In this document: in pieces, positions 1 through 64,000 of the stretch
Position numbering within the stretch: the stretch's first letter is position 1
Layout: every line of letters begins with the position of its first letter
Assembly (NCBI RefSeq): GCF_003054705.1
Contig: NZ_QAYX01000012.1
Location: 1 to 64,000, forward strand
Source: Opitutus sp. ER46
Lineage (GTDB): Bacteria; Verrucomicrobiota; Verrucomicrobiia; Opitutales; Opitutaceae
Direction: 5' to 3'
DNA: 64,000 nucleotides
Notes under the pieces: generated by a model
What the model was told of the DNA's origin: nothing
The model's input: only the letters and a program-made list of their open reading frames with translations
Database searches by the model: none
Translations under genes and position numbers: made by a program

Positions 1-14
1 GCGGACGGAGTGCA

Positions 15-51
15 GGGGGGCGAGGGGGGCGCGGGGCGAGGGGCGGGGGGG
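15..51 (+). repeat. G-run tract with G-quadruplex pattern
   Basis: Five runs of four to seven guanines (15-20, 24-29, 33-36, 40-43, 45-51) are separated by loops of one to three bases. This satisfies the usual intramolecular G-quadruplex pattern on the plus strand. It lies upstream of the first gene in a purine-rich leader. Folding or regulation is inference. Confidence 0.6.
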
Positions 52-80
52 ACGGAGGGAGGACGGAGGACGGAACGTGT

Positions 81-102
81 GGAGAAAGAGAACGAGAAAG
101 AT
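81..102 (+). repeat. Purine-rich dispersed repeat word
   Basis: The 15-mer GAGAACGAGAAAGAT occupies 88-102, preceded by GAGAAA. The identical 15-mer recurs at 5052-5066 and 37852-37866, and its first part forms the tandem array at 45244-45309. This makes it one member of a dispersed intergenic family. Confidence 0.6.
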
Positions 103-155
103 GGGGGGAGGGGATGGGGCTTGGCGAAGGCGACGCGAGGCTGTTTACCAGCGGG

Positions 156-911
156 GTGAACCTTCGAATTTCGCGGATGCTGGTGGCGGCGGTGCTGATG
201 TTGACGGCGGTGGGGCCATTGCGGGCGGGGAGGGCGGAGGAGCTGATCCGGATTCACGTTGAGGCGCTGGGCGGGCGGGAGCGGATTGCGGCGCTGACGG
301 CGATTCGCGCGACCGGGACGGTCGTCGTGGGCGACAAGCGCACGCGCTTCACGATGCTTGCCGCGCGTCCGAACCGCGTGCGGATCGAGACGGAGAACGC
401 CGGGCGGACGCTGATCCAGGTGAGTGACGGCGTGAATGCGCCCTGGGAGTTCGACACTGGCGATTGGCCGCCGCGCTACCGGGACATGGCGAAGGGAACG
501 GCGGCGACGTTCGCCGCGGACGCGGAGTTCGACGATCCGCTGATCGCGGGGGCGGAGCGGGGCTTCACCTTTGACTACGCCGGCGAAGTGAAGGCCGAGA
601 ACAGGACTCTCCTGCGGATCCTGGTCACGCGGCGGCTGACGGAGACGTTCTCGCTGCTACTCGATCCCGACACCTTCTTCATCGTGAGCCGGCTCGAGGA
701 GCGGACGACGCCCTCGGGTGGCAAGACGACCGTGGTGACGCATTTTGCGGACTATCGTCCGGTGAACGGCGTGCTGATGCCGCACCTGATCGCGCTCGTG
801 ATCGATGGGAAGCCGCGGCAACAGACGATGGTCGAGTCCATTCAGCCCAATCCGGAGCTGCCGGCGGACGCGTTTGCTCGGCCGGTCGGAATCAAGCTGC
901 CGAAGCGCTGA
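156..911 (+). CDS. LolA-like periplasmic protein, outer-membrane lipoprotein-sorting fold
   Basis: About 251 residues. I prefer the GTG at 156 because it gives a basic N-terminus (MNLRISR) followed by a hydrophobic stretch ending in an Ala/Gly-rich cleavage region, a normal signal peptide. ATG 177 is an alternative. The mature part looks like the incomplete beta-barrel proteins of the LolA/LppX superfamily: a short helical start (ELIRIHVEALGG), then amphipathic strands around residues 60-240, including a segment that reads like substrate-protein recalibration (LLLDPDTFFIVSRLEE). Such proteins usually carry or bind lipoproteins or lipids in the periplasm. No operon partner is visible; the next gene is convergent. 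The exact role is not determinable. Confidence 0.7.
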   Translation: MNLRISRMLVAAVLMLTAVGPLRAGRAEELIRIHVEALGGRERIAALTAIRATGTVVVGDKRTRFTMLAARPNRVRIETENAGRTLIQVSDGVNAPWEFDTGDWPPRYRDMAKGTAATFAADAEFDDPLIAGAERGFTFDYAGEVKAENRTLLRILVTRRLTETFSLLLDPDTFFIVSRLEERTTPSGGKTTVVTHFADYRPVNGVLMPHLIALVIDGKPRQQTMVESIQPNPELPADAFARPVGIKLPKR

Positions 912-937
912 GGTCGACCGGGTGGAGCTGGGTGGGG

Positions 938-970
938 AAAACAAAAGGGCCGGGACGAAAGGCCCGGCCC
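938..970 (-). terminator. Intrinsic terminator of the DUF4412 gene
   Basis: A perfect 8-bp GC stem (947-954 with 963-970) is followed, reading the minus strand, by TTTTGTTTT (complement of 938-946). It lies 43 bases past the stop of the minus-strand gene at 1013 and between convergent genes. Confidence 0.8.
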
Positions 971-1012
971 GTGAACGAAGATCGATCTCGTGCAGGAGAA
1001 CGGCCCTGACGG

Positions 1013-1726
1013 TCAATCCTGCTGCTGGGCGCCGGGCATGCCTGGCATCTTGCCCTGCATCATCCCCTTCATCATGCCGCCCATGTCGAATTTCTGGTAG
1101 TCGGCGGGCGGGACGAACATCGAATCGGCGACGGATTCCTTGCTGACGGCGGTGGCCTCGAGTTTGAAGGCTTCGCCGCCCTTGCGGTCCTTGGTGACGA
1201 CGCGAAGCGGGAACGCGTTCTTGCCCTGGAAAACCTTTTCCCAGGCCTGCTGCTGACCGTTACCGCGACCGCCCCCGGGGGCGCCGGAGCCCGTGCCGAG
1301 GAAGAGTCCGAGCTGATCGGATATCCAGACTTCGGAGACGGAGCCCTTGGACGTCGCGATGTACTTGGTGGTGTCGTACCCGCAGATCTTCTCGTGGATG
1401 TTGGTTTTCTCGACGGTGGTGTCGCCCGTGTTGGCGATCTCATTGGACGCGGTGCCCTGGGGGATGGGCTGCACCATGTACATCTTCTGCTGCGGCATGA
1501 GGATGACGGCCTCGTGCTTGGCGGGATTGATGATCATGGCGGTGTTCATCTGCTCCATCTGCACCTCGACGCGGGCTTGGCCGCCCTTGAGGTAGTAGGT
1601 CATGGGCAGCTTCATTTCCCGGCCATTGGTCATGGTCATGGCGATCTTGCCTTCGAATCCGGCCGCGACGGCGGCGATGGGAGCCAGCAGGAGCAACGCA
1701 GCGATGAGGGGACGCAGGTTTTTCAT
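1013..1726 (-). CDS. DUF4412-family secreted protein
   Basis: 237 residues with a clear signal peptide (MKNLRPLIAALLLL...AVAA, residues 1-22). The mature domain fits the DUF4412 family: an early strand (GFEGKIAMTMTN), methionine-rich strands about residues 50-90, and a central ICGYDTTKY segment typical of these periplasmic proteins of unknown role. A glycine-rich insert (about 148-160) and a Met/Gly/Pro-rich, Gln-rich tail (MMKGMMQGKMPGM...) close the protein. The Met-rich tail could bind metal, but that is speculation. It is monocistronic, facing the LolA-like gene, with its own terminator at 938-970. Confidence 0.8.
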   Translation of the reverse strand: MKNLRPLIAALLLLAPIAAVAAGFEGKIAMTMTNGREMKLPMTYYLKGGQARVEVQMEQMNTAMIINPAKHEAVILMPQQKMYMVQPIPQGTASNEIANTGDTTVEKTNIHEKICGYDTTKYIATSKGSVSEVWISDQLGLFLGTGSGAPGGGRGNGQQQAWEKVFQGKNAFPLRVVTKDRKGGEAFKLEATAVSKESVADSMFVPPADYQKFDMGGMMKGMMQGKMPGMPGAQQQD

Positions 1727-1984
1727 AGGGGTGAGGGCCTATTGATCGCACGTCACGGGCGGGGAGTAAACGGGGTTTTTGTCTACCGATTATGAAACTG
1801 CCTTCGCTGCAGGCACTTCACGCGACGATGGCGCGGTCCCGCGGTTCACGGTCGTCCCGACAGCCTGGCGCCGGCGAGCGGCTAGAGCGGGCGCGTGGTG
1901 CGGCCGGACGGGAAGGCGGAAGGCGGGGACGGGCCGAACCAGCGCTGGCTTGCCAGCGGTGACGGGGCGGGGTGGATTGGCCGC

Positions 1985-2485
1985 ATGGCACTCTTCGGTT
2001 CGGTCAAAACGGTTCGCGCGCAAACTTCGCAGACGCCTGCGTTTGCGACGGCGTGGACCTATGTGGAAGAACTGCTGCGGCCGGGTTCGGTCGCGCACAA
2101 TCGGTTGTCCCGCCTGGCGCCGGGCAGTTCGGAGAAGCACGAACTCGCGCACGGGGTGATCGCGATCGAGCAGGCCTATGAGACGAAGCCGCGGCCCGAG
2201 GGCTTTTTCGAGGCACACCGCAAGTTCATCGACATCCAAGTGCTGCTGGCGGGCGACGAGCTAATGGAGGTCGTCGACGTGGCGTTTGCCAAGGAGCGCG
2301 AGGCTTACCAGGAGGCCCGGGACCTGATCGTGTACGAGGACGTGCCGACGGCGTCGCGGCTGCGGCTGCGGGGCGGCGAGGCGGCGGTGTTTTTCCCGCC
2401 CGACGTGCACATGCCCTCGCTGCGCAGCGGGACCGCGCCGGTGGTGGTGCGCAAGTCCGTCCTGAAGGTGCCGGTGGCGGGCTGA
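1985..2485 (+). CDS. YhcH/YjgK/YiaL family protein (DUF386)
   Basis: 166 residues from ATG 1985. An upstream in-frame extension is Arg-rich and unlikely to be translated. It matches the YhcH/YjgK/YiaL cupin-like family by length and motifs: EAHRKFIDIQVLLAG (about 70-84), where the family has E-H-K-Y-I-D-I-Q, and AVFFPPDVHMPSL (about 136-148), carrying the family's conserved His. Family members bind a metal and are found with sialic-acid, ascorbate or beta-galactosidase loci, probably acting as sugar isomerases or mutarotase-like proteins. No sugar genes are adjacent here, so the substrate is unknown. Confidence 0.82.
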   Translation: MALFGSVKTVRAQTSQTPAFATAWTYVEELLRPGSVAHNRLSRLAPGSSEKHELAHGVIAIEQAYETKPRPEGFFEAHRKFIDIQVLLAGDELMEVVDVAFAKEREAYQEARDLIVYEDVPTASRLRLRGGEAAVFFPPDVHMPSLRSGTAPVVVRKSVLKVPVAG

Positions 2486-2500
2486 GCGGGCGGGCGCGGG

Positions 2501-2520
2501 CGGAGGCGGAATCGCCTCCG
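2501..2520 (+). terminator. GC hairpin after the YhcH-type gene
   Basis: Perfect 8-bp stem (2501-2508 with 2513-2520) and four-base loop, 15 bases past the stop. No T tract follows, so termination is uncertain. Confidence 0.35.
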
Positions 2521-2567
2521 CCGATCGCGCGCCTCCTGCGACCCTCGCGGCAGATCCGACTCCCCCC

Positions 2568-3455
2568 TTGAACTACCGGCACCATTACCACGCGGGCAAT
2601 TTTGCGGACGTGATGAAGCACGTCCTGCTCGTGCGCCTGTTGCGGGCGCTGCAGCAGAAGCCGAAGCCGTACCTTTATCTGGATACGCATGCCGGCCGCG
2701 GGGCGTATGACCTGCGGGCGGCGGCGATCGGCGACACGCTGGCGCGCACCCCGGAGTGGCCGGACGGCATCGGCCGGTTGTGGCATCGGGCGGGACTGCC
2801 GGAGCCGGTGGCCGACTACGTGGCGCTGGTGCGGGAGTTCGACCGGGCGCGGGGCAATCTTGAGTCGGAGGTGCGGTACTATCCCGGTTCCCCCGTGCTC
2901 GCGAGCCGCGTGCTGCGGGCCGAAGACCGGCTGGCATTGTGCGAGAAACACCCGGCGGAGTGCGACGCGCTGCGGCTGGAATTTGGGCGCCGGCGGACGG
3001 GACCGGAGGGCCCGGGAGCGGCGGTGCAGGACATGGATGGCTACACGGCGATCCGGGCGGTGCTGCCGCCGCGAGAGCGCCGGGCGTTGATTCTGGTGGA
3101 TCCACCCTATGAGGCGCAGGACGAGTTTGCGCAGGTGGCGACGGCGCTGGGCGAGGGGCTGAAACGTTTCCCCAGTGGGGTGTTTGCGCTGTGGTATCCG
3201 CTCACGGAGCGGGCGCGCGTGCGGGATTTTCTCTCGGCCATCGTGGCGGGCCGGCCGCCGGCGACGCTCGTCGCGGAGCTGGCGATCGCGGGCGACGAGG
3301 CGGCGCGGAAGCTCAAAGGCTGCGGTCTGGTGATCGTCAACCCGCCCTGGCGTTTCGAGGCCGAGGCGCGCGGCACCCTCGGTTTTCTTGCCGACGTCCT
3401 GGCCCAGGAGCCGGGCGCGGCCGGGCGCGTGGACTGGCTCGTGCCGGAGCAATAA
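2568..3455 (+). CDS. rlmJ: 23S rRNA (adenine(2030)-N6)-methyltransferase
   Basis: 295 residues; methylates N6 of A2030 in 23S rRNA using SAM. The N-terminus MNYRHHYHAGNFADVMKHVLL is the hallmark RlmJ start, so the TTG at 2568 is the start even though no Shine-Dalgarno site is seen. The SAM-binding region includes LDTHAGRGAYDL (about 38-49). The catalytic motif DPPYE lies near residue 178, and a second VNPPW segment near the C-terminus is also typical. Length fits the family (about 280). It stands alone, with a terminator-like hairpin just beyond it. Confidence 0.93.
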   Translation: MNYRHHYHAGNFADVMKHVLLVRLLRALQQKPKPYLYLDTHAGRGAYDLRAAAIGDTLARTPEWPDGIGRLWHRAGLPEPVADYVALVREFDRARGNLESEVRYYPGSPVLASRVLRAEDRLALCEKHPAECDALRLEFGRRRTGPEGPGAAVQDMDGYTAIRAVLPPRERRALILVDPPYEAQDEFAQVATALGEGLKRFPSGVFALWYPLTERARVRDFLSAIVAGRPPATLVAELAIAGDEAARKLKGCGLVIVNPPWRFEAEARGTLGFLADVLAQEPGAAGRVDWLVPEQ

Positions 3456-3483
3456 AAAGGCGCGAACCGGGAAGGTTCGCGCC
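3454..3483 (-). terminator. Intrinsic terminator of the tandem mini-protein genes
   Basis: A perfect 10-bp stem (3459-3468 with 3474-3483) has a five-base loop and, on the minus strand, a TTTTTATT tail that overlaps the rlmJ stop. It lies 18 bases past the stop of the minus-strand gene at 3501. This supports real transcription of that gene. Confidence 0.75.
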
Positions 3484-3500
3484 GCGAGCGGATCAGGGGC

Positions 3501-3692
3501 TCAACGGCCGGTCTGGAGTCCGCGCCGCACTTCCTCCGCGACGGTGCGCGGGTCGAACTTCAGCGACGACAGAACCAGCGGCGGTGCCTTGAACACGGGC
3601 CGATTCCACGTCACGTCCGACTGCGACGCCACGCGCACCATGGCCGGAGGCTCGGGCAGGCGTTGGGGGTGGTAATCGGGCAGGGCGTGCAT
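3501..3692 (-). CDS. Mini-protein, paralogue of the 3766-3966 product
   Basis: 63 residues from MHALPDYHPQRL. I do not recognise a named family. The centre (SDVTWNRPVFKAPPL, about 25-39) aligns with SDVQWGSPVFRAPSL in the neighbouring gene, with matching upstream residues (PEPPAMVRVASQ against GPSPQIAESVHVVTR). Two tandem, similarly sized, alignable frames argue that both are coding. An intrinsic terminator follows 18 bases downstream. There is no signal peptide or membrane segment; it is basic at the C-terminus and rich in Pro and Val. The ATG is chosen because similarity to the paralogue begins there. Confidence 0.55.
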   Translation of the reverse strand: MHALPDYHPQRLPEPPAMVRVASQSDVTWNRPVFKAPPLVLSSLKFDPRTVAEEVRRGLQTGR

Positions 3693-3765
3693 GACTGAAG
3701 ATCGAAGACCCAGGTCGGACTGGATTGTGCCGTCGAAAATCCGGAAATTCTCGGCGCGCGGCCGG

Positions 3766-3966
3766 TCAGCGCCGCTTGCTGATGCGAGGACGGAGTCCGG
3801 CGGTGAACGGCAGCTCCGAATTGAACTGGAGCGGCGTGGGCAGCGAGGGCGCGCGAAACACAGGCGAGCCCCACTGGACGTCACTGCGCGTCACGACGTG
3901 GACGCTTTCGGCTATCTGCGGGGAGGGACCGACGACGAGACGGAGCCAATGCTGGGGAAACTTCAT
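3766..3966 (-). CDS. Mini-protein, paralogue of the 3501-3692 product
   Basis: 66 residues from MKFPQHWLRLVV. It shares with its downstream neighbour the pattern S-D-V-x-W-x-x-P-V-F-x-A-P-x-L followed by a short strand (LQFNSEL against LKFDPRT). The C-terminus is basic (RPRISKRR). The two genes are 73 bases apart on the same strand and probably cotranscribed towards the terminator at 3454-3483. Function unknown; the repeated beta-type motif suggests a small folded domain rather than random coding. No Shine-Dalgarno site is obvious. Confidence 0.55.
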   Translation of the reverse strand: MKFPQHWLRLVVGPSPQIAESVHVVTRSDVQWGSPVFRAPSLPTPLQFNSELPFTAGLRPRISKRR

Positions 3967-4226
3967 GGGGAATGGGGAATAACAAGGATTGAATCGGCAC
4001 ACCCGTGGAACGGGTTGAGGGGAAAGGTTAAGGCGGGCGGGGAAAGCTGGCGGAAAGACCGCGGAGGCCGCGGACGCTGGAGCGCGGAATGTTCGACAGG
4101 CGGGCGACGCGCGGGTGCCGTGCTGACGCACAAACGTCACGCGCGATTCTCCGAGGGCCGCGGGGCGATGGCGGGCGGGGCCAGAAGGCGCCGCCGACCA
4201 CGCGTTCCGCGGCCGTCGGAGGAAAG

Positions 4227-4619
4227 CTAGGCGACGCGGGCGAGTCCGATACGGGCGAAGGCCTGCTTCGGCAGCGTCACGGTGAGGACGCCGTTGCTGA
4301 CCTCGGCCTGCATCGCGGTGTAGTCGAAACCATGGCCGAGCCGGAGCTTCAGCCGGTAGTCGCGCTGGACGCTCTCCAGATGCAGGGCCTGCCAGTTGAC
4401 GCGGACGACCTGCGGCTTGCGCGCCGTGATCGTCAGGTCGGCGCCGGAGCCTTCGATGTCGATGCCCGCGGCAGTCACGCCTGGCAGATACACGACGAGC
4501 TTCAACGCGTCGGCCTGCTCGTCGCAGTCATAGTGCGGCTGGCGGAACGTCTCGGAGGACGCCGGAGTCGCAGTACGCTTGCGGCTGCTGGAAACGAACG
4601 GGTGGATGATCGTGTGCAT
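4227..4619 (-). CDS. Hsp20/alpha-crystallin-type small heat-shock protein
   Basis: 130 residues from ATG 4619 (MHTIIHPF); longer in-frame starts add low-complexity basic sequence. The alpha-crystallin fold is seen in KLVVYLPGVTAAGIDIEG (early strands), ADLTITARK, and the diagnostic terminal motif NGVLTVTLPK near residue 115, followed by a short tail. Hsp20 proteins bind unfolding proteins as ATP-independent chaperones. A family-typical N-terminal arm is present but short. The monocistronic gene faces a long repeat-rich spacer, and no CIRCE or other heat-shock element was found upstream. Confidence 0.82.
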   Translation of the reverse strand: MHTIIHPFVSSSRKRTATPASSETFRQPHYDCDEQADALKLVVYLPGVTAAGIDIEGSGADLTITARKPQVVRVNWQALHLESVQRDYRLKLRLGHGFDYTAMQAEVSNGVLTVTLPKQAFARIGLARVA

Positions 4620-5051
4620 GGGAGGAAATGAATGGAAGCATTCCTCGGGGGCTTGGGGCCGCCGGGCTCTTGGAGAACCAAAATGCTTCCGAGTGGAAGT
4701 TTTAGTTCTGGTGGCCCGCGACGGTGTTTTTATTCCAAGCGGAAATAACGACCGGTCGCATCGTGACACAGCGCTGCTGGACGCGGGCCTTCGTAAACGA
4801 AGTGCCAGCGGACAGGCTGTGGCGATGATGGAGGGACGCGGTCATTAAGAAGAGACGTTGGCGAAGCTGCAGATTGCAGGAGGCGTGCCAAGCACGATTT
4901 TTTCCGCAGCGTGTCAGCAGACCCTGTGAAAGGGGCGGTACAGTCGGAGTGGCGGGAGTTGGGCGGGGGGAGTGGAGAGACGGAGGGAACGGAGCTGGAA
5001 CGGAGGGATGGAGACGGGGAGGCGGAGGACAGATGGAGACTGAGACGGGGG

Positions 5052-5066
5052 GAGAACGAGAAAGAT
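5052..5066 (+). repeat. Dispersed 15-mer, second copy
   Basis: GAGAACGAGAAAGAT, identical to 88-102 and 37852-37866. Here it stands just before the CCTCAATC tandem array. Confidence 0.6.
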
Positions 5067-5074
5067 TGCCAGGC

Positions 5075-5170
5075 CCTCAATCCCTCAATCCCTCAATCCC
5101 TCAATCCCTCAATCCCTCAATCCCTCAATCCCTCAATCCCTCAATCCCTCAATCCCTCAATCCCTCAATC
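5075..5170 (+). repeat. Twelve tandem copies of CCTCAATC
   Basis: Exactly 12 uninterrupted 8-bp units, followed by CCTCGAGAG and purine-rich AAGAGGAAGAG sequence. The unit with its CTCGAGAG flank recurs once at about 45343-45357, inside the composite palindrome there. Perfect identity of the units suggests recent slippage expansion. The array sits 90 bases upstream of the MazG-like gene. Confidence 0.9.
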
Positions 5171-5260
5171 CCTCGAGAGTAAGAGGAAGAGGAAGAGAAA
5201 GAGTGAGACCGGGACCCGGGGGTTGCGCCGGGGCTGGGGAGGTGATGAGGTCCACGGGCA

Positions 5261-5635
5261 ATGACCGCGTTCGCCGACTCCGTTACCACTGTGGAAGAGA
5301 TCAAGCAGCACGTGCTCGCGTTTGCGCGGGAGCGTGAATGGCTGCAGTTCCACACGCCGAAGAACCTCAGCATGGCGCTGGCCGCCGAGGCCGGGGAGTT
5401 GATGGAGCACTTCCTTTGGACGACCCCCGAGCAGTCGCAGGCGGTCGCGCAGGACCCGCTGAAACGCGGCAAGATCGCCGACGAACTTGCCGACGTGGTG
5501 ATCTACGCCATCGAGTTTGCGAACGCGACGGGCATGGACCTCTCGGCGGCCATCGAGGCCAAGATGATCGCCAACGGGAAGAAGTACCCGGTCGAGAAGG
5601 CGCGCGGACGCGCCGACAAGTACACGGAACTCTGA
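5261..5635 (+). CDS. MazG-like nucleotide pyrophosphohydrolase (RS21-C6/dCTPase type)
   Basis: 124 residues. This small all-alpha NTP pyrophosphohydrolase should cleave (d)NTPs to NMP and PPi as a house-cleaning enzyme. The metal-binding helix motifs are visible: EAGELMEHF (about 46-54) and DELADVVIYAIEFAN (about 76-90), giving the E-x-x-E and E-x-x-D pattern of the family. FHTPKNLSMALAAEAGEL is typical of the DCTPP1/RS21-C6 branch, where K-N-L-x-x-A-L precedes the first acidic pair. Length fits. It is monocistronic, preceded by the tandem octamer array. Confidence 0.85.
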   Translation: MTAFADSVTTVEEIKQHVLAFAREREWLQFHTPKNLSMALAAEAGELMEHFLWTTPEQSQAVAQDPLKRGKIADELADVVIYAIEFANATGMDLSAAIEAKMIANGKKYPVEKARGRADKYTEL

Positions 5636-5687
5636 GGCGCGTTCGCTCGCGGCAGTCCTTCCGCCCCAGTCGCGCCGGTGGTGATGG

Positions 5688-5912
5688 TTAGTTGTTCTCG
5701 CAACAGCAGCCGCAGTCACCCCCGCAGGACGGCGCGGGCGGCGCCGCGTGCTGCGTGATGACGCCGTAGCCGCCGGAGATGAGCCGCCGCACCGATTCCC
5801 CGGTGGCGGGATCCTTCGTCAAAGGCGCGTCGTGCATCGACTGCTGCAACTCGAACTGGCGCGGCTTGCGACCGGGCTTTTGCGGGATGGTTTCGTAGAT
5901 GTACGTGGGCAT
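5688..5912 (-). CDS. FmdB-like small protein without the usual zinc ribbon
   Basis: 74 residues from MPTYIYETIP, chosen because FmdB-family proteins begin MPTY-x-Y. In normal members two CxxC pairs follow. Here those positions read IPQKPGRKPRQFEL without cysteines, while the stretch FELQQSMHDAPLTKDPATGE keeps the family pattern (F-E-x-x-Q-x-M-x-x-x-P-L). The C-terminus instead carries a new cysteine cluster (CGGDCGCCC, about 63-71) that could bind metal. Role unknown; FmdB proteins are often called regulatory with little evidence. Confidence 0.7.
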   Translation of the reverse strand: MPTYIYETIPQKPGRKPRQFELQQSMHDAPLTKDPATGESVRRLISGGYGVITQHAAPPAPSCGGDCGCCCENN

Positions 5913-5991
5913 GAGGAAAGCGCCGGAAGCTAAGCGGTGACGCTTCCGGATCAAGCGGATCAAGCGCGTGCTGCCCCGTGGCGGCGCCGGC

Positions 5992-6336
5992 TCAGAACGT
6001 GTCGCCCTTCCAACCCCACATCCCGCGCTTCACGTCGATGAACTTGACGTAGATGCGGTCGCACGGGACGCCGAGGTGTCCCTCGATCATCTGGCACAGC
6101 GCCTCCGACAGGTCCTTGGTGCGCTGCGCAGGCAGCCCGATGCTCTTCAACTCGAGGAACGCGAGCGGATCGTCGCTGCCGGCAAAGAGCATGGGGGTGT
6201 CGGCCTGCAGCGCGACCATCACGAAGCTCTCCGGTTTGCCGAGCAGCTCCGCGATCAACTGGGAGGCGTTCTTGAGGACAGCGCGTTCGGCTTTCTTGGA
6301 CAGGGGAAGGTTGGTCTGGATTTTGAGGTACGGCAT
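5992..6336 (-). CDS. MIF-type tautomerase (phenylpyruvate tautomerase-related)
   Basis: 114 residues from MPYLKIQTNLPL. Removal of Met exposes Pro1, the catalytic base of the tautomerase superfamily. The length, the N-terminal beta strand with TNL, the ESFVMVALQ segment (about 36-44), the SIG/LP-x-x-T segment near 65-73, and RIYVKFIDV (about 94-102) match the MIF family rather than the 60-residue 4-oxalocrotonate tautomerases. It probably catalyses keto-enol tautomerisation; the physiological substrate is unknown. Divergent from the small membrane protein gene at 6421. Confidence 0.85.
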   Translation of the reverse strand: MPYLKIQTNLPLSKKAERAVLKNASQLIAELLGKPESFVMVALQADTPMLFAGSDDPLAFLELKSIGLPAQRTKDLSEALCQMIEGHLGVPCDRIYVKFIDVKRGMWGWKGDTF

Positions 6337-6420
6337 GGCAGTCCTGGGTTGACGGCTGGGGAGGCGTGATGAACCGAATGGTAGTTTCGCCGCCGAACGA
6401 CGTTCCCGCAACTGCTCGAA

Positions 6421-6777
6421 ATGAAAAGCGCCCAAGTCGTCAGAAACTACTATGTGCTGCCTTGCTGCCTGCTCCTGCTGAATCTCTGCATCGAGCTGGT
6501 GAGCTATAAGGCGAAGATGATCTATGACGTGATGCTCCGCACCGCGGCGATCATGGGCATGGTGTTGTTTGGGGGCGCGATCGTGGGGTTTCTGGTGGCG
6601 CCGGCGATCACGTCGGCGGTGGTGGCGCTGCAACGGAACAGCCGGGCGCGGTTTGGCGCGCTGGGCGAGGCGTTCTTCCTGCTGGTGCTCGGCTTGATCG
6701 TATTCTGGCTGTACTATCGCGTCTACATCGTCGGGCCGGAGTCGGTGCTGCCTCGCAGTTGGCACAATCCGGCTTGA
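6421..6777 (+). CDS. Small integral membrane protein of unknown function
   Basis: 118 residues. Three hydrophobic segments are seen: about 9-28 (VLPCCLLLLNLCIELVS), 42-72 (long, AAIMGMVLFGGAIVGFLVAPAIT) and 84-102 (EAFFLLVLGLIVFWLYY). A short basic loop (QRNSRARFG) lies between the last two, predicting a cytoplasmic side there. I do not recognise a family. Coding potential is supported by its coherent membrane topology and clean start. Confidence 0.6.
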   Translation: MKSAQVVRNYYVLPCCLLLLNLCIELVSYKAKMIYDVMLRTAAIMGMVLFGGAIVGFLVAPAITSAVVALQRNSRARFGALGEAFFLLVLGLIVFWLYYRVYIVGPESVLPRSWHNPA

Positions 6778-6786
6778 GGCGGGCGG

Positions 6787-7308
6787 TCAGGCCTTTGGGC
6801 GAAAGGCGGGCATGCTTGGCGCGGTCTCAAGGCGGGGCCCGCCGATCAGGTCGATGCAGTAGGGAATCGCGGGAAAGACGGCCTCGAGGTTCTCGCGGAT
6901 CGCCTTGGGACGGCCGGGCAGGTTGACGATCAGGCACCGGCCGCGGATGCCGGCGGTCTGCCGCGAAAGGATCGCGGTGGGCACGTAGCGCAGCGAGGTG
7001 GCCCGCATAAGTTCGCCAAACCCCGGCAGCATCTTCTGGCAGACGGCGGCGGTCGCCTCGGGCGTGACGTCGCGCGGGGCCGGGCCGGTGCCGCCCGTGG
7101 TGACGATGAGGCAGCAGCCGGCGACGTCGGCCATGCGCTGGAGCTCGGCCTCGATCACGGGCTGCTCGTCGGGCACGACCTGATAATCGACCTCGAACGG
7201 TGAGGTGAGCCATTCGCGCAGGAGGGCGACGCAGGCCTGGCCGGGGATGTCGGCGTAGACGCCGGCGCTGGCGCGGTCGGAAACGTTGATGACGCCGAGA
7301 CTGATCAT
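6787..7308 (-). CDS. mog: Molybdopterin adenylyltransferase, MogA/MoaB family
   Basis: 173 residues. Activates molybdopterin by adenylation with ATP before molybdenum insertion. The N-terminus (ISLGVINVSDRASAGVYAD) and the binding signature IVTTGGTGPAPRDVTPEA (about 68-85) are diagnostic, and LPGRPKAIRENLEAVFPAIPY near the C-terminus is typical of Mog. Its ATG overlaps the gluQ stop (ATGA), so it is translationally coupled to gluQ. No other molybdenum cofactor genes are in the window. Confidence 0.9.
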   Translation of the reverse strand: MISLGVINVSDRASAGVYADIPGQACVALLREWLTSPFEVDYQVVPDEQPVIEAELQRMADVAGCCLIVTTGGTGPAPRDVTPEATAAVCQKMLPGFGELMRATSLRYVPTAILSRQTAGIRGRCLIVNLPGRPKAIRENLEAVFPAIPYCIDLIGGPRLETAPSMPAFRPKA

Positions 7309-8162
7309 GGAAGGGGGCGGGAGACGAGCGGGGTTAGTTCGCGGGAGAATTGTTCGCGGAGGGCGGCGGGGGAGACACCCTGTTCGCGCAGCGTGCGGAG
7401 CGCGAGCGCATCGTGGCGTTTGGCCAGCCTGTGACCCGCGGCGTCGAGGACGAGGGGAGTGTGGAAGAACGCGGGCGCGGGCAGGCCCAGGGCGCGAAAC
7501 AGCAGGAGCTGGCGAAAGGTGCTGCGGATGAGGTCTTCGCCCCGCACGACCTCAGTGACGCCGAACTCGCCGTCGTCGACCGTCGTGGCGAGCTGATAAC
7601 TCGGGGTGTCGTCGCGGCGCCAGACGATGAAATCGCCAAAGTCGCGTCCGGCGATCGCCCGCTGTTCGCCGGCGGCGCCGTCGGTGAAGCGCAGTGGCTC
7701 GCCATCGGGGACGCGGAAGCGCCAGTTCACGCCGGGGGTGTCCAGCGGAGGGAGCGGAGTGTCGACGCGCGGGCGGAACTCGCGGGGGTAGACGGGCTCG
7801 TCGTCGACTCCGCCCTCGTGGGGAGCGCCGGCGGCCTCGAGGACATCGCGGCGGGAGCGGGTGCAGGCGAAGAGGGCCCCGGCGGCGTGCAGTTGGCGCA
7901 ACGCGGCGCGGTACCGGTCGAAACGCGTACTCTGGGCGAGCATCGCGCCATCCCAGTCGAGCCCGAGCCAGCGAAGGTCCTCTTGCATGGCGCTGACGAA
8001 CTCGGAGCGGCAGCGGGCGCGGTCGAGGTCGTCGTTGCGCAGGAGCAACCGGCCGCCGGCCGCGCGAGCGCGCTCGGCGGCCACCCAGAATGTGCGAGCG
8101 TGCCCGAGGTGGAGGAGCCCGGTGGGGGATGGCGCGAGCCGGCCGATGTAGGGAGTGGACAA
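7305..8162 (-). CDS. gluQ: Glutamyl-Q tRNA(Asp) synthetase
   Basis: 285 residues from the TTG at 8162, which gives MSTPYIGRLAPSPTGLLHLGHA, the normal N-terminus. Upstream in-frame sequence is Pro/Arg-rich and overlaps the divergent gene's start. Charges glutamate onto queuosine of tRNA-Asp. It has the class I HIGH-type motif (HLGHA) and an LAKRHDA signature as KMSKS equivalent, and lacks the anticodon-binding domain, as expected. The zinc site usually formed by C-x-C, Tyr and Cys is reduced: only one Cys is seen in LFACTRSRRD, and the YPxxCR cysteine is Phe (YPREFR). Coupled to mog. Confidence 0.88.
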   Translation of the reverse strand: MSTPYIGRLAPSPTGLLHLGHARTFWVAAERARAAGGRLLLRNDDLDRARCRSEFVSAMQEDLRWLGLDWDGAMLAQSTRFDRYRAALRQLHAAGALFACTRSRRDVLEAAGAPHEGGVDDEPVYPREFRPRVDTPLPPLDTPGVNWRFRVPDGEPLRFTDGAAGEQRAIAGRDFGDFIVWRRDDTPSYQLATTVDDGEFGVTEVVRGEDLIRSTFRQLLLFRALGLPAPAFFHTPLVLDAAGHRLAKRHDALALRTLREQGVSPAALREQFSRELTPLVSRPLP

Positions 8163-8412
8163 GGAAGAGACTTGGTTGGGCGCCGGCCGGGTGAGCGGCG
8201 GGCGCGGGCGGGGCGGGCGCGGGGTGAGCCGGCGGCTCCGGTGCCAGCGGCTGGCAAAGCCGGAGCGCGGGTCGGCCCCGCGGGTGACCTCGAGGACGTT
8301 GAGCTGAGAGCGTGGCGGGCGGAGCGGCAAGCGCTTCCTCGGGCGGGCGGGGACGGGTGAGTTGGTGGTTGAGCGGCGAGGCGGCGGAGCCCAGTTTGGG
8401 CGCTTCGTCTCC

Positions 8413-9039
8413 GTGCTGAACTTGAACACGCCTCTTCCCGCCAAGCCCGCCGTCTCCTCCTCCCGTTTTCTCTGTGTTTACTGTGCGTCCAGCGACCGGC
8501 TGGACCCAAAGTATTACGCGGCGGCGGCCGAACTCGGACGCGAGATGGTCCTGCGCGGCTGGGGGCTGGTTTACGGCGGCGGCAAGACCGGGGTGATGGG
8601 GGCGGTGGCGCGCGCGGTGAAGCAGTCCGGCGGCAAGGTGGTGGGGGTGATCCCGGAGTTCATGAAGGCGCGGGAGCTGGCCTACAGTGATGCGGACGAG
8701 ATCGTGACCGTGGTCACGATGCGGGAGCGCAAGCTGCTGATGGAAACGCGGGCCGATGCGTTTGTGACCCTGCCCGGCGGCTGGGGCACGCTCGAGGAAA
8801 TCATGGAGATTCTCACGCTCCGGCAGTTGGACGTCGTGCGGAAGCCATGTGTGATCTTCAACCAGGACGGGTTCTATGATGACCTCCTGCGGATGTTCGA
8901 CCGCATGCTGACGGAGCGTTTCTACAAGACTTCGAACCAGGACCTGTACCGCGTCGCGGGCAGCGTGCCGGACGTGTTCACGCACCTCGAGGCCGGCGTA
9001 GGACCATTGCGCGAGTCGAAGTGGTTTGAGACGCGCTGA
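8413..9039 (+). CDS. LOG-family/TIGR00730 Rossmann-fold nucleotide hydrolase
   Basis: About 208 residues from GTG 8413; the earlier in-frame ATG at 8362 is possible but adds basic residues. Family enzymes hydrolyse nucleoside 5'-monophosphates (cytokinin riboside 5'-monophosphate phosphoribohydrolase in plants and bacteria). The nucleotide-binding strand FLCVYCASSD, LVYGGGKTGVMGAVA, and the active-site motif LPGGWGTLEEIMEILT, with Glu of PGG-x-GT-x-x-E, are all intact. A C-terminal helical cap (GFYDDLLRMFDRM) is present. Followed by a degenerate repeat and a convergent gene. Confidence 0.88.
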   Translation: MLNLNTPLPAKPAVSSSRFLCVYCASSDRLDPKYYAAAAELGREMVLRGWGLVYGGGKTGVMGAVARAVKQSGGKVVGVIPEFMKARELAYSDADEIVTVVTMRERKLLMETRADAFVTLPGGWGTLEEIMEILTLRQLDVVRKPCVIFNQDGFYDDLLRMFDRMLTERFYKTSNQDLYRVAGSVPDVFTHLEAGVGPLRESKWFETR

Positions 9040-9163
9040 GGCCAGACGTCAGACGTCCGATGTCAGACGTCAGATGTCAGAGGTCTGGGGTGCAGACGTC
9101 GGATGTCAGATGTCACCTCTGAGCTCTGACATCCGACATCTGACATCTATCATCTGACCCCTA
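9040..9163 (+). repeat. Degenerate TCAGATG/TCAGACG repeat array
   Basis: Around a dozen imperfect units of the type CAGACGTCAGATGT fill the interval between two convergent genes. The right part (CTCTGACATCCGACATCTGACATC) runs in inverted orientation to the left part, so the whole can fold back on itself. It is likely to act at least as a transcript-end structure. Closely analogous arrays with different words lie at 20920, 25760, 40190 and 40790. Confidence 0.7.
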
Positions 9164-9874
9164 GCGGCCGCCGGAGTGGTAGCGGTAGCCGGTCTTGGGG
9201 ATGACCTCGATCCAGTCGCGGACGTTGAGGTCGATGCGCTCGAGGGATTGGCCGAGCTTGCCGAGGAGGACGCGCATGTTGCTCGTGTCGCCGGCGAAAC
9301 GGCGGCCGAGAAGCTCGGAGTACATCGCGTGGTAGCTGACCACGTCGTCATGGCGCTCCGAAAGCAGCTCGGCGAAGGCGAGTTCGCGCGGCGTGAGCGT
9401 CGTCTTGCGGCCGTCGCACTCGATGGTGCGGGTCGAAGGCCGGACGACCGCGCTGGCGAACGGGAAGGTGCGTGTGACGGCGCGGGGCAGCTCGGCCTGG
9501 CGATCGGTGCCGGGCGCGGCGCGGTAACGATCGAGGTACTCAACGAGGACGTCGGCCCGGGCGGGATCGCGGTGCACGCAGTCCGCCCCGAGTGCGACCT
9601 GGCGGGCCTCCTGGGCGGACGAAGTCCCGGCGGCGAGGAGCACGATGGTCTTGGTCGAGGGCAGGAGGCCGGCGGATTTCAGGGCGGCGAAGACGTCGTC
9701 GGAATAGCCATCCTCGAGCCGGTTGCGCACGAGCACGACCCGAGGCAGGGTGTGGCCAAGCAGGGCGCGAAAGGCGCGGACCGACTCACACTCGAGGTGC
9801 GGCCAGGAACGGCTCTCGCACAAGGAGCTCAGGGCGAGGCGTTCGGCGGGGTTGCTCGAGACGATCGCGATCAC
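9161..9874 (-). CDS. Response-regulator-like protein, pseudo-receiver plus winged helix
   Basis: 237 residues. Residues 1-120 follow the receiver fold (IAIVSSNPAERLALSSL, VVLVRNRLEDG, TIVLLAAG), but the acidic pair is SSN and the phosphoacceptor position reads VRNR, so no Asp is available. Residues about 150-235 are an OmpR/PhoB-type winged helix: LTPRELAFAELLSERHDDVVS, RVLLGKLGQSLER and a terminal IEVIPKTGYRYH beta hairpin. It should bind DNA without canonical phosphorylation. It lies 9 bases downstream of the receiver/pseudokinase gene and is probably cotranscribed with it. Confidence 0.75.
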   Translation of the reverse strand: MIAIVSSNPAERLALSSLCESRSWPHLECESVRAFRALLGHTLPRVVLVRNRLEDGYSDDVFAALKSAGLLPSTKTIVLLAAGTSSAQEARQVALGADCVHRDPARADVLVEYLDRYRAAPGTDRQAELPRAVTRTFPFASAVVRPSTRTIECDGRKTTLTPRELAFAELLSERHDDVVSYHAMYSELLGRRFAGDTSNMRVLLGKLGQSLERIDLNVRDWIEVIPKTGYRYHSGGR

Positions 9875-9883
9875 GCGGGGCGG

Positions 9884-11077
9884 TTAAGTGGGAAGGACCA
9901 GAACCAGCTGAAAGACCTCGCCGCTGGATTCGACGGCGATGCCGAGCAAGCCCTTGGCCTTCTGCATGCCGAGCACGAGCCCGCGCGCGGTGATCGCGGG
10001 GAGAGGGGTGCTCGCGCCCTTGAGCCAGGCCTCGGCCACGGCGCGGTTCAACGGCGCGGCGCCACAGGTGACCGTGATCGTGACGCCGGCGTGGCTGGTG
10101 AGCGCGTTGCGGCGATTGATCCAAAGGTGTTGCCGGTAGCGGGAGTCCCTGGACGCATTTTCGAGGCGGGCCACATGCTCAGTGGTCACACGGACGGTGG
10201 TTTCGGGCGCCGTGGTGTAGAGGGCGAGGCCGATCGCGGGCACCATCATGAGCAGAAAATCGATGCCCGAGATCTCGCGCACGATCACCTCGTCGCTCGC
10301 GGGCGTGACGTCGACCGTTTTGTGCATCTCCTCGGCATGGCTCATCCGGGTGGCAATGTTGATGGCGTGCCGGAGCCCGGGATTCACCACGGCGGGCGAG
10401 GTGTCGCGATTGCCGTAGGCGGAGTCGAAGAAGCTCTCCGTCACGAGGATGGCGGCATCGGCGGTTTTGCGTGCTTCCTCGAGGCTGCGCAGGAGATGGC
10501 CGAGCGAGGGATCGGACTTGGCGCGCTGGTTGAGCAGGGTGGAGCTGCTCAGCAGGTGGGCGTGGATCGTGGTGAGGAGGCCGGCAGTCTGGAGCAGGGC
10601 GTCGCGGGCGCTCTCGGAGGCGACGAGCTCGACCTCGCGTTCGAGCTGGGCCGACTGGAGGTCCTGCACCATCTCTTTCGAGTGCTGAGCCAGGGCACGC
10701 TGGTGGCGCCGGTTGCGGGTTTGCTCAATCCAGCCCGGAATGCGGTCCTCGAAGCCATCGCGGTCGGGCAGGGGCTTGCCGATGAAGTCGAAAACCTGGA
10801 GCGGAATGGCGCGCCGGAGGTTCTCGTCGGTGTCGAAGGCGCTGAGAAAGATGAAGCCGAGCTCGGGGTCGGTCTTTTGCGCCTCCTCGACAAAGGTCAG
10901 CCCGTCCATTTCCGGCATGTGGATGTCGGCGATGCACAAGTCGAAACGCTCGCGCTCGATGCGATCGAGGGCTTCGCGGGCGCTGAAGCAGAACGCCAGG
11001 TCGTAGTCGGACCCGATGCGCAGGCGCAGCGACGCGTGGATCTGGCGTTCGTCATCGACCACCAGGATTCGAGGCAT
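9884..11077 (-). CDS. Receiver protein fused to a degenerate histidine-kinase-like module
   Basis: 397 residues from MPRILVVDDE (ATG 11077); an upstream ATG at 11104 is also possible. Residues 1-120 are a canonical receiver: DD at 8-9, phosphoacceptor Asp in ADIHMPEMDG near 53, Lys in IGKPLP. A helical linker (QRALAQHSKEMVQDLQSAQLEREVEL, about 140-165) leads to about 230 residues arranged like a DHp/ATPase module. There is no HE-x-x-TP histidine box, no N-box and no GxGLG box. The end (GLVLGMQKAKGLLGIAVESSGEVFQLVLVLP) still resembles the terminal strands of such ATPase domains. It probably relays signals to the adjacent regulator. Confidence 0.7.
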   Translation of the reverse strand: MPRILVVDDERQIHASLRLRIGSDYDLAFCFSAREALDRIERERFDLCIADIHMPEMDGLTFVEEAQKTDPELGFIFLSAFDTDENLRRAIPLQVFDFIGKPLPDRDGFEDRIPGWIEQTRNRRHQRALAQHSKEMVQDLQSAQLEREVELVASESARDALLQTAGLLTTIHAHLLSSSTLLNQRAKSDPSLGHLLRSLEEARKTADAAILVTESFFDSAYGNRDTSPAVVNPGLRHAINIATRMSHAEEMHKTVDVTPASDEVIVREISGIDFLLMMVPAIGLALYTTAPETTVRVTTEHVARLENASRDSRYRQHLWINRRNALTSHAGVTITVTCGAAPLNRAVAEAWLKGASTPLPAITARGLVLGMQKAKGLLGIAVESSGEVFQLVLVLPT

Positions 11078-11138
11078 GAGCAGGTCGGCAGACACCCGGT
11101 TCATCACCTGGTGTGATGCCGGATCGCCGCGCCGGGCG

Positions 11139-11357
11139 TCAAGGGTCTGCCTGGCCGCCTCCCGGCGGGTGGGGAAGCAGGGCGGCAAGCGCGCGGCGGC
11201 GCTTCTCCTCCTCCTTTTCGCGCACGCGGACCTCCGCAGCGACGGCGAAGACGGTATCCTTGCCGATCACGCACCCGCGCCGGCCGGGAACGCAGTCCGT
11301 GTGGAGACGAAGGCAGTACTCGTCGTCGGGCCGGAAATGCGGGCAGGAGAAACTCAT
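11139..11357 (-). CDS. Small cysteine-patterned protein
   Basis: 72 residues. The N-terminal half has an ordered cysteine pattern (CPHF, then EYCLRL, TDC, RGC at residues 5, 15, 21 and 29) suggestive of a four-Cys metal or Fe-S site. A strand (DTVFAVAAEVRV) and a charged helix (REKEEEKRRRALAAL) follow. I do not recognise a named family. The ordered Cys/His pattern and independent position between genes support coding. It lies just upstream of, and on the same strand as, the receiver protein gene (61-base gap), so cotranscription is possible. Confidence 0.5.
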   Translation of the reverse strand: MSFSCPHFRPDDEYCLRLHTDCVPGRRGCVIGKDTVFAVAAEVRVREKEEEKRRRALAALLPHPPGGGQADP

Positions 11358-11529
11358 CGGGCGGGTGAGGCTCCGATCAAGCGCCGGCGGTGCGGGTGGT
11401 CAACGTCGCGGGATGGCGGAATGGGGCGGGGCTTGATCCGGGACAAGGGGGAGTCGGGGGGCGTTTTGGGGAAAAGAGCTTGATGAAATCCCTTTTCAAC
11501 TTGGTCGCAGGTCGTTAGCTGCTCGCGCC

Positions 11530-12498
11530 ATGAATCGGACGGATCGACTCGTAGCGATGGTGATGCACCTCCAGGGGCGGCGGGTGGTGCGCGCGGAGGA
11601 GCTGGCGCGGCGCTTCGAGATCAGCCTCCGGACGGTTTACCGGGACATTTCGGCGCTGGCGGAGGCGGGCGTGCCGATCCTGGGCGAGGCGGGGGTGGGG
11701 TACAGCTTGGTGCGCGGCTACAATTTGCCGCCGGTGATGCTGACGGCGGACGAGGCGGCGGCGCTGGCGGTGGGGGCGCAGATGGTGCGGCAGTTTGGCG
11801 ACGCATCCGTGGCGGAGCCGATGGCCTCGGCGATTGATAAACTGCGGGCGATCCTGCCGCGGGAACGTCAGGAGCAGGTAGACAGGCTGGGCCGGCAGAC
11901 CGTGATCCGGAACCCCACCTGCCGGCCGGCGGCGGAGCCGCAGACCCAACCCTGGCTGCTGGCGGTGCAGCACGGCGTGGCGCAGCGCCGGGTGTTGCGG
12001 TTGCGGTACCGCTCCAGCGCGGTGGGGGAGGAGACGCAGCGCGACGTCGAGCCACTGGGCGTGGTTTTCTATGGCGGAGCCTGGTACCTGGTGGCGTGGT
12101 GCCGGTTGCGGGGAGATTTCCGGCACTTTCGGGTGGATCGCGTGCAGGGGTTGGAACTGTTGCCGGAGACCTTCGCGGCGCGGCCGGATTTTTCGCTCAC
12201 GCGGCACCTGCGCGAGCAGGACAAGCGGGATGAGTCGGAATCGGCGCGCGTGTGGTTCTCCGATCGCGCGATCAAGCGGGCACGCAACGAGAGCCAGGCG
12301 ACACTGATCGAGGAACGTCGGCGCGACGACGGGGCGGAGTACACGATGTTCACCTTTTCCCTCGAGTGGCTGGCGCGCTGGCTCCTCGGTTTCGGCGCGG
12401 ACGCGGAAGCCATTGCCCCGATGGAGTTGCGGGAACAGGTCCGCCGGCAGGCCGAGGCGATCGCGGAGCGGCACAGCGACGCCCTGGTGGCGGGCTGA
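11530..12498 (+). CDS. YafY-type transcriptional regulator, HTH plus WYL domain
   Basis: 322 residues. The N-terminal DeoR-like HTH_11 (MNRTDRLVAMVMHLQGRRVVRAEELARRF, then ISLRTVYRDISALAEAGVPI, residues 1-50) ends with GYSLVRGYNLPP, the usual wing. A middle helical segment leads to the WYL ligand-binding domain at about 140-215 (RRVLRLRYRSS, VEPLGVVFYGGAWYLVAWCRLR, FRHFRVDRV). A C-terminal extension follows. Such proteins usually repress or activate a neighbouring gene in response to a small ligand. The downstream VOC gene, 51 bases away with two palindromes in the gap, is the likely target. Confidence 0.9.
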   Translation: MNRTDRLVAMVMHLQGRRVVRAEELARRFEISLRTVYRDISALAEAGVPILGEAGVGYSLVRGYNLPPVMLTADEAAALAVGAQMVRQFGDASVAEPMASAIDKLRAILPRERQEQVDRLGRQTVIRNPTCRPAAEPQTQPWLLAVQHGVAQRRVLRLRYRSSAVGEETQRDVEPLGVVFYGGAWYLVAWCRLRGDFRHFRVDRVQGLELLPETFAARPDFSLTRHLREQDKRDESESARVWFSDRAIKRARNESQATLIEERRRDDGAEYTMFTFSLEWLARWLLGFGADAEAIAPMELREQVRRQAEAIAERHSDALVAG

Positions 12499-12503
12499 GG
12501 CTC

Positions 12504-12521
12504 CTGACACAAGGTTGTCAG
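12504..12521 (+). promoter_or_regulatory. Palindrome CTGACA-N6-TGTCAG, candidate operator
   Basis: Perfect 6-bp arms around a six-base centre, 6 bases after the WYL-regulator stop and 29 bases before the VOC start. The location and symmetry fit a binding site for the regulator encoded just upstream. Confidence 0.5.
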
Positions 12522-12529
12522 TGCCCGGT

Positions 12530-12549
12530 GGTAGGATCGCGGTCCTACC
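12530..12549 (+). promoter_or_regulatory. Palindrome GGTAGGA-N6-TCCTACC abutting a start codon
   Basis: Perfect 7-bp arms that end directly at the VOC ATG (12550). The hairpin would occupy the ribosome landing zone, so it could be a second operator or a translational control hairpin. No separate Shine-Dalgarno site is present apart from AGGA in the left arm. Confidence 0.4.
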
Positions 12550-12921
12550 ATGATCTCGATCAAAGAATTCGCATTCACCGGGTATCCGGTGACGGACATG
12601 ACCCGCGCACGCGCGTTTTACGAAGGACTCCTGGGGTTGAAGCCGGCCTCGGTGTTTGAGCACGACGGGCGGCATTGGATCGAGTACGAGGCCGCGGGCG
12701 GCACGCTGGCCATCACCAACATGGCGGAGCAATGGAAGCCCTCGAGCCAAGGGCCGTCGATTGCGCTGGAGGTCGTGGATTTCGGCGATGCGGTCGCGCA
12801 ACTGAAGGCGGCGCAGGTGCGGTTCACCTTGGAACCTGTGAGCACCGGTGTGTGCTCGATGGCGGTCGTACTCGATCCGGATGGCAACTGTGTGACGGTG
12901 CACAAACGCAACGCTCCGTGA
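12550..12921 (+). CDS. VOC-superfamily (glyoxalase-like) protein
   Basis: 123 residues, the length of one VOC domain made of two beta-alpha-beta-beta-beta modules. The first begins IKEFAFTGYPVTDMTRARAFYEGLLGLKP, the standard entry, and the second has PSIALEVVDFGDAVAQLKAAQVRF and ends VVLDPDGNCVTVHKR. Potential metal ligands are limited, so it may be a resistance- or binding-type member. It follows the WYL regulator and two palindromes, suggesting regulation by that protein. Confidence 0.85.
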   Translation: MISIKEFAFTGYPVTDMTRARAFYEGLLGLKPASVFEHDGRHWIEYEAAGGTLAITNMAEQWKPSSQGPSIALEVVDFGDAVAQLKAAQVRFTLEPVSTGVCSMAVVLDPDGNCVTVHKRNAP

Positions 12922-13112
12922 ACGCTCCCGTTCCCACGCCCGAAGCAACGGCCCCGTCCGGCCATCGCCAGCCACGCCATAGCCGCAACCCGCGCGAGCG
13001 TGAGCGGGCGATCGGCCCGGGGAGCCATGAGCTGCGGGGGCTCTACCTGCGCGGACTTTTCAGCGTCCTGAAAGTCGACCCGGCGGCGCCGGGGTCGCGC
13101 CCGCGGTCCTGA
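12918..13112 (+). CDS. Possible small basic protein, weakly supported
   Basis: A GTG at 12918 overlaps the VOC stop (GTGA) and opens 64 codons of Pro/Arg-rich sequence ending in a hydrophobic patch (LRGLYLRGLFSVLKVD). Coupled placement is suggestive, but composition is poor and no family is recognised. It may be noncoding. Confidence 0.2.
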   Translation: MNAPVPTPEATAPSGHRQPRHSRNPRERERAIGPGSHELRGLYLRGLFSVLKVDPAAPGSRPRS

Positions 13113-13131
13113 ACCTCAAACCAAACGTCAC

Positions 13132-13488
13132 ATGTACACCGCCAATCGTCTCTTCTATGTCGAATTCTACGCCCGGGATCCGGAGCGCACCAAAGCCTTC
13201 TTCGGGGACGTCCTCGGCTGGACGTTCAAGGCGTACGGTCCCGATTACACGGAGTTTTCCGACGGCGCCATGACCGGCGGAATCGTGCGCGGGGATCGTC
13301 GCAGTCGGATCGCCGACGGCGGCGTGCTGCTGGTGACGTACACGCCGGAGCTGGAGCGGATGCGCGACCTCGTGGTGAAGCACGGCGGGACGATCACGCA
13401 GGACATCTTCGCGTTTCCCGGCGGTCGGCGGTTTCACTACGCCGAGCCGAGTGGCAACGAGCTTTCGATCTGCGCGCTGGACGAGTGA
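13132..13488 (+). CDS. VOC-superfamily protein, antibiotic-resistance/lactoylglutathione-lyase-like
   Basis: 118 residues. Begins NRLFYVEFYARDPERTKAFFGDVLGWTFKAYGPDYTEF, a typical VOC N-terminus where the first strand leads to FF-x-D-V-L-G-W. The second half gives GGVLLVTYTPELERMRDLVVKHGGTITQDIFAFPGGRRFHYAEPSGNELSICAL, with the usual final P-x-G-N-E-L strand. Different subfamily from the neighbouring VOC gene. Substrate unknown. Confidence 0.85.
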   Translation: MYTANRLFYVEFYARDPERTKAFFGDVLGWTFKAYGPDYTEFSDGAMTGGIVRGDRRSRIADGGVLLVTYTPELERMRDLVVKHGGTITQDIFAFPGGRRFHYAEPSGNELSICALDE

Positions 13489-13542
13489 ACGGCGCCGCAG
13501 GTCGGTTGACGCGGGTGGCGGCGGGCCCTTGATTGCCCGGCG

Positions 13543-14208
13543 ATGCGATACGCACTTCCTCCGCTGGGCATCGCCGTGACGACGCTGCTGCTCTGCTCCT
13601 GCGTGGGGCCGACTGGCACGCCGCCTGACACCCGGAAGGTGTACACGGCGGCCGATGCGCGGCCCGATTTCTCCGATCGGCGCACGGCGCTGGTGCCTGA
13701 TGCCATCCCGCCCGGGGTGCATGTTCGCTATGCCAAGACGGACCAGGTAATCCGCTGTGCGCGCCGGCTCGCCGAGAGCTTGGTCGACGACGAGCTGGAT
13801 ATCTACGCGGATACCGTGCTGGTGCAGCCGGGCGCGTGGCGCGTGGTCCAGGGGCTGCGGCCGATCGGGGACGCGGAGTCCCGGGAATTGAAACTGCTGA
13901 CGCCGGGCGTTTCCCTCGAGGAGATGACCGAGAGCGCGCTGATTGGCCGGGTGCTCCGCAGCGAGGCGGACAAGACGGCGCTGGCGCAGAGCATCGAGTC
14001 GCTCTTGCGGGAGGCGGGACCGTACCAGGTGCGGACGCTCACGGCGGCGGAGATGACGAAGTGGTGGCAGTACACCGGGGCGGAGATCGCCGAGCCGGTG
14101 TTTGTCGTCGCCTCGCACTCGGGAACGTACGCGTTCGTCTTCGCCTTCGACGCAGACGATCGGATCCACGTCGTGGACGAGCTCCGCGCGCTGCCTGACC
14201 TCGACTGA
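13543..14208 (+). CDS. Lipoprotein of unknown function
   Basis: 221 residues. A hydrophobic signal peptide ends in a lipobox (LLLCSC), with Cys near residue 20. After a Pro/Thr linker the mature part contains DAIPPGVHVRYAKTDQVIRCARRLAESLVDDEL and a long C-terminal region with strands VFVVASHSGTYAFVFAFDADDRIHVVDEL. I do not recognise a family. It faces the large minus-strand gene at 14374, with a hairpin between them. Confidence 0.65.
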   Translation: MRYALPPLGIAVTTLLLCSCVGPTGTPPDTRKVYTAADARPDFSDRRTALVPDAIPPGVHVRYAKTDQVIRCARRLAESLVDDELDIYADTVLVQPGAWRVVQGLRPIGDAESRELKLLTPGVSLEEMTESALIGRVLRSEADKTALAQSIESLLREAGPYQVRTLTAAEMTKWWQYTGAEIAEPVFVVASHSGTYAFVFAFDADDRIHVVDELRALPDLD

Positions 14209-14341
14209 TCTGGCGGGCTGCGGCGACGACGCGGGCCTGCCGAGGACCGGTGGCGTCGGTGCGAGACGGCTTCCTCACGTCCCGCGGCAACCCGCCCGGA
14301 GAGGTGGGCGCCACGGGCGCGGAAACAGGATGGACGAGCGT

Positions 14342-14367
14342 CGGCGGGACACCCGCGGTGCCCGCCG
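14342..14367 (-). terminator. Hairpin between convergent genes
   Basis: An 11-bp interrupted GC stem (14342-14348 plus 14350-14353 with 14357-14367; one bulged A) lies 6 bases past the stop of the large minus-strand gene. It lacks a T tract in either direction, so it is a weak terminator call. Confidence 0.4.
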
Positions 14368-14373
14368 CGTAGC

Positions 14374-17300
14374 TCAGGGCACGAGGGCGGGATCGAGACC
14401 GATCGTGCCGACGAGCTGGTCGAGGTAGCTCGGCGACCGGGCGTTCGCGAGGGACAGCTTGGTGGAGCTGAGACGCTCGCGGACGAGGAGGCCGTCGGCT
14501 ACATCGGCGTAGTTCTCGTGGCCGAGGAACTTTTCCAGGTACTGGGCCTGCACCTCGTACTGGCGAACGTCCCGCCGCTGCTGCGCCTTGAGTCGGTCGG
14601 CGTACCACTCGCTGGCGAGCATCGCTTCGCGGGTGAATAGCTGGCGGAACTTCGGGTCGCTCGGCCCCATATTCTCGTAATGGCCGTCACGCATCACGTG
14701 GAGGAGTGCGTACAACGGCGGGATGGCCTGCTCAATTGAGCCATCGCTGAAGTACGAGCATGCGGCGGTGCGCATCGCCTGGATGATGTTCTCCATGCCC
14801 TCGGCGAAGACAGCGGCGCCCTGCAGTTCGGGGCGGAGCAACTCCTCGTCGAACAGCGTGCTCGGGTTGCTGAGCACGCGGCCGCAGAACGTCTGGACGA
14901 AGCGCGCGGTGATGCGCCAGCCGAGGCGGCTGGCCAGCACGGGATGACCCTTGTGCTCCCAGTCGGTGCAGCGCTCGAGATAGTCGTTTTCGATGAGGAA
15001 CTTGGGCGTGCGCTCCTCGGGCGACATGCGCGCCCAGATTTCCGGCACCAGGAGGCTGATGTCGTGATCGATGCGGCACTTCGGGCCGATCCAGCCGGCG
15101 GCCGACGAGAACACCGCGAGGTCGGTCAGCAGGGCCGACACGAGCGCCGCGTTGAGATCGTGGATCGGGGGCAGGGCGTTGAACGGTCCCTTGGTCAGCG
15201 CGCCTTCCGAGCCGGCGCCAGTGGTGGATGGCGACTTGCCGGTGAGGCTGGCGATGTAGTCCATGAACGCCTCGGGGAACTCCTGATAGTGGAGCGGACC
15301 GAAGACGCAGAGCGGCTTCACGCCGGGCTCCGGCGGGTTCAGCCGGCGGCCCGACAGCACGGCGGCCACGGGGAAGAGCGCAGGAGCGCTGGTCGGCACG
15401 CGCCGGTAGAGCCGAGCCCCCACTTGCGCGAGGTAGGTGGTGCGCGGGTCCTCAAGATCGGGACGCTTCTGCAGGTAACGCGGGTTCTTCGAGGGTTTGC
15501 CGTCGATGATGCGCGGGTGCGCGGGCGAGGCCAGGAAGGCCGGGCGGTCGGCCGCGAGGAATTCGCGGAAGATCCGCTGGACGGGCGCAGTGAACGCACC
15601 GAAGCCGATGGCGTCGTCGACGACCGCGCGGGCGGCGTCGTGCGTCAGCGGCTCGTAGTTCGACATGAAGTTCCCCGGCTGGGAGAAGTCCCGTTCGGTG
15701 CGTTTGTCGTAGCCGCGATGGATGGCGTCATCGGGCCGCTGGAACAGCGAAAACTCGCAATTGTGCACGAACTTCAGCGAGCCGCCGGGAGGCGCCCATT
15801 CCGGGAGCCCGGTGAGCGTCCGCGCGGGCACGACGACCGAGGCGGTGATGTCGTCCTCGGCCTGGATCTTGACCGCGGGGAAGAAGTCCTTGCGCAGACT
15901 GAACGTGCGCCAGCCGCCGTCGGGAGTGAAACCCACGCGCAGGTAGTGTGTGAGCACCTTCTGGCGGTGGTATTTGATCTCGTTGCCGGGTCGGCCGTTG
16001 ATCGTATCGACGCTGAAATGCCGGCGCCAGTCCTCGCCCCACTCGGGCTTGTAGTAGCGCTTGATGAGGAGAACCAGGTCGCGGATGTAGTGCGGGATCG
16101 TGTCGAGCCACGCGTTGTACTCGTCGGTGTAATCGGGGCTGCGACTGAGCAGCTTCACCACGGAGCCCAGCGAACGCTCGAGGCTGAGGAGCGGCCGGCC
16201 GTGCGGGGTGTTCTGGCTCGGATCGCGGAAGCGCATGCCGTACTCGCGCTTCAGGATCTGGTCGATCAGGTCGAAATCGGCGGTGAGGTTGCTGACGAAG
16301 TTCGGCCCGATGAATGTCGCGTCGGCGATCGACTTGGAGATCTCGGACTTGCCGCCGCCCGAGACGGTGCAGGGCTTGTGGCACAAGATGCCTTCGGAAG
16401 TGGTGCCGCGCAGCCGCCAGCGGCGACCGTCGTCGGGGTTCACCATCTCAACCTTGTAGCCGGAGGGCAGGACGTAGGTGTGCTGCGGCAGCAGCTTGAT
16501 CGTGTGCGTGCCGGGGCCGTCGCGCCAAGTGATGGTCTGCTCGCGTAACTGGAAATAGGCATCCTGGGGCACGTAGCAGATATCCCGGTACGTGCGATCC
16601 ACCGCCCAGCCGCCCGGCTTCACCTCGATGCGGTCGCCGAGCTGCGAATACACTTCGGTGAACGAATGGTCGACGCCCGCGAGGCTCTTGCTCAGCCGGA
16701 AGTCGTCGCCGAGGTCGTAGCTGGGGAACACGATGGCGCCGCCCGCGTGCTCCTCTTCGCAACGGCCGAGGAGGTTGGCCGCGAAGCTGATCTGGGTCTT
16801 AACCTCCTTCTTGCAGTACCCGAAGTAGTTGTCGGCGATTAGCGTGATCATCACGCCGCTCGTGTCGCGGGCGCTGAGCTTGAAGGCGACGCCGTCGTTG
16901 TAGAGCTCGTCCGGATTCTGCCAGCACATCTTGTCGCGGCGCTGGCGCTCGGTGGCGTCGGCCCACTTGGGCAGGCCGACTTCGCGCTTGGTGAGCGTGG
17001 TCAGGTGCGGGGCGAGGATGACGCAGCCGGTGTGGCCGGTCCAGTGCTCGGGATCGAGGGCGGCGTCGTTCTCCGGCAGGTGTGGGTCGCCGCCGTTACC
17101 GAAGATGCGTTCCACGAAGTCGAGGTTGGCGATCAGCGAGCCGGGCGCGAAGAACCGGGTCTCCATCGAGCGCTGCGGCGTGAAGCCGGGGACTTCTGGG
17201 CACACCACGGGCCGCAGGTGCAGGGAGACGAAGCACTCCGCCGGGCGCGGCGCGTTGGCGGTGAAGGGCAGGCGCATCAGGTCGCTCGGCGGCGTGAGCG

Positions 17301-17814
17301 CGGCGCGCAGGAGCCGGCCAAACACGTGCACGGGGACCGCCTTCTTGTCGTCCGGGATCGGCAGGCCGAGCTGGGCGATGTGGAAGGTGCCCTGGGTCGT
17401 GCGGCGATCGCTCTTTGGGTTGTGCAGCACGCCCTGGCGCAGCCGGTACGACGACAGGATGTCGCTCTGGTGCTTGTCGGAATCCGGCGGGAGCGACAGC
17501 ACGCGGGCGAGGCCAGGGCGGTCGAGGACGAGCGTCATCGCCGGCAGGCGCGGCACGTCGCAGTGCGCCTCCAGCTGGTCGTAGAGGAAGTTCTGCAGGC
17601 GCTGGTCGATGGGGCAGAGGTGCCGGGCGAGCGCGCGGTCCTTCTCCCGGCTCAGCGCCAGGAAATGGTCCACCAGCGGGGCGAGACCCTCGGCCGACGC
17701 ATTGGGCAGCGCGGGCTGGCCGATCTCACGCAGCTTCAAGTTGAGGTAGGCGATCAACTGTTCGTCGTTGTCGACCGAACCGGTGCTGGGCTTCTGGGAC
17801 GGAGCGGAGGGCAT
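14374..17814 (-). CDS. Large cytosolic protein, candidate PPi-type phosphoenolpyruvate carboxykinase
   Basis: 1146 residues from MPSAPSQKPSTG (ATG 17814); longer starts add atypical sequence. No signal peptide or membrane segment. I see DNYFGYCKKEVKTQIS near residue 328, similar in pattern to the Gly-x-x-Lys-Lys metal/substrate segment of PEP carboxykinases, and a P-loop-like SGGGKSEISKS near 485, comparable to S-x-x-GKT in the nucleotide-type enzymes. The known PPi-dependent PEPCKs (EC 4.1.1.38) of Propionibacterium and Entamoeba are single polypeptides of about 1100-1200 residues, which fits. They make oxaloacetate and PPi from PEP, CO2 and phosphate. Function is inference; the gene itself is certain. 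Confidence 0.6.
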   Translation of the reverse strand: MPSAPSQKPSTGSVDNDEQLIAYLNLKLREIGQPALPNASAEGLAPLVDHFLALSREKDRALARHLCPIDQRLQNFLYDQLEAHCDVPRLPAMTLVLDRPGLARVLSLPPDSDKHQSDILSSYRLRQGVLHNPKSDRRTTQGTFHIAQLGLPIPDDKKAVPVHVFGRLLRAALTPPSDLMRLPFTANAPRPAECFVSLHLRPVVCPEVPGFTPQRSMETRFFAPGSLIANLDFVERIFGNGGDPHLPENDAALDPEHWTGHTGCVILAPHLTTLTKREVGLPKWADATERQRRDKMCWQNPDELYNDGVAFKLSARDTSGVMITLIADNYFGYCKKEVKTQISFAANLLGRCEEEHAGGAIVFPSYDLGDDFRLSKSLAGVDHSFTEVYSQLGDRIEVKPGGWAVDRTYRDICYVPQDAYFQLREQTITWRDGPGTHTIKLLPQHTYVLPSGYKVEMVNPDDGRRWRLRGTTSEGILCHKPCTVSGGGKSEISKSIADATFIGPNFVSNLTADFDLIDQILKREYGMRFRDPSQNTPHGRPLLSLERSLGSVVKLLSRSPDYTDEYNAWLDTIPHYIRDLVLLIKRYYKPEWGEDWRRHFSVDTINGRPGNEIKYHRQKVLTHYLRVGFTPDGGWRTFSLRKDFFPAVKIQAEDDITASVVVPARTLTGLPEWAPPGGSLKFVHNCEFSLFQRPDDAIHRGYDKRTERDFSQPGNFMSNYEPLTHDAARAVVDDAIGFGAFTAPVQRIFREFLAADRPAFLASPAHPRIIDGKPSKNPRYLQKRPDLEDPRTTYLAQVGARLYRRVPTSAPALFPVAAVLSGRRLNPPEPGVKPLCVFGPLHYQEFPEAFMDYIASLTGKSPSTTGAGSEGALTKGPFNALPPIHDLNAALVSALLTDLAVFSSAAGWIGPKCRIDHDISLLVPEIWARMSPEERTPKFLIENDYLERCTDWEHKGHPVLASRLGWRITARFVQTFCGRVLSNPSTLFDEELLRPELQGAAVFAEGMENIIQAMRTAACSYFSDGSIEQAIPPLYALLHVMRDGHYENMGPSDPKFRQLFTREAMLASEWYADRLKAQQRRDVRQYEVQAQYLEKFLGHENYADVADGLLVRERLSSTKLSLANARSPSYLDQLVGTIGLDPALVP

Positions 17815-18053
17815 GATATGGGTCACGTGATCGGAGCAGAACGGAGACATGCTAACCAAGCCGCGGCAAACCGTCTTTTGCACCGGGGATTGCCGGGTAC
17901 TACGCATATGTTGCAAGCCGCCGTTCACGGCGTATTTACGTAAACTCAAGCGAGCAGTCACCCGCCCCTGGCAGGTTGGCCCCAAATGAGGGCTTTTTGC
18001 CGGGCCGAGCCGGGCGGCGCGCGAGGCCGCGGGGGCGCACATCGCCGCGCTCG

Positions 18054-20915
18054 TCAGTGCGTCGCCGGCGCCGGGCCGGCTGGACCGACGGCGGAGGGCA
18101 GAGTGGCGAACTTGAACGCGAGCTTGGGGCTCAGACAGCGACGTGCGAGGGCGGCGATCTCGGCCCGCGTGATCGCGGCGATGTCGGCGGTGCGGTTGCG
18201 CGCCGCGCTTAGGCGGAGCGGACGCTGCTGCGGGTCGCTCAGGACGGTGGCGCCCCAGTAGGCGTTGGTCCGAAGGTCGTCGGCCATCGCCCGGAGGTAC
18301 GGCAGGCGGGTGCGCTCGAATTCGTCCGCGGTCGGACCCTTGCGGGCGAGACTCGCCGTCTCCTGTTCCAGGAGGCGCAGCACGGCGTTCATCTTGGCCG
18401 GCGCAATCTCGGCGTAGAACACGAAGAAGTTGGCGTTGGAGAACCCCAGGATACGGTCAAAGCTCACGGACGGCGCGTAGGTGGCGCCGAGTTCGTCCCG
18501 CAGGCGCACGCGCAGCCGCTCGGCGAGGAGCGCCGCGAGAAAATGGCAGCGCCGCTCCTCCTCGACGCTCGCGACCACGGGCATCGGCCAGTACCAGGCC
18601 ACCGCCACCTGCTTCAGTTCGGGGCTGATGGGGTAGGTCCGAATGCCGTCGGGCACCGGCGCCAAGGAGAGCGGCACATCGGCGGTGCGGGTGGTGACGT
18701 CTGGCCGGTTGGGCAGGGCGCCGAGGGTGAGGCTCACCGCCTGCCGCGCATCCTCCCAGCTCACGTCGCCCACGATGCTCAGCTCGACGGGGCCGGAGGT
18801 GAGCTGCGGTTCGAGCCACGCGCGCAGTTCGCCCACGTCGGTGCCTGAAGTCTCCTCGAACGTGGGGGTGCTGAAGCGCGGATCGCCGCTGAAGATCTCG
18901 CGCATTGCGGCGATGGCGAAGGGCCCGCCCGGGGAGGCGGCGAGTGATCCGTAGACTGTGCCGATCTGGGTCTGCACCTGCCGTTGGATGTTCGGACTGA
19001 AGGCCGCGTCGGTCATGTAGGCGGCGATGACGCGCAACGTGAGCTCCAGCTCGCGGCGCGCGCAGCGGGCGGTGAACACACAGGCGTCGGGCTGCACGTG
19101 GAAGCTCACCTGCAAGGCGTGGCTGCGCAGAATCCGGGCCAGCTCCTGCTCCGTGTGCCGGCCGAGACCGCCGGCGGCGAAGCCAAGGTCCGCCTGGAGC
19201 GCGAGCGCGGGCCGCGAAAGGAGTTGGGACTGCTTGCCGTCGCCCACCCGCACGCGCACCTCGACCGTGTCGGCATCGAAGGCCGTGGTCTTGAAGTTGA
19301 GGCGAACGCCGTTGGCGAACGCGGCCAGGCGCACATCGAGGTCGGCCAGGTGCTCGTCGCGCACCAATCTGCCGGCGGGGCCGAAGTCGCGGTAGGCAAA
19401 TTCCGGAATGGCTCCCTCGGTGGGCGGAAGCACCGGCTGCTCACGGCTGGCGTTCATGGCAGCGGCCACCTCCTGGTCCGTGACCGTGAACTCGGAGTTG
19501 GCCGACACGAACACGGAGGCCCCGCCCTGGAGCCATACTGCGCGGAGTGCGCGCAGGCAGTCTTCCGCCTGGACGGCTTTGAGCGCGGGTGCGAGATCGC
19601 GCTGGCGTTCCGCCGGCGTGGTGAAAACCGCGCCGTTTAGCAGGGTGCCGAGGAGTTGCTGGCAGAGCCACGGCGACGGTCGGGTGGGTGCGGAGCGGAC
19701 GTGTTCCTCCAGGCCGGTGATGAACATCGCGCGTGCCTCCTCCATCTCGGCGGTGGTGAAGCCATACGCCACCGCCCGCCGGTGCTCCTGTTCGAGTTCG
19801 CAGGCCACCTGGCGCCACTCGGCCATGCGGCCGCCGGCGGAAACGCACGCCACCTCCCAGTCGCGGAGCCCCTCCGACACGTAGGCCGAGGGCACGGCGA
19901 GCGCGACCTTGCCGGTGCTGGCGAATTGGCGCAGGCGCAGCTGGAGCATCGCCATCCCCAGGTCGCGATGCAGCTTCGCCACACGGCGCGAGTGGGTGTC
20001 GGGCCCGGGCGGCCGCGGCAAGGGCTTCTCGAGGCAGAGCGCCATCCCGACGGTGCCCGGATCGCGGTGCACGCCCACGTTCTTAATCCAGGCAAGGTCG
20101 TTGGGGCCCGGTTCGGGCCGCGCCGCCGCGCGGGCGCGCAAGGAGCCAAACTCGGCGGCGATCAGGTCGCGCAGCTGCGCGGCGTCGATGGCGCCGACGG
20201 CGATCACCGCCATGCGTTCGGGGCGGTACCAGGCATCGTAGAACGCGACGAACTGCTCGCGCGTGAAGGTGCGAATTTGGCGGGCATCGCCGATGACCTT
20301 GCGCTTCACCTCGCGCGAATTCGGCCACAGCAGCCGGGTGTTGAAAAAGGACGCGCGATCGTCCGGCGTGTCGCGCAACGCCATCTCCGCGAGCACCACC
20401 CCGCGCTCCTGCTCGATCTGCGCCTGGTCGAAGGTCACGCCGTCGGCGTATTCCCGGAAGGCGTGCAGGCCAGCGCGGATCGTCGCCTCCCGGGCATCGG
20501 GAAGTTCGAGGTGGTAGATCGTGTAGTCGAACGTCGTGAAGGCGGTGCTGTCGGGCCCCAGCGCGATCCCGAGCCGCTGCAGCGCCGCCGTCATTTTCCC
20601 GTTGGGGTAATCGCGGGTGCCGCGGAAGGCCATATGTTCGACGAAGTGCGCGAGCCCGCGTTCGTCGTCGTTTTCCTGGCGCGACCCGACGCCCACGACG
20701 AAACGCAGCGAAATCTGGTCCTTGGGCTCGGCGTTGGGCAGCAGCAGGTAGCGGACGCCGTTCGGCAGGACGCCATCGATGAGGAGCGGATCAGGGGGCA
20801 GGTCGCTCTGCACCGGGCGCCATGGCGAAACGGGCGCGCTCGGCTCCGCGCCGGAAACCGGGAAAACGAAGAGGACGAGGACCAGGGCGAGGAGGGTCGC
20901 GGCGCGAGACGGCAT
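18054..20915 (-). CDS. Secreted M16-family zinc metallopeptidase
   Basis: 953 residues from MPSRAATLLALVLVLFVFPVSG (ATG 20915), a good signal peptide. The inverted zinc motif HFVEH is at 90-94, with the downstream glutamate in EQERGVVLAEM, so the N-terminal half looks catalytically competent. LPNGVRYLLLPN and RGTRDYPNGKM are typical of the pitrilysin/zinc-protease branch. Full length with four-domain architecture; the C-terminal inactive half includes ELGATYAPSVSF. Acts outside the cytoplasm on peptides or unfolded polypeptides. Same strand as, and upstream of, the PEPCK-like gene (239-base gap). Divergent from the KaiC-like gene. Confidence 0.9.
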   Translation of the reverse strand: MPSRAATLLALVLVLFVFPVSGAEPSAPVSPWRPVQSDLPPDPLLIDGVLPNGVRYLLLPNAEPKDQISLRFVVGVGSRQENDDERGLAHFVEHMAFRGTRDYPNGKMTAALQRLGIALGPDSTAFTTFDYTIYHLELPDAREATIRAGLHAFREYADGVTFDQAQIEQERGVVLAEMALRDTPDDRASFFNTRLLWPNSREVKRKVIGDARQIRTFTREQFVAFYDAWYRPERMAVIAVGAIDAAQLRDLIAAEFGSLRARAAARPEPGPNDLAWIKNVGVHRDPGTVGMALCLEKPLPRPPGPDTHSRRVAKLHRDLGMAMLQLRLRQFASTGKVALAVPSAYVSEGLRDWEVACVSAGGRMAEWRQVACELEQEHRRAVAYGFTTAEMEEARAMFITGLEEHVRSAPTRPSPWLCQQLLGTLLNGAVFTTPAERQRDLAPALKAVQAEDCLRALRAVWLQGGASVFVSANSEFTVTDQEVAAAMNASREQPVLPPTEGAIPEFAYRDFGPAGRLVRDEHLADLDVRLAAFANGVRLNFKTTAFDADTVEVRVRVGDGKQSQLLSRPALALQADLGFAAGGLGRHTEQELARILRSHALQVSFHVQPDACVFTARCARRELELTLRVIAAYMTDAAFSPNIQRQVQTQIGTVYGSLAASPGGPFAIAAMREIFSGDPRFSTPTFEETSGTDVGELRAWLEPQLTSGPVELSIVGDVSWEDARQAVSLTLGALPNRPDVTTRTADVPLSLAPVPDGIRTYPISPELKQVAVAWYWPMPVVASVEEERRCHFLAALLAERLRVRLRDELGATYAPSVSFDRILGFSNANFFVFYAEIAPAKMNAVLRLLEQETASLARKGPTADEFERTRLPYLRAMADDLRTNAYWGATVLSDPQQRPLRLSAARNRTADIAAITRAEIAALARRCLSPKLAFKFATLPSAVGPAGPAPATH

Positions 20916-20919
20916 GCGG

Positions 20920-20972
20920 AAGAAGGCTGAAAGCTGAACGCTGAAGGCCGAAAGCGGAAAGCTGAAACCGGC
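20920..20972 (+). repeat. Degenerate GCTGAAA/GCCGAAA array
   Basis: Seven imperfect units of G-C-T-G-A-A-A type follow one another immediately upstream of the M16 start. The remainder of the 341-base divergent spacer (20916-21256) holds no gene that I can support and must contain both promoters. Confidence 0.55.
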
Positions 20973-21256
20973 GGGGGCGGAAAGGGCGGAGTCAGGAGGC
21001 TGGGCCGGCGCGTCGGCGCGTTCTAGCCATCCCGTCCTCCGGCGGTTCACGACGGCTTGCCGGTCTTGGCCGGTCTTTGGTTGGCGTGATATCGGAAAAT
21101 CCGCGGAGGCGTGCGCAGGGCGTTTTCCCGTCTGTTCGGCATCGATCGATGGGGGCGACAAACCGCGTCGACGATCCACCGGCGCCGCGCGCCACCGATG
21201 CCGCGGTCCGCGGTCCATGACCCCGGCCACCTGCTTCGACCGAGGTCCATTCCCGC

Positions 21257-22795
21257 ATGAACGCTCCGCCTTCCTCCATTGTAACTCCCGTCCTCGAGGA
21301 CGAGCGCTGCCCCACCGGCGTCGCCGGGCTCGACGAAATCCTGCACGGAGGACTTCCGCGCAACTGCTTCTACCTGGTTCAGGGCGACCCTGGCTCGGGC
21401 AAAACCACCCTGGCGTTGCAGTTCCTGCTGGAAGGGGTGCGGCGCGGTGAAGCGGGCTTCTACATCACCCTCTCCGAAACGAAGCGGGAGCTGACGAAGG
21501 TCGCGGCGTCGCACGGCTGGTCGCTCGAGGGTGTGCCGCTGCTGGAGATGTCCGCCATCGAGGGCCTGTTGCGCGCCGATGCGCAGACCACGGTGTTTGG
21601 GCCCTCGGAAGTCGAGTTGGGCCAGGTGTCGGCGCTGCTGCTGGGCGAGCTGCACCGGCTGAAGCCGGTGCGCGTGGTCTTCGATTCGCTCTCGGAATTC
21701 CGCCTGATCGCGGAGACGCCGCTGCGCTACCGCCGGCAACTGCTGACGCTGAAGCAGGAGTTTGCGGCCGCCGGCAGCACCGTGTTGCTGCTGGACGACA
21801 AGATGGAAACGGAAGGCATCGGGGCCGACCCGCACGTCCTGAGCCTGACCCACGGCGTGATCGACATGGAGCAGTTGTCGCCGGACTACGGCGCATCGCG
21901 GCGGCGCCTGCGCGTGCGGAAGCTGCGGGGCGTGAAGTTCCGCGAGGGCTACCACGACTACACGATCGCGCGGGGCGGGGTACGGGTCTTCCCCCGGCTT
22001 TCTCCGGCGGAGTTTCGCATTGATCACCGGCCGGAACCGCTCTCGAGCGGCATTCCGGAACTCGACGCCATGCTGGGAGGGGGGCTCGATCGCGGCACCA
22101 CCACGCTGGTGCTCGGTGCAGCGGGGACCGGCAAGTCGACGGCGGCGATGCAGTACGTGGTGACGCGAGCGGAGGCGGGTGAGCGCGGGCTGATCTTCAC
22201 CTTTGATGAGACGCGCGGCGTGCTGCTGAACCGCGCGCGCGCGCTGGGGCTCAACTTCGCCGAACAGCTGGAGCAGGGACGCATCGACGTCCAGCAGGTG
22301 GATCCCGCCGAGCTTTCACCCGGCGAGTTCGCGATGCGGGTGCGGGAGGGCGTCGAGGCCGGGGCGCAGGTGGTCGTGATCGACAGCCTGAACGGCTACC
22401 TCAACGCGATGCCGGGCGAGCGCTTCCTGAACAACCAGCTCCACGAGCTGTGTTCGTACCTGAACCAGAAGCAGGTGCTGACGATCCTGATCCTGGCGCA
22501 GCAGGGTCTGGTGGCGGCGGCGGACACGCCGGTGGACGTCAGCTACCTGGCGGACACGGTGTTGACGCTGCGCTATTTCGAGGTCGCGGGGAGCGTGAAG
22601 CAGGCGATCGCGGTGGTGAAAAAACGCAGCGGCCGGCACGAGAAAACGATCCGCGAATTCAAGCTCGAGTCCGGGCGCGGGGTGCGGGTTGGCGCGCCCT
22701 TGACTGAATTCCAGGGTATCCTGGGCGGCGTGCCGGTCTTCCGCGGCTCGCCGGAGCTGATCCTGCCGCGGCCTGATGAGCGAAACGAACCTTGA
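21257..22795 (+). CDS. KaiC-like tandem RecA-type ATPase
   Basis: 512 residues, two KaiC domains. Domain 1 has Walker A GDPGSGKTT (about 40) and GFYITLSETKREL; domain 2 has GAAGTGKST (about 292) and GLIFTFDETRGVL. Each keeps the second glutamate of the KaiC catalytic pair but not the first. Walker B strands are VRVVFDSLSEFRL and AQVVVIDSLNGYL. Length is close to cyanobacterial KaiC (about 519), but no kaiA or kaiB is nearby, so a signalling rather than clock role is likely. It overlaps the downstream sensor kinase gene by 20 bases, a strong sign of a joint pathway. Confidence 0.92.
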   Translation: MNAPPSSIVTPVLEDERCPTGVAGLDEILHGGLPRNCFYLVQGDPGSGKTTLALQFLLEGVRRGEAGFYITLSETKRELTKVAASHGWSLEGVPLLEMSAIEGLLRADAQTTVFGPSEVELGQVSALLLGELHRLKPVRVVFDSLSEFRLIAETPLRYRRQLLTLKQEFAAAGSTVLLLDDKMETEGIGADPHVLSLTHGVIDMEQLSPDYGASRRRLRVRKLRGVKFREGYHDYTIARGGVRVFPRLSPAEFRIDHRPEPLSSGIPELDAMLGGGLDRGTTTLVLGAAGTGKSTAAMQYVVTRAEAGERGLIFTFDETRGVLLNRARALGLNFAEQLEQGRIDVQQVDPAELSPGEFAMRVREGVEAGAQVVVIDSLNGYLNAMPGERFLNNQLHELCSYLNQKQVLTILILAQQGLVAAADTPVDVSYLADTVLTLRYFEVAGSVKQAIAVVKKRSGRHEKTIREFKLESGRGVRVGAPLTEFQGILGGVPVFRGSPELILPRPDERNEP

Positions 22796-25685
22796 GAGCC
22801 GGGTCATCGTCTTCGCGCCGGTGGCGAACGACGCGAACGCGATGGCGGGAATGCTCCGCCAGAATGGCGTGAGCGCGGTCATCGCGGGCAGCGCCCCGCA
22901 ATGTCGCACGCTGATGGAAGGCGGCGCGGGCGCGCTGCTCCTGACGGAGGAGGCGCTGCGGGAGTTGCGGGCGGAGCGCACGATGGAGCTCCTGCGGCGG
23001 CAGCCACCCTGGTCCGAACTGCCGCTGCTGATCCTCACCTCCGGCCGCGCGGCGCGATTGGCGGACCTGCTGGAGTCCACGGCGGCGGCGGCCGGCAGCA
23101 TCACCCTGCTGCAACGGCCGGTCGCCTCGGCGCTGCTGCTACGCTCCGTGCGCGTGGCGTTGAGCGCGCGGGCGCGGCAATACCAGGTGAGGCAGCTGCT
23201 GGCCGACCAGGCGGCGCGGCAGCAGGAACTCGAGACGGCGAAGACGACGCTCGAGCGGGAACTGCAGCGGCGACGCGAGGCCGAGGCCGCGCTGGGAAAA
23301 TGGGCGGAGCAGGACAGCGAACCGGAGCGATTCCCGAGGTGGGTTCGCTATGCCGGCGCCGCCGCGGCCCTGATCTTTGCGGTGGCGGTGCGGCAGGCGT
23401 TTCAGGCGGAGGTGCAGAACCGGCTCCCGTTCGTGACCCTCTTCGGGACGGTCGCGATCACGGTCTGGTTTGCCGGCTTCTGGCCCGCCGTCGGCGTTGC
23501 GCTGCTCGGGTACGTGGGGTGCGCATGGCTGTTCGTGCCGCATGCGGAGCTGCTGACCGCGACGGACGTCTACGCGTTCGTGCTCTATGCGGTCGGCATC
23601 GCGCTGATCCTGGCGATCGGGTTGGCGATGCGGCGCGCGCACGCGCAGGCGCGGGCGAACGCCCGCATGGCGATCGAGCGCCAGCGGCACGCGGAACGCG
23701 CGCTCGCGGAGCGCGATCGCGCCGAGGCGCGGGCTCGGGAGCTCGACGAGCGGCTGCGCGTCGCGGTGAAAAATTCGCGCTTCGTGCTGGCCCAGTGTGA
23801 CGCCGACCTGCGCTACCGCTGGATTCACAACCCGCACCCGGATTTTCCGCAGGCCATCGGCCGCCGGGATGACGAACTGGATCGCGGCCGCGGCGCGCTC
23901 GAGTTGATGGCGCTCAAGCGCCGGGTCCTTGACTTCGGCCAGGGCGCAACGGGCGACATCACGATCGAGGGGCCGACCGAGGCGCGCAGCTATGCGGTGG
24001 TGGCCGAACCCTTGCGCGACGCCGCAGGGCGGGTGGTGGGCGTCACCACGGCGGCGCTCGACGTGACGGACCGCAAACGCGCGGAGGACGCGCTGCGCGA
24101 GAGCGAAGCGCGGGCCCGGGCGCAGGCGGTGGAGCTCGAGGCGGTCTATGAGAGTTCGCCGCTTGGCCTGTCGGTGCTGGATACGGACCTGCGTTTTCGG
24201 CGCATCAATCGGCGTCTCGCGGAGCTGAACGGCCGCTCGGTGGCGGAGCACATCGGACGCCGCGTCGAGGAGATCGTGCCCGGCGTGGCGGAGCAGGCGG
24301 CGGCCGCGTTGCGGCAGGTCCTGGCGACAGGGCAGGCGGTCCGGGTGGAGCTGCGGGGGGCGACGCCCAGTGTGCCCGGCGAGGAGCGGATCTGGGACGA
24401 GCATTGGGCGCCGCTGCGCAACGACAAGGGAGAGATCGTGGGCTGCGTGGTCGTGGTGGAGGAGGTGACCGCACGCCGCCGGTATGAGGAGGCGGTGCGG
24501 GAGAGCGAGGAGCGGTTTCGGGCGATGGCGGACAACGTGCCGCAACTGGTCTGGATGGCGCGGCCCGATGGCCGGGTCTTCTGGTTCAACCGCCGCTGGT
24601 ACGAGTTCACCGGCGCTACACCCGAGGAGATGGGCCGGGAGGAGCAGCTGGATGCATTGATGCACCCGCAGCACCGCGACCGGGTGCGGCATGGCTTCAT
24701 GGCCGCGGTGGCGCAGGATCGTCCCTGGGAGGAAACGCATCCGATCCTGGGCAAGGATGGCCGTTACCGCTGGTTCCTGTCGCGCGCCGTGCCGATCAAG
24801 GACGCGGACGGCAGGACGACCCTGTGGTTTGGCACGAACACGGAGATCACCGTGCTGCGCGAAACGCAGGACGCGTTGCGCGAGGCGCAGCGCCAGGTGC
24901 GGCAGTACGCGGCGGGACTGGAGCAGACGGTGGCGGAACGCACGGCCCGGCTGCAGGAGACGGTGCAGGAGCTCGAGGCCTTCTCGTACAGCATTGCGCA
25001 CGACATGCGCGCGCCGCTGCGTTCGATGATCGGGTACGCGGACATCCTGAACGAGGAGCATGGCGGCAACCTGGACGACACTGCGCGCGACTATCTGCGG
25101 CGAATCACAGTGTCCGCCCGGCGGCTCGACCGCTTGATCCAGGACGTGCTGAACTACAGCCGGATTGTCCGCGAGGAACTGCCGCTGGAGCCGGTGGACG
25201 CCGGGCAGCTCGTGCGCGAGGTGGTGGAGGGCTATCCGAACCTCGCCGCGGCGCGCGCTGCCATTGCCATTGATCCCGGGCTGCCGGCGGTGCTGGGCAA
25301 CCGGGCGGCGCTCGGGCAGGTGTATTCGAACCTCCTCGACAACGCGCTGAAGTTCGTGCCCCCGGGCGTCACCCCGGCGGTGCGGGTGTACGCGGAACCG
25401 GGCGCGGCGCCGCGGGCCGACGGGCGGGGCGAGTGGGTGCGGCTGTGCGTCGAGGGCAACGGGATCGGCGTCGACCCGAAGGTGCGGGCAAGGATGTTCC
25501 AGATGTTCCAGCGGTTCACGCGCGCCGGGCTCTACGAAGGCAACGGCATGGGGCTGGCGATCGCGCGCAAGGCGGTGGACCGGATGGGCGGGGTGATTGG
25601 CGTCGAGCCCGCGGCGGAGCGCGGCACCCGGTTCTGGTTCATTCTGCCGATGGCGCCGGCGACGCCAGCGGCAGAATGGGAGTGA
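22776..25685 (+). CDS. Membrane PAS-domain sensor histidine kinase
   Basis: 969 residues. Residues 1-125 are a receiver-like domain without a phosphoacceptor Asp (GALLLTEEAL at the expected position). A coiled stretch follows (about 130-180), then a DUF4118-type membrane region with four hydrophobic helices (about 190-290). PAS-like domains lie near 325-440, 450-570 and 575-705. The DHp box is FSYSIAHDMRAPLRSM with His 742, and the ATPase domain has QVYSNLLDNALKFV and a GNGMGLAIARK G-box. DUF4118 is the membrane domain of KdpD. Paired with the KaiC-like ATPase by a 20-base overlap; such pairs recur in bacteria. Confidence 0.9.
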   Translation: MSETNLESRVIVFAPVANDANAMAGMLRQNGVSAVIAGSAPQCRTLMEGGAGALLLTEEALRELRAERTMELLRRQPPWSELPLLILTSGRAARLADLLESTAAAAGSITLLQRPVASALLLRSVRVALSARARQYQVRQLLADQAARQQELETAKTTLERELQRRREAEAALGKWAEQDSEPERFPRWVRYAGAAAALIFAVAVRQAFQAEVQNRLPFVTLFGTVAITVWFAGFWPAVGVALLGYVGCAWLFVPHAELLTATDVYAFVLYAVGIALILAIGLAMRRAHAQARANARMAIERQRHAERALAERDRAEARARELDERLRVAVKNSRFVLAQCDADLRYRWIHNPHPDFPQAIGRRDDELDRGRGALELMALKRRVLDFGQGATGDITIEGPTEARSYAVVAEPLRDAAGRVVGVTTAALDVTDRKRAEDALRESEARARAQAVELEAVYESSPLGLSVLDTDLRFRRINRRLAELNGRSVAEHIGRRVEEIVPGVAEQAAAALRQVLATGQAVRVELRGATPSVPGEERIWDEHWAPLRNDKGEIVGCVVVVEEVTARRRYEEAVRESEERFRAMADNVPQLVWMARPDGRVFWFNRRWYEFTGATPEEMGREEQLDALMHPQHRDRVRHGFMAAVAQDRPWEETHPILGKDGRYRWFLSRAVPIKDADGRTTLWFGTNTEITVLRETQDALREAQRQVRQYAAGLEQTVAERTARLQETVQELEAFSYSIAHDMRAPLRSMIGYADILNEEHGGNLDDTARDYLRRITVSARRLDRLIQDVLNYSRIVREELPLEPVDAGQLVREVVEGYPNLAAARAAIAIDPGLPAVLGNRAALGQVYSNLLDNALKFVPPGVTPAVRVYAEPGAAPRADGRGEWVRLCVEGNGIGVDPKVRARMFQMFQRFTRAGLYEGNGMGLAIARKAVDRMGGVIGVEPAAERGTRFWFILPMAPATPAAEWE

Positions 25686-25840
25686 GGGAATGAGTGAAAG
25701 GGAATGAGGGTGAGAGTGAAAGTAAGGGTGAAAATGGAAGGACGACTGCCGCCCGGTGAAAGTGGTCCTCTGACTTCTGAAATCAGATTTCTGGCTTCTG
25801 GCCTCAGGCCTCCGGCTTCTGACCATTCTGCATTCTCCAT
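25684..25840 (+). repeat. GTGAAAG-type and TTCTGGC-type degenerate repeats
   Basis: The left part (to about 25740) consists of GAGTGAAAGGGAATGAGGGTGAGAG-like words. The right part (about 25765-25840) consists of CTTCTGGCCTC-like words, the complement class of the GGAAGCC array at 40190. Together they occupy most of the spacer between the kinase and the next M16 gene. Confidence 0.6.
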
Positions 25841-25920
25841 TAGCCGCGCGCGCGTCGCGCGCGGTGTGAGGCGCGGCGCGCGGCTTGCCAGGAACCAACT
25901 GAATCGGATGATCGCGGGCC

Positions 25921-28764
25921 ATGCTTTCACCCCGTGCGCTCCTTGCGATCGCAGTGCTGACGTGGTGCGGCGCCAGCCAGGCGGGCGCTGCGGAGACCGC
26001 GGGTGCGGCGCCGCCGAACTTCGCGCTGACGGCGGGAACGTTGCCGAACGGGCTGCGCTATGTGGTGTTGCCGCACCGGCCGCCGACGGGAGGCATCGCG
26101 CTGCGGCTGCTGGTGCGCGCGGGTTCGCTGGATGAACGGGACGGCGAGCGGGGCTATGCGCATTTCGTCGAACACATGGCGTTCAACGGCACGAAGCACT
26201 TCCCGCCCGGCCGGCTGGTTGCGTTCTTCCAGCGGCTGGGCGCAGGGTTTGGCGCGGACGTGAACGCGGAGACTTCCTTTCGCGGGACGACCTATCGCAT
26301 CGACCTGCCGCCGGCGCACGTCGCGCAGCTGGCGGAGGCGCTGCAGGTGTTTCGGGACTTTGCGGACGGCGTCGAGTTCGCACCGAAGGAGGTGCAGCGG
26401 GAGAAGAGCGTGATCCAGAGCGAGCTCGTGGCACGCAACAATGGCGGCTGGCGCGACGAGGTGGCGCGCATCGGCCATGTCTTCGGTGGAACGCTGGCGC
26501 CGCAGCGGATGCCGGCCGGAAGCCCGGAGCTGGTGGCTTCCGCCGATGCCGCGGGACTGAAGGCGTATTATGAGCGCTGTTACCGGCCCGAGCGGATGAC
26601 GCTGGTGGTCGTGGGCGACGTCGGTCCGGAGCCGGTGGCCGCGCTCATGCGGGAGACCTTTGGCACCCTCGTGCGGGCGGGAGCGGCCAACGTGCCGATC
26701 GAGCCCGAGTTGCCGCGGCAAAGCGGAATGCAGGCGCACGTCATCCCGAGTGGCGTGGCCACGGCGGCGGTCGTGACGGTGTCGGCGCTGGCGCAGCCCG
26801 GCGCCGATACGCTGGAGCGGCGGGAAGCCTCAATGGCGCGGGAGGCGGTGTTGCGCATGCTGCAGCGCCGCCTCGCGGACCGGCAGCGGCTGGAACGGGA
26901 TCGCGTCGGCGTGGCGACGGCCGGGGAGGACACGGAGATCAGTGGCGCCTTCGAGTGTTGGCGGCTCGAGGCGCATGCGAAGGCGGAGTTCTGGACCACC
27001 GCGGTGACGCTCCTCGAGACCGAGTTGCGGCGGGCGTGCGTGCGCGGCTTCAGCGCGGAGGAATTGCGAGAGGCGACGGGCGCGATGGTGGCGTCGCGCC
27101 GCGAAATGATGTCGCTGCTGTCGAGCTTTCCCACCGGTGGTTTTGCCAATCTCCTCGTCGCGCGAGAGCTGGCGCGGATGGACTGGCGGCATCCCAGCCA
27201 GGGCATGCGCGAGACCGACGTGTTTGTCGCGCGGTTCACTCTCGACGAGGCGAACGCGACCCTGCGCGCGATGTTTGCGGAACCCCGCCTGCGGCTCGCG
27301 TTGCGCACGCGGCTGGCGCCGCCGGGAGGCAGCGAAGAGTTGATGGCGGCCTGGCGGACCAGTGCGGCGAAGCCACTCGCCGAGGAGCAGGCGGCGGGAG
27401 CGGCGGCGCTGACGTTTGGCTACGACGATTTTGGCGCGCCCGGGGCGGTGACGAGCCGGCGGCGGGATGAGGAGCTGGGCGTCGAGCAGGTGACGCTGGG
27501 CAACGGCGTGCGCCTGAACCTGCGGGCGAGCCGCAGCGAACCCGGGCACTTCCGGCTGGTCGCGCGGCTCGGGCGGGGATTCCTGGACGTGCCGGCCGAG
27601 CGGCCGGGGCTGCCGGTGGTCGCCTCGGTGCTCCTGGCGCAGGCGGATCTCGGCCGGAATACCCGGCAGGAAATCAGCCGCCTGTTTGCACTGCACAGTC
27701 TCTCGGCTTCCCATCGCTGCGAAGGGGTGCTGAACGAGGTGACGCTGCGGCTGTCGGGCCCGACGGCCGAACTGCCATTCGCGCTGCGGTACGTCACGGC
27801 GTTCCTGAGCGATGTGAAGCTGGAGGAGGCGCGGCTGCCGGACGCGTTCGCGTATTACAGCTCGGCCCATGGCCACCTCTTCAAGTCGGCCGCGGACTGG
27901 GCGAGCGTGCAGCTGATATTCCGGCTGATGAACGGCGACCGCCGGCTCCAGCGACCGCCCGCGGCCGACGTGATGAAGTATTCCTTTGCCGACGTGGCGG
28001 GCTGGGCGCGGGAGCACGTCCTTGAAGGCCCGGTCGAGGTGGGCATCGCGGGCGACTTTGCGGAGGCGGAGGCCGTGGCGGCCGTGGCGGGGACGCTCGG
28101 GACGCTGCCGACGCGCCGGCCGGCCGCGGCACCGACCGCGGCCGAGCGGCTGCGGTTTCCGCGGCGGCAGTACCAAGAGGTCCGGCGTGAGGCGCTGACG
28201 CAGCAGGCGGGCGCGGTGAGCCTGGGCTGGCCCGTGAAGGCGGCGGAGGATCCGCGGACGGTCCAGGCGTTGCGGATTGGCACGCAGGTGCTCGTGGACC
28301 GGCTCCGGCAGAAGTTGCGCGAGGATCGCGGCGAGACCTATGCGCCCTCCGGAGGCGTGGCGCGGTTCACGCTCCAGCGCGACATGATCTTCGCCCGCGT
28401 GGACGTCACGGCGTCGCCGGAGAAGACAAAGGACATGGCGCAGCGGGTGTTTCGGATCGCGGACGACCTGGCGTGGGGTGGCGTCACCGAGGACGAGTTT
28501 GAGCGGGCGCGGGAGCCGCTGCGGGCGGCCGACGAGCAGCGCTGGCAGAGCAATGCCTGGTGGGTCGAGGCCGTGCTGATGTACGCGCAGTCCGTGCCGG
28601 CGGAGCTGGACGATCTGCGGGTGTTGCGGACGGCATCGGCGAAGGTCACGCGCGAGGAGGTGAACCGCGTGATCGCGAAGGTTTTTCACCCCGACAACGC
28701 CCACTACTGCGGAGTCGTGCCGCTGGCGCCGGCTGCGCCGCCAACGACGGCGGCAGCGAAGTGA
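25921..28764 (+). CDS. Secreted M16-family zinc metallopeptidase
   Basis: 947 residues with a signal peptide (MLSPRALLAIAVLTWCGASQAGA). Zinc motif HFVEH at 81-85, followed by MAFNGTKHFPPGRLVAFFQRLG; the later glutamate is in EVQREKSVIQSEL. Both halves of the M16 fold are complete (C-terminal LREDRGETYAPSGGV). It is 235 bases downstream of the sensor kinase on the same strand, so it may belong to that transcript or be driven from the repeat-rich gap. Related to but clearly diverged from the two other M16 proteins here. Confidence 0.9.
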   Translation: MLSPRALLAIAVLTWCGASQAGAAETAGAAPPNFALTAGTLPNGLRYVVLPHRPPTGGIALRLLVRAGSLDERDGERGYAHFVEHMAFNGTKHFPPGRLVAFFQRLGAGFGADVNAETSFRGTTYRIDLPPAHVAQLAEALQVFRDFADGVEFAPKEVQREKSVIQSELVARNNGGWRDEVARIGHVFGGTLAPQRMPAGSPELVASADAAGLKAYYERCYRPERMTLVVVGDVGPEPVAALMRETFGTLVRAGAANVPIEPELPRQSGMQAHVIPSGVATAAVVTVSALAQPGADTLERREASMAREAVLRMLQRRLADRQRLERDRVGVATAGEDTEISGAFECWRLEAHAKAEFWTTAVTLLETELRRACVRGFSAEELREATGAMVASRREMMSLLSSFPTGGFANLLVARELARMDWRHPSQGMRETDVFVARFTLDEANATLRAMFAEPRLRLALRTRLAPPGGSEELMAAWRTSAAKPLAEEQAAGAAALTFGYDDFGAPGAVTSRRRDEELGVEQVTLGNGVRLNLRASRSEPGHFRLVARLGRGFLDVPAERPGLPVVASVLLAQADLGRNTRQEISRLFALHSLSASHRCEGVLNEVTLRLSGPTAELPFALRYVTAFLSDVKLEEARLPDAFAYYSSAHGHLFKSAADWASVQLIFRLMNGDRRLQRPPAADVMKYSFADVAGWAREHVLEGPVEVGIAGDFAEAEAVAAVAGTLGTLPTRRPAAAPTAAERLRFPRRQYQEVRREALTQQAGAVSLGWPVKAAEDPRTVQALRIGTQVLVDRLRQKLREDRGETYAPSGGVARFTLQRDMIFARVDVTASPEKTKDMAQRVFRIADDLAWGGVTEDEFERAREPLRAADEQRWQSNAWWVEAVLMYAQSVPAELDDLRVLRTASAKVTREEVNRVIAKVFHPDNAHYCGVVPLAPAAPPTTAAAK

Positions 28765-28795
28765 GGGTGAAAGTGAGAGTGAAAGTGAAGGTGGC
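28762..28795 (+). repeat. GTGAAAGTGAGAGTG repeat
   Basis: Short hexamer-like iteration of GTGAAA/GTGAGA beginning at the stop codon of the M16 gene. The same words occur at 25690-25730 and 59380-59480, and inverted at 32260-32305. Confidence 0.6.
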
Positions 28796-28885
28796 CAGCG
28801 GACCGACCTCTCACGCGGGAACGGCACCGTTCCAGCACTCGCACGCAAATCCGCTCTGAGCCCATCGCCGCCGCTGCACCCGAAA

Positions 28886-28945
28886 CTGACAAAGTGACCG
28901 TTGCTGCCCCCCCTCTCGGATGGGGGCAGGGCGTCACTTTGTCAG
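28886..28945. terminator. Long hairpin between convergent M16 genes
   Basis: Perfect 13-bp outer arms (28886-28898 with 28933-28945) enclose an inner 7-bp C/G-run stem (28905-28911 with 28922-28928). It lies centrally between the ends of two convergent genes, so it probably serves as a bidirectional terminator, although no T tract adjoins it. Confidence 0.55.
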
Positions 28946-28984
28946 GTGGTGTTCAGCGCCGGCGCGTGGCGCTGAAGGGCGGGG

Positions 28985-31891
28985 CTACTCGGGCTTCGGC
29001 GCGCCGGGCTGGGCCGCCGGTTTCGCGGCGTCGGGCTTGGGCGCGGTGGCTGTGGCGGCGGGAGCAGGCTCGTCGGGCTGGCGGTGGGGGACGACGATCA
29101 CGCGGCTGGCGTGCTCGGGGGCCAGGTAGGTTTTCGCCAGCGCATCGATGTCGGACTTGGTGATGGACTCGATGTCGGAGTAACGCGTGCGGCACCAGTC
29201 GAGCTGCTGCGGCCGCTCCTGGGCGCGGGCGAGGACGGAGCCTAGCCAGTACTGGTTGGTGCGGGCGGATTCGCGGAGTTGGGTGAGAACCGGCAGCTTG
29301 GCGCGGGCGAGTTCGTCGTCGGTCGTGCCCTTGGTGAAGAGGTCGGCGCCCACCGCGATGACGGTGTCGGCGATCAACTGGGCCCGCGGCGGGTCGATGG
29401 TGACGTTGGCCGTCATGTAGCCGTAGCCGGGATAGATGTCGCTCGGGTTGTTGCCGGCCCCGGGGCTGTAGGCGTCGCCCAGTTCCTCGCGCACTTTCAC
29501 GCGGAGCCGGTCGGAGAGGACCAGGCCGAGCAGGGAAAGCCGGCGGGTGCGGTGAATCTCGAGCCCATCGGTGGTGGGCCAGTAGATGGCGACGACGCCT
29601 TTCGGGATCTCGGTCGGGACGGAGTAACTGCGGGCGAAGGGCTCGTCGGGGTATTTCACCTTGCGGCGGTCCTCGAGCGCGGCGCGCGGTTCGCGTGGCG
29701 GCAGGGCACCGAAAGTCTGGGCGACGGCGGCGATGGTGGCCTCGACGTCGAGGTCACCGACAATCGCGATCTCGGTGTAGCCGTGGGCGAGTTCCGGGGT
29801 GACCCAGGCTTTCACCTCGTTGAGGTTGCGCTTGAGCATCTCCTCGCGCGGCGGGAGGCCGAAGCGGGTGTCGCCGCTGGCGAGGATTCGGCTGACCTCG
29901 AGCGTGAACGGCCCGCGCGGCGTGTGCTCCAGGCTCAGGTAGAGTTCCTCGATCGCCTTGCGCGCCTGGCGGGCGGCTTCGGGGCGGAAGCCCGGGTCGA
30001 CGATGCGGGCGGCCATGAGCTGCAACTGGAGCAGGAGGTCCTGCTGGTTGGTGTTGCCGGAGGAAACAAACGCGTCGCCGGCGACGCCGAAGCTGGCGCC
30101 GACGGTACGGCCCGCGAGGATGCGGCGGAGTTCGTCGACGCTGTGCTTGCCGAGACCACCCTCGACAAACGTCTGGTTGGCATAGCCGGCAAGGCCGGGC
30201 TTGTCGGCAGGCTCGGTGAGCTGCCCGTTGCCGATGCGGACGTTGAGGCGGATGCGGTTGGCCTCGAAGTCGGTCTTCTTGAGATTGAGGCGGACGCCGT
30301 TGGCGAAGGTGACGAGCGTGACGTCGAGATCGTCGATGTGCTCACGCTGGGCGACTTTGCCGGCGGGGCCAAAATCGGTGTAGCCCCACTTGGCGTCGGC
30401 GAGAACCTCGGGCGGCGCGACTTTCGTGGCGGCGGATTTTTCAAATGCGGCGCGGATGGCGGCGGAGGCATCGCCTTCGATGCGAGCGTTGCCCGTGACC
30501 ATCACGAGCCGGTGAGGCGCGCTCCATGCGGCCCGCAGGGCGGCGAGGCACTCGGCGGGCGTGACGCGCTCGAGGGCCGGACCGTAGAGGGCCTGGTCGT
30601 CGGCGGGCGTGGTGAACACCTCGTCGTCAACGAGCGAGCTGGTGAGCTCGGCGGCGAGGGAGTCGGACCGGCGGGTGGGGGCGGTCTTCACGGCCTGCTC
30701 AAGGCTGTTGCGGAAGTTGGCGACGACCTCCTTCAACTCGGCGGGCTGGAAGCCGTGTTCGAGGGCGCGGCGCAGTTCCTGGTCGGCGACGGCGAGGGCG
30801 TCGGCCCACTGGTCGGCGCGGCAGGTGAGCGTCATCGCCGACTCGCGGAAGAAGTCGAATTCCTCGCTGACACTCGTGCTGCCGCTGGTGAACGGAGCGC
30901 CCTCCTTCTTGGCGAGAATGGAGAGCCGGCGGTTGATCATGTAGTTCGCGAGCGTGCGCGGCAGGTACTTGAGGCGCACGGCGGCGGTGTCGGGTTCGGC
31001 GGCGTAGCGCTGGATGGTGCCGATCGAGACGGAGGTCTCGGGGGCTTCGGCTTCCGGATGGTGGAAGACGTGCACGCCGGATTGGTCGGCGAGGGTGAGC
31101 TTGCCCAGGTCCGGCGCAGGCCGGGCTTCCGCGCGTAGTTTCAGCGGGGAAAACGTTTCGGTGATCAGCTTCTCGACGGCGGCGACGTCGACGTCACCGA
31201 CCACGACGACCGACATGAGGTCCGGGCGGTACCAGGTGTTGTAGAAATCGAGAAACTCGTTGCGGCCGGCCTTGGTGATGACCTCGACCTCGCCGATCGG
31301 CCAGCGTTGCGGGAAGCGCGAGCCATCGAGCAGGAAGCCGAGTTGGGCGACGATGGTGCGGTAGCCGACGGAGTCGCGCGTGCGTTTCTCGCTGAGGATG
31401 ATGCCGCGCTCCTTGTCGATTTCATCGGCCAGCAGGAGCAGTCCGCCCGCGTAGTCGGAGAACACGCGGAAGCCCTCGGCGAGGGTGGCGGGCTTGGTGT
31501 CGGGCAACTCGAGCATGTAGATCGTGCGGTCGAAGCCCGTGCTCGCATTGGTGTCGTCGCCAAAGTTCATCCCCATGCGCTGGAAGAACTCGATGAGCGT
31601 GCCCGGCGCGTAGTGTTCGCTGCCGTTGAACGAAAGGTGCTCCAGGAAGTGTGCGACGCCGCGCTGGTTTTCGTTCTCATTCAGCGCGCCGGCCTTGATG
31701 AGGAGCCGCATGGACGCCCGGTTCCGGGGCTCGTGGTTGGGACGGATGACGTAGCGCAGTCCGTTGGGCAAGGTGCCGAAGTGCGCGGCCGGATCGGGCT
31801 TCAGGTCGCTGGCCGCCTGCGGGAAAGGCAACGCGGCCTGCGCGAACGTGACGAAGGCGAGGAAGGGTAACAGGAGGGCGAGACGTCGCAT
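28985..31891 (-). CDS. Secreted M16-family zinc metallopeptidase
   Basis: 968 residues from MRRLALLLPFLAFVTFAQA (ATG 31891), a signal peptide; an in-frame ATG 21 bases upstream is the alternative. Zinc motif HFLEH at 81-85, LSFNGSEHYAPGTLIEFFQRMGMNFG, and the third ligand region DKERGIILSEK. The C-terminal domain has REELGDAYSPGAGNN. The tail is Pro/Ala/Lys-rich (PAATATAPKPDAAKPAAQPGAPKPE). It is convergent with the M16 gene at 25921. The three M16 proteins may be periplasmic or outer-membrane-attached scavenging proteases. Confidence 0.9.
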   Translation of the reverse strand: MRRLALLLPFLAFVTFAQAALPFPQAASDLKPDPAAHFGTLPNGLRYVIRPNHEPRNRASMRLLIKAGALNENENQRGVAHFLEHLSFNGSEHYAPGTLIEFFQRMGMNFGDDTNASTGFDRTIYMLELPDTKPATLAEGFRVFSDYAGGLLLLADEIDKERGIILSEKRTRDSVGYRTIVAQLGFLLDGSRFPQRWPIGEVEVITKAGRNEFLDFYNTWYRPDLMSVVVVGDVDVAAVEKLITETFSPLKLRAEARPAPDLGKLTLADQSGVHVFHHPEAEAPETSVSIGTIQRYAAEPDTAAVRLKYLPRTLANYMINRRLSILAKKEGAPFTSGSTSVSEEFDFFRESAMTLTCRADQWADALAVADQELRRALEHGFQPAELKEVVANFRNSLEQAVKTAPTRRSDSLAAELTSSLVDDEVFTTPADDQALYGPALERVTPAECLAALRAAWSAPHRLVMVTGNARIEGDASAAIRAAFEKSAATKVAPPEVLADAKWGYTDFGPAGKVAQREHIDDLDVTLVTFANGVRLNLKKTDFEANRIRLNVRIGNGQLTEPADKPGLAGYANQTFVEGGLGKHSVDELRRILAGRTVGASFGVAGDAFVSSGNTNQQDLLLQLQLMAARIVDPGFRPEAARQARKAIEELYLSLEHTPRGPFTLEVSRILASGDTRFGLPPREEMLKRNLNEVKAWVTPELAHGYTEIAIVGDLDVEATIAAVAQTFGALPPREPRAALEDRRKVKYPDEPFARSYSVPTEIPKGVVAIYWPTTDGLEIHRTRRLSLLGLVLSDRLRVKVREELGDAYSPGAGNNPSDIYPGYGYMTANVTIDPPRAQLIADTVIAVGADLFTKGTTDDELARAKLPVLTQLRESARTNQYWLGSVLARAQERPQQLDWCRTRYSDIESITKSDIDALAKTYLAPEHASRVIVVPHRQPDEPAPAATATAPKPDAAKPAAQPGAPKPE

Positions 31892-32384
31892 AGAGAAGCG
31901 CCAAGAAGGCATAAATCGGGGGAAATGAAAACCATCGGGCGGAGATTGGGATCCTTCGGACCACCGACGGTCGGCGAGGCGGGATGAGCGGTCTTTGGTT
32001 TTCCGCCTTTTGTTTTTCGCCGGCGGCGAAAAACAAAAGAAGTGGTTGGGGTAGAGGAGGACGGAGGGCGGGACAGTATCTGGACATTATTCCGTAAGTT
32101 GCAGGAATGCGGAATTTTATAATTGCAGCCGTCGTGCGCTCGGTATCGCGGACACCTCGATTCTCGTTCGCGTGAAGAGGGGTGGACAGAAGCGCGGCGC
32201 GAGAGCGGAGCTTGGGTGTTACGTTCACGCCGAAGCCCCGCTCTGTGGTCCGGCGCGTTTCACCCTCACTCTCACTTTCACTTCCGAAGGTCACTCTCAC
32301 TTCTCCCGGGCTGCGGAGCAGACCGAGAGAGCGGGCTTTCCAACCAGGGGCCTTTTGCTTTTCACTCATCGCTTCCCTTTTCCC
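31892..32384. other. Divergent spacer between an M16 gene and waaA
   Basis: 493 bases without a supportable gene. It contains the perfect AT-rich hairpin at 32007-32039, a TATAAT at 32118-32123 without a convincing -35 box at normal distance, and an inverted CACTCTCACTTTCACTTC tract at about 32262-32310. Confidence 0.55.
32007..32039. repeat. Perfect 15-bp hairpin with three-base loop
   Basis: Arms CTTTTGTTTTTCGCC (32007-32021) and its exact complement (32025-32039) flank GGC. It lies in a divergent gene spacer, where a terminator would not be expected. It resembles the 10-bp hairpin at 45320-45342 (GTTTTCGC core), pointing to a repeat family. Confidence 0.7.
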
Positions 32385-33665
32385 ATGCTCTGGCTCTATC
32401 GCGTTCTGTTCGTACCTGCGTTGCTGCTGATGGCGCCGCGGTATCTCTGGCGCATGCGCAAGCGGGGTGGCTATGGCGCGAGGTTTGGCGACCGCTTCGG
32501 GGCGTTGCCGCCCTTGCCGCCACGGACTGCCGGGGTGCGCCGGATCTGGCTGCAGGCGGTGAGCGTGGGCGAGGTGCTGGCCATCGGGCCGTTGCTGGAG
32601 AAGCTGCACGCGCACGGGCTCGAGGTTTACCTCACGACGACGACCAGCACGGGTTTCCGCCTCGCCAACGAGCGTTACCGGGCGCTGACCGTCGGTATTG
32701 GCTATTTCCCAATCGACTGGTGGCCGTTCTCGCGCCGCGCCTGGCAGCGGATCGCTCCCGACCTGGCGATCATTGCGGAAGGCGAGCGGTGGCCGGAGCA
32801 CCTGCGGCAAGCGGCGAAGCGCGGCGTACCGGTGCTCTGCATCAACGCGCGCATGTCGGACCGGAGCTTCCGACGCCTGCGGCGGTTCCCGGGCGCGGCC
32901 AAGCTGATGTTCGACGGCGTGACGCGCCTGCTGCCGTGCTCGACGCACGACGAGGGGCGGTTCCGTGAACTGGGCGTGCCGGCGGCGAAGCTGTTCACGA
33001 CGGGCAACATCAAGCTGGACCTAGTGATCCCGCCGCTGACCCCGGAGCAGCGCGGGCAACTGCGCCAGGAACTCGGGCTGGCTGATGCCGGCTTTGTGCT
33101 GCTGGGATCGTCGACCTGGCCGCGCGAGGAGGAGGCGCTGGTCGAGGCGTTGCAGGCGCTGCGGGCCGAGGGCGTAACCTGCTCGCTCCTGCTCGTCCCG
33201 CGGCACGCGGAACGCCGGGAGGAAATCGAGCGGCTGCTGGGCCGCACGGGTTTGCGCGCGCATTTCCGTTCGCGCGGGGCGTCGGCCGGGCCCGTCGACG
33301 TGGCGGTCGGCGACACGACCGGCGAACTGCGCAAACTCACCCAACTTGCTGATCTGGTGTTCGTCGGGAAGAGCCTGGCGCCGCATACGGAAGGGCAGAC
33401 TCCGGTCGAGGCGGCGGCGCTCGGGAAGCCGATTCTCCTCGGGCCAGGCATGGCCAACTTCAGAGTGATTTCGCAGGAACTGCTCGCCGGCGGCGCGGCG
33501 CGTCAGGTGGCGGATCCCGCCGCGCTGACCCGGGAATGCCTTGCCCTGGCGCGCGACGTGGCCGAGCGAGCGTCTCTGGCGCAGGCGGCCACCGCCTGGC
33601 ATCGCGCCAACGCCGGTGCCGTCGATCGCACCTGGCAGATCATTCGGGAAACGCTTGGCGCATAG
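32385..33665 (+). CDS. waaA: 3-deoxy-D-manno-octulosonic acid (Kdo) transferase
   Basis: 426 residues from ATG 32385. Transfers Kdo from CMP-Kdo to lipid A precursor at the inner-membrane face. The N-terminal membrane anchor (LYRVLFVPALLLMAPRYLW) is followed by the typical GYGARFGDRFG and the signature WLQAVSVGEVLAIGPLL (about 52-68). FFI-type segments appear as APDLAIIAEGERWPEHL and GVPVLCINARMSDRSF. The C-terminal GT-B domain holds LGSSTWPREEEALVEAL, LLVPRHAERREEIERLL and KSLAPHTEGQTPVEAAALGKPILLGPGMANF. Proof of an LPS-type outer membrane. Confidence 0.93.
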   Translation: MLWLYRVLFVPALLLMAPRYLWRMRKRGGYGARFGDRFGALPPLPPRTAGVRRIWLQAVSVGEVLAIGPLLEKLHAHGLEVYLTTTTSTGFRLANERYRALTVGIGYFPIDWWPFSRRAWQRIAPDLAIIAEGERWPEHLRQAAKRGVPVLCINARMSDRSFRRLRRFPGAAKLMFDGVTRLLPCSTHDEGRFRELGVPAAKLFTTGNIKLDLVIPPLTPEQRGQLRQELGLADAGFVLLGSSTWPREEEALVEALQALRAEGVTCSLLLVPRHAERREEIERLLGRTGLRAHFRSRGASAGPVDVAVGDTTGELRKLTQLADLVFVGKSLAPHTEGQTPVEAAALGKPILLGPGMANFRVISQELLAGGAARQVADPAALTRECLALARDVAERASLAQAATAWHRANAGAVDRTWQIIRETLGA

Positions 33666-33835
33666 GGCTCTGACCACCGCCCCGGCGGCGAGGGTGGCGG
33701 GGTCGTAGGTCTCGTCATGTGCTTGCGGTAAGGAACGGGAGCGGCGGGGGAGGCGTAGAAGACGTCCTTGCTGGTCGTGGCGTTAGTGCTTCCGAACCAA
33801 AGAGATCTCAGGTTTGGCAAAATTTGGCCGAAATA

Positions 33836-33852
33836 GGGGTTGCACCAACCCC
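33836..33852 (+). promoter_or_regulatory. Leader hairpin upstream of the SNF2 gene
   Basis: Perfect 7-bp stem (33836-33842 with 33846-33852), loop CAC, 31 bases before the SNF2 ATG. Preceded by AT-richer sequence that could hold the promoter. Function not evident. Confidence 0.3.
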
Positions 33853-33883
33853 TTCGGTTTCTACGGTCGGCCTTTTATTTGTG

Positions 33884-36727
33884 ATGCAGTCGCACGGACC
33901 CAAGCGCGTCTACACTCCGCAATCGCTCGAGTTCTGGTTCAACAAGCTGGAGAACGACTGGTCCGAGAGCTTTACCCAGGAACAACTCGATCACGGACGT
34001 GAGATCTATCGCGACGGACAAGTTCGCGAGCTGGAACTTACTGACAAAGATGCGATTGTGCATCGCCGGATCGATAAGCGCGACGAGTACGCGGTGATCG
34101 AGTGGAACGGCGAGCGGATGACGGTTCGGTCATCGACGGCTGACGAAAAGCTGGCCCGGGCCTTGGCCGTGGCGGGTTTGCACGAGATCGAGGAACTGGT
34201 GGCGGACGAGATCTCCCCGTTGCCGGAGGAGCTTCAGCAGGTGGTCCGCAACGGCAATGCCTTGCCTCCGGCAGGCAACGGCGCTGTGCCCGCACCCGTC
34301 CTACCCGCGAGTGGCGCGACCGCTGCAGCATCGGGCAAGGCTCCTCCTGCGCCGGCGGCTCCGGTGGCAACGCCCAAGCCTGCGACGAATGCGAACGGCA
34401 TCGGGCTGGGGGCGGCGCGAACCGCGGCCGTGGCGGCAGCAGCTCCATCCGGGACGACGCCAGTGACGAGTGGGACGGGGCAGACGCCGACGACGGCAAC
34501 CGCGGCGAGCAATGGGAATGGCGGGACGGCCGCAGCCGCGGCGGCAAATGGCGCGGGGAGAACCTTGCTCCTAGTGTTCAAGGTGAAGGCGGCGGGACTG
34601 ACTTTTCAGGCGACCTGGTTGGATGCGGACAAGAAGACGAAGCATCCGGCGCTCGGGCCCGATGCGCACGCGAACGGCAACGGCCACGTGTCCACCGGCG
34701 AGCGCGCCAAGCTGATCGGTTTGGCGGCGTACGCGCGCAAGGCGCACTTCCAGTATCACCAGGAGACCGGCGTGTACGTGATGGAGTCGCTCGTCGAGAT
34801 CCCGAATTTTCTCAAGACGGTGCTGCCGGCCTGGAAAAAGCTCTTCGCCGTCGAGCTCGACGAGAAGTCGGCCAACCTGCTCAAGGGCACCCGCACGATC
34901 GACATTGAAGCCGTGGCCGAGCGCGCCGGCGCGCCCGGGGCGGCGGCGACCAACGGACGCGCGGGCGCGGGTGGGGCGGCGCTGAACCTGCGCTGGATCT
35001 TCCGCGCGGGCGAGCGCCTGCTCACCGACACCGAGGTGCACGCGCTGCTGAAACATGGCGGCCAGCCGGTCATTCTGCCCAACATCGGCATCGTGGCGCT
35101 CGCGCCCGAAAAGTGGGACAGCTACAGCACCTGGCAGAAGAACGTGACCGAGGCGCAGGGCCGCGGCGCGACCGAAGGCGGCCCGATCCCGCCGTACCTG
35201 ATTTTCTCCCTGTTCAACGACGCGCGGATGAAGCTGACGCTGTCACCCGAGATCGAGTCGTGGCGGCAGGCGGTCCTGGCGACGTCCACGACCTCGCCCC
35301 AGGTGCCCGAGCTCCTGCGGCCGTACCAGCGCCGCGGCGTCGAATGGCTGCATCACCTCTGCGATGTGGGCTGCCACGGCCTGCTCGCCGACGAAATGGG
35401 CCTCGGCAAGACGCTGCAGGTGCTGTCGCTGCTCGCGGTGCGGCCGGTGGCCGACAAGCCGACGTTGATCGTCTGCCCGGCGAGCGTCGTCCCGGTGTGG
35501 CGCGAGGAGATTGCCAAGTTTTTCCCGCAGCTCGTCGTCGACGTGCTCAAGACGGGGCACGACTTCACGCACCGCAAGGACCCGGTGGTGTGGCTCGCGA
35601 GCTACACGCAGCTCCGGAAGCATCGCGCGCTGCTCGAGAACGTGGAGTTCGGCTACGCGGTGCTCGACGAGGGCCAGTTCATCAAGAACCCCGACGCGAA
35701 GATCACGCAGACCTGTTTCGCGGTGCGCGCCGTGCACCGGATCGTGCTCACGGGTACGCCGCTGGAGAACCGGCAACTGGATCTCTGGAGCATCTTCCGG
35801 TTCCTCCTGCCCGGGCTCCTGGGCTCCCGCTCCGCCTTCGAGGCGGCGCTCAACACCGACCGCGAAGGCACTCTGACCCGCCTGCGGGCGCAGCTGGCGC
35901 CGTTCATCCTCCGCCGCACCAAGGGCGAGGTGGCGCAGGAGTTGCCGCAGAAGGTCGAGATGGAGCTGATTTGTCCGCTGACCGACGTGCAGCGGGCGGA
36001 GTACGCGCGCATCTGTTCCGAAGGCCTGGAACGGTTGGGCGACGACGTCGGCGCGGCGATTCGCGAGAAGTCGTTCGGCTTCCTCGCGCTGCTCACGCGC
36101 CTGCGGCAGACCTGCTGCGATCCCGACATGCTGCCCTGGCTGAAGGCGCCGCTGAGCGACTCGGGCAAGATCAACCTGCTCGTGGAGAAGCTCACCGAGA
36201 TCGTGAGCAGCGGCCACAAGGTCGTCATTTTCTCGCAGTTCGTGATGCTGCTCGAGCGCGTGCGCGATGCGCTCTCGAAGCACTTCCCGGATCTGCCGCG
36301 GTTCGAGCTCACCGGCATGACGCTGGACCGGCAGAAGCCGGTGCAATCGTTCCAGAACGCGAGCGGGGCGGCGGTGATGCTGGTCTCGCTGAAAGCGGCC
36401 GGCACGGGCATCACGCTCCACGCCGCGGACTACGTTTTCCTGCTGGATCCCTGGTGGAACCCAGCGGTGGAGGCGCAGGCGGTGGACCGCGTGCACCGTA
36501 TCGGCCAAACCAACACGGTCTTCGTGTACCGCATGGTCACGGCCGGCACGATCGAGGAGCGCATCGAGGCGCTGAAGGCTTCCAAGAAGGACCTCTTCGA
36601 CAAGCTGATCGGCGGCCTCGGCGGCGACTTCGACCTTAGCCAGCACTTCAGCTCGCTGCGCAGCCTCGTGGCCCTGACCACGCCGACCGACGCGGACGAG
36701 CCGCAGGAGCCGTACACGGTCGACTGA
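33884..36727 (+). CDS. SNF2/RapA-type DEAD-like helicase
   Basis: 947 residues from ATG 33884. Residues 1-110 form a SWIM-type-like N-terminal domain; about 120-230 is a Pro/Ala/Thr/Gly-rich low-complexity linker. Helicase motifs are complete: I DEMGLGKTLQ (about 503), II DEGQFIKN (about 595, with Gly for the usual Ala of DEAQ), III LTGTPLENR, IV VIFSQFVMLLERV, V VSLKAAGTGITLHAADYVFLLDPWWNP and VI QAVDRVHRIGQ. An ATP-driven translocase acting on DNA-protein or RNA polymerase complexes, as in RapA. It stands alone with two hairpins directly behind it. Confidence 0.9.
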   Translation: MQSHGPKRVYTPQSLEFWFNKLENDWSESFTQEQLDHGREIYRDGQVRELELTDKDAIVHRRIDKRDEYAVIEWNGERMTVRSSTADEKLARALAVAGLHEIEELVADEISPLPEELQQVVRNGNALPPAGNGAVPAPVLPASGATAAASGKAPPAPAAPVATPKPATNANGIGLGAARTAAVAAAAPSGTTPVTSGTGQTPTTATAASNGNGGTAAAAAANGAGRTLLLVFKVKAAGLTFQATWLDADKKTKHPALGPDAHANGNGHVSTGERAKLIGLAAYARKAHFQYHQETGVYVMESLVEIPNFLKTVLPAWKKLFAVELDEKSANLLKGTRTIDIEAVAERAGAPGAAATNGRAGAGGAALNLRWIFRAGERLLTDTEVHALLKHGGQPVILPNIGIVALAPEKWDSYSTWQKNVTEAQGRGATEGGPIPPYLIFSLFNDARMKLTLSPEIESWRQAVLATSTTSPQVPELLRPYQRRGVEWLHHLCDVGCHGLLADEMGLGKTLQVLSLLAVRPVADKPTLIVCPASVVPVWREEIAKFFPQLVVDVLKTGHDFTHRKDPVVWLASYTQLRKHRALLENVEFGYAVLDEGQFIKNPDAKITQTCFAVRAVHRIVLTGTPLENRQLDLWSIFRFLLPGLLGSRSAFEAALNTDREGTLTRLRAQLAPFILRRTKGEVAQELPQKVEMELICPLTDVQRAEYARICSEGLERLGDDVGAAIREKSFGFLALLTRLRQTCCDPDMLPWLKAPLSDSGKINLLVEKLTEIVSSGHKVVIFSQFVMLLERVRDALSKHFPDLPRFELTGMTLDRQKPVQSFQNASGAAVMLVSLKAAGTGITLHAADYVFLLDPWWNPAVEAQAVDRVHRIGQTNTVFVYRMVTAGTIEERIEALKASKKDLFDKLIGGLGGDFDLSQHFSSLRSLVALTTPTDADEPQEPYTVD

Positions 36728-36728
36728 T

Positions 36729-36761
36729 ATGCAACCGGCGAAACGCGTTCGCCGGTTGCAT
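36729..36761 (+). terminator. Perfect 14-bp hairpin after the SNF2 gene
   Basis: Arms 36729-36742 and 36748-36761, five-base loop, starting 1 base after the stop. No T tract. A second hairpin follows at once. Confidence 0.55.
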
Positions 36762-36763
36762 GA

Positions 36764-36783
36764 CAACGGGCTGGCGCCCGTTG
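36764..36783 (+). terminator. Second hairpin after the SNF2 gene
   Basis: Perfect 7-bp stem (36764-36770 with 36777-36783), loop CTGGCG, followed by GTTAC. Together with 36729-36761 it probably forms the transcript end. Confidence 0.45.
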
Positions 36784-36877
36784 GTTACGAGCCGCCAAGC
36801 AAGGCGGAGTAGACGGGCGTGAACTCGCGGGCGCCGTTTACTGCGCCGACAGGCGTGGAGGATCCCAGAATGGATGG

Positions 36878-37045
36878 CTAGCGTCCGCCGCCGCCACCGT
36901 TGCCGATCAGCGGAACCGACACGCCGAGATTGGGTTTCCGGCCGGTGGCGACATCGCCCCAGATGCGGGTGCCGCAGCCGGTGAGCAGCAGGAGCAGCGC
37001 GGCGAGGAGCGGGAGCAGCCGCCGCAGACATCGATGGGTGGTCAT
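36878..37045 (-). CDS. Small lipoprotein
   Basis: 55 residues from MTTHRCLRRLLPLLAALLLLLTGCG. The lipobox LTGC gives Cys near residue 24. The mature part is only about 32 residues (TRIWGDVATGRKPNLGVSVPLIGNGGGGGR). Small lipoproteins of this shape are common in verrucomicrobial genomes, but I do not recognise a named family. Coding is supported by the canonical signal and lipobox. Confidence 0.6.
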   Translation of the reverse strand: MTTHRCLRRLLPLLAALLLLLTGCGTRIWGDVATGRKPNLGVSVPLIGNGGGGGR

Positions 37046-37186
37046 GGCGCTTGGGTGCGTTCTCCCACGGGAGGGAAAGCGTGCTCGGGCTCGCCAGCCG
37101 TATGACGCGAACGGCAACCCGTGGGTGAACGCAACGGGTCAGGACGCGGGCGCGGGCGGAATGTTACATGAGCCCACGCCGCGGGC

Positions 37187-37624
37187 TCACTGCGGTTGCG
37201 CTGAGCCCAGCTTCGGCGCCGCGTCGCGGGTGGGGAAACCCTGCAGGGCGGCGGGTTTCAGCAGGAGGGCGTAGATCAGGTACGCCGGTACGATCATGAG
37301 GGCCGCGTAGGCCGGGCCGATCACGTTCCTCAGTCCGCCGACGCACGAGAGTCCGGTGAGCAGGAAAAACGCGATGACGGAGGAGTTGGTCGCGAGATTC
37401 AGGGCGTGCTGCTGCGTCGGATGCCGCAAGTGGACCATGGCGGCGTGGATCATCACGCCGGCAATCAGAAGTTCGACGAGGACGACCGCGGTGGCGATGA
37501 CGAGCAACAGTCCGTCCTGATCGGGGCGGAGGCTGCTGACGCAGGTGAAGCACAGGACGACCATGGCGGCGCCGGCGAGAAGGTTCAAAACGGCGAGCCA
37601 GCGAAAAACGCGGGAGGGGTTCAT
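37187..37624 (-). CDS. Four-helix membrane protein of unknown function
   Basis: 145 residues. Hydrophobic segments lie at about 9-31 (AVLNLLAGAAMVVLCFTCV), 40-66 (LLLVIATAVVLVELLIAGVMIHA), 80-97 (SVIAFFLLTGLSCVGG) and 104-123 (YAALMIVPAYLIYALLL). A polar loop with HLRHPTQQHAL joins helices 2 and 3. Unknown family. A GAGCCC/GGGCTC hairpin (37170-37188) overlaps its stop codon. Confidence 0.6.
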   Translation of the reverse strand: MNPSRVFRWLAVLNLLAGAAMVVLCFTCVSSLRPDQDGLLLVIATAVVLVELLIAGVMIHAAMVHLRHPTQQHALNLATNSSVIAFFLLTGLSCVGGLRNVIGPAYAALMIVPAYLIYALLLKPAALQGFPTRDAAPKLGSAQPQ

Positions 37625-37644
37625 GAGGGGGTGCTGGAGGGGAG

Positions 37645-37868
37645 CTTTCTCTTTCTCTTACTCCTACTCTTACTCTTTCTCCCGAAATCGCGCGGCCCAA
37701 CGGCCGCGCGATTTCGGAAAAAAGGCTGGAGCAGTCAGAGGGACGGTAGATGGCTCGCGGCGGGGTGGACGAGAGCGAGAGCGAGTGGAGGGGCGAACGG
37801 GCGAGACAGACGGGGCGGATGGGGTGACGGAGACAGACGGAGAAAGAGAAAGAGAACGAGAAAGATAA
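37645..37868 (+). repeat. Composite element: pyrimidine arm, 16-bp hairpin, purine arm
   Basis: A CTTTCTCTTTCTC arm at 37645-37657 and a GAGAAAGAGAAAGAG arm at 37840-37854 are complementary. Between them lies a perfect 16-bp hairpin (37682-37697 with 37702-37717, loop CAAC, CGAAATCGC type). The right arm runs into the dispersed 15-mer at 37852-37866. The same design is seen at 45184-45393. Confidence 0.7.
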
Positions 37869-37899
37869 AGAGGGGCTGGGAGCTCCTGCGTGGGCCGAG

Positions 37900-38154
37900 T
37901 TACGGGCCGAAGATCCCCCACTTGAACCACTGGTCGAGGGCCAGGAGCCAGAGAGCGGCGACGTAGAGCCAGACAACGACCAAGGCGGCTTGGGCGATTC
38001 TTCGGCGGCGCGGATCGCTGGACTCGAGCCACGAAGAGGCGGCGGTTTCGGCCGTGGCGGCAAAAGCGGCGGCGGCAGGCGCGGGGGCCGCGGTGGGAGT
38101 AGGGGTGGGCTTCGGCTCGGACTTCGACTGCGGCGAGGTCTTCTTCGCGCTCAT
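37900..38154 (-). CDS. Small single-span membrane protein
   Basis: 84 residues from MSAKKTSPQSKSEP (ATG 38154). A Lys/Pro/Thr/Ala-rich, flexible N-terminal half (about 1-40) precedes a basic segment (ESSDPRRRRIAQ) and one membrane helix near the C-terminus (AALVVVWLYVAALWLLAL), ending WFKWGIFGP. The arrangement predicts a cytoplasmic N-terminus. Unknown family, and divergent from the ClC gene. Confidence 0.5.
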   Translation of the reverse strand: MSAKKTSPQSKSEPKPTPTPTAAPAPAAAAFAATAETAASSWLESSDPRRRRIAQAALVVVWLYVAALWLLALDQWFKWGIFGP

Positions 38155-38387
38155 GGATTCTGGCAGCGTGGGAAAAATCTGCTCCGCTGCAAGCACGCGG
38201 CGGCCTGGGAACGTCGGCTCGCGTGGATACGCGCCAGGCTCCGGCGGGCGGGACCCCGGGGACTGAACCGGCTTTTCAACGTCAAGTTCTCGAAACTCGG
38301 CCTTGTTTCGGAACCCGGCGCGGCTACGGTCAGGGGGAACGTGAATCTGTCGACCGTCTTGATCCCGGGGCCCGAGGTGGTGCTGAC

Positions 38388-40184
38388 ATGACGACCGCGA
38401 CGACCGACAGCGGCAAAAACCTGCCGCATACGTTGATCATCCGGCGGCTGATGCGGCTGCTCCGATTCCGCGTCTGGATTCAGGAGCACCTGCAACCGAC
38501 GGAATGGCAGGTCACCCTCATCTGGGCCGCCGTGGCGGGCTTCCTCGGTTCGCTGGCCGCCATCCTTTTCGCGGTCCTGACCGAGAACATCTACGACTGG
38601 TTCGGCAATCGGCGGCTGGGCATCGTGGGTTCGATCCAGCAACTCCCCTGGTGGGGGTGTCTGCTCGTGCCGGCGGCGGGCGGCGCGCTCGCCGGGCTGG
38701 TGCTGACGTTTGGGCAGCGGCTGACGCGCAAGCAGAGTTCGACGGACTACATGGAGGCGATCGTGATCGGCACCGGCCGGATCCCGATTCGGGCGAGCCT
38801 CGTGAAGAGCGTTGCCGCGTTGTTCTCCATCGGTTCGGGCGGGTCGATCGGTCGTGAAGGTCCGATGGTGCAGATGGCGGCGGTGCTGGCGTCGCTGGTC
38901 GGCCGCTGGCGCAAGTTCTCGCCGCCGCAACAGCGGCTCCTCGTCGCCTGCGGCGCTTCGGCGGGTATCGCGTCCGCGTACAACGCGCCGATCGCGGGGT
39001 CCTTCTTCGTGGCGGAAATCATCCTCGGCACGATCGCGATGGAGAGCCTGGGGCCCCTGGTCATTTCCGCCGTGGTCGCCACGCTCACGATCCGCGTCAT
39101 CACGGCGGCGCACGTGCTCTACAAGGTGCCGGCGTTCCAGCTGAATTCGCCGCTCGAAATGATCCCGTACGTCGCGCTGGGTCTGATCGTGGGCGCGCTC
39201 GCGCCGGTGTTTCTCGTTTCGCTGAAGCACGCCGAAAAGTTCTTCGTCTCGCTGAAGCTGCCGCTGGTCCTGCGGCTGGCCCTCGGCGGCCTCGTCGTGG
39301 GCGCGATTGCGATCAATGTCCCGGAAGTCTGCGGCAACGGCTACCAGGTGATCGTCGAGATCCTGAACGGTCGGCTGATCTGGACCGCGATCCTGGGCAT
39401 CTTCGCCTGCAAGTGGCTCGCCACGATGGCTTCGTTTGGCTCCGGTGCACCGGGCGGTGTGTTCACGCCCTCGCTGTTCATGGGCGCGGGCGCCGGCCTG
39501 CTGTTCGGCACGGCCGTGCATCAAGTGTGGCCGGCCGCCGCCGAGAATCCGCAGGCGTTCGCCCTCGTCGGCATGGGCGCGTTCCTCTCGGCCGCCAGCC
39601 ACGCCCCGGTCATGGCGGTGATCATGTTGTTCGAGATGACGCTCAGCTATGACATCATCCTGCCGCTGATGCTGTGCTGTGTGATCGCCTACTTCACGGC
39701 CAAGGGCGTGCAGGGCTCGTCGCTCTACAGCGAGGTCCTGAAGCGGAAGGCGGCCGCCGTGCCGGATCCGACCCTCGGCGAGGCGCGCGTCGCCGACATG
39801 ATGCGGCCCAACCCGCCAATCGTCGCGCCCAACGCCCGGTTCGCCGAGATCGCCCGCATGTTCCTCAACGTGCGCGTCAACAATCTCTACGTCGTCGACG
39901 AGACCGGCCGGTTCATCGGCGCCGTGTCGCTCCACGACATCAAGCCGTACCTCGGTGAGCCCGATCTCGCCGAACTCGTGATCGCCCGCGACATCCTGAG
40001 GGATGATTTCCCGCATGTGGCGCCCGACCAGTTGCTGCCGGAGGCCCTCGCCGCCTTCCTCGGCATCCAGGCCGAACGCGTGCCCGTGGTCGAAAAGGAC
40101 GGAACCCTGCGTGGCAGCCTGTCCAAGAGCGACCTGCTGCTAGCCCTGGTCGAACGGCAAAAGAGGCCTGCGCAGGCGGCGTAG
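38388..40184 (+). CDS. ClC-family chloride channel/transporter with CBS pair
   Basis: 598 residues from MTTATTDSGKNL (ATG 38388). The membrane part shows the ClC selectivity regions: GSGGSIGREGPMVQM near residue 150 and FGSGAPGGVFTPSLFMGAGAG (about 348-368). The first GSGIP motif is replaced by TDYMEAIVIGTG. Roughly ten hydrophobic segments extend to about residue 445. Two CBS domains follow (VADMMRPNPPIVAPNARFAEIARMF; and a second around HVAPDQLLPEAL to GSLSKSDLLLAL), which usually bind adenine nucleotides to control transport. Chloride permeation or chloride/proton exchange is likely. Confidence 0.9.
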   Translation: MTTATTDSGKNLPHTLIIRRLMRLLRFRVWIQEHLQPTEWQVTLIWAAVAGFLGSLAAILFAVLTENIYDWFGNRRLGIVGSIQQLPWWGCLLVPAAGGALAGLVLTFGQRLTRKQSSTDYMEAIVIGTGRIPIRASLVKSVAALFSIGSGGSIGREGPMVQMAAVLASLVGRWRKFSPPQQRLLVACGASAGIASAYNAPIAGSFFVAEIILGTIAMESLGPLVISAVVATLTIRVITAAHVLYKVPAFQLNSPLEMIPYVALGLIVGALAPVFLVSLKHAEKFFVSLKLPLVLRLALGGLVVGAIAINVPEVCGNGYQVIVEILNGRLIWTAILGIFACKWLATMASFGSGAPGGVFTPSLFMGAGAGLLFGTAVHQVWPAAAENPQAFALVGMGAFLSAASHAPVMAVIMLFEMTLSYDIILPLMLCCVIAYFTAKGVQGSSLYSEVLKRKAAAVPDPTLGEARVADMMRPNPPIVAPNARFAEIARMFLNVRVNNLYVVDETGRFIGAVSLHDIKPYLGEPDLAELVIARDILRDDFPHVAPDQLLPEALAAFLGIQAERVPVVEKDGTLRGSLSKSDLLLALVERQKRPAQAA

Positions 40185-40189
40185 CCTGT

Positions 40190-40390
40190 GGCCAGAGGGC
40201 AGATGTCGGAAGCCGGAAGCCGGAAGCCGGAGGCCAGAAGCCCGAGGCCGGAAGCCAGAGGCCGGAGGCCGGAAGCCAGAGGCCGGAGGGCGGAGGCCAG
40301 AAGACGGAGGCCCGAGGCCAGAAGCCGGGGCACGGAAGCCAGAAGCAGCCTGACGCCAGAAGCCGGATGTCGGACGTCAGACGTCGGATG
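40190..40390 (+). repeat. Degenerate GGAAGCC/GGAGGCC array
   Basis: About 25 imperfect units (GGAAGCCAGAGGCC style) follow the ClC gene. The array at 40790-41040 consists of the complementary words, so the two could pair across 400 bases. Confidence 0.75.
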
Positions 40391-40401
40391 CCGGACCCGC
40401 C

Positions 40402-40706
40402 ACGACGGCTCCCAGTGCGCGGAGCTAAGGGGTGGCACGTAGGGCTACGAAGTAATGCTTACGCGCCTGCGGAAGCGATGTCCCTCCGCTGGTTCCGAGT
40501 GAAAAGCGGCCGCAATGAAATGCTGCAGAGGGGGCTATCCTGAAATTTAGCGAACCGGGCAGAGGATTTTTGGCGGACGCTAAGGTCGGGCGAACCCGTG
40601 ACGATAAGAGAGGTGCTCAGTCAGAAGTTCATAGCTCGACAGGGCAGCTTGTGTGGTAGCAAGCGAACCGGCGCCCGGTGCGATTATCGCGCCGGGCGCT
40701 TTCGTT
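40402..40706 (+). ncRNA. Candidate structured noncoding RNA of unknown class
   Basis: A 300-base stretch without coding potential, free of the flanking repeats, ends in a strong intrinsic terminator (40671-40706). Local stems can be drawn: GCTCC/GGAGC (40409-40425), CGTA/TACG and GTAA/TTAC near 40438-40462, GCGGA/TCCGC (40469-40489), TTAGCG with CGCTAA (40547-40552, 40578-40583), CGGG/CCCG near 40587-40598 and GCTTG/CAAGC near 40647-40664. I checked for tmRNA, RNase P, 6S and SRP hallmarks and found none. The 5' end is a guess and no good promoter is visible. Confidence 0.4.
40671..40706 (+). terminator. Strong intrinsic terminator
   Basis: 12-bp stem (40671-40682 with 40688-40699, one T-G pair), loop ATTAT, then TTTCGTTT. 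It is almost 490 bases past the ClC stop, which points to a separate transcript ending here. Confidence 0.8.
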
Positions 40707-40730
40707 TAGAAATCGCTGAAGCGATTTCTA
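40707..40730. repeat. Perfect 11-bp palindrome, AGAAATCGCT type
   Basis: TAGAAATCGCT and its complement are separated by GA. It abuts the terminator at 40671-40706. The core resembles the CGAAATCGC hairpin at 37682. Confidence 0.65.
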
Positions 40731-40789
40731 GCTGGGTACTTGTGTGGGCCAGATGTCTCCAAATGCGGACCTCCGCCCGCCTGAGCCGG

Positions 40790-41040
40790 CTCCGAGACCC
40801 TGGCTTCTGACTTCCGACGAGGGTAGGATGTCCTGAACCTCCGAAGGATAGCATCTCCTGAACCGACCTCCGGCTTGTCTCTGGCCTCGGGCTTCCGGCT
40901 TCAGGCTTCTGGCTTCCGACCTCCGACCTCCGGCCTCCGGCTTCAGGCTTCGGGCCTCCGACCTCCGGCTTCCGGCCTCCGGCCTCCGGCTTCAGGCTTC
41001 TGGCTTCCGACTTCCGGCCTCCGACATCAGGCTTCACCGA
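40790..41040 (+). repeat. Degenerate GGCTTCC/GGCCTCC array, inverse of 40190-40390
   Basis: About 25 imperfect units such as CTTCCGGCTTCAGGCTTCTG, the reverse complement class of the array at 40190. It ends 60 bases before the glycolipid operon start and must overlap or adjoin its promoter region. Confidence 0.75.
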
Positions 41041-41100
41041 ATCGTAACCGGAACGCCACGGTGTTGGGATCGACGTGTGGTTCACTGGCGGCGAAGCACC

Positions 41101-42267
41101 GTGAACATCGCGCTCGTCACCGAAACGTTCCCGCCGGAGGTCAATGGCGTGGCCATGACTTTTGGCGTGCTGGCGCGCGAGCTCGCCCGCCGCGGCCATG
41201 GCGTCACGGTCTACCGGCCCCGGCGGCCCGACCTGAAGCCGCCGCGCCCGGAGGACGGCTATGCGGAGGTGGCGCTGCCGGGCATGCCGATCCCCGGCTA
41301 TCCCCAGCTCCGGCTGGGGTTTCCGGCGCGTCGCCGGCTGTGCCGCCGCTGGGCGGCGGATCCGCCGGATCTGGTCCACGTGGTGACGGAGGGCCCGCTC
41401 GGGGCCTCGGCGGTGAGCGCCGCGCGCGAGCTGGGCGTGCCGGTCACTTCGAGCTTTCACACCAACTTTCACCGGTACACCGGCAGCTACGGCTTCGGGC
41501 TCTTGCACGGGCCGGTGCTGGCCTGGCTCCGCCGGGTGCACAACCGCACCCGCCGCACCTTCGCGCCAACGCCCGCGCTCGCGGCGGAGTTGCGCCGCGA
41601 GGGTTTTCGCGACGTCGCGGTGCTGTCGCGGGGCGTCGACACCTGGGACTTCCATCCGGCGCGACGCTCGCCGGAGTTGCGGCTCGAGTGGGGCGTCGAG
41701 GCCGACACGCCCGTGGTGCTGCACGTCGGCCGGATGGCGGCGGAGAAGAACTACGACCTGCTCTTTCGCGCGTATGCGGCGATGCGCGCGGCCAACCCGC
41801 GGCTGCGTTTCGTGCTCGCGGGCGAGGGGCCGCTCAAGGCCCGGCTCGAGCGCGAACACCCCGAGTGCATCTTCGCGGGCTTCTTTTCGCGCCGCGAAAT
41901 CGGCCGGTACTACGCGTCCGCCGATATCTACATTCACGCGAGCCGCACCGAGACGTTTGGCAATGTCCTCACCGAGGCGCTGGCCAGCGGGCTGGCGGTG
42001 GCCGGTTTCGATTACGCGGCGGCGCAGCAGTTCATCACCAATGGCGAGAACGGCCTCGTCGTGCCGCTGGAGCGGCCTGACGCCCTGATCGACGCGGCGG
42101 TGCTGCTGGCCACCGACGATCTGTTGCGTACGCAACTGCGCCGTCGGGCGCGCGCCGCGGTCGAGCCGCAGTCCTGGAAGCGCGTGGTGGCTCGCTTCGA
42201 AGCCGACCTTGCGGAGGCGGCGGGCCTCGCGCGGTCGGTCGCGCCGGCTGTTTCCGTTGCCCCATGA
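41101..42267 (+). CDS. GT4-family glycosyltransferase, probable lipid glycosyltransferase
   Basis: 388 residues from GTG 41101, giving VNIALVTETFPPEVNGVAMT, the normal start of this branch, which includes SqdX and the mannosyltransferase MgtA. GT-B fold: N-terminal acceptor domain with VTSSFHTNFHRYTGSYGF (about 118-135), and a C-terminal nucleotide-sugar domain with LHVGRMAAEKNYDLL (about 219-233), IFAGFFSRREIGRYYASADIYIHASRTETFGNVLTEALASG including the E-x7-E motif. Likely adds a sugar to diacylglycerol or a glycolipid at the inner membrane. First gene of a four-gene operon whose members overlap by 4 bases. Confidence 0.85.
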   Translation: MNIALVTETFPPEVNGVAMTFGVLARELARRGHGVTVYRPRRPDLKPPRPEDGYAEVALPGMPIPGYPQLRLGFPARRRLCRRWAADPPDLVHVVTEGPLGASAVSAARELGVPVTSSFHTNFHRYTGSYGFGLLHGPVLAWLRRVHNRTRRTFAPTPALAAELRREGFRDVAVLSRGVDTWDFHPARRSPELRLEWGVEADTPVVLHVGRMAAEKNYDLLFRAYAAMRAANPRLRFVLAGEGPLKARLEREHPECIFAGFFSRREIGRYYASADIYIHASRTETFGNVLTEALASGLAVAGFDYAAAQQFITNGENGLVVPLERPDALIDAAVLLATDDLLRTQLRRRARAAVEPQSWKRVVARFEADLAEAAGLARSVAPAVSVAP

Positions 42268-43412
42268 CCCCACGAATTCTCTACCTCACGGCCGGCTTCG
42301 GTGAAGGCCACAACGCGGCGGCGCGGGCGCTGGCTGACGCGACCGCCGAGCGTTTTGGCTCCGGCAGCGCGCCCATCCTGGACGCGTTTGCGGTGGCGCG
42401 GCCCCGGCTCAACCAGCACAGCCGGCGGTTCTACCTCCGACTCATCAACCAGGCGCCGCGCGCCTGGAGCGCGTTTTACCGCTGGCTCGATCGCTCGCCG
42501 CGCGCCGACCGGTACGTCACGCTGCTCCGGCGCGAACTCGACGTGCTGGCGGAGCGCATCCGCCGGGAGCGGCCGGTCGCACTCTGCAGCACGTATCCGG
42601 TGTATGGTTTCATGGTGGCCGAACTCCGACGCCGTGGCCTCGCGCTGCCGCCGCTGTTCACGGTCGTCACCGACTCGATCACCATCAACGGACTGTGGTG
42701 GCGCGCGCCAAGCGCCGGCTGGTTCGTGCCGAATGCGGACTCGGCCGTCGTGCTGGCCCGGGCGGGCGTCGGGCCGGTGCACACGCTCGGCTTCCCGGTG
42801 TCGCCCGTCTTTGCCGACGACGGCGCGCGCCTCCTGCGGCCAGACCCCGGTCCCGGCGTGCCACCGCGCATCCTCTACCTCGTGCACTCGGGCAACCGCG
42901 ACGCCTTCGCCACCGCGCGCCGGCTGCTCGCCGAGCCGGGCTGGGACGTCACCTGCGCCGTCGGACGCGACGAGGGCTTGCGCACGGCGCTGATGCGGCT
43001 GGCGGATGATCGCGTGCGTTCGACGCCGATCCTCGGGTGGACGCCCGAGGTGCCGCGGCTGCTGATGACGCACCACGTGGTGGTGAGCAAGGCGGGTGGC
43101 GCCACGACCCAGGAGGCGCTTGCGGCGGGTTGCCCGATGATCGTGAACCAGGTCGTGCCCGGGCAGGAGGAGGGCAACTCCGAGTTGCTGCGCCGGCACG
43201 GGATCGGGGCGTTGGCCACGACGCCCGACGCGGTCCACGCGGCGATTGCGCGGGCCTTTGCCGAGGGCGCGCGTGAGTGGCGTGGCTGGCGCGCGGCCGT
43301 CGACCGGCTGGCGCGCCCCGATGCGGCCCGCGCGATCGTAAACGCCATGCTCCTTGAAACCGCGCCGCCCGTGCGCAGCCGGCCCGAGCGCGTCGCCGCC
43401 CCGCTTTCATGA
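42264..43412 (+). CDS. MGDG-synthase-like glycosyltransferase (GT28)
   Basis: 382 residues. The N-terminal MGDG_synth-type domain begins RILYLTAGFGEGHNAAARALADA, with SGSAPILDAF and STYPVYGFMVAELR; this domain binds diacylglycerol. The C-terminal GT28 domain holds ILGWTPEVPRLLMTHHVVVSKAGGATTQEALAAGCPMIVNQVVPGQEEGNSELL. Related enzymes (UgtP, MGDG synthases, Agt) glycosylate diacylglycerol. No signal peptide; expected on the inner face of the cytoplasmic membrane. Starts within the stop of the GT4 gene (ATGA) and ends within the lipid-kinase start. Confidence 0.88.
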   Translation: MTPRILYLTAGFGEGHNAAARALADATAERFGSGSAPILDAFAVARPRLNQHSRRFYLRLINQAPRAWSAFYRWLDRSPRADRYVTLLRRELDVLAERIRRERPVALCSTYPVYGFMVAELRRRGLALPPLFTVVTDSITINGLWWRAPSAGWFVPNADSAVVLARAGVGPVHTLGFPVSPVFADDGARLLRPDPGPGVPPRILYLVHSGNRDAFATARRLLAEPGWDVTCAVGRDEGLRTALMRLADDRVRSTPILGWTPEVPRLLMTHHVVVSKAGGATTQEALAAGCPMIVNQVVPGQEEGNSELLRRHGIGALATTPDAVHAAIARAFAEGAREWRGWRAAVDRLARPDAARAIVNAMLLETAPPVRSRPERVAAPLS

Positions 43413-44353
43413 GGACACGTTTCATCGTCAACCTGCACTCGGGCAAGAACCGCGGCCGCACCGGGCTGCCGGACACCATTCGCGGCTTCATCCGGCGCCA
43501 CGCCCTCGACGGCGACGTGGCGATCACCGCCCACCGCGGCCACGCCACCGAGCTCGCGAGCGAGGCGGTCAGCCTGGGGTATGACCTCGTGGTGGCGGTC
43601 GGCGGCGACGGCACGATGAACGAAGTTGCGCAGGCCCTTGTGGGCACGCGTACGATCCTCGGCGTGGTGCCCTGCGGCTCCGGCAACGGCCTCGCGCTGC
43701 ACCTCGGGCTCCCGCGATCGATCTCTGATGCCCTCTGGTTGATCGGCTCCGGCAGCGCCCGGGCGGCCGCGATCGACACCGGGCTGGCGGATGACCACCC
43801 GTTCTTCAACGCGGCCGGGGTGGGGTTCGATGCGGAGATCAGCCAGCGCTTCAACGGGCTCAGGCGCCGCGGGCTGCCGGCCTACCTCCGCGTGGGCTGG
43901 AACGCGTTGCGGGACCGCGCGGCTGAGCGCTGCACCGTCATCGCGGAGTCCCGCCGCGAGCCGATCGATGCGCTCCTGATCACCGTCGCGAACTCCGACC
44001 AGTACGGGAACAACGCCCGCATCGCGCCCGGCGCCCTGGTCGACGACGGCGTGCTCAACCTCGTGGCTGTCCGCCGCACGGGCATCCTCGAACTCGCCTC
44101 GCTCCTGCCGCGGCTCTTCCTCGGCACCATCGACCGCAGCCCGCACGTCCGGCACCTCCGCTCCTCCTGGTTCGTAATCGAGCGCGGCGGTCCCGGCGTG
44201 CTCCACACCGACGGTGAGACGCACCCCACCGGCCAGACCGTCACGTTCTGCGTAAAACCCCGCAGCCTGCGCGTGCTCGTGCCGGCCGACTCGCCCCTGC
44301 CGCCCGCGCCCGCGGAGCCGGCCTGCCCCAACTTTGCCCTGCAATACCCATGA
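43409..44353 (+). CDS. Diacylglycerol/lipid kinase family protein (YegS/DgkB type)
   Basis: 314 residues. The nucleotide-binding motif GGDGTMNEVAQAL (about 67-79) and LGVVPCGSGNGLALHLGLP (about 89-107) define the family; FFNAAGVGFDAEISQRF follows, as usual. Phosphorylates diacylglycerol or a related lipid with ATP. Within this operon it could recycle surplus diacylglycerol to phosphatidate, opposing the phosphoesterase. Overlaps both neighbours by 4 bases. Confidence 0.88.
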   Translation: MRTRFIVNLHSGKNRGRTGLPDTIRGFIRRHALDGDVAITAHRGHATELASEAVSLGYDLVVAVGGDGTMNEVAQALVGTRTILGVVPCGSGNGLALHLGLPRSISDALWLIGSGSARAAAIDTGLADDHPFFNAAGVGFDAEISQRFNGLRRRGLPAYLRVGWNALRDRAAERCTVIAESRREPIDALLITVANSDQYGNNARIAPGALVDDGVLNLVAVRRTGILELASLLPRLFLGTIDRSPHVRHLRSSWFVIERGGPGVLHTDGETHPTGQTVTFCVKPRSLRVLVPADSPLPPAPAEPACPNFALQYP

Positions 44354-45159
44354 AACTCTCAGTGCGGACCGTCATCTTGTCCGACGTCCACCTCGGCACG
44401 CCGGACGCGAAGGTCGCGGAGGTGAATCATTTCCTGCGTCACACCCGCTGCGCGAAACTGATCCTGAACGGCGACATCATCGACGGCTGGCAGCTGCGGC
44501 GGGGCGGGCACTGGACGAATGGCCACACGCGCTTCGTGCGACTGGTGCTGAAGAAGATCGAGAAGCAGGGGACGGAGGTCGTGTACCTGCGCGGCAACCA
44601 CGACGACGTGCTGACCTCGCTGCTGCCGCTGGATTTTGCGGGGTTGCGCATCGTGGAGGAGCACGTGCACGAAGGAGCGGCGGGACGCTTCCTTGTGCTG
44701 CACGGGGACGTGTTCGACACCGTGACGAAGAACTTCGTTTTCCTCGCGCACCTGGGCGACTGGGGCTACCGCGCGCTGCTGCAGCTGAACCGGATCTACA
44801 ACCGCTGGCGGGCGTGGCGCGGGCTCGAGTACTGGTCGCTGAGCCGCGCGATCAAGGCGCGGGTCAAGGAGGCGGTGAATCACGTGTCACGGTTCGAGAC
44901 GCACATCGCGGAGTTGGCGCGACAGCGCGGCTGCGTTGGCGTGATGTGCGGCCACATCCACACCCCTGCCGACAAGATGATCGGCGAGGTGCGGTATTTG
45001 AACTCCGGCGACTGGGTCGAGTCGCTCACGGCCATCGTTGAGCATTGGAATGGCCGTTACGAACTGGTGACGTTCGCCGAGTTTGTCCGGAGTTGGCCGA
45101 TGCCGGACGAGGGTGAGACTGAGCCTGCCGAACCGGCTGCCGTCGCGGCAATGGAGTAG
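44350..45159 (+). CDS. PlcP/LpxH-type metallophosphoesterase
   Basis: 269 residues. Calcineurin-like metal site: ILSDVHLG (9-16), LNGDIIDGWQLRR (about 40-52), YLRGNHDDVL (about 79-88), LVLHGDVFD (about 117-125) and CGHIHTPA (about 199-206). Commonly annotated UDP-2,3-diacylglucosamine diphosphatase. The long helical insert (FLAHLGDWGYRALLQLNRIYNRWR, about 132-155) followed by LEYWSLSRAIKARVKEAVN, and GEVRYLNSGDWVESLTAIVEH, resembles PlcP, the phosphate-starvation phospholipase C of Sinorhizobium, more than LpxH. Location in a diacylglycerol glycosyltransferase operon beside pst supports this. Substrate still inferred. Confidence 0.85.
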   Translation: MKLSVRTVILSDVHLGTPDAKVAEVNHFLRHTRCAKLILNGDIIDGWQLRRGGHWTNGHTRFVRLVLKKIEKQGTEVVYLRGNHDDVLTSLLPLDFAGLRIVEEHVHEGAAGRFLVLHGDVFDTVTKNFVFLAHLGDWGYRALLQLNRIYNRWRAWRGLEYWSLSRAIKARVKEAVNHVSRFETHIAELARQRGCVGVMCGHIHTPADKMIGEVRYLNSGDWVESLTAIVEHWNGRYELVTFAEFVRSWPMPDEGETEPAEPAAVAAME

Positions 45160-45183
45160 CGGTGCCGGGGGGCTGCCCGGAAG

Positions 45184-45393
45184 TCTTTCTCTTACTCTTC
45201 CTCTTTCTCTCAATCCGTGAGCGCCGCGCGGGATGCGCGGCGCGAGAACGAGAACGAGAACGAGAACGAGAACGAGAACGAGAACGAGAACGAGAACGAG
45301 AACGAGAACCTTCCTGCTTCAGTTTTCGCGGAGCGAAAACTGCTCAATCCCTCGAGAGGAAGAGAAAGAGAAAGAGGAAGAGTAAGAGAAAGA
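45184..45393 (+). repeat. Composite palindrome with 27-bp perfect arms
   Basis: Pyrimidine arm 45184-45210 and purine arm 45367-45393 are exact reverse complements. Inside lie, in order, a perfect 9-bp GC hairpin (45221-45229 with 45235-45243), eleven tandem GAGAAC hexamers (45244-45309), a perfect 10-bp GTTTTCGC hairpin (45320-45329 with 45333-45342) and CTCAATCCCTCGAGAG. It separates the lipid operon from the porin gene and may act as terminator, attenuator or mobile repeat. Confidence 0.85.
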
Positions 45394-45545
45394 GGGGGAA
45401 GGCCCCTGGGGGGCGCGGGGGAGCTGAGGGGGACTGTTGCGGAGACGTCACCCCGGCGCCACGCGGCTGTAACACACGTGGGTGATAGTACGACCGACCG
45501 GTTGGGGGGCTGCCACCCACCGGCTAACAACCACCACTGCCAAGC

Positions 45546-46865
45546 ATGCCTACCCTCCGTTTCAAATGCCTCGCGCTCCTCACGGTGCTTGCCCTCACCG
45601 GCACGGCCGTCGCCCAGGACAGCGGACCGTTGATCGATCTGCTGGTCCGCAAGGGAATCGTCACCGACCAGGAGGCGGAAGAACTCCGCACCGAACTGGT
45701 CCGCGACTTCACCAACAACACCTCCGCCGGGAAGCTCAACCTGAGCTCCGCCCTCACCGAGGCCAAGCTCTCGGGCGACGTGCGCATCCGGCACCAGTAC
45801 GAGATGCAGGCGCCGGCCGTCGCGACCGGCGCGCCCACGGTGAAGAACGAGCGCACCCGCGAGCGCTTCCGCTTCCGGTTCAACGGCGACTTCGCGCTCC
45901 AGCGCGGCTGGACGACCGGCTTTGCCCTCGAGACCGGCCAGGCGGCCGACTCCGGCAACCAGACCTTCGGCGGCGCCAATGACGACTACTCGCTCTACCT
46001 GGCGCGCGCCTACATCGGCTGGGCGCCGACGCGCAATTTTTCCCTCGTGCTCGGCAAGCAGAAGAACCCGATCTACGCCACCGACCTGCGCTGGGACGGC
46101 GATATCAACCCGCAGGGAGCCAGCGAGGTGTACCGCCTTTATTATGGCGCCAAGGACACCCTCGAGTTCCGCGCCCTGCAGAACATCATGGAGGACCGCA
46201 ACGAGCGCGTGGCCGGCCCCGGCGGCCGTGACGCCTGGCTCTTCGAGCAGCAGGCCGTGTACACCCACTGGTTCGGCCGCGACAGCATCGGCAACGTCGT
46301 GAACAGCGTGGTGCTCGCCCCGGGCTTCGCCACCTACAACGCGTCCGGCATCGACACCGCCACCAACGAGACCCCCTTCAACGGCACGACTCGCTGGCTA
46401 CGGCTGGCAACCTTCGCCGGCGAGGTGAACTGGATGAACGTCGCAGGCGAGGGCACCAGCGTGAAGCTGTACTGGGATTCCTCTTACAACTTCGAGTCCG
46501 AGAACCGCGTGGCCAAGGCCTACGGGCTCAGCCTCAGCCGCTGGAAGGATGATCCCTTCGCCTGGCTCGTCGGCATCGGCTACGCCAAGGGCAGCGGCAA
46601 GACCATGGGCGACTACAGCGCCCGCATTGACTACCGCGAGATCGGCCTCGGCGCCGCGGACCCCAATACCAGCGATTCCGACTTCGCCTTCGGCAAGCTC
46701 AGCCAGCGCGGGTTCAAGGGCACCGTCGGTTACAACCTGACCGACTTCGCCACCCTCAACGCCACCTATTTCCACACCACCGCGATCCAGGACAACCTGA
46801 CCCACGCGCTGGCCAACCTCGACCGCTCGCAGCTCCTCCAGCTGGACCTCGTCCTGAAGTTCTGA
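45546..46865 (+). CDS. Outer-membrane porin, probably phosphate-related
   Basis: 439 residues with a signal peptide (MPTLRFKCLALLTVLALTGTAVAQ). After a short helical segment (LIDLLVRKGIVTDQEAEELRTEL, about 29-51), which is typical of putative porins in this group, a long run of amphipathic strands follows (GDVRIRHQYEMQ, RFRFRFNGDF, ARAYIGWAPTRNFSLVLGKQKNP and others), ending LQLDLVLKF with the C-terminal Phe of outer-membrane beta barrels. Immediately upstream of pstS (46-base gap), so a Pho-regulated channel for phosphate or organophosphates is likely. A CTGTAAC half-site at 45469 is a weak Pho-box candidate. Confidence 0.85.
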   Translation: MPTLRFKCLALLTVLALTGTAVAQDSGPLIDLLVRKGIVTDQEAEELRTELVRDFTNNTSAGKLNLSSALTEAKLSGDVRIRHQYEMQAPAVATGAPTVKNERTRERFRFRFNGDFALQRGWTTGFALETGQAADSGNQTFGGANDDYSLYLARAYIGWAPTRNFSLVLGKQKNPIYATDLRWDGDINPQGASEVYRLYYGAKDTLEFRALQNIMEDRNERVAGPGGRDAWLFEQQAVYTHWFGRDSIGNVVNSVVLAPGFATYNASGIDTATNETPFNGTTRWLRLATFAGEVNWMNVAGEGTSVKLYWDSSYNFESENRVAKAYGLSLSRWKDDPFAWLVGIGYAKGSGKTMGDYSARIDYREIGLGAADPNTSDSDFAFGKLSQRGFKGTVGYNLTDFATLNATYFHTTAIQDNLTHALANLDRSQLLQLDLVLKF

Positions 46866-46911
46866 GCCGGCAGTCCCGCGCTCCAACCCAACCACAACTC
46901 CTTCTTTATCT

Positions 46912-47730
46912 ATGAAAAAGACGCTTCTCCTCCTGACTGCATTGCTCGCTGTCGCCGGGTCCGCCCGGGCCGACAACAAGCTCGTCATCAAAGGCTCGGA
47001 CACCCTCGGCGCGAAGCTCGTGCCGCAGCTGGCCGAAGCCTACAAGGCCGCCAATCCGGGCGTGTCGTTTGAAATCGCCGCCGAAGGCTCCACCACGGGC
47101 ATCGCGGCGATCATCGACGGCACTGCCAACATCGGGATGGCCAGCCGCCGCGCCAAGGCCACCGAAGTCTCGGCGGCGCAGGCCAAGGGCGTGACCATGA
47201 AGCCGACCATCGTCGCCTACGACGGCATCGGCGTCGTGGTGAACGCCAACAACCCGGTTACGAAGCTCACGCGGCGTCAGGTGGAGCAGATTTTCGCCGG
47301 TGACATCACCGACTGGTCCGCGGTCGGCGGCACCCCGGGCCGGATCTCGCTCTACACCCGCAACACGTCGTCCGGCACGTATTCGGACTTCAAGCAGCTC
47401 GCGATGAGCAACCGCGACTACGCCTCCTCCTCGCAGAAGATGGCGGGCAACGAGCAAATTGCGGCCGAGGTGGCGCGGAACCCGTCGGGCATCGGCTACG
47501 TGGGCCTCGCCTACATTCACGATCCAGGCATCAAGGTCGTCGCGATCGACGGGGCCGAGCCGACCCACGACTCCGTGCTGGCGCGCAAGTACCCGTTCGC
47601 GCGCCCCACGTTCTTCTACACCAACGGCGCGCCGACGGGTGAGGCCGCGAAGTTCATCGAGTTCGTGCACAGCGATGCGGGACGGGAAATCATGGAAAAG
47701 GTCGGGTTTGTCGCCCCGGCCAAGAGCTGA
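46912..47730 (+). CDS. pstS: Phosphate ABC transporter substrate-binding protein
   Basis: 272 residues with a signal peptide (MKKTLLLLTALLAVAGSARA). Binds inorganic phosphate in the periplasm. Motifs include IKGSDTLGAKLVPQLAEAY, AEGSTTGIAAIIDGTANIGMASR (phosphate-contacting Ser/Thr segment, about 59-81), VEQIFAGDITDWSAVGG and RNTSSGTYSDF. Length is as for PstS of the shorter PBP_like type. Followed by a terminator that should leave pstS more abundant than the downstream pst genes. Confidence 0.93.
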   Translation: MKKTLLLLTALLAVAGSARADNKLVIKGSDTLGAKLVPQLAEAYKAANPGVSFEIAAEGSTTGIAAIIDGTANIGMASRRAKATEVSAAQAKGVTMKPTIVAYDGIGVVVNANNPVTKLTRRQVEQIFAGDITDWSAVGGTPGRISLYTRNTSSGTYSDFKQLAMSNRDYASSSQKMAGNEQIAAEVARNPSGIGYVGLAYIHDPGIKVVAIDGAEPTHDSVLARKYPFARPTFFYTNGAPTGEAAKFIEFVHSDAGREIMEKVGFVAPAKS

Positions 47731-47749
47731 GCCCGCCCCTCCGGAAATC

Positions 47750-47767
47750 CTGTCACCGTAATGTAAC
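47750..47767 (+). promoter_or_regulatory. Pho-box candidate upstream of pstC
   Basis: CTGTCAC, four-base spacer CGTA, then ATGTAAC. The first half matches the PhoB consensus CTGTCAT at 6 of 7, the second at 4 of 7. It lies 50 bases before pstC and overlaps the terminator's left arm by one base. Confidence 0.5.
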
Positions 47768-47808
47768 AGTGCGCCGCTTGCAGCCCAGGCGGCGCACTGC
47801 CGTTTTTG
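47767..47808 (+). terminator. Intrinsic terminator/attenuator between pstS and pstC
   Basis: Perfect 11-bp stem (47767-47777 with 47789-47799) followed by CCGTTTTTG. It ends 9 bases before the pstC start, so readthrough or the Pho-box promoter must supply pstC transcripts. Confidence 0.8.
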
Positions 47809-47817
47809 CCCTGACGC

Positions 47818-49425
47818 ATGAATGAGATCTCCACCGCTCCCGCTCCGGCGCCGAATCTGGCGCCCCGCCGGCGGCGTCGGCGGTTCCTCGGGCTGAGCGC
47901 GGACGACGCCATCAAGGCCTTCTTCGGCGGCAACGCCTTCGTGTCGGTCGTGGTGCTCACGCTGATCACGATCTTCCTCGTGCGGGAGGGCATCGGGTTT
48001 TTTGGACAGAACCACCAGAACCTGCAGGTCTATCGCCGCGCGGGGCTGGAGTATGTGGACATCATGCGCGCGCAGCTGGAGGACCACACTGCGTTGACGC
48101 GCTATCTCTCCGATCTGCGGGTGCGGGAGTTCCAGGCGTTGACCGAAGGGGAGAAGCTGACGCCGGAACAGGCGAACGCACGGCTGGAGGCCTTCGATAC
48201 CTTTGCGAACCAGTTCTCGGACACCGTGGTGCCGTTGCGCGGAATCGTCTCCGACCTCACGGAGCAGGCGACGGCATTGAAGGAGAAGTTCGTCGTGGCG
48301 GGTGACCGCGCCGAGGAGCGCGAGCAGCTGCTGGCGGAGGGCAAGAGCGAGGCCGCGGCGGCGGTGAAGGTCGACAAGGTGGACTTTGCCCACGAGCTGC
48401 AGCCGATCCTCGGGACGCTGCCGATGTATCGGGACAGCAACCGGGAGTTCGCCCAGGCGGTGACGGCGGCGGTGGCAAATCCGCCGACGCTGCCGCAGCC
48501 TGAACTGCAGGCGCGGATGACGCGGTTCCAGGAGCTGGCCCGCGAGTACGTGGCGGGCTTCCCTGCCATCGAGGCGCGCCTCGCGGCGTGGGACTACCGC
48601 AAGCAGGTGCCGGGCTGGCAGGCGTTCACGGCGTTCGTCTTCGGTCGCCAATGGCTTACCGCGAGTTTCTGGCAGGATTGGTATGGCGTGCTGCCGCTGT
48701 TCGTCGGCTCGCTGATGGTCTCGTTCGTGGCGCTGCTCATCGCGGTGCCGCTCGGGATCGGCGCGGCCATCTACGTGAACCAGATGGCGTCGCCGTGGGA
48801 GCAGCGGCTGATCAAGCCCGTGATCGAGTTCATCTCGGCGATCCCCTCGGTCGTGCTCGGCTTCTTCGGCATCGCGATTCTCGGTCAGGCGCTGCGCACG
48901 CTGTCGCAGCAGCCGTGGCTCTCCTGGGTGCCCGGTTTCCCGTACAGCGAGCGGCTCAACATCCTGACCGCGGGTTGCCTGCTGGCGCTGATCGCGGTGC
49001 CGACGATCTTCACGCTCGCGGAGGATGCGCTGAACAACGTGCCCCGCGCCTTCAAGGAGGCGTCCTTCGCCCTCGGCGCGTCACGGCTCCAGACCATCAT
49101 GCGGATCATCGTGCCGGCCGGGCTCTCCGGGCTGGTCTCGGCGGTGCTGCTCGGTTTCGGCCGCGTGATCGGCGAGACGATGGTGGTGCTGCTGTGCGCG
49201 GGTAACCGGATCGAGATTCCCGACTTCACTGCGGGCCTGGCGGTGGTCACGCAGCCGGTCCACACGATGACCGGGATCATCGCACAGGAGATGGGCGAGG
49301 TCGTGCGCGGGAGCATTCATTACCGCGCGCTCTTCGTCGTCGGCCTCGTGCTCTTCCTGCTCTCCCTCCTGATCAACTTTGCGGCGCAGAAAGTGGTGCG
49401 CCGTTACCGCATCTCGATCGGCTGA
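47818..49425 (+). CDS. pstC: Phosphate ABC transporter permease with large periplasmic insert
   Basis: 535 residues, against about 300 for usual PstC. Cytoplasmic basic N-terminus ([10 protein letters not shown]), first membrane helix about 42-60, then roughly 220 largely helical residues (about 65-285; [50 protein letters not shown] and others), then the permease core with five more helices. The core has [24 protein letters not shown] and the EAA-type loop [33 protein letters not shown]. Transport role is certain; the insert is unexplained and may contact PstS or sense a ligand. Two bases separate it from pstA. Confidence 0.9.
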
Positions 49426-49427
49426 CC

Positions 49428-50468
49428 ATGAGTGAACGTTCGCATGTCTTTCGTCGGCAAACCGGGGCCGCGCACCTCAAGGAACGGCTCTTCGGCTGGC
49501 TGTTGCGCGGCGTCACTTACCTCGTGCTGCTGTGCGGGGTGGGCGTGTTCGCGACGATCGTGGTGAAGGGCGCGCCGACGGTCTTCCGGAGCACACCGCC
49601 GTTCATCAACGTCGCCTTTCTGACCCAGGCGCCGGAGTCGCTCTACGTCTTTGAGTTCGAGGGGAAGAAGTACGAGCAGGGCGACCGGGAGCACCGGGCT
49701 TTCGTGACGCAGCATCCGGCGGCGGCGAAGGTGCGCACCGAGAGTTACGTGTACTCGGCGGGCGGCATCTTCCCGAACATCGTCGGCACGATCCTCCTCG
49801 TGCTGGGCTCGATGGCCATCGCTCTGACCCTCGGCGTCGCCGCGGCGATCTACCTCAGCGAGTACGCGAAGGACGGACGCTTCATCCGGTTCGTGCGGCT
49901 GGCGATTCTGAACCTCGCCGGCGTGCCCTCGATCGTGTTCGGCCTCTTCGGCTTCGGCATGTTCGTGGTGTTCTTCGGCTGGAACGTCTCGCTCCTGGCC
50001 GGCTGGTTCACCCTCGCGTTCATGGTCCTGCCGGTGGTGATCACGGCCAGCGAGGAGTCGCTCCGCGCCGTGCCGCGCGGCTTCCGCGAGGGCTCGCTCG
50101 CGCTGGGCGCCACCAAGTGGCAGACGATCCGTGGCAACGTGCTGCCCTACGCGCTGCCCGGCATCCTGACCTCCTCGATCCTCGGCATCGCCCGCGTCGC
50201 CGGCGAGACCGCGCCGATCATGTTCACCGCCGCGTATGTCGTCCGCGACAAGCTCCCCTGGGACGTCGCCAAGGTGACCGACTTCTTCTTTCAGGGCGTG
50301 ATGGCGCTGCCGTACCACATCTACGTCGTCAGTTCGAAGATCCCGCAGAACGAGTACACCGCCCGGGTGCAGTACGGCACGGCCTTTGTCTTCCTGGTGC
50401 TCGTCGCGGTGATCGCCGCCGCCTCGATCCTTTTCCGCAACCGGCTGCGCAAACGCTACCAATGGTAA
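49428..50468 (+). CDS. pstA: Phosphate ABC transporter permease
   Basis: 346 residues. First membrane helix about 25-44 ([18 protein letters not shown]), a periplasmic segment of about 60 residues (with [16 protein letters not shown]), then the permease core beginning [38 protein letters not shown] loop: [40 protein letters not shown], which docks on PstB. The end is basic ([10 protein letters not shown]). Slightly longer than usual PstA because of the periplasmic segment. Overlaps pstB by 7 bases. Confidence 0.92.
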
Positions 50469-51331
50469 CCGCCACCTTTTCCACGATGGACACCTCGACC
50501 GCCACCTCCCTGCTGCCGCCGCCGAGCCAGAGTGTGCCGCACCGCGACGTCGGTGTGCGCCACCGCGAGCCGGACCGGCCGTTGATCGAGATCGAGGACC
50601 TGGACTTCTACTACGGTGCGACGCAGGCGCTGCACCAGATCCGGCTGGGGATCGAGGACCACAAGGTCACCGCGTTCATCGGGCCCTCGGGCTGCGGCAA
50701 GTCGACGCTCCTCCGCTGCCTCAACCGGATGAACGACCTGATCGACGGCACGCGGATCGGCCAGGGCCGGATCAAGATTCACGGCGTGGACATCAACCAG
50801 CCGGACGTGGACGTCATCGAACTGCGGAAGCGGGTGGGCATGGTGTTCCAGAAGTCGAATCCCTTCCCAAAGTCGATTTACGAGAACGTGATTTACGGGC
50901 TCCGCCTGCAAGGCGTGCGCGACCGCGGCCGGCTCGACGAGATCGTGGAGAAGTCGCTGCGCGGCGCCGCGCTCTGGGACGAGGTGAAGGACCGCCTGCA
51001 TTCGAGCGGGCTGGGCCTCTCCGGCGGCCAGCAGCAGCGGCTGTGCATCGCGCGGGCGATCGCGGTGGAACCCGAGGTGATCCTGATGGACGAGCCCTGT
51101 TCGGCGCTGGATCCCGTGGCGACGGCGAAGATCGAGGAACTGATCCAGGAGCTGCGGCGGGACTACGCGATCGTGATCGTGACCCATAACATGCAGCAGG
51201 CGGCGCGCTGCTCGGACCGCACCGCCTTCTTCTATCTGGGCCGCCTGGTGGAATATGCAGAGACCCGGACTATCTTCACCAACCCAGCCAACCCGCAGAC
51301 CGAGGCGTACGTCTCCGGCCGGTTTGGCTGA
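50462..51331 (+). CDS. pstB: Phosphate ABC transporter ATP-binding protein
   Basis: 289 residues from ATG 50462; ATG 50486 (MDTSTATS) is an alternative. Hydrolyses ATP to drive PstCA. A 40-residue Ser/Pro-rich N-terminal extension precedes the ABC domain: Walker [10 protein letters not shown] (about 74-82), Q-loop [11 protein letters not shown], signature LSGGQQQR, Walker [14 protein letters not shown] and switch [17 protein letters not shown] and [11 protein letters not shown] segments are PstB-specific. The extension is unusual for a family of about 255 residues. Confidence 0.95.
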
Positions 51332-51356
51332 CCCCAGCCGGACGAGTCACCCGAAA

Positions 51357-52013
51357 ATGACGCACTACACGGAAGAGCTGAACAAGCTCAAGGAGAGCCT
51401 CCTGGCGATGGCCAGCCACGCCGAGTCGGCCGTGGCGCGCTCGATGCGTGCCCTGTCCGAACGCGACGACGCGATGGCACGCCAGGTGGAGGAGGACGAC
51501 GCCATTCTCGACCAGTTCGAGATCGAGATCGACGACACTGCCGTGCACCTGCTCGCGAAGGCGCCCCTGGCGACGGACCTGCGCTTGATCACGGTCGGGA
51601 TGAAGGTGTCGCAGAACCTCGAGCGGGTGGGCGACGAGGCGGTCACTATTGCCCGCCGCGCCGTGGAGCTGGCGACCGAGCCGCAGCTGAAGCCGTACGT
51701 GGACCTGCCGCGGATGGCGACGATGTCGCTGGAGATGCTGCGTGACGCGATCACCGCCTTCATCCACCGGAAGCCCGACATCGCCCGCACGGTGATTCCG
51801 CGGGACCACGACGTCGACGAACTCAACCGGCAGATCCACCGCGAGCTGGCGAGTTTCATGGTGGAGGATCCGGCCACGATCACCCGCAGCCTGAAGCTGA
51901 TGACGATTTCCAAGAGCCTGGAGCGGATCGCCGACCACGCCACGAACATCGCGGAGGAAGTGGTCTTCCTCTACGAGGCGAAGGACATCCGCCACGCCGC
52001 CAGCAAGGTATAG
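51357..52013 (+). CDS. phoU: Phosphate signalling regulator
   Basis: 218 residues from ATG 51357. Two PhoU three-helix repeats with the metal-binding E/D-x-x-x-D motifs: MKVSQNLERVGDEAVTIARRA (about 80-100) and LMTISKSLERIADHATNIAEEV (about 181-202). Couples Pst transporter activity to PhoR inhibition when phosphate is plentiful. Follows pstB by 25 bases in the expected pst-pho order. Confidence 0.93.
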   Translation: MTHYTEELNKLKESLLAMASHAESAVARSMRALSERDDAMARQVEEDDAILDQFEIEIDDTAVHLLAKAPLATDLRLITVGMKVSQNLERVGDEAVTIARRAVELATEPQLKPYVDLPRMATMSLEMLRDAITAFIHRKPDIARTVIPRDHDVDELNRQIHRELASFMVEDPATITRSLKLMTISKSLERIADHATNIAEEVVFLYEAKDIRHAASKV

Positions 52014-52088
52014 CAGGCTTTACCCCGGGGGGCGCCGCCGGCCAGTATGGTTCCCGCACCGCTCCCCGTTTCCCCCATCGCGCCTTAC

Positions 52089-52775
52089 ATGAAACCGAAG
52101 ATACTCGTGGTCGACGACGAGCCCGACGCGCTCGAGGTCCTGGGCTTCAAACTGAAGGAGGCGGGCTACGCGCCCATCTTCGCCAAGGATGGCAGCCGCG
52201 CGATCACCGCGGCGCGCGATGAGCATCCCGACCTGATCGTGCTCGATCTCATGCTGCCCGAGGTCGACGGACTCGAAGTCTGCAAGGTGCTGCGGCGCGA
52301 CAACACCACCGCCGGGATTCCGATCGTGATGCTGACCGCGCGCGCGGCGGAGATGGACCGCGTGATCGGGCTCGAGCTCGGGGCCGACGACTACGTCACG
52401 AAACCCTTCAGCCCGCGCGAGCTGGTCCTGCGCATCAAGAAGCTCCTGGCGCGGGCGCCGGCGGCCGATACGGCGGCGGCGTTGATCCGGTTCGGCGATC
52501 TCGCGATCGATGTGCCGCGGCACGAGGTGCGGTGGCGGGACGAGCCGATCGCGCTGACCGCGACGGAGTTCAAGCTGCTGCAAGTGCTCGCCCAGCGACG
52601 CGGCCGCGTGCAGACGCGCGACCGGCTGTTGCAGGATGTGTGGGGTTACGAGAACCCGATCGACAGTCGGACGGTGGACACGCACATGCGCCGCCTGCGC
52701 GAGAAACTCGGCGACGCTGCCCAGTACCTGGAGACGATCCGCGGTGTCGGCTACCGCTTCATCGCGACCGAGTGA
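52089..52775 (+). CDS. phoB: Phosphate regulon response regulator
   Basis: 228 residues from MKPKILVVDDE (ATG 52089). Receiver with D9-D10, phosphoacceptor D53 in VLDLMLPEVDG, Thr in VMLTARA and Lys in YVTKPFSP. OmpR-type winged helix from about 130: LTATEFKLLQVLAQRRGRVQTRDRLLQDVWGY, SRTVDTHMRRLREKLG and the wing IRGVGYRFIA. Identified as PhoB by its place between phoU and phoR. Unlike in many genomes, it is separated from phoR by 561 bases of folded repeats. Confidence 0.9.
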   Translation: MKPKILVVDDEPDALEVLGFKLKEAGYAPIFAKDGSRAITAARDEHPDLIVLDLMLPEVDGLEVCKVLRRDNTTAGIPIVMLTARAAEMDRVIGLELGADDYVTKPFSPRELVLRIKKLLARAPAADTAAALIRFGDLAIDVPRHEVRWRDEPIALTATEFKLLQVLAQRRGRVQTRDRLLQDVWGYENPIDSRTVDTHMRRLREKLGDAAQYLETIRGVGYRFIATE

Positions 52776-52800
52776 TCGGAAATTGCGCCACGATTTCCGA
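52776..52800 (+). terminator. Hairpin abutting the phoB stop
   Basis: Stem 52776-52785 with 52791-52800 (8 perfect pairs plus T-G and G-C), five-base loop, directly after the stop and followed by AAAGG rather than T. Weak as a terminator on its own. Confidence 0.4.
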
Positions 52801-52819
52801 AAAGGCGGGCAGGTGGTTG

Positions 52820-53336
52820 GGCCGCAAAAAAGCGCAGAAGACGCAAAAGGAACCACGGAGTCCCAGGCAAGGCCTCACATGAGGAAAGGGAGGCAACCGA
52901 GCGTGGTTCGGAAGCTCGATCGTACTCTGTTTCCTCCCTTGTCTCCTGTGAGGAGTTCGAAACTCAGTTCAACAAACCCAAGGCCGTTCAACAGGAGGTC
53001 GCTGAGCGCGCAGAGATCGATCCGGAGGAGGGCTGATCTCCCGCTCGAGCCCTCTGCGAGCTCAGCGACCTCCTGTGAGGCTGCCTTTGTTTCTACGGTC
53101 GGCTATCGTGGCTTTGGGTGTCTCTTCGTGGCCAACCCTGCCTTTCTCCGGCTCGGCCTCTGCGAACTCTGCTGCCTCTTGTTCACCCATCCTTCGCTCG
53201 GTCGCCCCTTTTCGTGGCTCTTCGTGCCTCTTCGTGGCCATCCCCGCCTCGGTCCACGCCTTCTTACTCCGGCTCTTCGCGCCTTTTTCCGTTACCCGGC
53301 CGGCGTTAACTGCTACCTGAGCTTCCGCTTTACCTC
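52820..53336 (+). repeat. phoB-phoR spacer: nested inverted and degenerate repeats
   Basis: No gene is supportable here. Contents in order: a GGCCGCAAAAAAGCGCAGAAG module (about 52819-52850) shared with 59694; an imperfect 24-bp inverted repeat (52873-52896 with 52930-52953, 20 matches); a perfect 17-bp inverted repeat (52991-53007 with 53060-53076) with a further inner CGCAGAG/CTCTGCG stem; then a degenerate CTTCGTGGC/CTTCGTGCC array (about 53120-53300) up to phoR. Confidence 0.75.
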
Positions 53337-54560
53337 GTGCTGACCCTCAACCTCATCCTCCTGATCGCGCTGGGCGCCTGCTACCTCGTGGCGCGCCGGC
53401 GGCAGCGTCGGTTGGTGGAGTCCGAGCAGCGGCGCGTGCGGGAGCTGGCGGCGCAAAAGGAGGCGTTCGAAGCGACGGAGCGAACCGAGCGCGCGCGGGT
53501 GGAGGCCGTCCTCGACGCCATGATCGAGGGCCTGGTGGTGCTCGATTCCGAGCGGCACATCGTCCTCGCGAACCGCGCGGCCGAGCTGATGTTCGGCTTC
53601 TCGCGCATGATGGCGGGCGGGATGTTGCTGGAGGCGATCCGTCACCACGAAGTGGACACCCTGGCGCGCCGCGCGCTCGCGGAGCCGAAGCCCATTGAGC
53701 ACGAAGTCCGCATCGAGCGGCCCGAAGCGCGCATCCTCCAGATCAGCGCCGTGGCGCTGCACGACCGCACCGGCGCGACCACGGGCGCGGTGCTGGTCTT
53801 TCACGACGTCACCCGGCTGCGGCGGCTGGAATCGGTGCGGCAGGATTTCGTTGCCAACGTGAGCCACGAACTGCGCACGCCGCTCTCGATGATCAAGAGT
53901 GCGGCGGAGACGCTGATGGACGGCGGCCGCGACGATCCGGCGATCACCGGGCGTTTCCTGGAGATCATCGACCGGCATGCGAGCCGGTTGACCGTGCTGC
54001 TCGACGACCTGCTGCTGCTCTCGCGGCTGGATTCCGGGCGCGTCGGCCTCGACCTCCGGCTGGTGAACGTGCGGACCGCGGTGCAGGAGTCGGTCGACGA
54101 CGCGCAGATCCTGGCGCAGGCGCGGAGCGTCACGCTGGCGAATCGCGTCGCCGGCGAACTGGTCGTGCAGGCGGATCCCGTGCGGTTGCGGCAGGTGCTC
54201 GGCAACCTCGTGGAGAACGCGATCAAGTACGGGCGCAACGGCGGCGCCGTGGAGGTCACGGGCCGGCGCGTGAGCTCGGCGATGGTCGAGATCGCGGTGC
54301 GCGATGACGGCCCGGGCATCCCGGTGGACGCGCAGCCGCGGATTTTCGAGCGGTTCTTCCGCGTGGACAAAGGCCGCTCGCGCGAACAGGGCGGCACCGG
54401 CCTCGGGCTCGCGATCGTGAAGAACGTCGTCCAGGCCCACGGCGGCGACGTGCGCGTCGAGAGCACGCCCGGCAAAGGCTCGACGTTTTTTGTCACGCTG
54501 CCGGCGACGGAGGTCGCGGGACAGACCAACGGTGTCGTCAAGCGTGGGGCAACCACGTAA
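53337..54560 (+). CDS. phoR: Phosphate regulon sensor histidine kinase
   Basis: 407 residues from GTG 53337. One N-terminal membrane helix (LNLILLIALGACYLVA, 4-19), then a coiled segment, a PAS domain (about 55-160; AMIEGLVVLDSERHIVLANRAAELMFG), the DHp box FVANVSHELRTPLSM with His 177, and an ATPase domain with QVLGNLVENAIKYG, DDGPGIPVDAQPRIFERFFRVDKGRSREQGGTGLGLAIVK. The lack of a periplasmic sensor loop fits PhoR, which responds via PstSCAB/PhoU. Its gene order makes phoB the partner. Confidence 0.9.
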   Translation: MLTLNLILLIALGACYLVARRRQRRLVESEQRRVRELAAQKEAFEATERTERARVEAVLDAMIEGLVVLDSERHIVLANRAAELMFGFSRMMAGGMLLEAIRHHEVDTLARRALAEPKPIEHEVRIERPEARILQISAVALHDRTGATTGAVLVFHDVTRLRRLESVRQDFVANVSHELRTPLSMIKSAAETLMDGGRDDPAITGRFLEIIDRHASRLTVLLDDLLLLSRLDSGRVGLDLRLVNVRTAVQESVDDAQILAQARSVTLANRVAGELVVQADPVRLRQVLGNLVENAIKYGRNGGAVEVTGRRVSSAMVEIAVRDDGPGIPVDAQPRIFERFFRVDKGRSREQGGTGLGLAIVKNVVQAHGGDVRVESTPGKGSTFFVTLPATEVAGQTNGVVKRGATT

Positions 54561-54575
54561 CGCCTCGGCGCCACG

Positions 54576-54610
54576 CGCGGGCGGTTTGGACGGTTTGGTC
54601 CGGGCCCGCG
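54576..54610. terminator. Hairpin between convergent phoR and pit
   Basis: 7-bp GC stem (54576-54582 with 54604-54610) around an inner GGAC/GTCC stem. No T tract; placed between convergent genes. Confidence 0.35.
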
Positions 54611-54690
54611 GCGCGATCATGGCGGTAACAAAGTCGGGGCGCCGGCGACCGAGCGTTGAGTCGGCCCCGCGGTGAGGCAGCGCGCCGCGC

Positions 54691-55761
54691 TTACTGCGCG
54701 ATCCCGGTGGCGCGGAGCAGGTGGACCAGTCCGTAGCCGAGGAGGCCGGTGACGGGGAGCGTCAGCACCCACGCCCAGACGATGCGGCCGACGAGGCCCC
54801 ATTTCACGGCGCTGAAGCGCTTGGTGGCGCCGACGCCCATGATGGAGCTGGAGATGACGTGGGTCGTCGAAACGGGGACGCCGATGCCAGAGGCGGTGTG
54901 AATGACGAGGGCGGCAGTGGTTTCGGCGGCGAAGCCGTGGACCGGCTGCAGCTTCACCATCTTGTGCCCCATGGTGCGGATGATGCGCCAGCCGCCGGCG
55001 GAGGTGCCGGCCGCGAGCGTGAACGCGCAGATGAACACGACCCACTTCGGAATCTCGAAGGCCGGGGTGTGAAGGAAATGCGCCCACGCCGGCAGGTCGT
55101 TGAACACGCCGGCGGTTGTGCCGGTGAAAAGGGCGAGGGTGACGATGCCCATGGTCTTCTGGGCGTCGTTCATGCCGTGGCTGATGCCCATGAAGGCGGC
55201 GCTGCCGAGCTGGGCCTTGCCGAAGATCATGCCGACGATGCGCGGCGTGGCTTTGCGCAGCGCCATCGTGAGGAGGAGCATCAGGAGGCCGCCGAAGACG
55301 AAGCCCAGGACGGGCGACGTGATCATCGGCAGGACGACCTTGGGCCAGAGTCCGATGTGGTGGCCGGAAGCGTCGATCGCCGACCATTTGAGCACGGCCC
55401 AGTTGTCGTGGGCGGTGGCGACGGCGGAGCCGCAGAGGCCGCCGATCAGCGCGTGGCTGGAGCTGGAGGGCAGGGCGAGCCACCAGGTCAGCAGGCCCCA
55501 GATGATCGCCGCGATGAGCGCGGTGAACACGGTCGCCATGGTGACGACCCCGGTGTCGACCAGGCCCTTGCCGATGGTCGTTGCGACCGCGGTGCCCATG
55601 AAGGCGCCGATGAGGTCGCAGGTCGCGGCCAGGGTGATGGCCTGGCGCGGCGTGAGGACTTTGGTCGAGACAACGGTGGCGATCGCGTTGGCCGCGTCGT
55701 GGAAGCCGTTGATGTACTCGAAGACGAGGGCCGCGAGGAGAACCAGCAGGAAGAAAATCAT
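54691..55761 (-). CDS. Low-affinity inorganic phosphate transporter (Pit family), copy 1
   Basis: 356 residues. The N-terminal signature FEYINGFHDAANAIATVVSTKVLTPRQA (about 14-41) and the C-terminal counterpart GVPVSTTHVISSSIMGVGATKRFSAVKW define the PiT duplicated motif, with about ten membrane helices. Carries phosphate, often as a metal-phosphate complex, using the proton gradient. Preceded on the same strand by DUF47 copy 1 (84-base gap). Very similar to copy 2 at 56692. Confidence 0.92.
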   Translation of the reverse strand: MIFFLLVLLAALVFEYINGFHDAANAIATVVSTKVLTPRQAITLAATCDLIGAFMGTAVATTIGKGLVDTGVVTMATVFTALIAAIIWGLLTWWLALPSSSSHALIGGLCGSAVATAHDNWAVLKWSAIDASGHHIGLWPKVVLPMITSPVLGFVFGGLLMLLLTMALRKATPRIVGMIFGKAQLGSAAFMGISHGMNDAQKTMGIVTLALFTGTTAGVFNDLPAWAHFLHTPAFEIPKWVVFICAFTLAAGTSAGGWRIIRTMGHKMVKLQPVHGFAAETTAALVIHTASGIGVPVSTTHVISSSIMGVGATKRFSAVKWGLVGRIVWAWVLTLPVTGLLGYGLVHLLRATGIAQ

Positions 55762-55845
55762 CGATTCAGGCCGGACCGGCGCGTCAGGTCGCCCGCGACG
55801 CGGAGCGTCGGAGCGAGGGGAACGGGCATCGGAGCATCGGGCGGA

Positions 55846-56490
55846 TCACGAGTGTTTGAGGACGATCTGGACCACGACGTTGCCGGCGTTGCGGCAGCGG
55901 TCGACGGCCTGTTCGACCATCTCGTAAAGCTCCTGCAGGATGACGAGTTCCTTGGCGTCGTAGGGCCCGTTGTAGAGGTCCTTGAGGAGGCCGAGCATGA
56001 CCTTGTCGGCCTCGCCTTCGGCAAATTGGAGGCGGGCGTTGGCCTCGCGGATCTTTTCGATGTGGGTGCCGCCACGGAGTTGCTTGACCATGAACTCCAC
56101 GGCCTCGGCGGCCTGCATCATGAGTTCGGCCTGGCGGTGCAGCGCGGCGTGCGGCAGCCGGCCCGGGTAGATGGAGATGCGCTCCACGATCTTCTCCACC
56201 TGCTTGGGAATCCGGTAGAGGGAAAACGACAGCGCCTCGATGTCCTCGCGCTCGAGCGGGGTCACGAACGTCCGGCTGAGCTCCTCCGTCACCGTGTGGC
56301 GGATGCGCTTTTCGTTGCGGCGGGCCTGCACGAAGTCGTCCAGCGGTGCGCGTGAGCCATCGCTCACGGAGGCGATGCGTTTCAGATACGCGGAAAACAG
56401 ATCCACGCTGACTTTCGCCTCGTGCGCACCCGACTCGAGCAGGTCAAAGAACTTGTCGTCTTTCCCCAGTAGCTTCTTGAGCGAGAACAT
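55846..56490 (-). CDS. DUF47 PhoU-like Pit accessory protein, copy 1
   Basis: 214 residues. MFSLKKLLGKDDKFFDLLESGAHEAKVSVDLFSAYLK is the standard DUF47 start, followed by REDIEALSFSLYRIPKQVEKIVERI and GPYDAKELVILQELYEMVEQAVDRCRNAGNVVVQIVLKHS. An all-helical PhoU relative that in other bacteria is required for or controls the adjacent Pit transporter. It keeps length and motifs of copy 2 (57785), differing by scattered substitutions. Confidence 0.92.
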   Translation of the reverse strand: MFSLKKLLGKDDKFFDLLESGAHEAKVSVDLFSAYLKRIASVSDGSRAPLDDFVQARRNEKRIRHTVTEELSRTFVTPLEREDIEALSFSLYRIPKQVEKIVERISIYPGRLPHAALHRQAELMMQAAEAVEFMVKQLRGGTHIEKIREANARLQFAEGEADKVMLGLLKDLYNGPYDAKELVILQELYEMVEQAVDRCRNAGNVVVQIVLKHS

Positions 56491-56526
56491 AGGTCGGCGG
56501 CATTTTGAGAACGAAACCGCGCGCGC

Positions 56527-56544
56527 GGCGAAACAAAATTCCGG
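56527..56544 (-). promoter_or_regulatory. Leader element shared by both DUF47 genes
   Basis: On the minus strand CCGGAATTTTGTTTCGCC, about 37 bases before the DUF47 copy-1 start. Nearly the same sequence precedes copy 2 at 58459-58478. Retention through divergence of the surrounding bases suggests a promoter or regulator site. Confidence 0.45.
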
Positions 56545-56691
56545 CTGGGGCGGCGCTGGCGCCGGATATTAGCGGGAAAACACGGGCATATCGGGTCGCG
56601 CGGGGCGCTGGCGCTGCGAGTGACTTGAATTCAGCCCTTTGCCGGGCGGCGGCGCCGGCGCGTGGCGTGAAGGCGGGGCGCCGCGGCGCGC

Positions 56692-57765
56692 TCAGCGGCC
56701 CATCCCGAGCGTGTGGCTCAGGTGCACGAGGCCGTAACCGAGCAGGCCGGTGATCGGCAGCGTGAGCACCCACGCCCAGATGATGCGTTCGACGACGCCC
56801 CATTTCACGGCGCTGAGCCGCTTGGTGGCGCCGACGCCCATGATGGAGGTGGAGATGACGTGGGTCGTGGAAACGGGGATACCGAGGGTGGCGGTGCCGT
56901 GCAGGATCAGGGCGGCGGTGGTCTCGGCGGCGAAGCCGTGCACGGGCTGCATCTTCACCATCTTGTGTCCCATGGTGCGGATGATGCGCCAGCCGCCGGC
57001 CGCGGTCCCGGCCGCCATGGTGAGCGCGCAGACGATGACGACCCAGTGCGGGATGTCCTTGAACTCCTGGATGCGCAGGAAGCCGGCCCAGTTGGGCAGA
57101 TCCTTGAATGCGCCGGTGGAGGTGCCGGTGAAGAGCGCGAGCGTGATGATGCCCATGGTCTTCTGGGCGTCGTTGGAGCCGTGGCTGAAGCCCATGAAAC
57201 CGGCGCTGAGGAGCTGGGCCTTGCCGAAGACGAGGCCGACGACGCGCGGGGTGACCTTGCGCAGCACGATGATGAGGAGCCACATCAGCAGCGCGCCACC
57301 GAGGAAGCCTACCAACGGCGAGGTGAACATCGGGAGGACCACCTTGGGCCAGAGGCCGACGGCCGCGCCCTTGGCGTTGGTCGTCGACCAGATGAGGACG
57401 CTCCAGTTGCCCCCGGCGGTGGCGAGGGCCGCGCCGCACAGGCCGCCGATCAGCGCGTGGCTGGAGCTGGACGGCAGGCCGAGCCACCAGGTGAAGATGT
57501 TCCAAACGATCGCGCCCATCAGCGCGCAGAACAGTGTGGTCATCGTGACCACCGTGGCGTCCACGAGTCCGCTGCTGATGGTCTTGGCGACCGCGGTACC
57601 CATCCACGCGCCGACGAGATTCCAGAACGCGGCCCAGAGGACGGCCTGGCGCGGCGTGAGGACCTTGGTCGAGACGACGGTGGCGATCGCGTTGGCCGTG
57701 TCGTGAAAGCCGTTGATGTACTCGAAGGCGAGCGCCGTCAGCAGGACCAGCAGGAACAGCGTCAT
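56692..57765 (-). CDS. Low-affinity inorganic phosphate transporter (Pit family), copy 2
   Basis: 357 residues. Starts MTLFLLVLLTALAFEYINGFHDTANAIATVVSTK and repeats the motif as GIPVSTTHVISTSIMGVGATKRLSAVKW. Similarity to copy 1 extends over the full length, so the DUF47-pit pair was duplicated as a unit. Differences cluster in loops (for instance SGHHIGLWPK against KGAAVGLWPK). Starts 19 bases after DUF47 copy 2 and is probably cotranscribed with it. Confidence 0.92.
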   Translation of the reverse strand: MTLFLLVLLTALAFEYINGFHDTANAIATVVSTKVLTPRQAVLWAAFWNLVGAWMGTAVAKTISSGLVDATVVTMTTLFCALMGAIVWNIFTWWLGLPSSSSHALIGGLCGAALATAGGNWSVLIWSTTNAKGAAVGLWPKVVLPMFTSPLVGFLGGALLMWLLIIVLRKVTPRVVGLVFGKAQLLSAGFMGFSHGSNDAQKTMGIITLALFTGTSTGAFKDLPNWAGFLRIQEFKDIPHWVVIVCALTMAAGTAAGGWRIIRTMGHKMVKMQPVHGFAAETTAALILHGTATLGIPVSTTHVISTSIMGVGATKRLSAVKWGVVERIIWAWVLTLPITGLLGYGLVHLSHTLGMGR

Positions 57766-57784
57766 GGCGAGGGCGCGGGCCGGC

Positions 57785-58423
57785 TCAGGAGTGTTTCAGG
57801 ACGATCTGGACGACGATGTTGCCGGCGTTGCGGCAGCGGTCGACGGCCTGTTCGACCATCTCGTAGAGCTCCTGGAGGATCACGAGCTCCTTGGCGTCGT
57901 AGGGCCCGTTGTAGAGTTCCTTGAGCAGCCCGAGCATGACCTTGTCGGCCTCGCCCTCGGCGTACTGCAGGCGGTCGTTGGCCTCGCGGATCTTCTCGAT
58001 GTGCGTGCCGCCGCGGAGCTGTTTCACCATGAACACGACCGCCTCGGCGGCCTGCATCATGAGCTCGGCCTGGCGGGCAAAGGCGGAGTGGGGCACGCGG
58101 CCCGGGTAGATGGAGAGCCGCTCCACGATCTTCTCGAGCTGCTTCGGGATGCGGTAGAGGGCGAAGGAGAGGGCCTCGATGTCCTCGCGCTCGAGCGGCG
58201 TGACGAACGTGCGGCTGAGCTCCTCGGTCATCAGGTGGCGGATACGCTTCTCCTTGCGGCGCGTCTGGACGAAGTCGTCGAGGGAGGCGTGGGATTCGTT
58301 GGACGCGATCCGTTTCAGGTAGGCGGAGAACAGGTCGACACTGGCCTTGGCCTCCTCCGCACCGGCTTCGAGCAGGTCGAAGAACTTGTCGTCTTTGCCC
58401 AGGAGCTTCTTGAGGGACAGCAT
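57785..58423 (-). CDS. DUF47 PhoU-like Pit accessory protein, copy 2
   Basis: 212 residues, MLSLKKLLGKDDKFFDLLEAGAEEAKASVDLFSAYLKRIAS. Same architecture as copy 1, including the identical tail RCRNAGN-(V/I)-VVQIVLKHS. Leads the four-gene minus-strand series DUF47-pit-DUF47-pit that ends next to phoR. Confidence 0.92.
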   Translation of the reverse strand: MLSLKKLLGKDDKFFDLLEAGAEEAKASVDLFSAYLKRIASNESHASLDDFVQTRRKEKRIRHLMTEELSRTFVTPLEREDIEALSFALYRIPKQLEKIVERLSIYPGRVPHSAFARQAELMMQAAEAVVFMVKQLRGGTHIEKIREANDRLQYAEGEADKVMLGLLKELYNGPYDAKELVILQELYEMVEQAVDRCRNAGNIVVQIVLKHS

Positions 58424-58458
58424 GGAGATGCGGCCGACATAGAAGTGATTCCGGAAGG

Positions 58459-58478
58459 GGCGAAAGCAAAAATTCCGG
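58459..58478 (-). promoter_or_regulatory. Leader element before DUF47 copy 2
   Basis: Minus-strand CCGGAATTTTTGCTTTCGCC, counterpart of 56527-56544, about 36 bases before the start codon. Confidence 0.45.
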
Positions 58479-58562
58479 GCGGGCGAAGGAATCTGGCGGA
58501 CCCGCAGGGGAAGGAATCGGCGCGTCGCGGGCGGACGGGCGGCGGGCGTCGCCGGGTGGGGC

Positions 58563-59363
58563 TCAGCCGGCCTTGCCGCGCAGCCAGATCCAGAGGTGGC
58601 CGATGCGCTCGCGGACCGCGAGGGTGCTGCGCTCGAGCGAGTCGACGTTCCATAGGCAATCGCGCCAGTGGAAGTCGTTATAGGAAGCCATTTTATAATC
58701 GGTCGGGCAGGCGATGGCGTTCACGCCGGCGCTGCGGAACAGCGCCATGCTGCGCGGCATGTGCCAGGCGGAGGTGACGAGGGCGACGGGGGCGGGGCCG
58801 GCGAGTTTACGGACGGCGCGGGATTCGTCCTCGGTGTCGCGGGCGTGTTCGATGCGAACGATGCGGCCGGGGTCGACGCCGAGGGAGATGGCGGCGCGCT
58901 CTAGCATGGTGGCGTGGGTGGGGCGGTCGGGCAGGCGGGGATCGGCGGGGCCGCTGACGACGAGCCGGGCGTGAGGGAGGAAGCGGAGGAGTCGAACCGC
59001 CTCGGTGAGCCGCTGGAAGGCCGAGCCGGAGAGGCGGGTGAGCGCGGGGACGTCGGCGAGGTCGAGGTTGCCGCCGCCGAGGACAATGACGAACTGGCAG
59101 GAGGCGAGGGCGGGCGGGATGGCGGCGCCGGCGGTGACATCGGGCGCGGCCGGGTACTGCGTTTCGAGCGGTCGGATCAGCCAGGTGCTGACGAACCCGT
59201 TGCCGAGGACCAGGAGCAGGAGCACGGCGACAGTGAGAATCATCCGCCCCGCCCGCGCCCCGCGGCGGGTCCACAACAGCGCGACGCCCACCCCCAGCAG
59301 CGCGAAGCACGCCGGGATCGGCATCAGGACGTAAGCAATGACCTTCTTGAGCCAGAAAAACAT
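58563..59363 (-). CDS. YdcF/SanA/ElyC-family membrane-anchored protein (DUF218)
   Basis: 266 residues. Two N-terminal membrane helices (about 9-29 and 40-60), then a Rossmann-like DUF218 domain outside the membrane: CQFVIVLGGGNLDLADVPALTRLSGSAFQRLTEAVRLLR, LVVSGPADPR, IEHARDTEDESRAVRKLAG and VALVTSAWHMPRSMALFRSAG. That is the ElyC layout; in E. coli ElyC affects envelope peptidoglycan synthesis. WHMPR-A is a family-conserved active-site-like segment. Unlinked to the neighbouring phosphate genes, as far as can be seen. Confidence 0.85.
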   Translation of the reverse strand: MFFWLKKVIAYVLMPIPACFALLGVGVALLWTRRGARAGRMILTVAVLLLLVLGNGFVSTWLIRPLETQYPAAPDVTAGAAIPPALASCQFVIVLGGGNLDLADVPALTRLSGSAFQRLTEAVRLLRFLPHARLVVSGPADPRLPDRPTHATMLERAAISLGVDPGRIVRIEHARDTEDESRAVRKLAGPAPVALVTSAWHMPRSMALFRSAGVNAIACPTDYKMASYNDFHWRDCLWNVDSLERSTLAVRERIGHLWIWLRGKAG

Positions 59364-60227
59364 CAGAGGGAGTGAGGAGTGAGAGTGAAAGTGGTCCGCG
59401 GCGGACCGCGGGAGTGAAAGTGGCCCTGCGGGAGTGAAAGTGAGAGTGGCCCCCGGGGGGAGAGTGAAAGTGAAAGGTGGCGGGCGACGGAGGATGAGCA
59501 GCCGGATGTCGGAGAGTGAAGGTGCTCGGACGACGGAGAGTGACAGGGCGGGGGAGCGGAGGGAAAGAGTGGGCGAGGCTGCGGGCGGAGAATGTCGGGC
59601 GCAGGATCAGGATGCCGGAGCGGGAGACTCAAGCGTACTCTCGGGTGGGTTTACCCGACGCCGCAGGCGCGGCGAACAGGGGTCGGGGTTCGGGCCGCAA
59701 GAGAGCGCAGAAGGCGCAAGATCCAAGGCATTCAACAGGAGGTCGCGGAGGCCGCAGAGATCGCTGCGCGCCGGGCTGAGCTGTGGAGAATAGTGGAGGC
59801 TCTCAGGGTGAAATCACTGCCGAGCACTTCGGCCATATACTCGTATGCATTCTATTGCTCCGAATGTCGGAAATAGAGACGCTGCACGAGGGCGGCGGCA
59901 TAATGGAATGTGGAATCGTGCTCGCGCGCCGCCGGCCAGCATCGCCCACGTGCATGGTAGAGTGAGTGGCGAGGCAAAGAGATTCTAGCAACTAGGTCAC
60001 AATATTTGTGCTAATATAATGCGAATATCTCAGCCGCCACGCAATTGCGGATTGAATAATGCCTAAGATTCTGAATGCTTCCGTGCAACCCCACCGCCCC
60101 CCGCGGCGAGCAGCATTAAACAATCGCCGTTCTCGCCTGCGCCATTGGGTTAACCACACCTCACGCGCGTCTCCCCGCCCGTTCGGTACTCATCCGACGT
60201 GCGCAGTCGGATGCTTCGTTCAAATTT
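59364..60227. other. Long spacer with repeats and falling GC
   Basis: 864 bases without a gene I can support. 59370-59490 has GTGAAAGTG-type repeats with a GGTCCGCGGCGGACC hairpin. 59694-59770 has modules shared with the phoB-phoR spacer (GGCCGCAAGAGAGCGCAGAAG; TTCAACAGGAGGTCGC at 59731-59746, also at 52987-53002). From about 59800 the sequence becomes much richer in A and T and should contain the promoter of the secreted-protein operon. Confidence 0.6.
60015..60020 (+). promoter_or_regulatory. TATAAT -10 candidate for the secreted-protein operon
   Basis: A consensus TATAAT sits within a TGCTAATATAATGCG context in AT-rich DNA, 208 bases before the first start. No clear -35 box at 16-18 bases. 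Weak on its own. Confidence 0.3.
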
Positions 60228-61259
60228 ATGAAAGCAATCTGTCGCATCTTCGCGGTCGGGATCAGGACTGCGATCCTCACTACCACTGTGTTGGCGGGTA
60301 TGGCTAGTGCCTCCGGGCAAGTCCAGGATGCCGGAGCGGCGTGGAACGGGATCGTGAATGCGCTCCCGGGTAAGCAGACAGGTAAGGATAAGGGCGCGTC
60401 ACATTCGACGGACTGGGCGACGCTCGCGTCGAAAGCCGCGGCGTACAGAAAGGATTTTCCAGGGAGCGCCAATGCACGGTCGGCGGAGGCGATCGAGTTA
60501 ACCGCGTTGATCCATGTCGCGAAGGGAAAGATCACGAGCGCGACGCGTAAACGGGCCGAGGCATATATCGCGGACGGAGGTAACGCGGTTCGTGATCGCC
60601 TTGGGCTAGAGATCACCGTCGCCCAAGCCGACTTTGGGCAGGCACAGCATCTGTCGCGGTCAGAGCTGCTCAAAGCGCAGGCGGCGCATGCGCAGCGTCT
60701 TATGTCGGCATATCCGAAGGAACCAGAGGGGTATGGGTATCAGCTCTCGATTGCGAAAGCCGAGGAACCAGGGCGCGGGCGTGAATTGGCGGAACAACTG
60801 CTGAAGTCGGGCGCATCGGAGGCGATAAAGAAAGGCGCTCAGCGCGTTGTTGACCGAAGCAAATTGGTCGGAACCAAGCTGAACCTTCGCGGTGCCGAGC
60901 GGCTGGTTGCGCAGTCACGTGGTCAGGTGCTGATCGTCTATTCGTGGTCAGCGACGGATCAGGGGTTTATCCGGCTCGTCAAATCCCTGGCGCGCGGTAG
61001 CGAGGTTCGGTTCATTGGCATCAACCTCGATCCGGATAAGGAGAAGGCAAAAGTCCTCGCCAAAACGCTCGGTGCCCCAGGCTGGCAAGTCTATGACGGA
61101 GGAGGCTTGGACGGACTGGTGGCAACGGACCTCCATCTTGTGCTTCCCACATCGCTTTACGTGATCGATCGAGAGGGCATTGTCCGAGTGGTCGACGGGC
61201 ACGTCGACCCGGCGTCGAGACTCTCGGAAGTTCTGGCGGTGAAAGGAGGCAAGTCATGA
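60228..61259 (+). CDS. Secreted protein with helical repeats and a cysteine-free thioredoxin-like domain
   Basis: 343 residues with a signal peptide (MKAICRIFAVGIRTAILTTTVLAGMASA). The middle (about 60-215) is helical, TPR-like. The C-terminal domain (about 225-335) reads as a TlpA/AhpC-type fold: GQVLIVYSWSATDQGFIRLVKSLA, VRFIGINLDPDKEKAKVLAKTLGAPGWQVYDG, LPTSLYVIDREGIVRVVDGH. At the redox site W-x-C-x-x-C is replaced by WSATDQG, so it cannot act as a thiol reductase. First gene of an operon with 4-base overlaps; lower GC than the rest of the window. Confidence 0.7.
   Translation: MKAICRIFAVGIRTAILTTTVLAGMASASGQVQDAGAAWNGIVNALPGKQTGKDKGASHSTDWATLASKAAAYRKDFPGSANARSAEAIELTALIHVAKGKITSATRKRAEAYIADGGNAVRDRLGLEITVAQADFGQAQHLSRSELLKAQAAHAQRLMSAYPKEPEGYGYQLSIAKAEEPGRGRELAEQLLKSGASEAIKKGAQRVVDRSKLVGTKLNLRGAERLVAQSRGQVLIVYSWSATDQGFIRLVKSLARGSEVRFIGINLDPDKEKAKVLAKTLGAPGWQVYDGGGLDGLVATDLHLVLPTSLYVIDREGIVRVVDGHVDPASRLSEVLAVKGGKS
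61242..61249 (+). promoter_or_regulatory. Strong Shine-Dalgarno site, AAAGGAGG
   Basis: Six bases before the ATG at 61256. Notable because most genes in the window have no such site. It confirms this start. Confidence 0.7.
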
Positions 61260-63688
61260 AACGGTTCTGGCTTGGCGCTGCGCTGATTCTGGCCCTCACG
61301 GCCAACATCGCGGAGGCGACCTTCTCCTATACATGGACAACGCCATCCCAGGTTAACGTGGGCGCGGCGTACGATGTATCCGTAGATATTTACTGGGCAC
61401 CCGACTACGAATACGACTACCAGTATTCCGTCACGTTGTGGTACAACGGATCAACGCCGAAGCAGTACGGGAATGGGTATTCCTGGGACACGCTCACCTT
61501 GAGCGATAGTGGCAACGAAACGGCGGCGGGTAGAATCTACTGGTTGGCTGATTGCCAGTCGTACGAAGGCGAGTACAGCTCTGGTTATCAATACATCGAC
61601 GTCGTCGCCGGGAACCGGGCTCCCGTGCCGGGGATCTCTGTCGACGGACGAAGCGCGGGGCAGACGATCACCCGCCCTTATGGCGGATCGGTCGCGCTGA
61701 CGGTACGCCACACGGCTACTGACGCCGACGGAAACCTGAGCGGCATTCGTTATAACATCTGGAATGCGACGACCGGGTTTTTCGATAACGGTGGAGCATT
61801 TGTCCCGCAATCCGGCGGATCTGGTGCGGTGGTCCGAAACGTGACGCTCGATACGGACGGCGATTGGTATTTCTGGACCGATGCTGAGGATAGTCAGGGA
61901 GCGTATTCCAGTACGGGCGACTGGGGCAGTGGCTTTCACCTGGTGGTTGTTGTGGCGGCGAACAATCCGCCGACAAGCGAACTATCTGTGTCGAACGCCT
62001 CGCCCTACTACAACCAGAGCATCACATTGACTTCCACGATTCAGGATGCCGACGGGAACCTGGTCGACCAAGCAGTGGATGTCTCCACTGATAATTCAAA
62101 CTGGACGAGCGGGTGGAATAACTGGTCAGGCACGACCGCGTGGGTGATTTCAGGGAGCAGTGCAACCGGCACCATCACCTACACGCCACCTAGTGTCGGT
62201 ACGTACTACTTTAGGTCGCGCGGAGCGGACTCAGCGAACGCGCGTTCCGCTTTTGCCACCGTGACCGTAACGGTCAACCGAGCACCGATGACAGCTCCGA
62301 CGAGTCAGAACTATCCGAACGTCGAAAGCGGGGTGTCGTGGACACCCGCGATCAACGGCAACTCCGTGAGCGGGACGGGAGCGCTGCTGTACAACGTGGC
62401 GGGCAAGACTAACTGGGGTTCCTCCCCTTGGACGACAGAGCCGGGAACATACACGTTCTTTGTGGGCCAACTGGCAGACGCTAACCATGAAGGCAATGAG
62501 GTGGATCCCATCGTCGGTCGGATCATGGTGAATTATCAGCGTTATGAGATTACAGTGCCGCGGAGAACCGCGACGTTCTCGTTTTCGGGTGGTCCTTTCA
62601 CCTACGACGGTAGTTCCAAATCGGTATCGGTGTCGGTGTCGCCATCGGGTGCGACGTACTCCACGAGTGGCGCGTATAGCGCGACTGACTCAGGGACCTA
62701 TACGGCGTACGCCACCGCTACGGGCAGCTACTCCGGAAATGACCAATACTCCTGGACAATTGAAAAAGCGACCCAAGCGGCCGTGTCCATTACCCCGGGG
62801 GCGCAGACCGTGCAAAGAGGGGCGTCGATACAATTCACGGCCCACGGTGGGAGTGGAGCCGGGAGTTATATGTGGGGTGGTGCGGCACAGGGCAGCGGTG
62901 ACACTTGCGAGGTAGTATTCAATGAAATCGGATCGAGATCGGTAACAGTCACTCGCAAGGGTGACATCAACTACATTGATTCAGCTGAGGCTAGCATTGC
63001 GATCATGGTTACGGCGCCGCCGCAATACACCGTAGCCGTCGCGGCCAGCCCGACGACCGGAGGTGTTGTTACCGGTGCAGGGACGTATGACAGCGGAACA
63101 ACGGCAACGATTACGGCGACCGCCAGCGCCGGGTTTCGGTTCAACGGGTGGTCAGGCGATGCCACTGGGAGCGTCTCGCCGCTGTCAGTGACGGTAACTC
63201 GAAATATGTCGATTACGGCGGAGTTTGCGCCAATCGGCTCGAGTCCGACCATCGCTGGTCAACCTTCGGGACAGTTGAAGATCGAGGGCGGTACGGTGGC
63301 AATCGCCGTAACCGCGACGGGAAGCGATCCGCTGCAGTACCAGTGGCGGAAGGATGGCGTTGTGATACCGGGCGCGAACAGCGCCACGTACGTGATCCAG
63401 AACGCTCAGGTGGGAAACTCGGGTAGCTATTCATGCCGGGTTGAGAACAGCTATGGATATGCGGACTCGATGGCGGTTGTCGTCACGGTGTTACGGGCGG
63501 CAGGCGATGAGGATAACGACGGCGTGGAGAACGCGGTAGAAGTCGCGTTGGGCCTGAATCCACTTAGCGCGGACGACGTATGGGTACACAGGTTCAAGTA
63601 TAGTGAACTTGGGTATCTTGATGAGTCACCGGGAGGGAAATATTCGGAAATCGACGCAGAAGGTAACATCAAGGCAACTCACCCATGA
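61256..63688 (+). CDS. Large secreted Ig-like/bacterial-repeat protein
   Basis: 810 residues with a signal peptide (MKRFWLGAALILALTANIAEA). Aromatic-rich N-terminal strands (YTWTTPSQVNVGAAYDVSVDIYWAPDYEYDYQYSVT) lead to cadherin/Ig-like repeats at about 120-340 (NRAPVPGISVDG, NNPPTSELSVSNASPYYNQSITLTSTIQDADGN). Then come an InlB/Flg_new-type repeat (TVAVAASPTTGGVVTGAGTYDSGTTATITATASAGFRFNGWSGD, about 596-640) and an I-set Ig domain (GQPSGQLKIEGG to YSCRVENSYGYADS, about 665-745). A calcium-type spacer (DEDNDGVENAVEVALGLNPLS) near the end is typical of cell-surface proteins of Verrucomicrobia. Probably an adhesin or matrix protein. Confidence 0.8.
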   Translation: MKRFWLGAALILALTANIAEATFSYTWTTPSQVNVGAAYDVSVDIYWAPDYEYDYQYSVTLWYNGSTPKQYGNGYSWDTLTLSDSGNETAAGRIYWLADCQSYEGEYSSGYQYIDVVAGNRAPVPGISVDGRSAGQTITRPYGGSVALTVRHTATDADGNLSGIRYNIWNATTGFFDNGGAFVPQSGGSGAVVRNVTLDTDGDWYFWTDAEDSQGAYSSTGDWGSGFHLVVVVAANNPPTSELSVSNASPYYNQSITLTSTIQDADGNLVDQAVDVSTDNSNWTSGWNNWSGTTAWVISGSSATGTITYTPPSVGTYYFRSRGADSANARSAFATVTVTVNRAPMTAPTSQNYPNVESGVSWTPAINGNSVSGTGALLYNVAGKTNWGSSPWTTEPGTYTFFVGQLADANHEGNEVDPIVGRIMVNYQRYEITVPRRTATFSFSGGPFTYDGSSKSVSVSVSPSGATYSTSGAYSATDSGTYTAYATATGSYSGNDQYSWTIEKATQAAVSITPGAQTVQRGASIQFTAHGGSGAGSYMWGGAAQGSGDTCEVVFNEIGSRSVTVTRKGDINYIDSAEASIAIMVTAPPQYTVAVAASPTTGGVVTGAGTYDSGTTATITATASAGFRFNGWSGDATGSVSPLSVTVTRNMSITAEFAPIGSSPTIAGQPSGQLKIEGGTVAIAVTATGSDPLQYQWRKDGVVIPGANSATYVIQNAQVGNSGSYSCRVENSYGYADSMAVVVTVLRAAGDEDNDGVENAVEVALGLNPLSADDVWVHRFKYSELGYLDESPGGKYSEIDAEGNIKATHP

Positions 63689-64000
63689 AATCCGGGAACT
63701 TAGCTCAACCTGCCATGATCGATGCTCTCACAATGGGGAAGTGCTTTGCTCCAAAATGCGGCTGGTTTGGAGACTTCATGCGTGCGTGCCGCGGTGTCAT
63801 GGATCATATTAGCCGAGGCCCCATTGGCACGGGAGTTGTAGCGGCGCTACTCTGGAGTGCACTGCCAAGCACGACGGCCAAGGCAGCCAGTGTCTCGCCT
63901 GACGACGCTGGGAGCTTTGAACTCATTGACTGGTCGGAGGGCAGCGCGTGGCGCCAAAAGCTCCAAGATGGAAAGTATGCCACGCGAGCAAAGGGCGAAC
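63685..64000 (+). CDS. Partial secreted protein, cut by the window end
   Basis: The ATG at 63685 overlaps the previous stop (ATGA) and the frame stays open to the window end (105 codons seen). A hydrophobic stretch (GTGVVAALLWSALPSTTAKAA) near residues 48-68 looks like a signal peptide, so the true start may be ATG 63778 or 63799. The start of the mature region is SVSPDDAGSFELIDWSEGSAW. No family recognised. It is probably the third member of the secreted-protein operon. Confidence 0.55.
   Translation, partial: MKSGNLAQPAMIDALTMGKCFAPKCGWFGDFMRACRGVMDHISRGPIGTGVVAALLWSALPSTTAKAASVSPDDAGSFELIDWSEGSAWRQKLQDGKYATRAKGE

Follow-up and report, generated by a model that had tools for sequence, protein, structure and literature searches.

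Our analyses have shown that four genes of Opitutus sp. ER46 form a compact cassette immediately upstream of a porin gene and a set of pst and pho genes. These features were mapped in a stretch of 64,000 nucleotides, the whole of which is referred to here as the window:

41028..41071, + strand: predicted cassette Pho box with direct repeats spaced 11 bases apart (CTTCACC GAAT CGTAACC GGAA CGCCACG), 34.6 bits with the window left out of the matrix
41101..42267, + strand: GT4 glycosyltransferase (PF13439/PF00534; co-occurrence with PlcP; 32% identity to P. aeruginosa Agt1 over 320 columns)
42264..43412, + strand: GT28 glycosyltransferase of the MGDG_synth family (PF06925; nearest solved structures)
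43409..44353, + strand: YegS/Rv2252/BmrU-type lipid kinase (DAGK_cat and YegS_C, PF00781/PF19279; TIGR00147; YegS structures; motifs kept)
44350..45159, + strand: PlcP-type metallophosphoesterase, a predicted phospholipase C for membrane phospholipids (Metallophos, PF00149; tree; identities; below the LpxH cut-off)
45431..45474, + strand: predicted Pho box upstream of porin-pst, 26.2 bits (cassette-derived matrix, window left out)
45546..46865, + strand: putative porin (Porin_5, over the Pfam cut-off), heading the pst genes
46912..47730, + strand: pstS (TIGR02136, over cut-off)
47818..49425, + strand: pstC (TIGR02138, over cut-off)
49428..50468, + strand: pstA (TIGR00974, over cut-off)
50564..51331, + strand: pstB (TIGR00972, over cut-off; start picked within a longer ORF)
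51354..52013, + strand: phoU (TIGR02135, over cut-off; start picked within a longer ORF)
52089..52775, + strand: phoB-like response regulator (best NCBIfam match TIGR02154 PhoB, 249.3 bits, below the cut-off of 296.2; start picked within a longer ORF)
53337..54560, + strand: phoR-like sensor kinase (PnpS 372.8 bits, cut-off 400; PhoR TIGR02966 298.2 bits, cut-off 334.2)

The four cassette genes are all read from the + strand. They meet at each junction in a 4-base overlap, as a preliminary description of this DNA had reported; the overlap reads ATGA each time, and the families it had claimed for them agree with the Pfam domains listed above. It had also placed the cassette next to porin-pstSCAB-phoU-phoBR. 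This was upheld for the porin, PstS, PstC, PstA, PstB and PhoU, but the PhoB-like and PhoR-like proteins scored below their equivalog cut-offs. Among the loci examined, window included, a 4-base overlap with an in-frame start was possible at 28/28 GT4/GT28, 23/24 GT28/kinase and 23/27 kinase/PlcP junctions, and PlcP was flanked by GT4, GT28 and kinase together in 23 of 36 Opitutaceae-type loci. Based on these counts, the four-gene coupling exceeds what chance would give. The GT4-GT28-kinase-PlcP operon is widespread in Opitutaceae and is not confined to the genome of Opitutus sp. ER46. Counts of PlcP neighbourhoods exclude duplicate loci (L066, L067, L076, L082, L096) and use taxonomic groups that we assigned from titles and kinship codes; the label Opitutaceae for the window's kinship group rests on named contigs, and the PlcP of one genome (G033) matches a Puniceicoccaceae record. 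In 13 of 63 Verrucomicrobiota loci, plcP had pst or pho genes no farther than about 7.5 kb away. PstC and PlcP co-occurred less tightly (both 27, PlcP only 9, pstC only 7, neither 14) than GT4 and PlcP, and this pattern was not used as evidence.

The phosphoesterase was assigned by phylogeny, identity and motifs. In the PlcP/LpxH tree that had been proposed for 44350-45159, a single branch (support 100/99) parts 48 PlcP-side rows from 8 LpxH-side rows, and the cassette protein groups with the PlcPs, although the program flags possible long-branch attraction. Its identity is 48% with P. aeruginosa PlcP, 41-43% with S. meliloti PlcP and 26% with E. coli LpxH. Since the two PlcPs are themselves 46.6% identical, the cassette protein is about as near to each of them as they are to one another. 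The PlcP-like motif named in the preliminary description is real, reading GEVRYLNSGDWVES in the window, GVDYLNCGDWVES in P. aeruginosa PlcP and GIRYINTGDWVES in S. meliloti PlcP. The metal-binding motifs DxH, GD, GNHD, HGD and GHIH are all present; D12, H14, G41, D42, G82-D85, H118, G119 and G201-H204 are invariant in 25 aligned rows, and D120 is kept in at least 90%. PlcP was found in 36 of 57 genomes, including that of the window, and none was seen in 7 of 26 same-genus relatives, several of whose genomes are incomplete. We know of no characterised PlcP within the Verrucomicrobiota-Bacteroidota half of the tree.

Membership of the same fold family raises the alternative that this protein is LpxH, making lipid X for lipid A, and a fold search on the predicted structure indeed returned LpxH as best match, so that structure cannot part the two. 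The preliminary description had held that its reading would fail if the phosphoesterase clustered with LpxH and were the genome's only copy. No second LpxH-model match was found, the sole one in the genome (E up to 1) being the cassette protein itself; it scored only 24.8-24.9 bits where TIGR01854 requires 190.35, and the tree separates it from LpxH. The genome also carries an LpxI domain (143.4 bits, cut-off 25), as do 79 of 87 genomes of the order, its own included, and lipid A should therefore not depend on the cassette phosphoesterase. Further, LpxH over cut-off coexists with a PlcP-type protein in 3 Pseudomonadota genomes. On score, tree and LpxI, the LpxH identity is largely refuted, and we regard it as extremely improbable; the preliminary reading thus survives this part of its own test.

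Of the two glycosyltransferases, the GT4 enzyme probably places the first sugar on diacylglycerol, in the manner of Agt, MgtA and SqdX. Its top NCBIfam matches are lipid glycosyltransferases of two kinds, both below cut-off, and no cut-off was reached among the best 25 of 32 matches. Across 57 genomes GT4 tracked PlcP closely (both 34, PlcP only 2, GT4 only 0, neither 21), and in the cassette this homologue of Agt is linked to plcP in one operon, as is the case for Agt. Genes predicted to make glycolipids, which lack phosphorus, therefore adjoin PlcP. The GT28 protein exceeded the cut-off of PF06925 (43.7 bits against 25) and fell short of the diglucosyl-diacylglycerol synthase equivalog NF010135 (115.5 bits, cut-off 500); its closest solved structures are MGDG synthase 1 and a processive diacylglycerol beta-glucosyltransferase. 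Its probable role is to attach another sugar or to form a second glycolipid. For both enzymes the activity, the sugars and the acceptors are predictions.

Phosphate control, a guess in the preliminary description, has gained sequence support from a direct-repeat box that is common to the cassette and porin-pst. A generic PhoB matrix also picked the position of this box as its best site upstream of the window's GT4 gene, but at 5.9 bits (p=0.38 against shuffles), and reached p<=0.05 in 9 of 51 GT4 promoters; it was replaced by a motif learned de novo from relatives' cassette promoters, with direct repeats spaced 11 bases apart. This motif's EM score was 282.8 (best of 150 starts) versus 96.4-105.8 in three shuffled sets (40 starts each). 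The resulting 44-column matrix was built from 24 of 28 cassettes, excluding the four (L039, L043, L068, L069) with weak or displaced sites. The two predicted boxes, 29 bases upstream of the cassette and 71 bases upstream of porin-pst, are the only strong sites in the window: with the matrix built without the window, the third-best place in 64 kb scored 4.1 bits, and 20 shuffled windows peaked at 15.6. In a genome-wide pattern scan they had 0 and 1 mismatches and the other 31 places all had 2, although the pattern was composed after the window sites had been seen and their low mismatches are not independent.

Relatives' pst promoters were located with pstC as probe because the porin matched few genomes (6 of 57). 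Of 27 pst loci fetched, one cut by a contig end (L220) was left uncounted, which leaves 22 loci from the window's family and 4 from outside it. The cassette-derived matrix found a site upstream of porin/pstS in 21 of the 22 family genomes, whereas its scores did not exceed -2.6 bits at 20 non-cassette kinase loci. Only the same genome is left out in scoring, so that close relatives remain in the matrix. The one miss was L236 (1.9 bits), and outside the family the site was missed in all 4 loci. Four of the 21 sites (L221, L227, L228, L230; 10.8-14.2 bits) lie under the shuffled-window maximum of 15.6 and are supported by their position, and at L219 the promoter site (23.0 bits) ranks second to another place (26.0). 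Because the cassette-derived box also precedes porin-pst in the window and in these relatives, the cassette is probably under PhoB control, with binding and induction predicted from the shared box.

The kinase passed the cut-off of TIGR00147 (128.5 bits, 118.65 required), and its structure search returned YegS structures. It probably converts diacylglycerol to phosphatidate. A kinase opposing PlcP inside one operon looks wasteful, and this counts against a lipid-swap reading. The enzyme may instead use another lipid, such as a sphingoid base or other lipid alcohol, in which case the operon would also change a second lipid class and the lipid-swap reading may otherwise hold. All 27 Opitutaceae cassette kinases aligned read PCGSGNGL where the YegS row has PLGTANDF, the GSGN presumably resembling sphingosine kinases, and the broad subfamily model TIGR00147 is the only one passed among the NCBIfam models matched. 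Nevertheless, GGDGTxNE is kept in 27/27 and HTDGE in 26/27 (HVDGE in L045), and the partner enzymes of known systems act on diacylglycerol; we consider another substrate unlikely. The kinase has the look of a duplicate that was recruited. We tentatively propose, at somewhat less than even confidence, that it is a duplicate dedicated to the remodelling operon, where a diacylglycerol buffer would set the extent of membrane conversion. With such recruitment, a single PhoB promoter would fix the ratio of phospholipid breakdown, two glycosylations and diacylglycerol re-phosphorylation. No such kinase-buffer circuit is described for the PlcP-Agt pathway in the literature passages searched. An association of kinase and PlcP does have a precedent, since diacylglycerol kinase (DagK) and PlcP were enriched together at low phosphate in Pseudomonas putida, according to the passages of PMC5082522 examined.

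Taken together, these analyses make it likely that the cassette serves PhoB-controlled remodelling of membrane lipids, replacing phospholipids by glycolipids under phosphate starvation as in known PlcP-Agt systems, to which it adds a second glycosyltransferase and a lipid kinase. In phosphate shortage, PhoB would bind the box at 41028-41071 and turn on the cassette and porin-pst jointly. PlcP would split membrane phospholipids into diacylglycerol and phosphoalcohol, GT4 would add the first sugar, and GT28 would add another or produce a second glycolipid. The kinase would return surplus diacylglycerol to phosphatidate, limiting its build-up and sustaining some phospholipid synthesis. The cassette could also encode an envelope-glycolipid pathway that is constitutive or regulated in another way. 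Its phosphoesterase would then take phosphate off an intermediate of biosynthesis (phosphatidate or CDP-diacylglycerol), working against the kinase, with no bulk phospholipid breakdown. The sub-threshold GT4 matches to two kinds of lipid glycosyltransferase and the possible kinase/phosphoesterase coupling at 23 of 27 junctions would suit such a pathway; however, the box common with porin-pst speaks against phosphate-independent expression, and the phosphoesterase's nearness to both PlcPs argues against it as well. We judge this pathway improbable, even more so than another kinase substrate. Phosphate-saving membranes in the literature examined come mainly from Proteobacteria and marine bacteria, and a full set with predicted PhoB control in Opitutaceae would carry the strategy to another phylum. 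The family-specific Pho box could serve to chart the phosphate regulon of Opitutaceae genomes, and the coupled kinase makes diacylglycerol handling testable.

The preliminary description knew of no such operon in this phylum. Our search of literature listings and passages likewise returned no verrucomicrobial plcP operon and no PlcP-Agt pathway at work in Verrucomicrobiota, but a PlcP homologue in a verrucomicrobium single-cell genome is already mentioned in the passages of PMC4796936. In the sections examined, plcP of Proteobacteria adjoins agt and is phosphate-responsive or preceded by Pho boxes (PMC8528852, PMC4796936), and in Flavobacterium johnsoniae PlcP and a glycosyltransferase are induced by phosphate limitation (PMC8115612). 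The cassette resembles plcP-agt1 of P. aeruginosa (agt2 lies elsewhere), as described in the part of PMC8528852 examined, in its PlcP homologue (48% identity), its GT4 in the operon and its predicted upstream Pho box. In contrast to that operon, GT4 comes first and PlcP last with GT28 and the lipid kinase in between, the GT4 shares no more than 32% identity with Agt1, and the box differs from CTGTCATNNNNCTGTCAT. The S. meliloti PlcP shares its clade, motifs and 41-43% identity with the cassette protein, but its gene has AHL synthase and LuxR-type genes for neighbours, and an incomplete gene table shows no glycosyltransferase within 4 kb of it. The marine plcP neighbourhoods of types 1-6 likewise combine plcP with glycosyltransferases and in some cases Pho boxes, although the passages of PMC4796936 examined describe no set of the four genes GT4-GT28-kinase-PlcP. 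In Bacteroidota, whose PlcPs form the sister group, a glycosyltransferase adjoins plcP in 38 of 43 loci and a kinase as well in 2; unlike in the cassette, no pst/pho genes lie within about 7.5 kb of plcP at these 43 loci (many ended by contig ends), PlcP comes first and the glycosyltransferase belongs to a different family (PF13528).

The cassette comprises the following four genes.

41101-42267, + strand: GT4 gene, GTG start, Glyco_transf_4/Glycos_transf_1 domains
42264-43412, + strand: GT28 gene, MGDG_synth domain
43409-44353, + strand: lipid kinase gene, DAGK_cat and YegS_C domains
44350-45159, + strand: phosphoesterase gene, Metallophos domain

The coordinates and the 4-base overlaps at all three junctions agree with the preliminary description (each overlap reads ATGA), and domain searches recovered the enzyme families it had proposed. 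The cassette is followed by a Porin_5 gene and by pstS, pstC, pstA, pstB and phoU, all above their cut-offs. After these come a PhoB-like gene (249.3 bits, curated phosphate-regulon cut-off 296.2) and a PhoR-like gene (298.2 bits, cut-off 334.2), both scoring below the cut-offs. Several repeats were also observed. A minisatellite of 7-base units (GGCTTCC, 40885-41036) abuts the predicted cassette Pho box, reverse-complement-like units form an array further upstream (40207-40395), and two arrays, a perfect (CGAGAA)11 and one of AGAGAA units, lie between plcP and the porin promoter (45243-45309 and 45355-45395). Positions 5074-5174 hold CCCTCAAT, a perfect 8-base tandem repeat of 12.6 copies.

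The proposed likeness of the phosphoesterase to PlcP was upheld. Its identity to PlcP is 48% for P. aeruginosa and 41-43% for S. meliloti, compared with 26% to E. coli LpxH. Both PlcP references, which are 46.6% identical to each other, came from plasmid-collection records and were identified via their gene surroundings. In P. aeruginosa the next gene, overlapping by 4 bases, encodes a glycosyltransferase with GT4 domains; in S. meliloti the gene adjoins AHL synthase and LuxR-type genes. The latter surroundings fit the plcP locus SMc00171. The former match the plcP-agt1 order described in a passage of PMC8528852, which gives 46% identity between its PlcP and S. meliloti PlcP. In a maximum-likelihood tree of 56 rows, for which the program issued a long-branch warning (the Thioclava row foremost), the window protein grouped with the PlcPs, and a branch with 100/99 support set this side apart from the LpxH-type proteins of E. 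coli, betaproteobacteria and Bacteroidota. Within the PlcP side, Verrucomicrobiota and Bacteroidota rows formed a single group (100/99), in which we know of no row with proven activity.

Identity with LpxH was rejected on the LpxH model score (24.9 bits, cut-off 190.35), the position in the tree and the presence of LpxI. A search of the window's genome with the LpxH model found nothing above cut-off, and LpxI is present (143.4 bits, cut-off 25). Across the order, 79 of 87 genomes carry LpxI. PlcP occurs in 36 of 57 genomes (window's own included in both counts). Because of the tree, the scores and LpxI in both genome and order, a part in lipid A synthesis is unlikely. LpxH above cut-off and a PlcP-type protein occur together in three Pseudomonadota genomes. 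The predicted fold (mean pLDDT 80.3) best matched LpxH structures, as would be expected from the common superfamily, and does not decide between the two enzymes.

Among the 57 genomes, GT4 (E <= 1e-60) and PlcP (E <= 1e-5) were found together in 34, PlcP only in 2 (G019 and G054), GT4 only in none and neither in 21 (Fisher p about 1e-13, ignoring kinship and genome incompleteness). In locus L064 (G019:C190 near 76000), plcP contains a stop and the cassette yielded no kinase, which may reflect decay or an assembly error. Genome G033 carries a GT4-kinase pair (L260, G033:C324:14200-18000) on a contig different from that of plcP. Neighborhood counts, in which many loci end at contig ends, placed PlcP with GT4, GT28 and kinase in 23 of 36 Opitutaceae-type loci, with GT4 and GT28 in 7, with GT4 and kinase in 2 and with other sets in 4. 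GT4 alone accompanied PlcP in 7/10 loci of other families of the order and 12/17 of other Verrucomicrobiota. These counts suggest that the GT4-PlcP pair is the ancestral state of the phylum, to which Opitutaceae added GT28 and the kinase. An in-frame start at the 4-base overlap is kept at 28/28 GT4/GT28, 23/24 GT28/kinase and 23/27 kinase/PlcP junctions; a start codon is thus available, its use not being implied.

Genes of the pst/pho type are found no more than about 7.5 kb from plcP in 5/36 Opitutaceae-type loci, 1/10 of other families of the order and 7/17 of other Verrucomicrobiota. The 43 Bacteroidota and 5 Pseudomonadota loci have none at that distance. Their arrangement varies: pst genes are 3' of the cassette in the window and L044, pstB-phoU-phoB-phoR is 5' of it in L037 and L038, and L054 has the order pstS-GT4-plcP-phoB-phoR-pst. 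A phoU-like gene (28-36% identity) is 3' of plcP in four Verrucomicrobiota loci (L086, L087, L089, L093), and phoB-phoR is divergent in L090.

All 27 Opitutaceae cassette kinases that were aligned retain the motifs GGDGTxNE and PCGSGNGL, and 26 retain HTDGE. At least one kinase copy was matched in 36/57 genomes, including 10 of 11 family genomes without PlcP, and a second copy lies outside the cassette in 20 of the 22 genomes with a cassette match; the window's genome also has a non-cassette copy (C15:76746-77645). A quick tree (50 rows) united 23 of 27 cassette kinases (SH-aLRT 96) and placed 16 of 20 non-cassette kinases in a separate group (support 88). The window kinase is one of the four cassette rows left unplaced; by path, the rows closest to it are cassette kinases. 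Most likely the kinase gene was duplicated and one copy recruited into the operon. A kinase in a PlcP pathway is made less strange by a passage of PMC5082522, in which a P. putida diacylglycerol kinase was enriched together with PlcP at low phosphate.

When the 200 bases 5' of GT4 in 28 Opitutaceae-type cassettes were analysed by expectation-maximisation, a single dominant motif emerged (score 282.8, 150 starts; three shuffled sets 96.4-105.8, 40 starts each). Aligned in 24/28 cassettes, it reads roughly TT-nC-nAAT-CGTAACC-nnnn-CGCCACG-nnnn-CGCCACA; its 11-base repeat spacing is as would be expected of PhoB, and the published consensus (CTGTCATNNNNCTGTCAT) has this spacing too. With a matrix built without the window, the site at 41028 scored 34.6 bits and the one at 45431, 5' of the porin, 26.2 bits; the next-best place on either strand had 4.1 bits, and the maximum over 20 shuffled windows was 15.6. 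Genome-wide, the motif pattern matched at 41034 with 0 mismatches, at 45437 with one and at 31 remaining places all with two, and a reversed control pattern matched at 16. Because pst promoters played no role in matrix building, the site before porin or pstS is a genuine cross-test. Regions 5' of pstC from 27 relatives were scored with the genome in question excluded from the matrix. Of the 22 usable genomes in the window's family, 21 have a predicted site before the porin or pstS (10.8 to 31.9 bits); it was the best place in 20 and second in L219, and 17/21 exceeded the highest shuffled value. The cassette-derived matrix found no such site in 4 genomes outside the family, and its maximum at 20 non-cassette kinase loci was -2.6 bits. 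The cassette box is probably a lineage version of the Pho box, since a generic PhoB matrix gave it no significance. High-scoring matches also occur off these promoters, in L033, L070, L219 and elsewhere, and may point to further members of the phosphate regulon.

We propose that at low phosphate active PhoB would switch on porin-pst and the cassette through the predicted box. Beyond this box, the steps are inferred from protein families: PlcP would release diacylglycerol from phospholipid, GT4 and GT28 would convert it to mono- and diglycosyl lipids, and the kinase would return surplus diacylglycerol to phosphatidate.

PlcP-Agt remodelling is, in the excerpts consulted, already known in Proteobacteria, and a passage of PMC8115612 describes PlcP and a glycosyltransferase of F. 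johnsoniae as phosphate-induced. Portions of PMC4796936 mention a verrucomicrobium with a PlcP homologue, and portions of PMC9239053 report verrucomicrobial methanotrophs without PlcP. In the literature searched, neither a plcP operon nor a Pho box from Verrucomicrobiota came up. New in this analysis are the coupling of the four genes, the distribution of this form across Opitutaceae and the box common to cassette and porin-pst. In 38 of 43 Bacteroidota loci a PF13528-type glycosyltransferase lies 3' of plcP (2 of these also with a kinase), whereas the partner in the window's cassette is a GT4.
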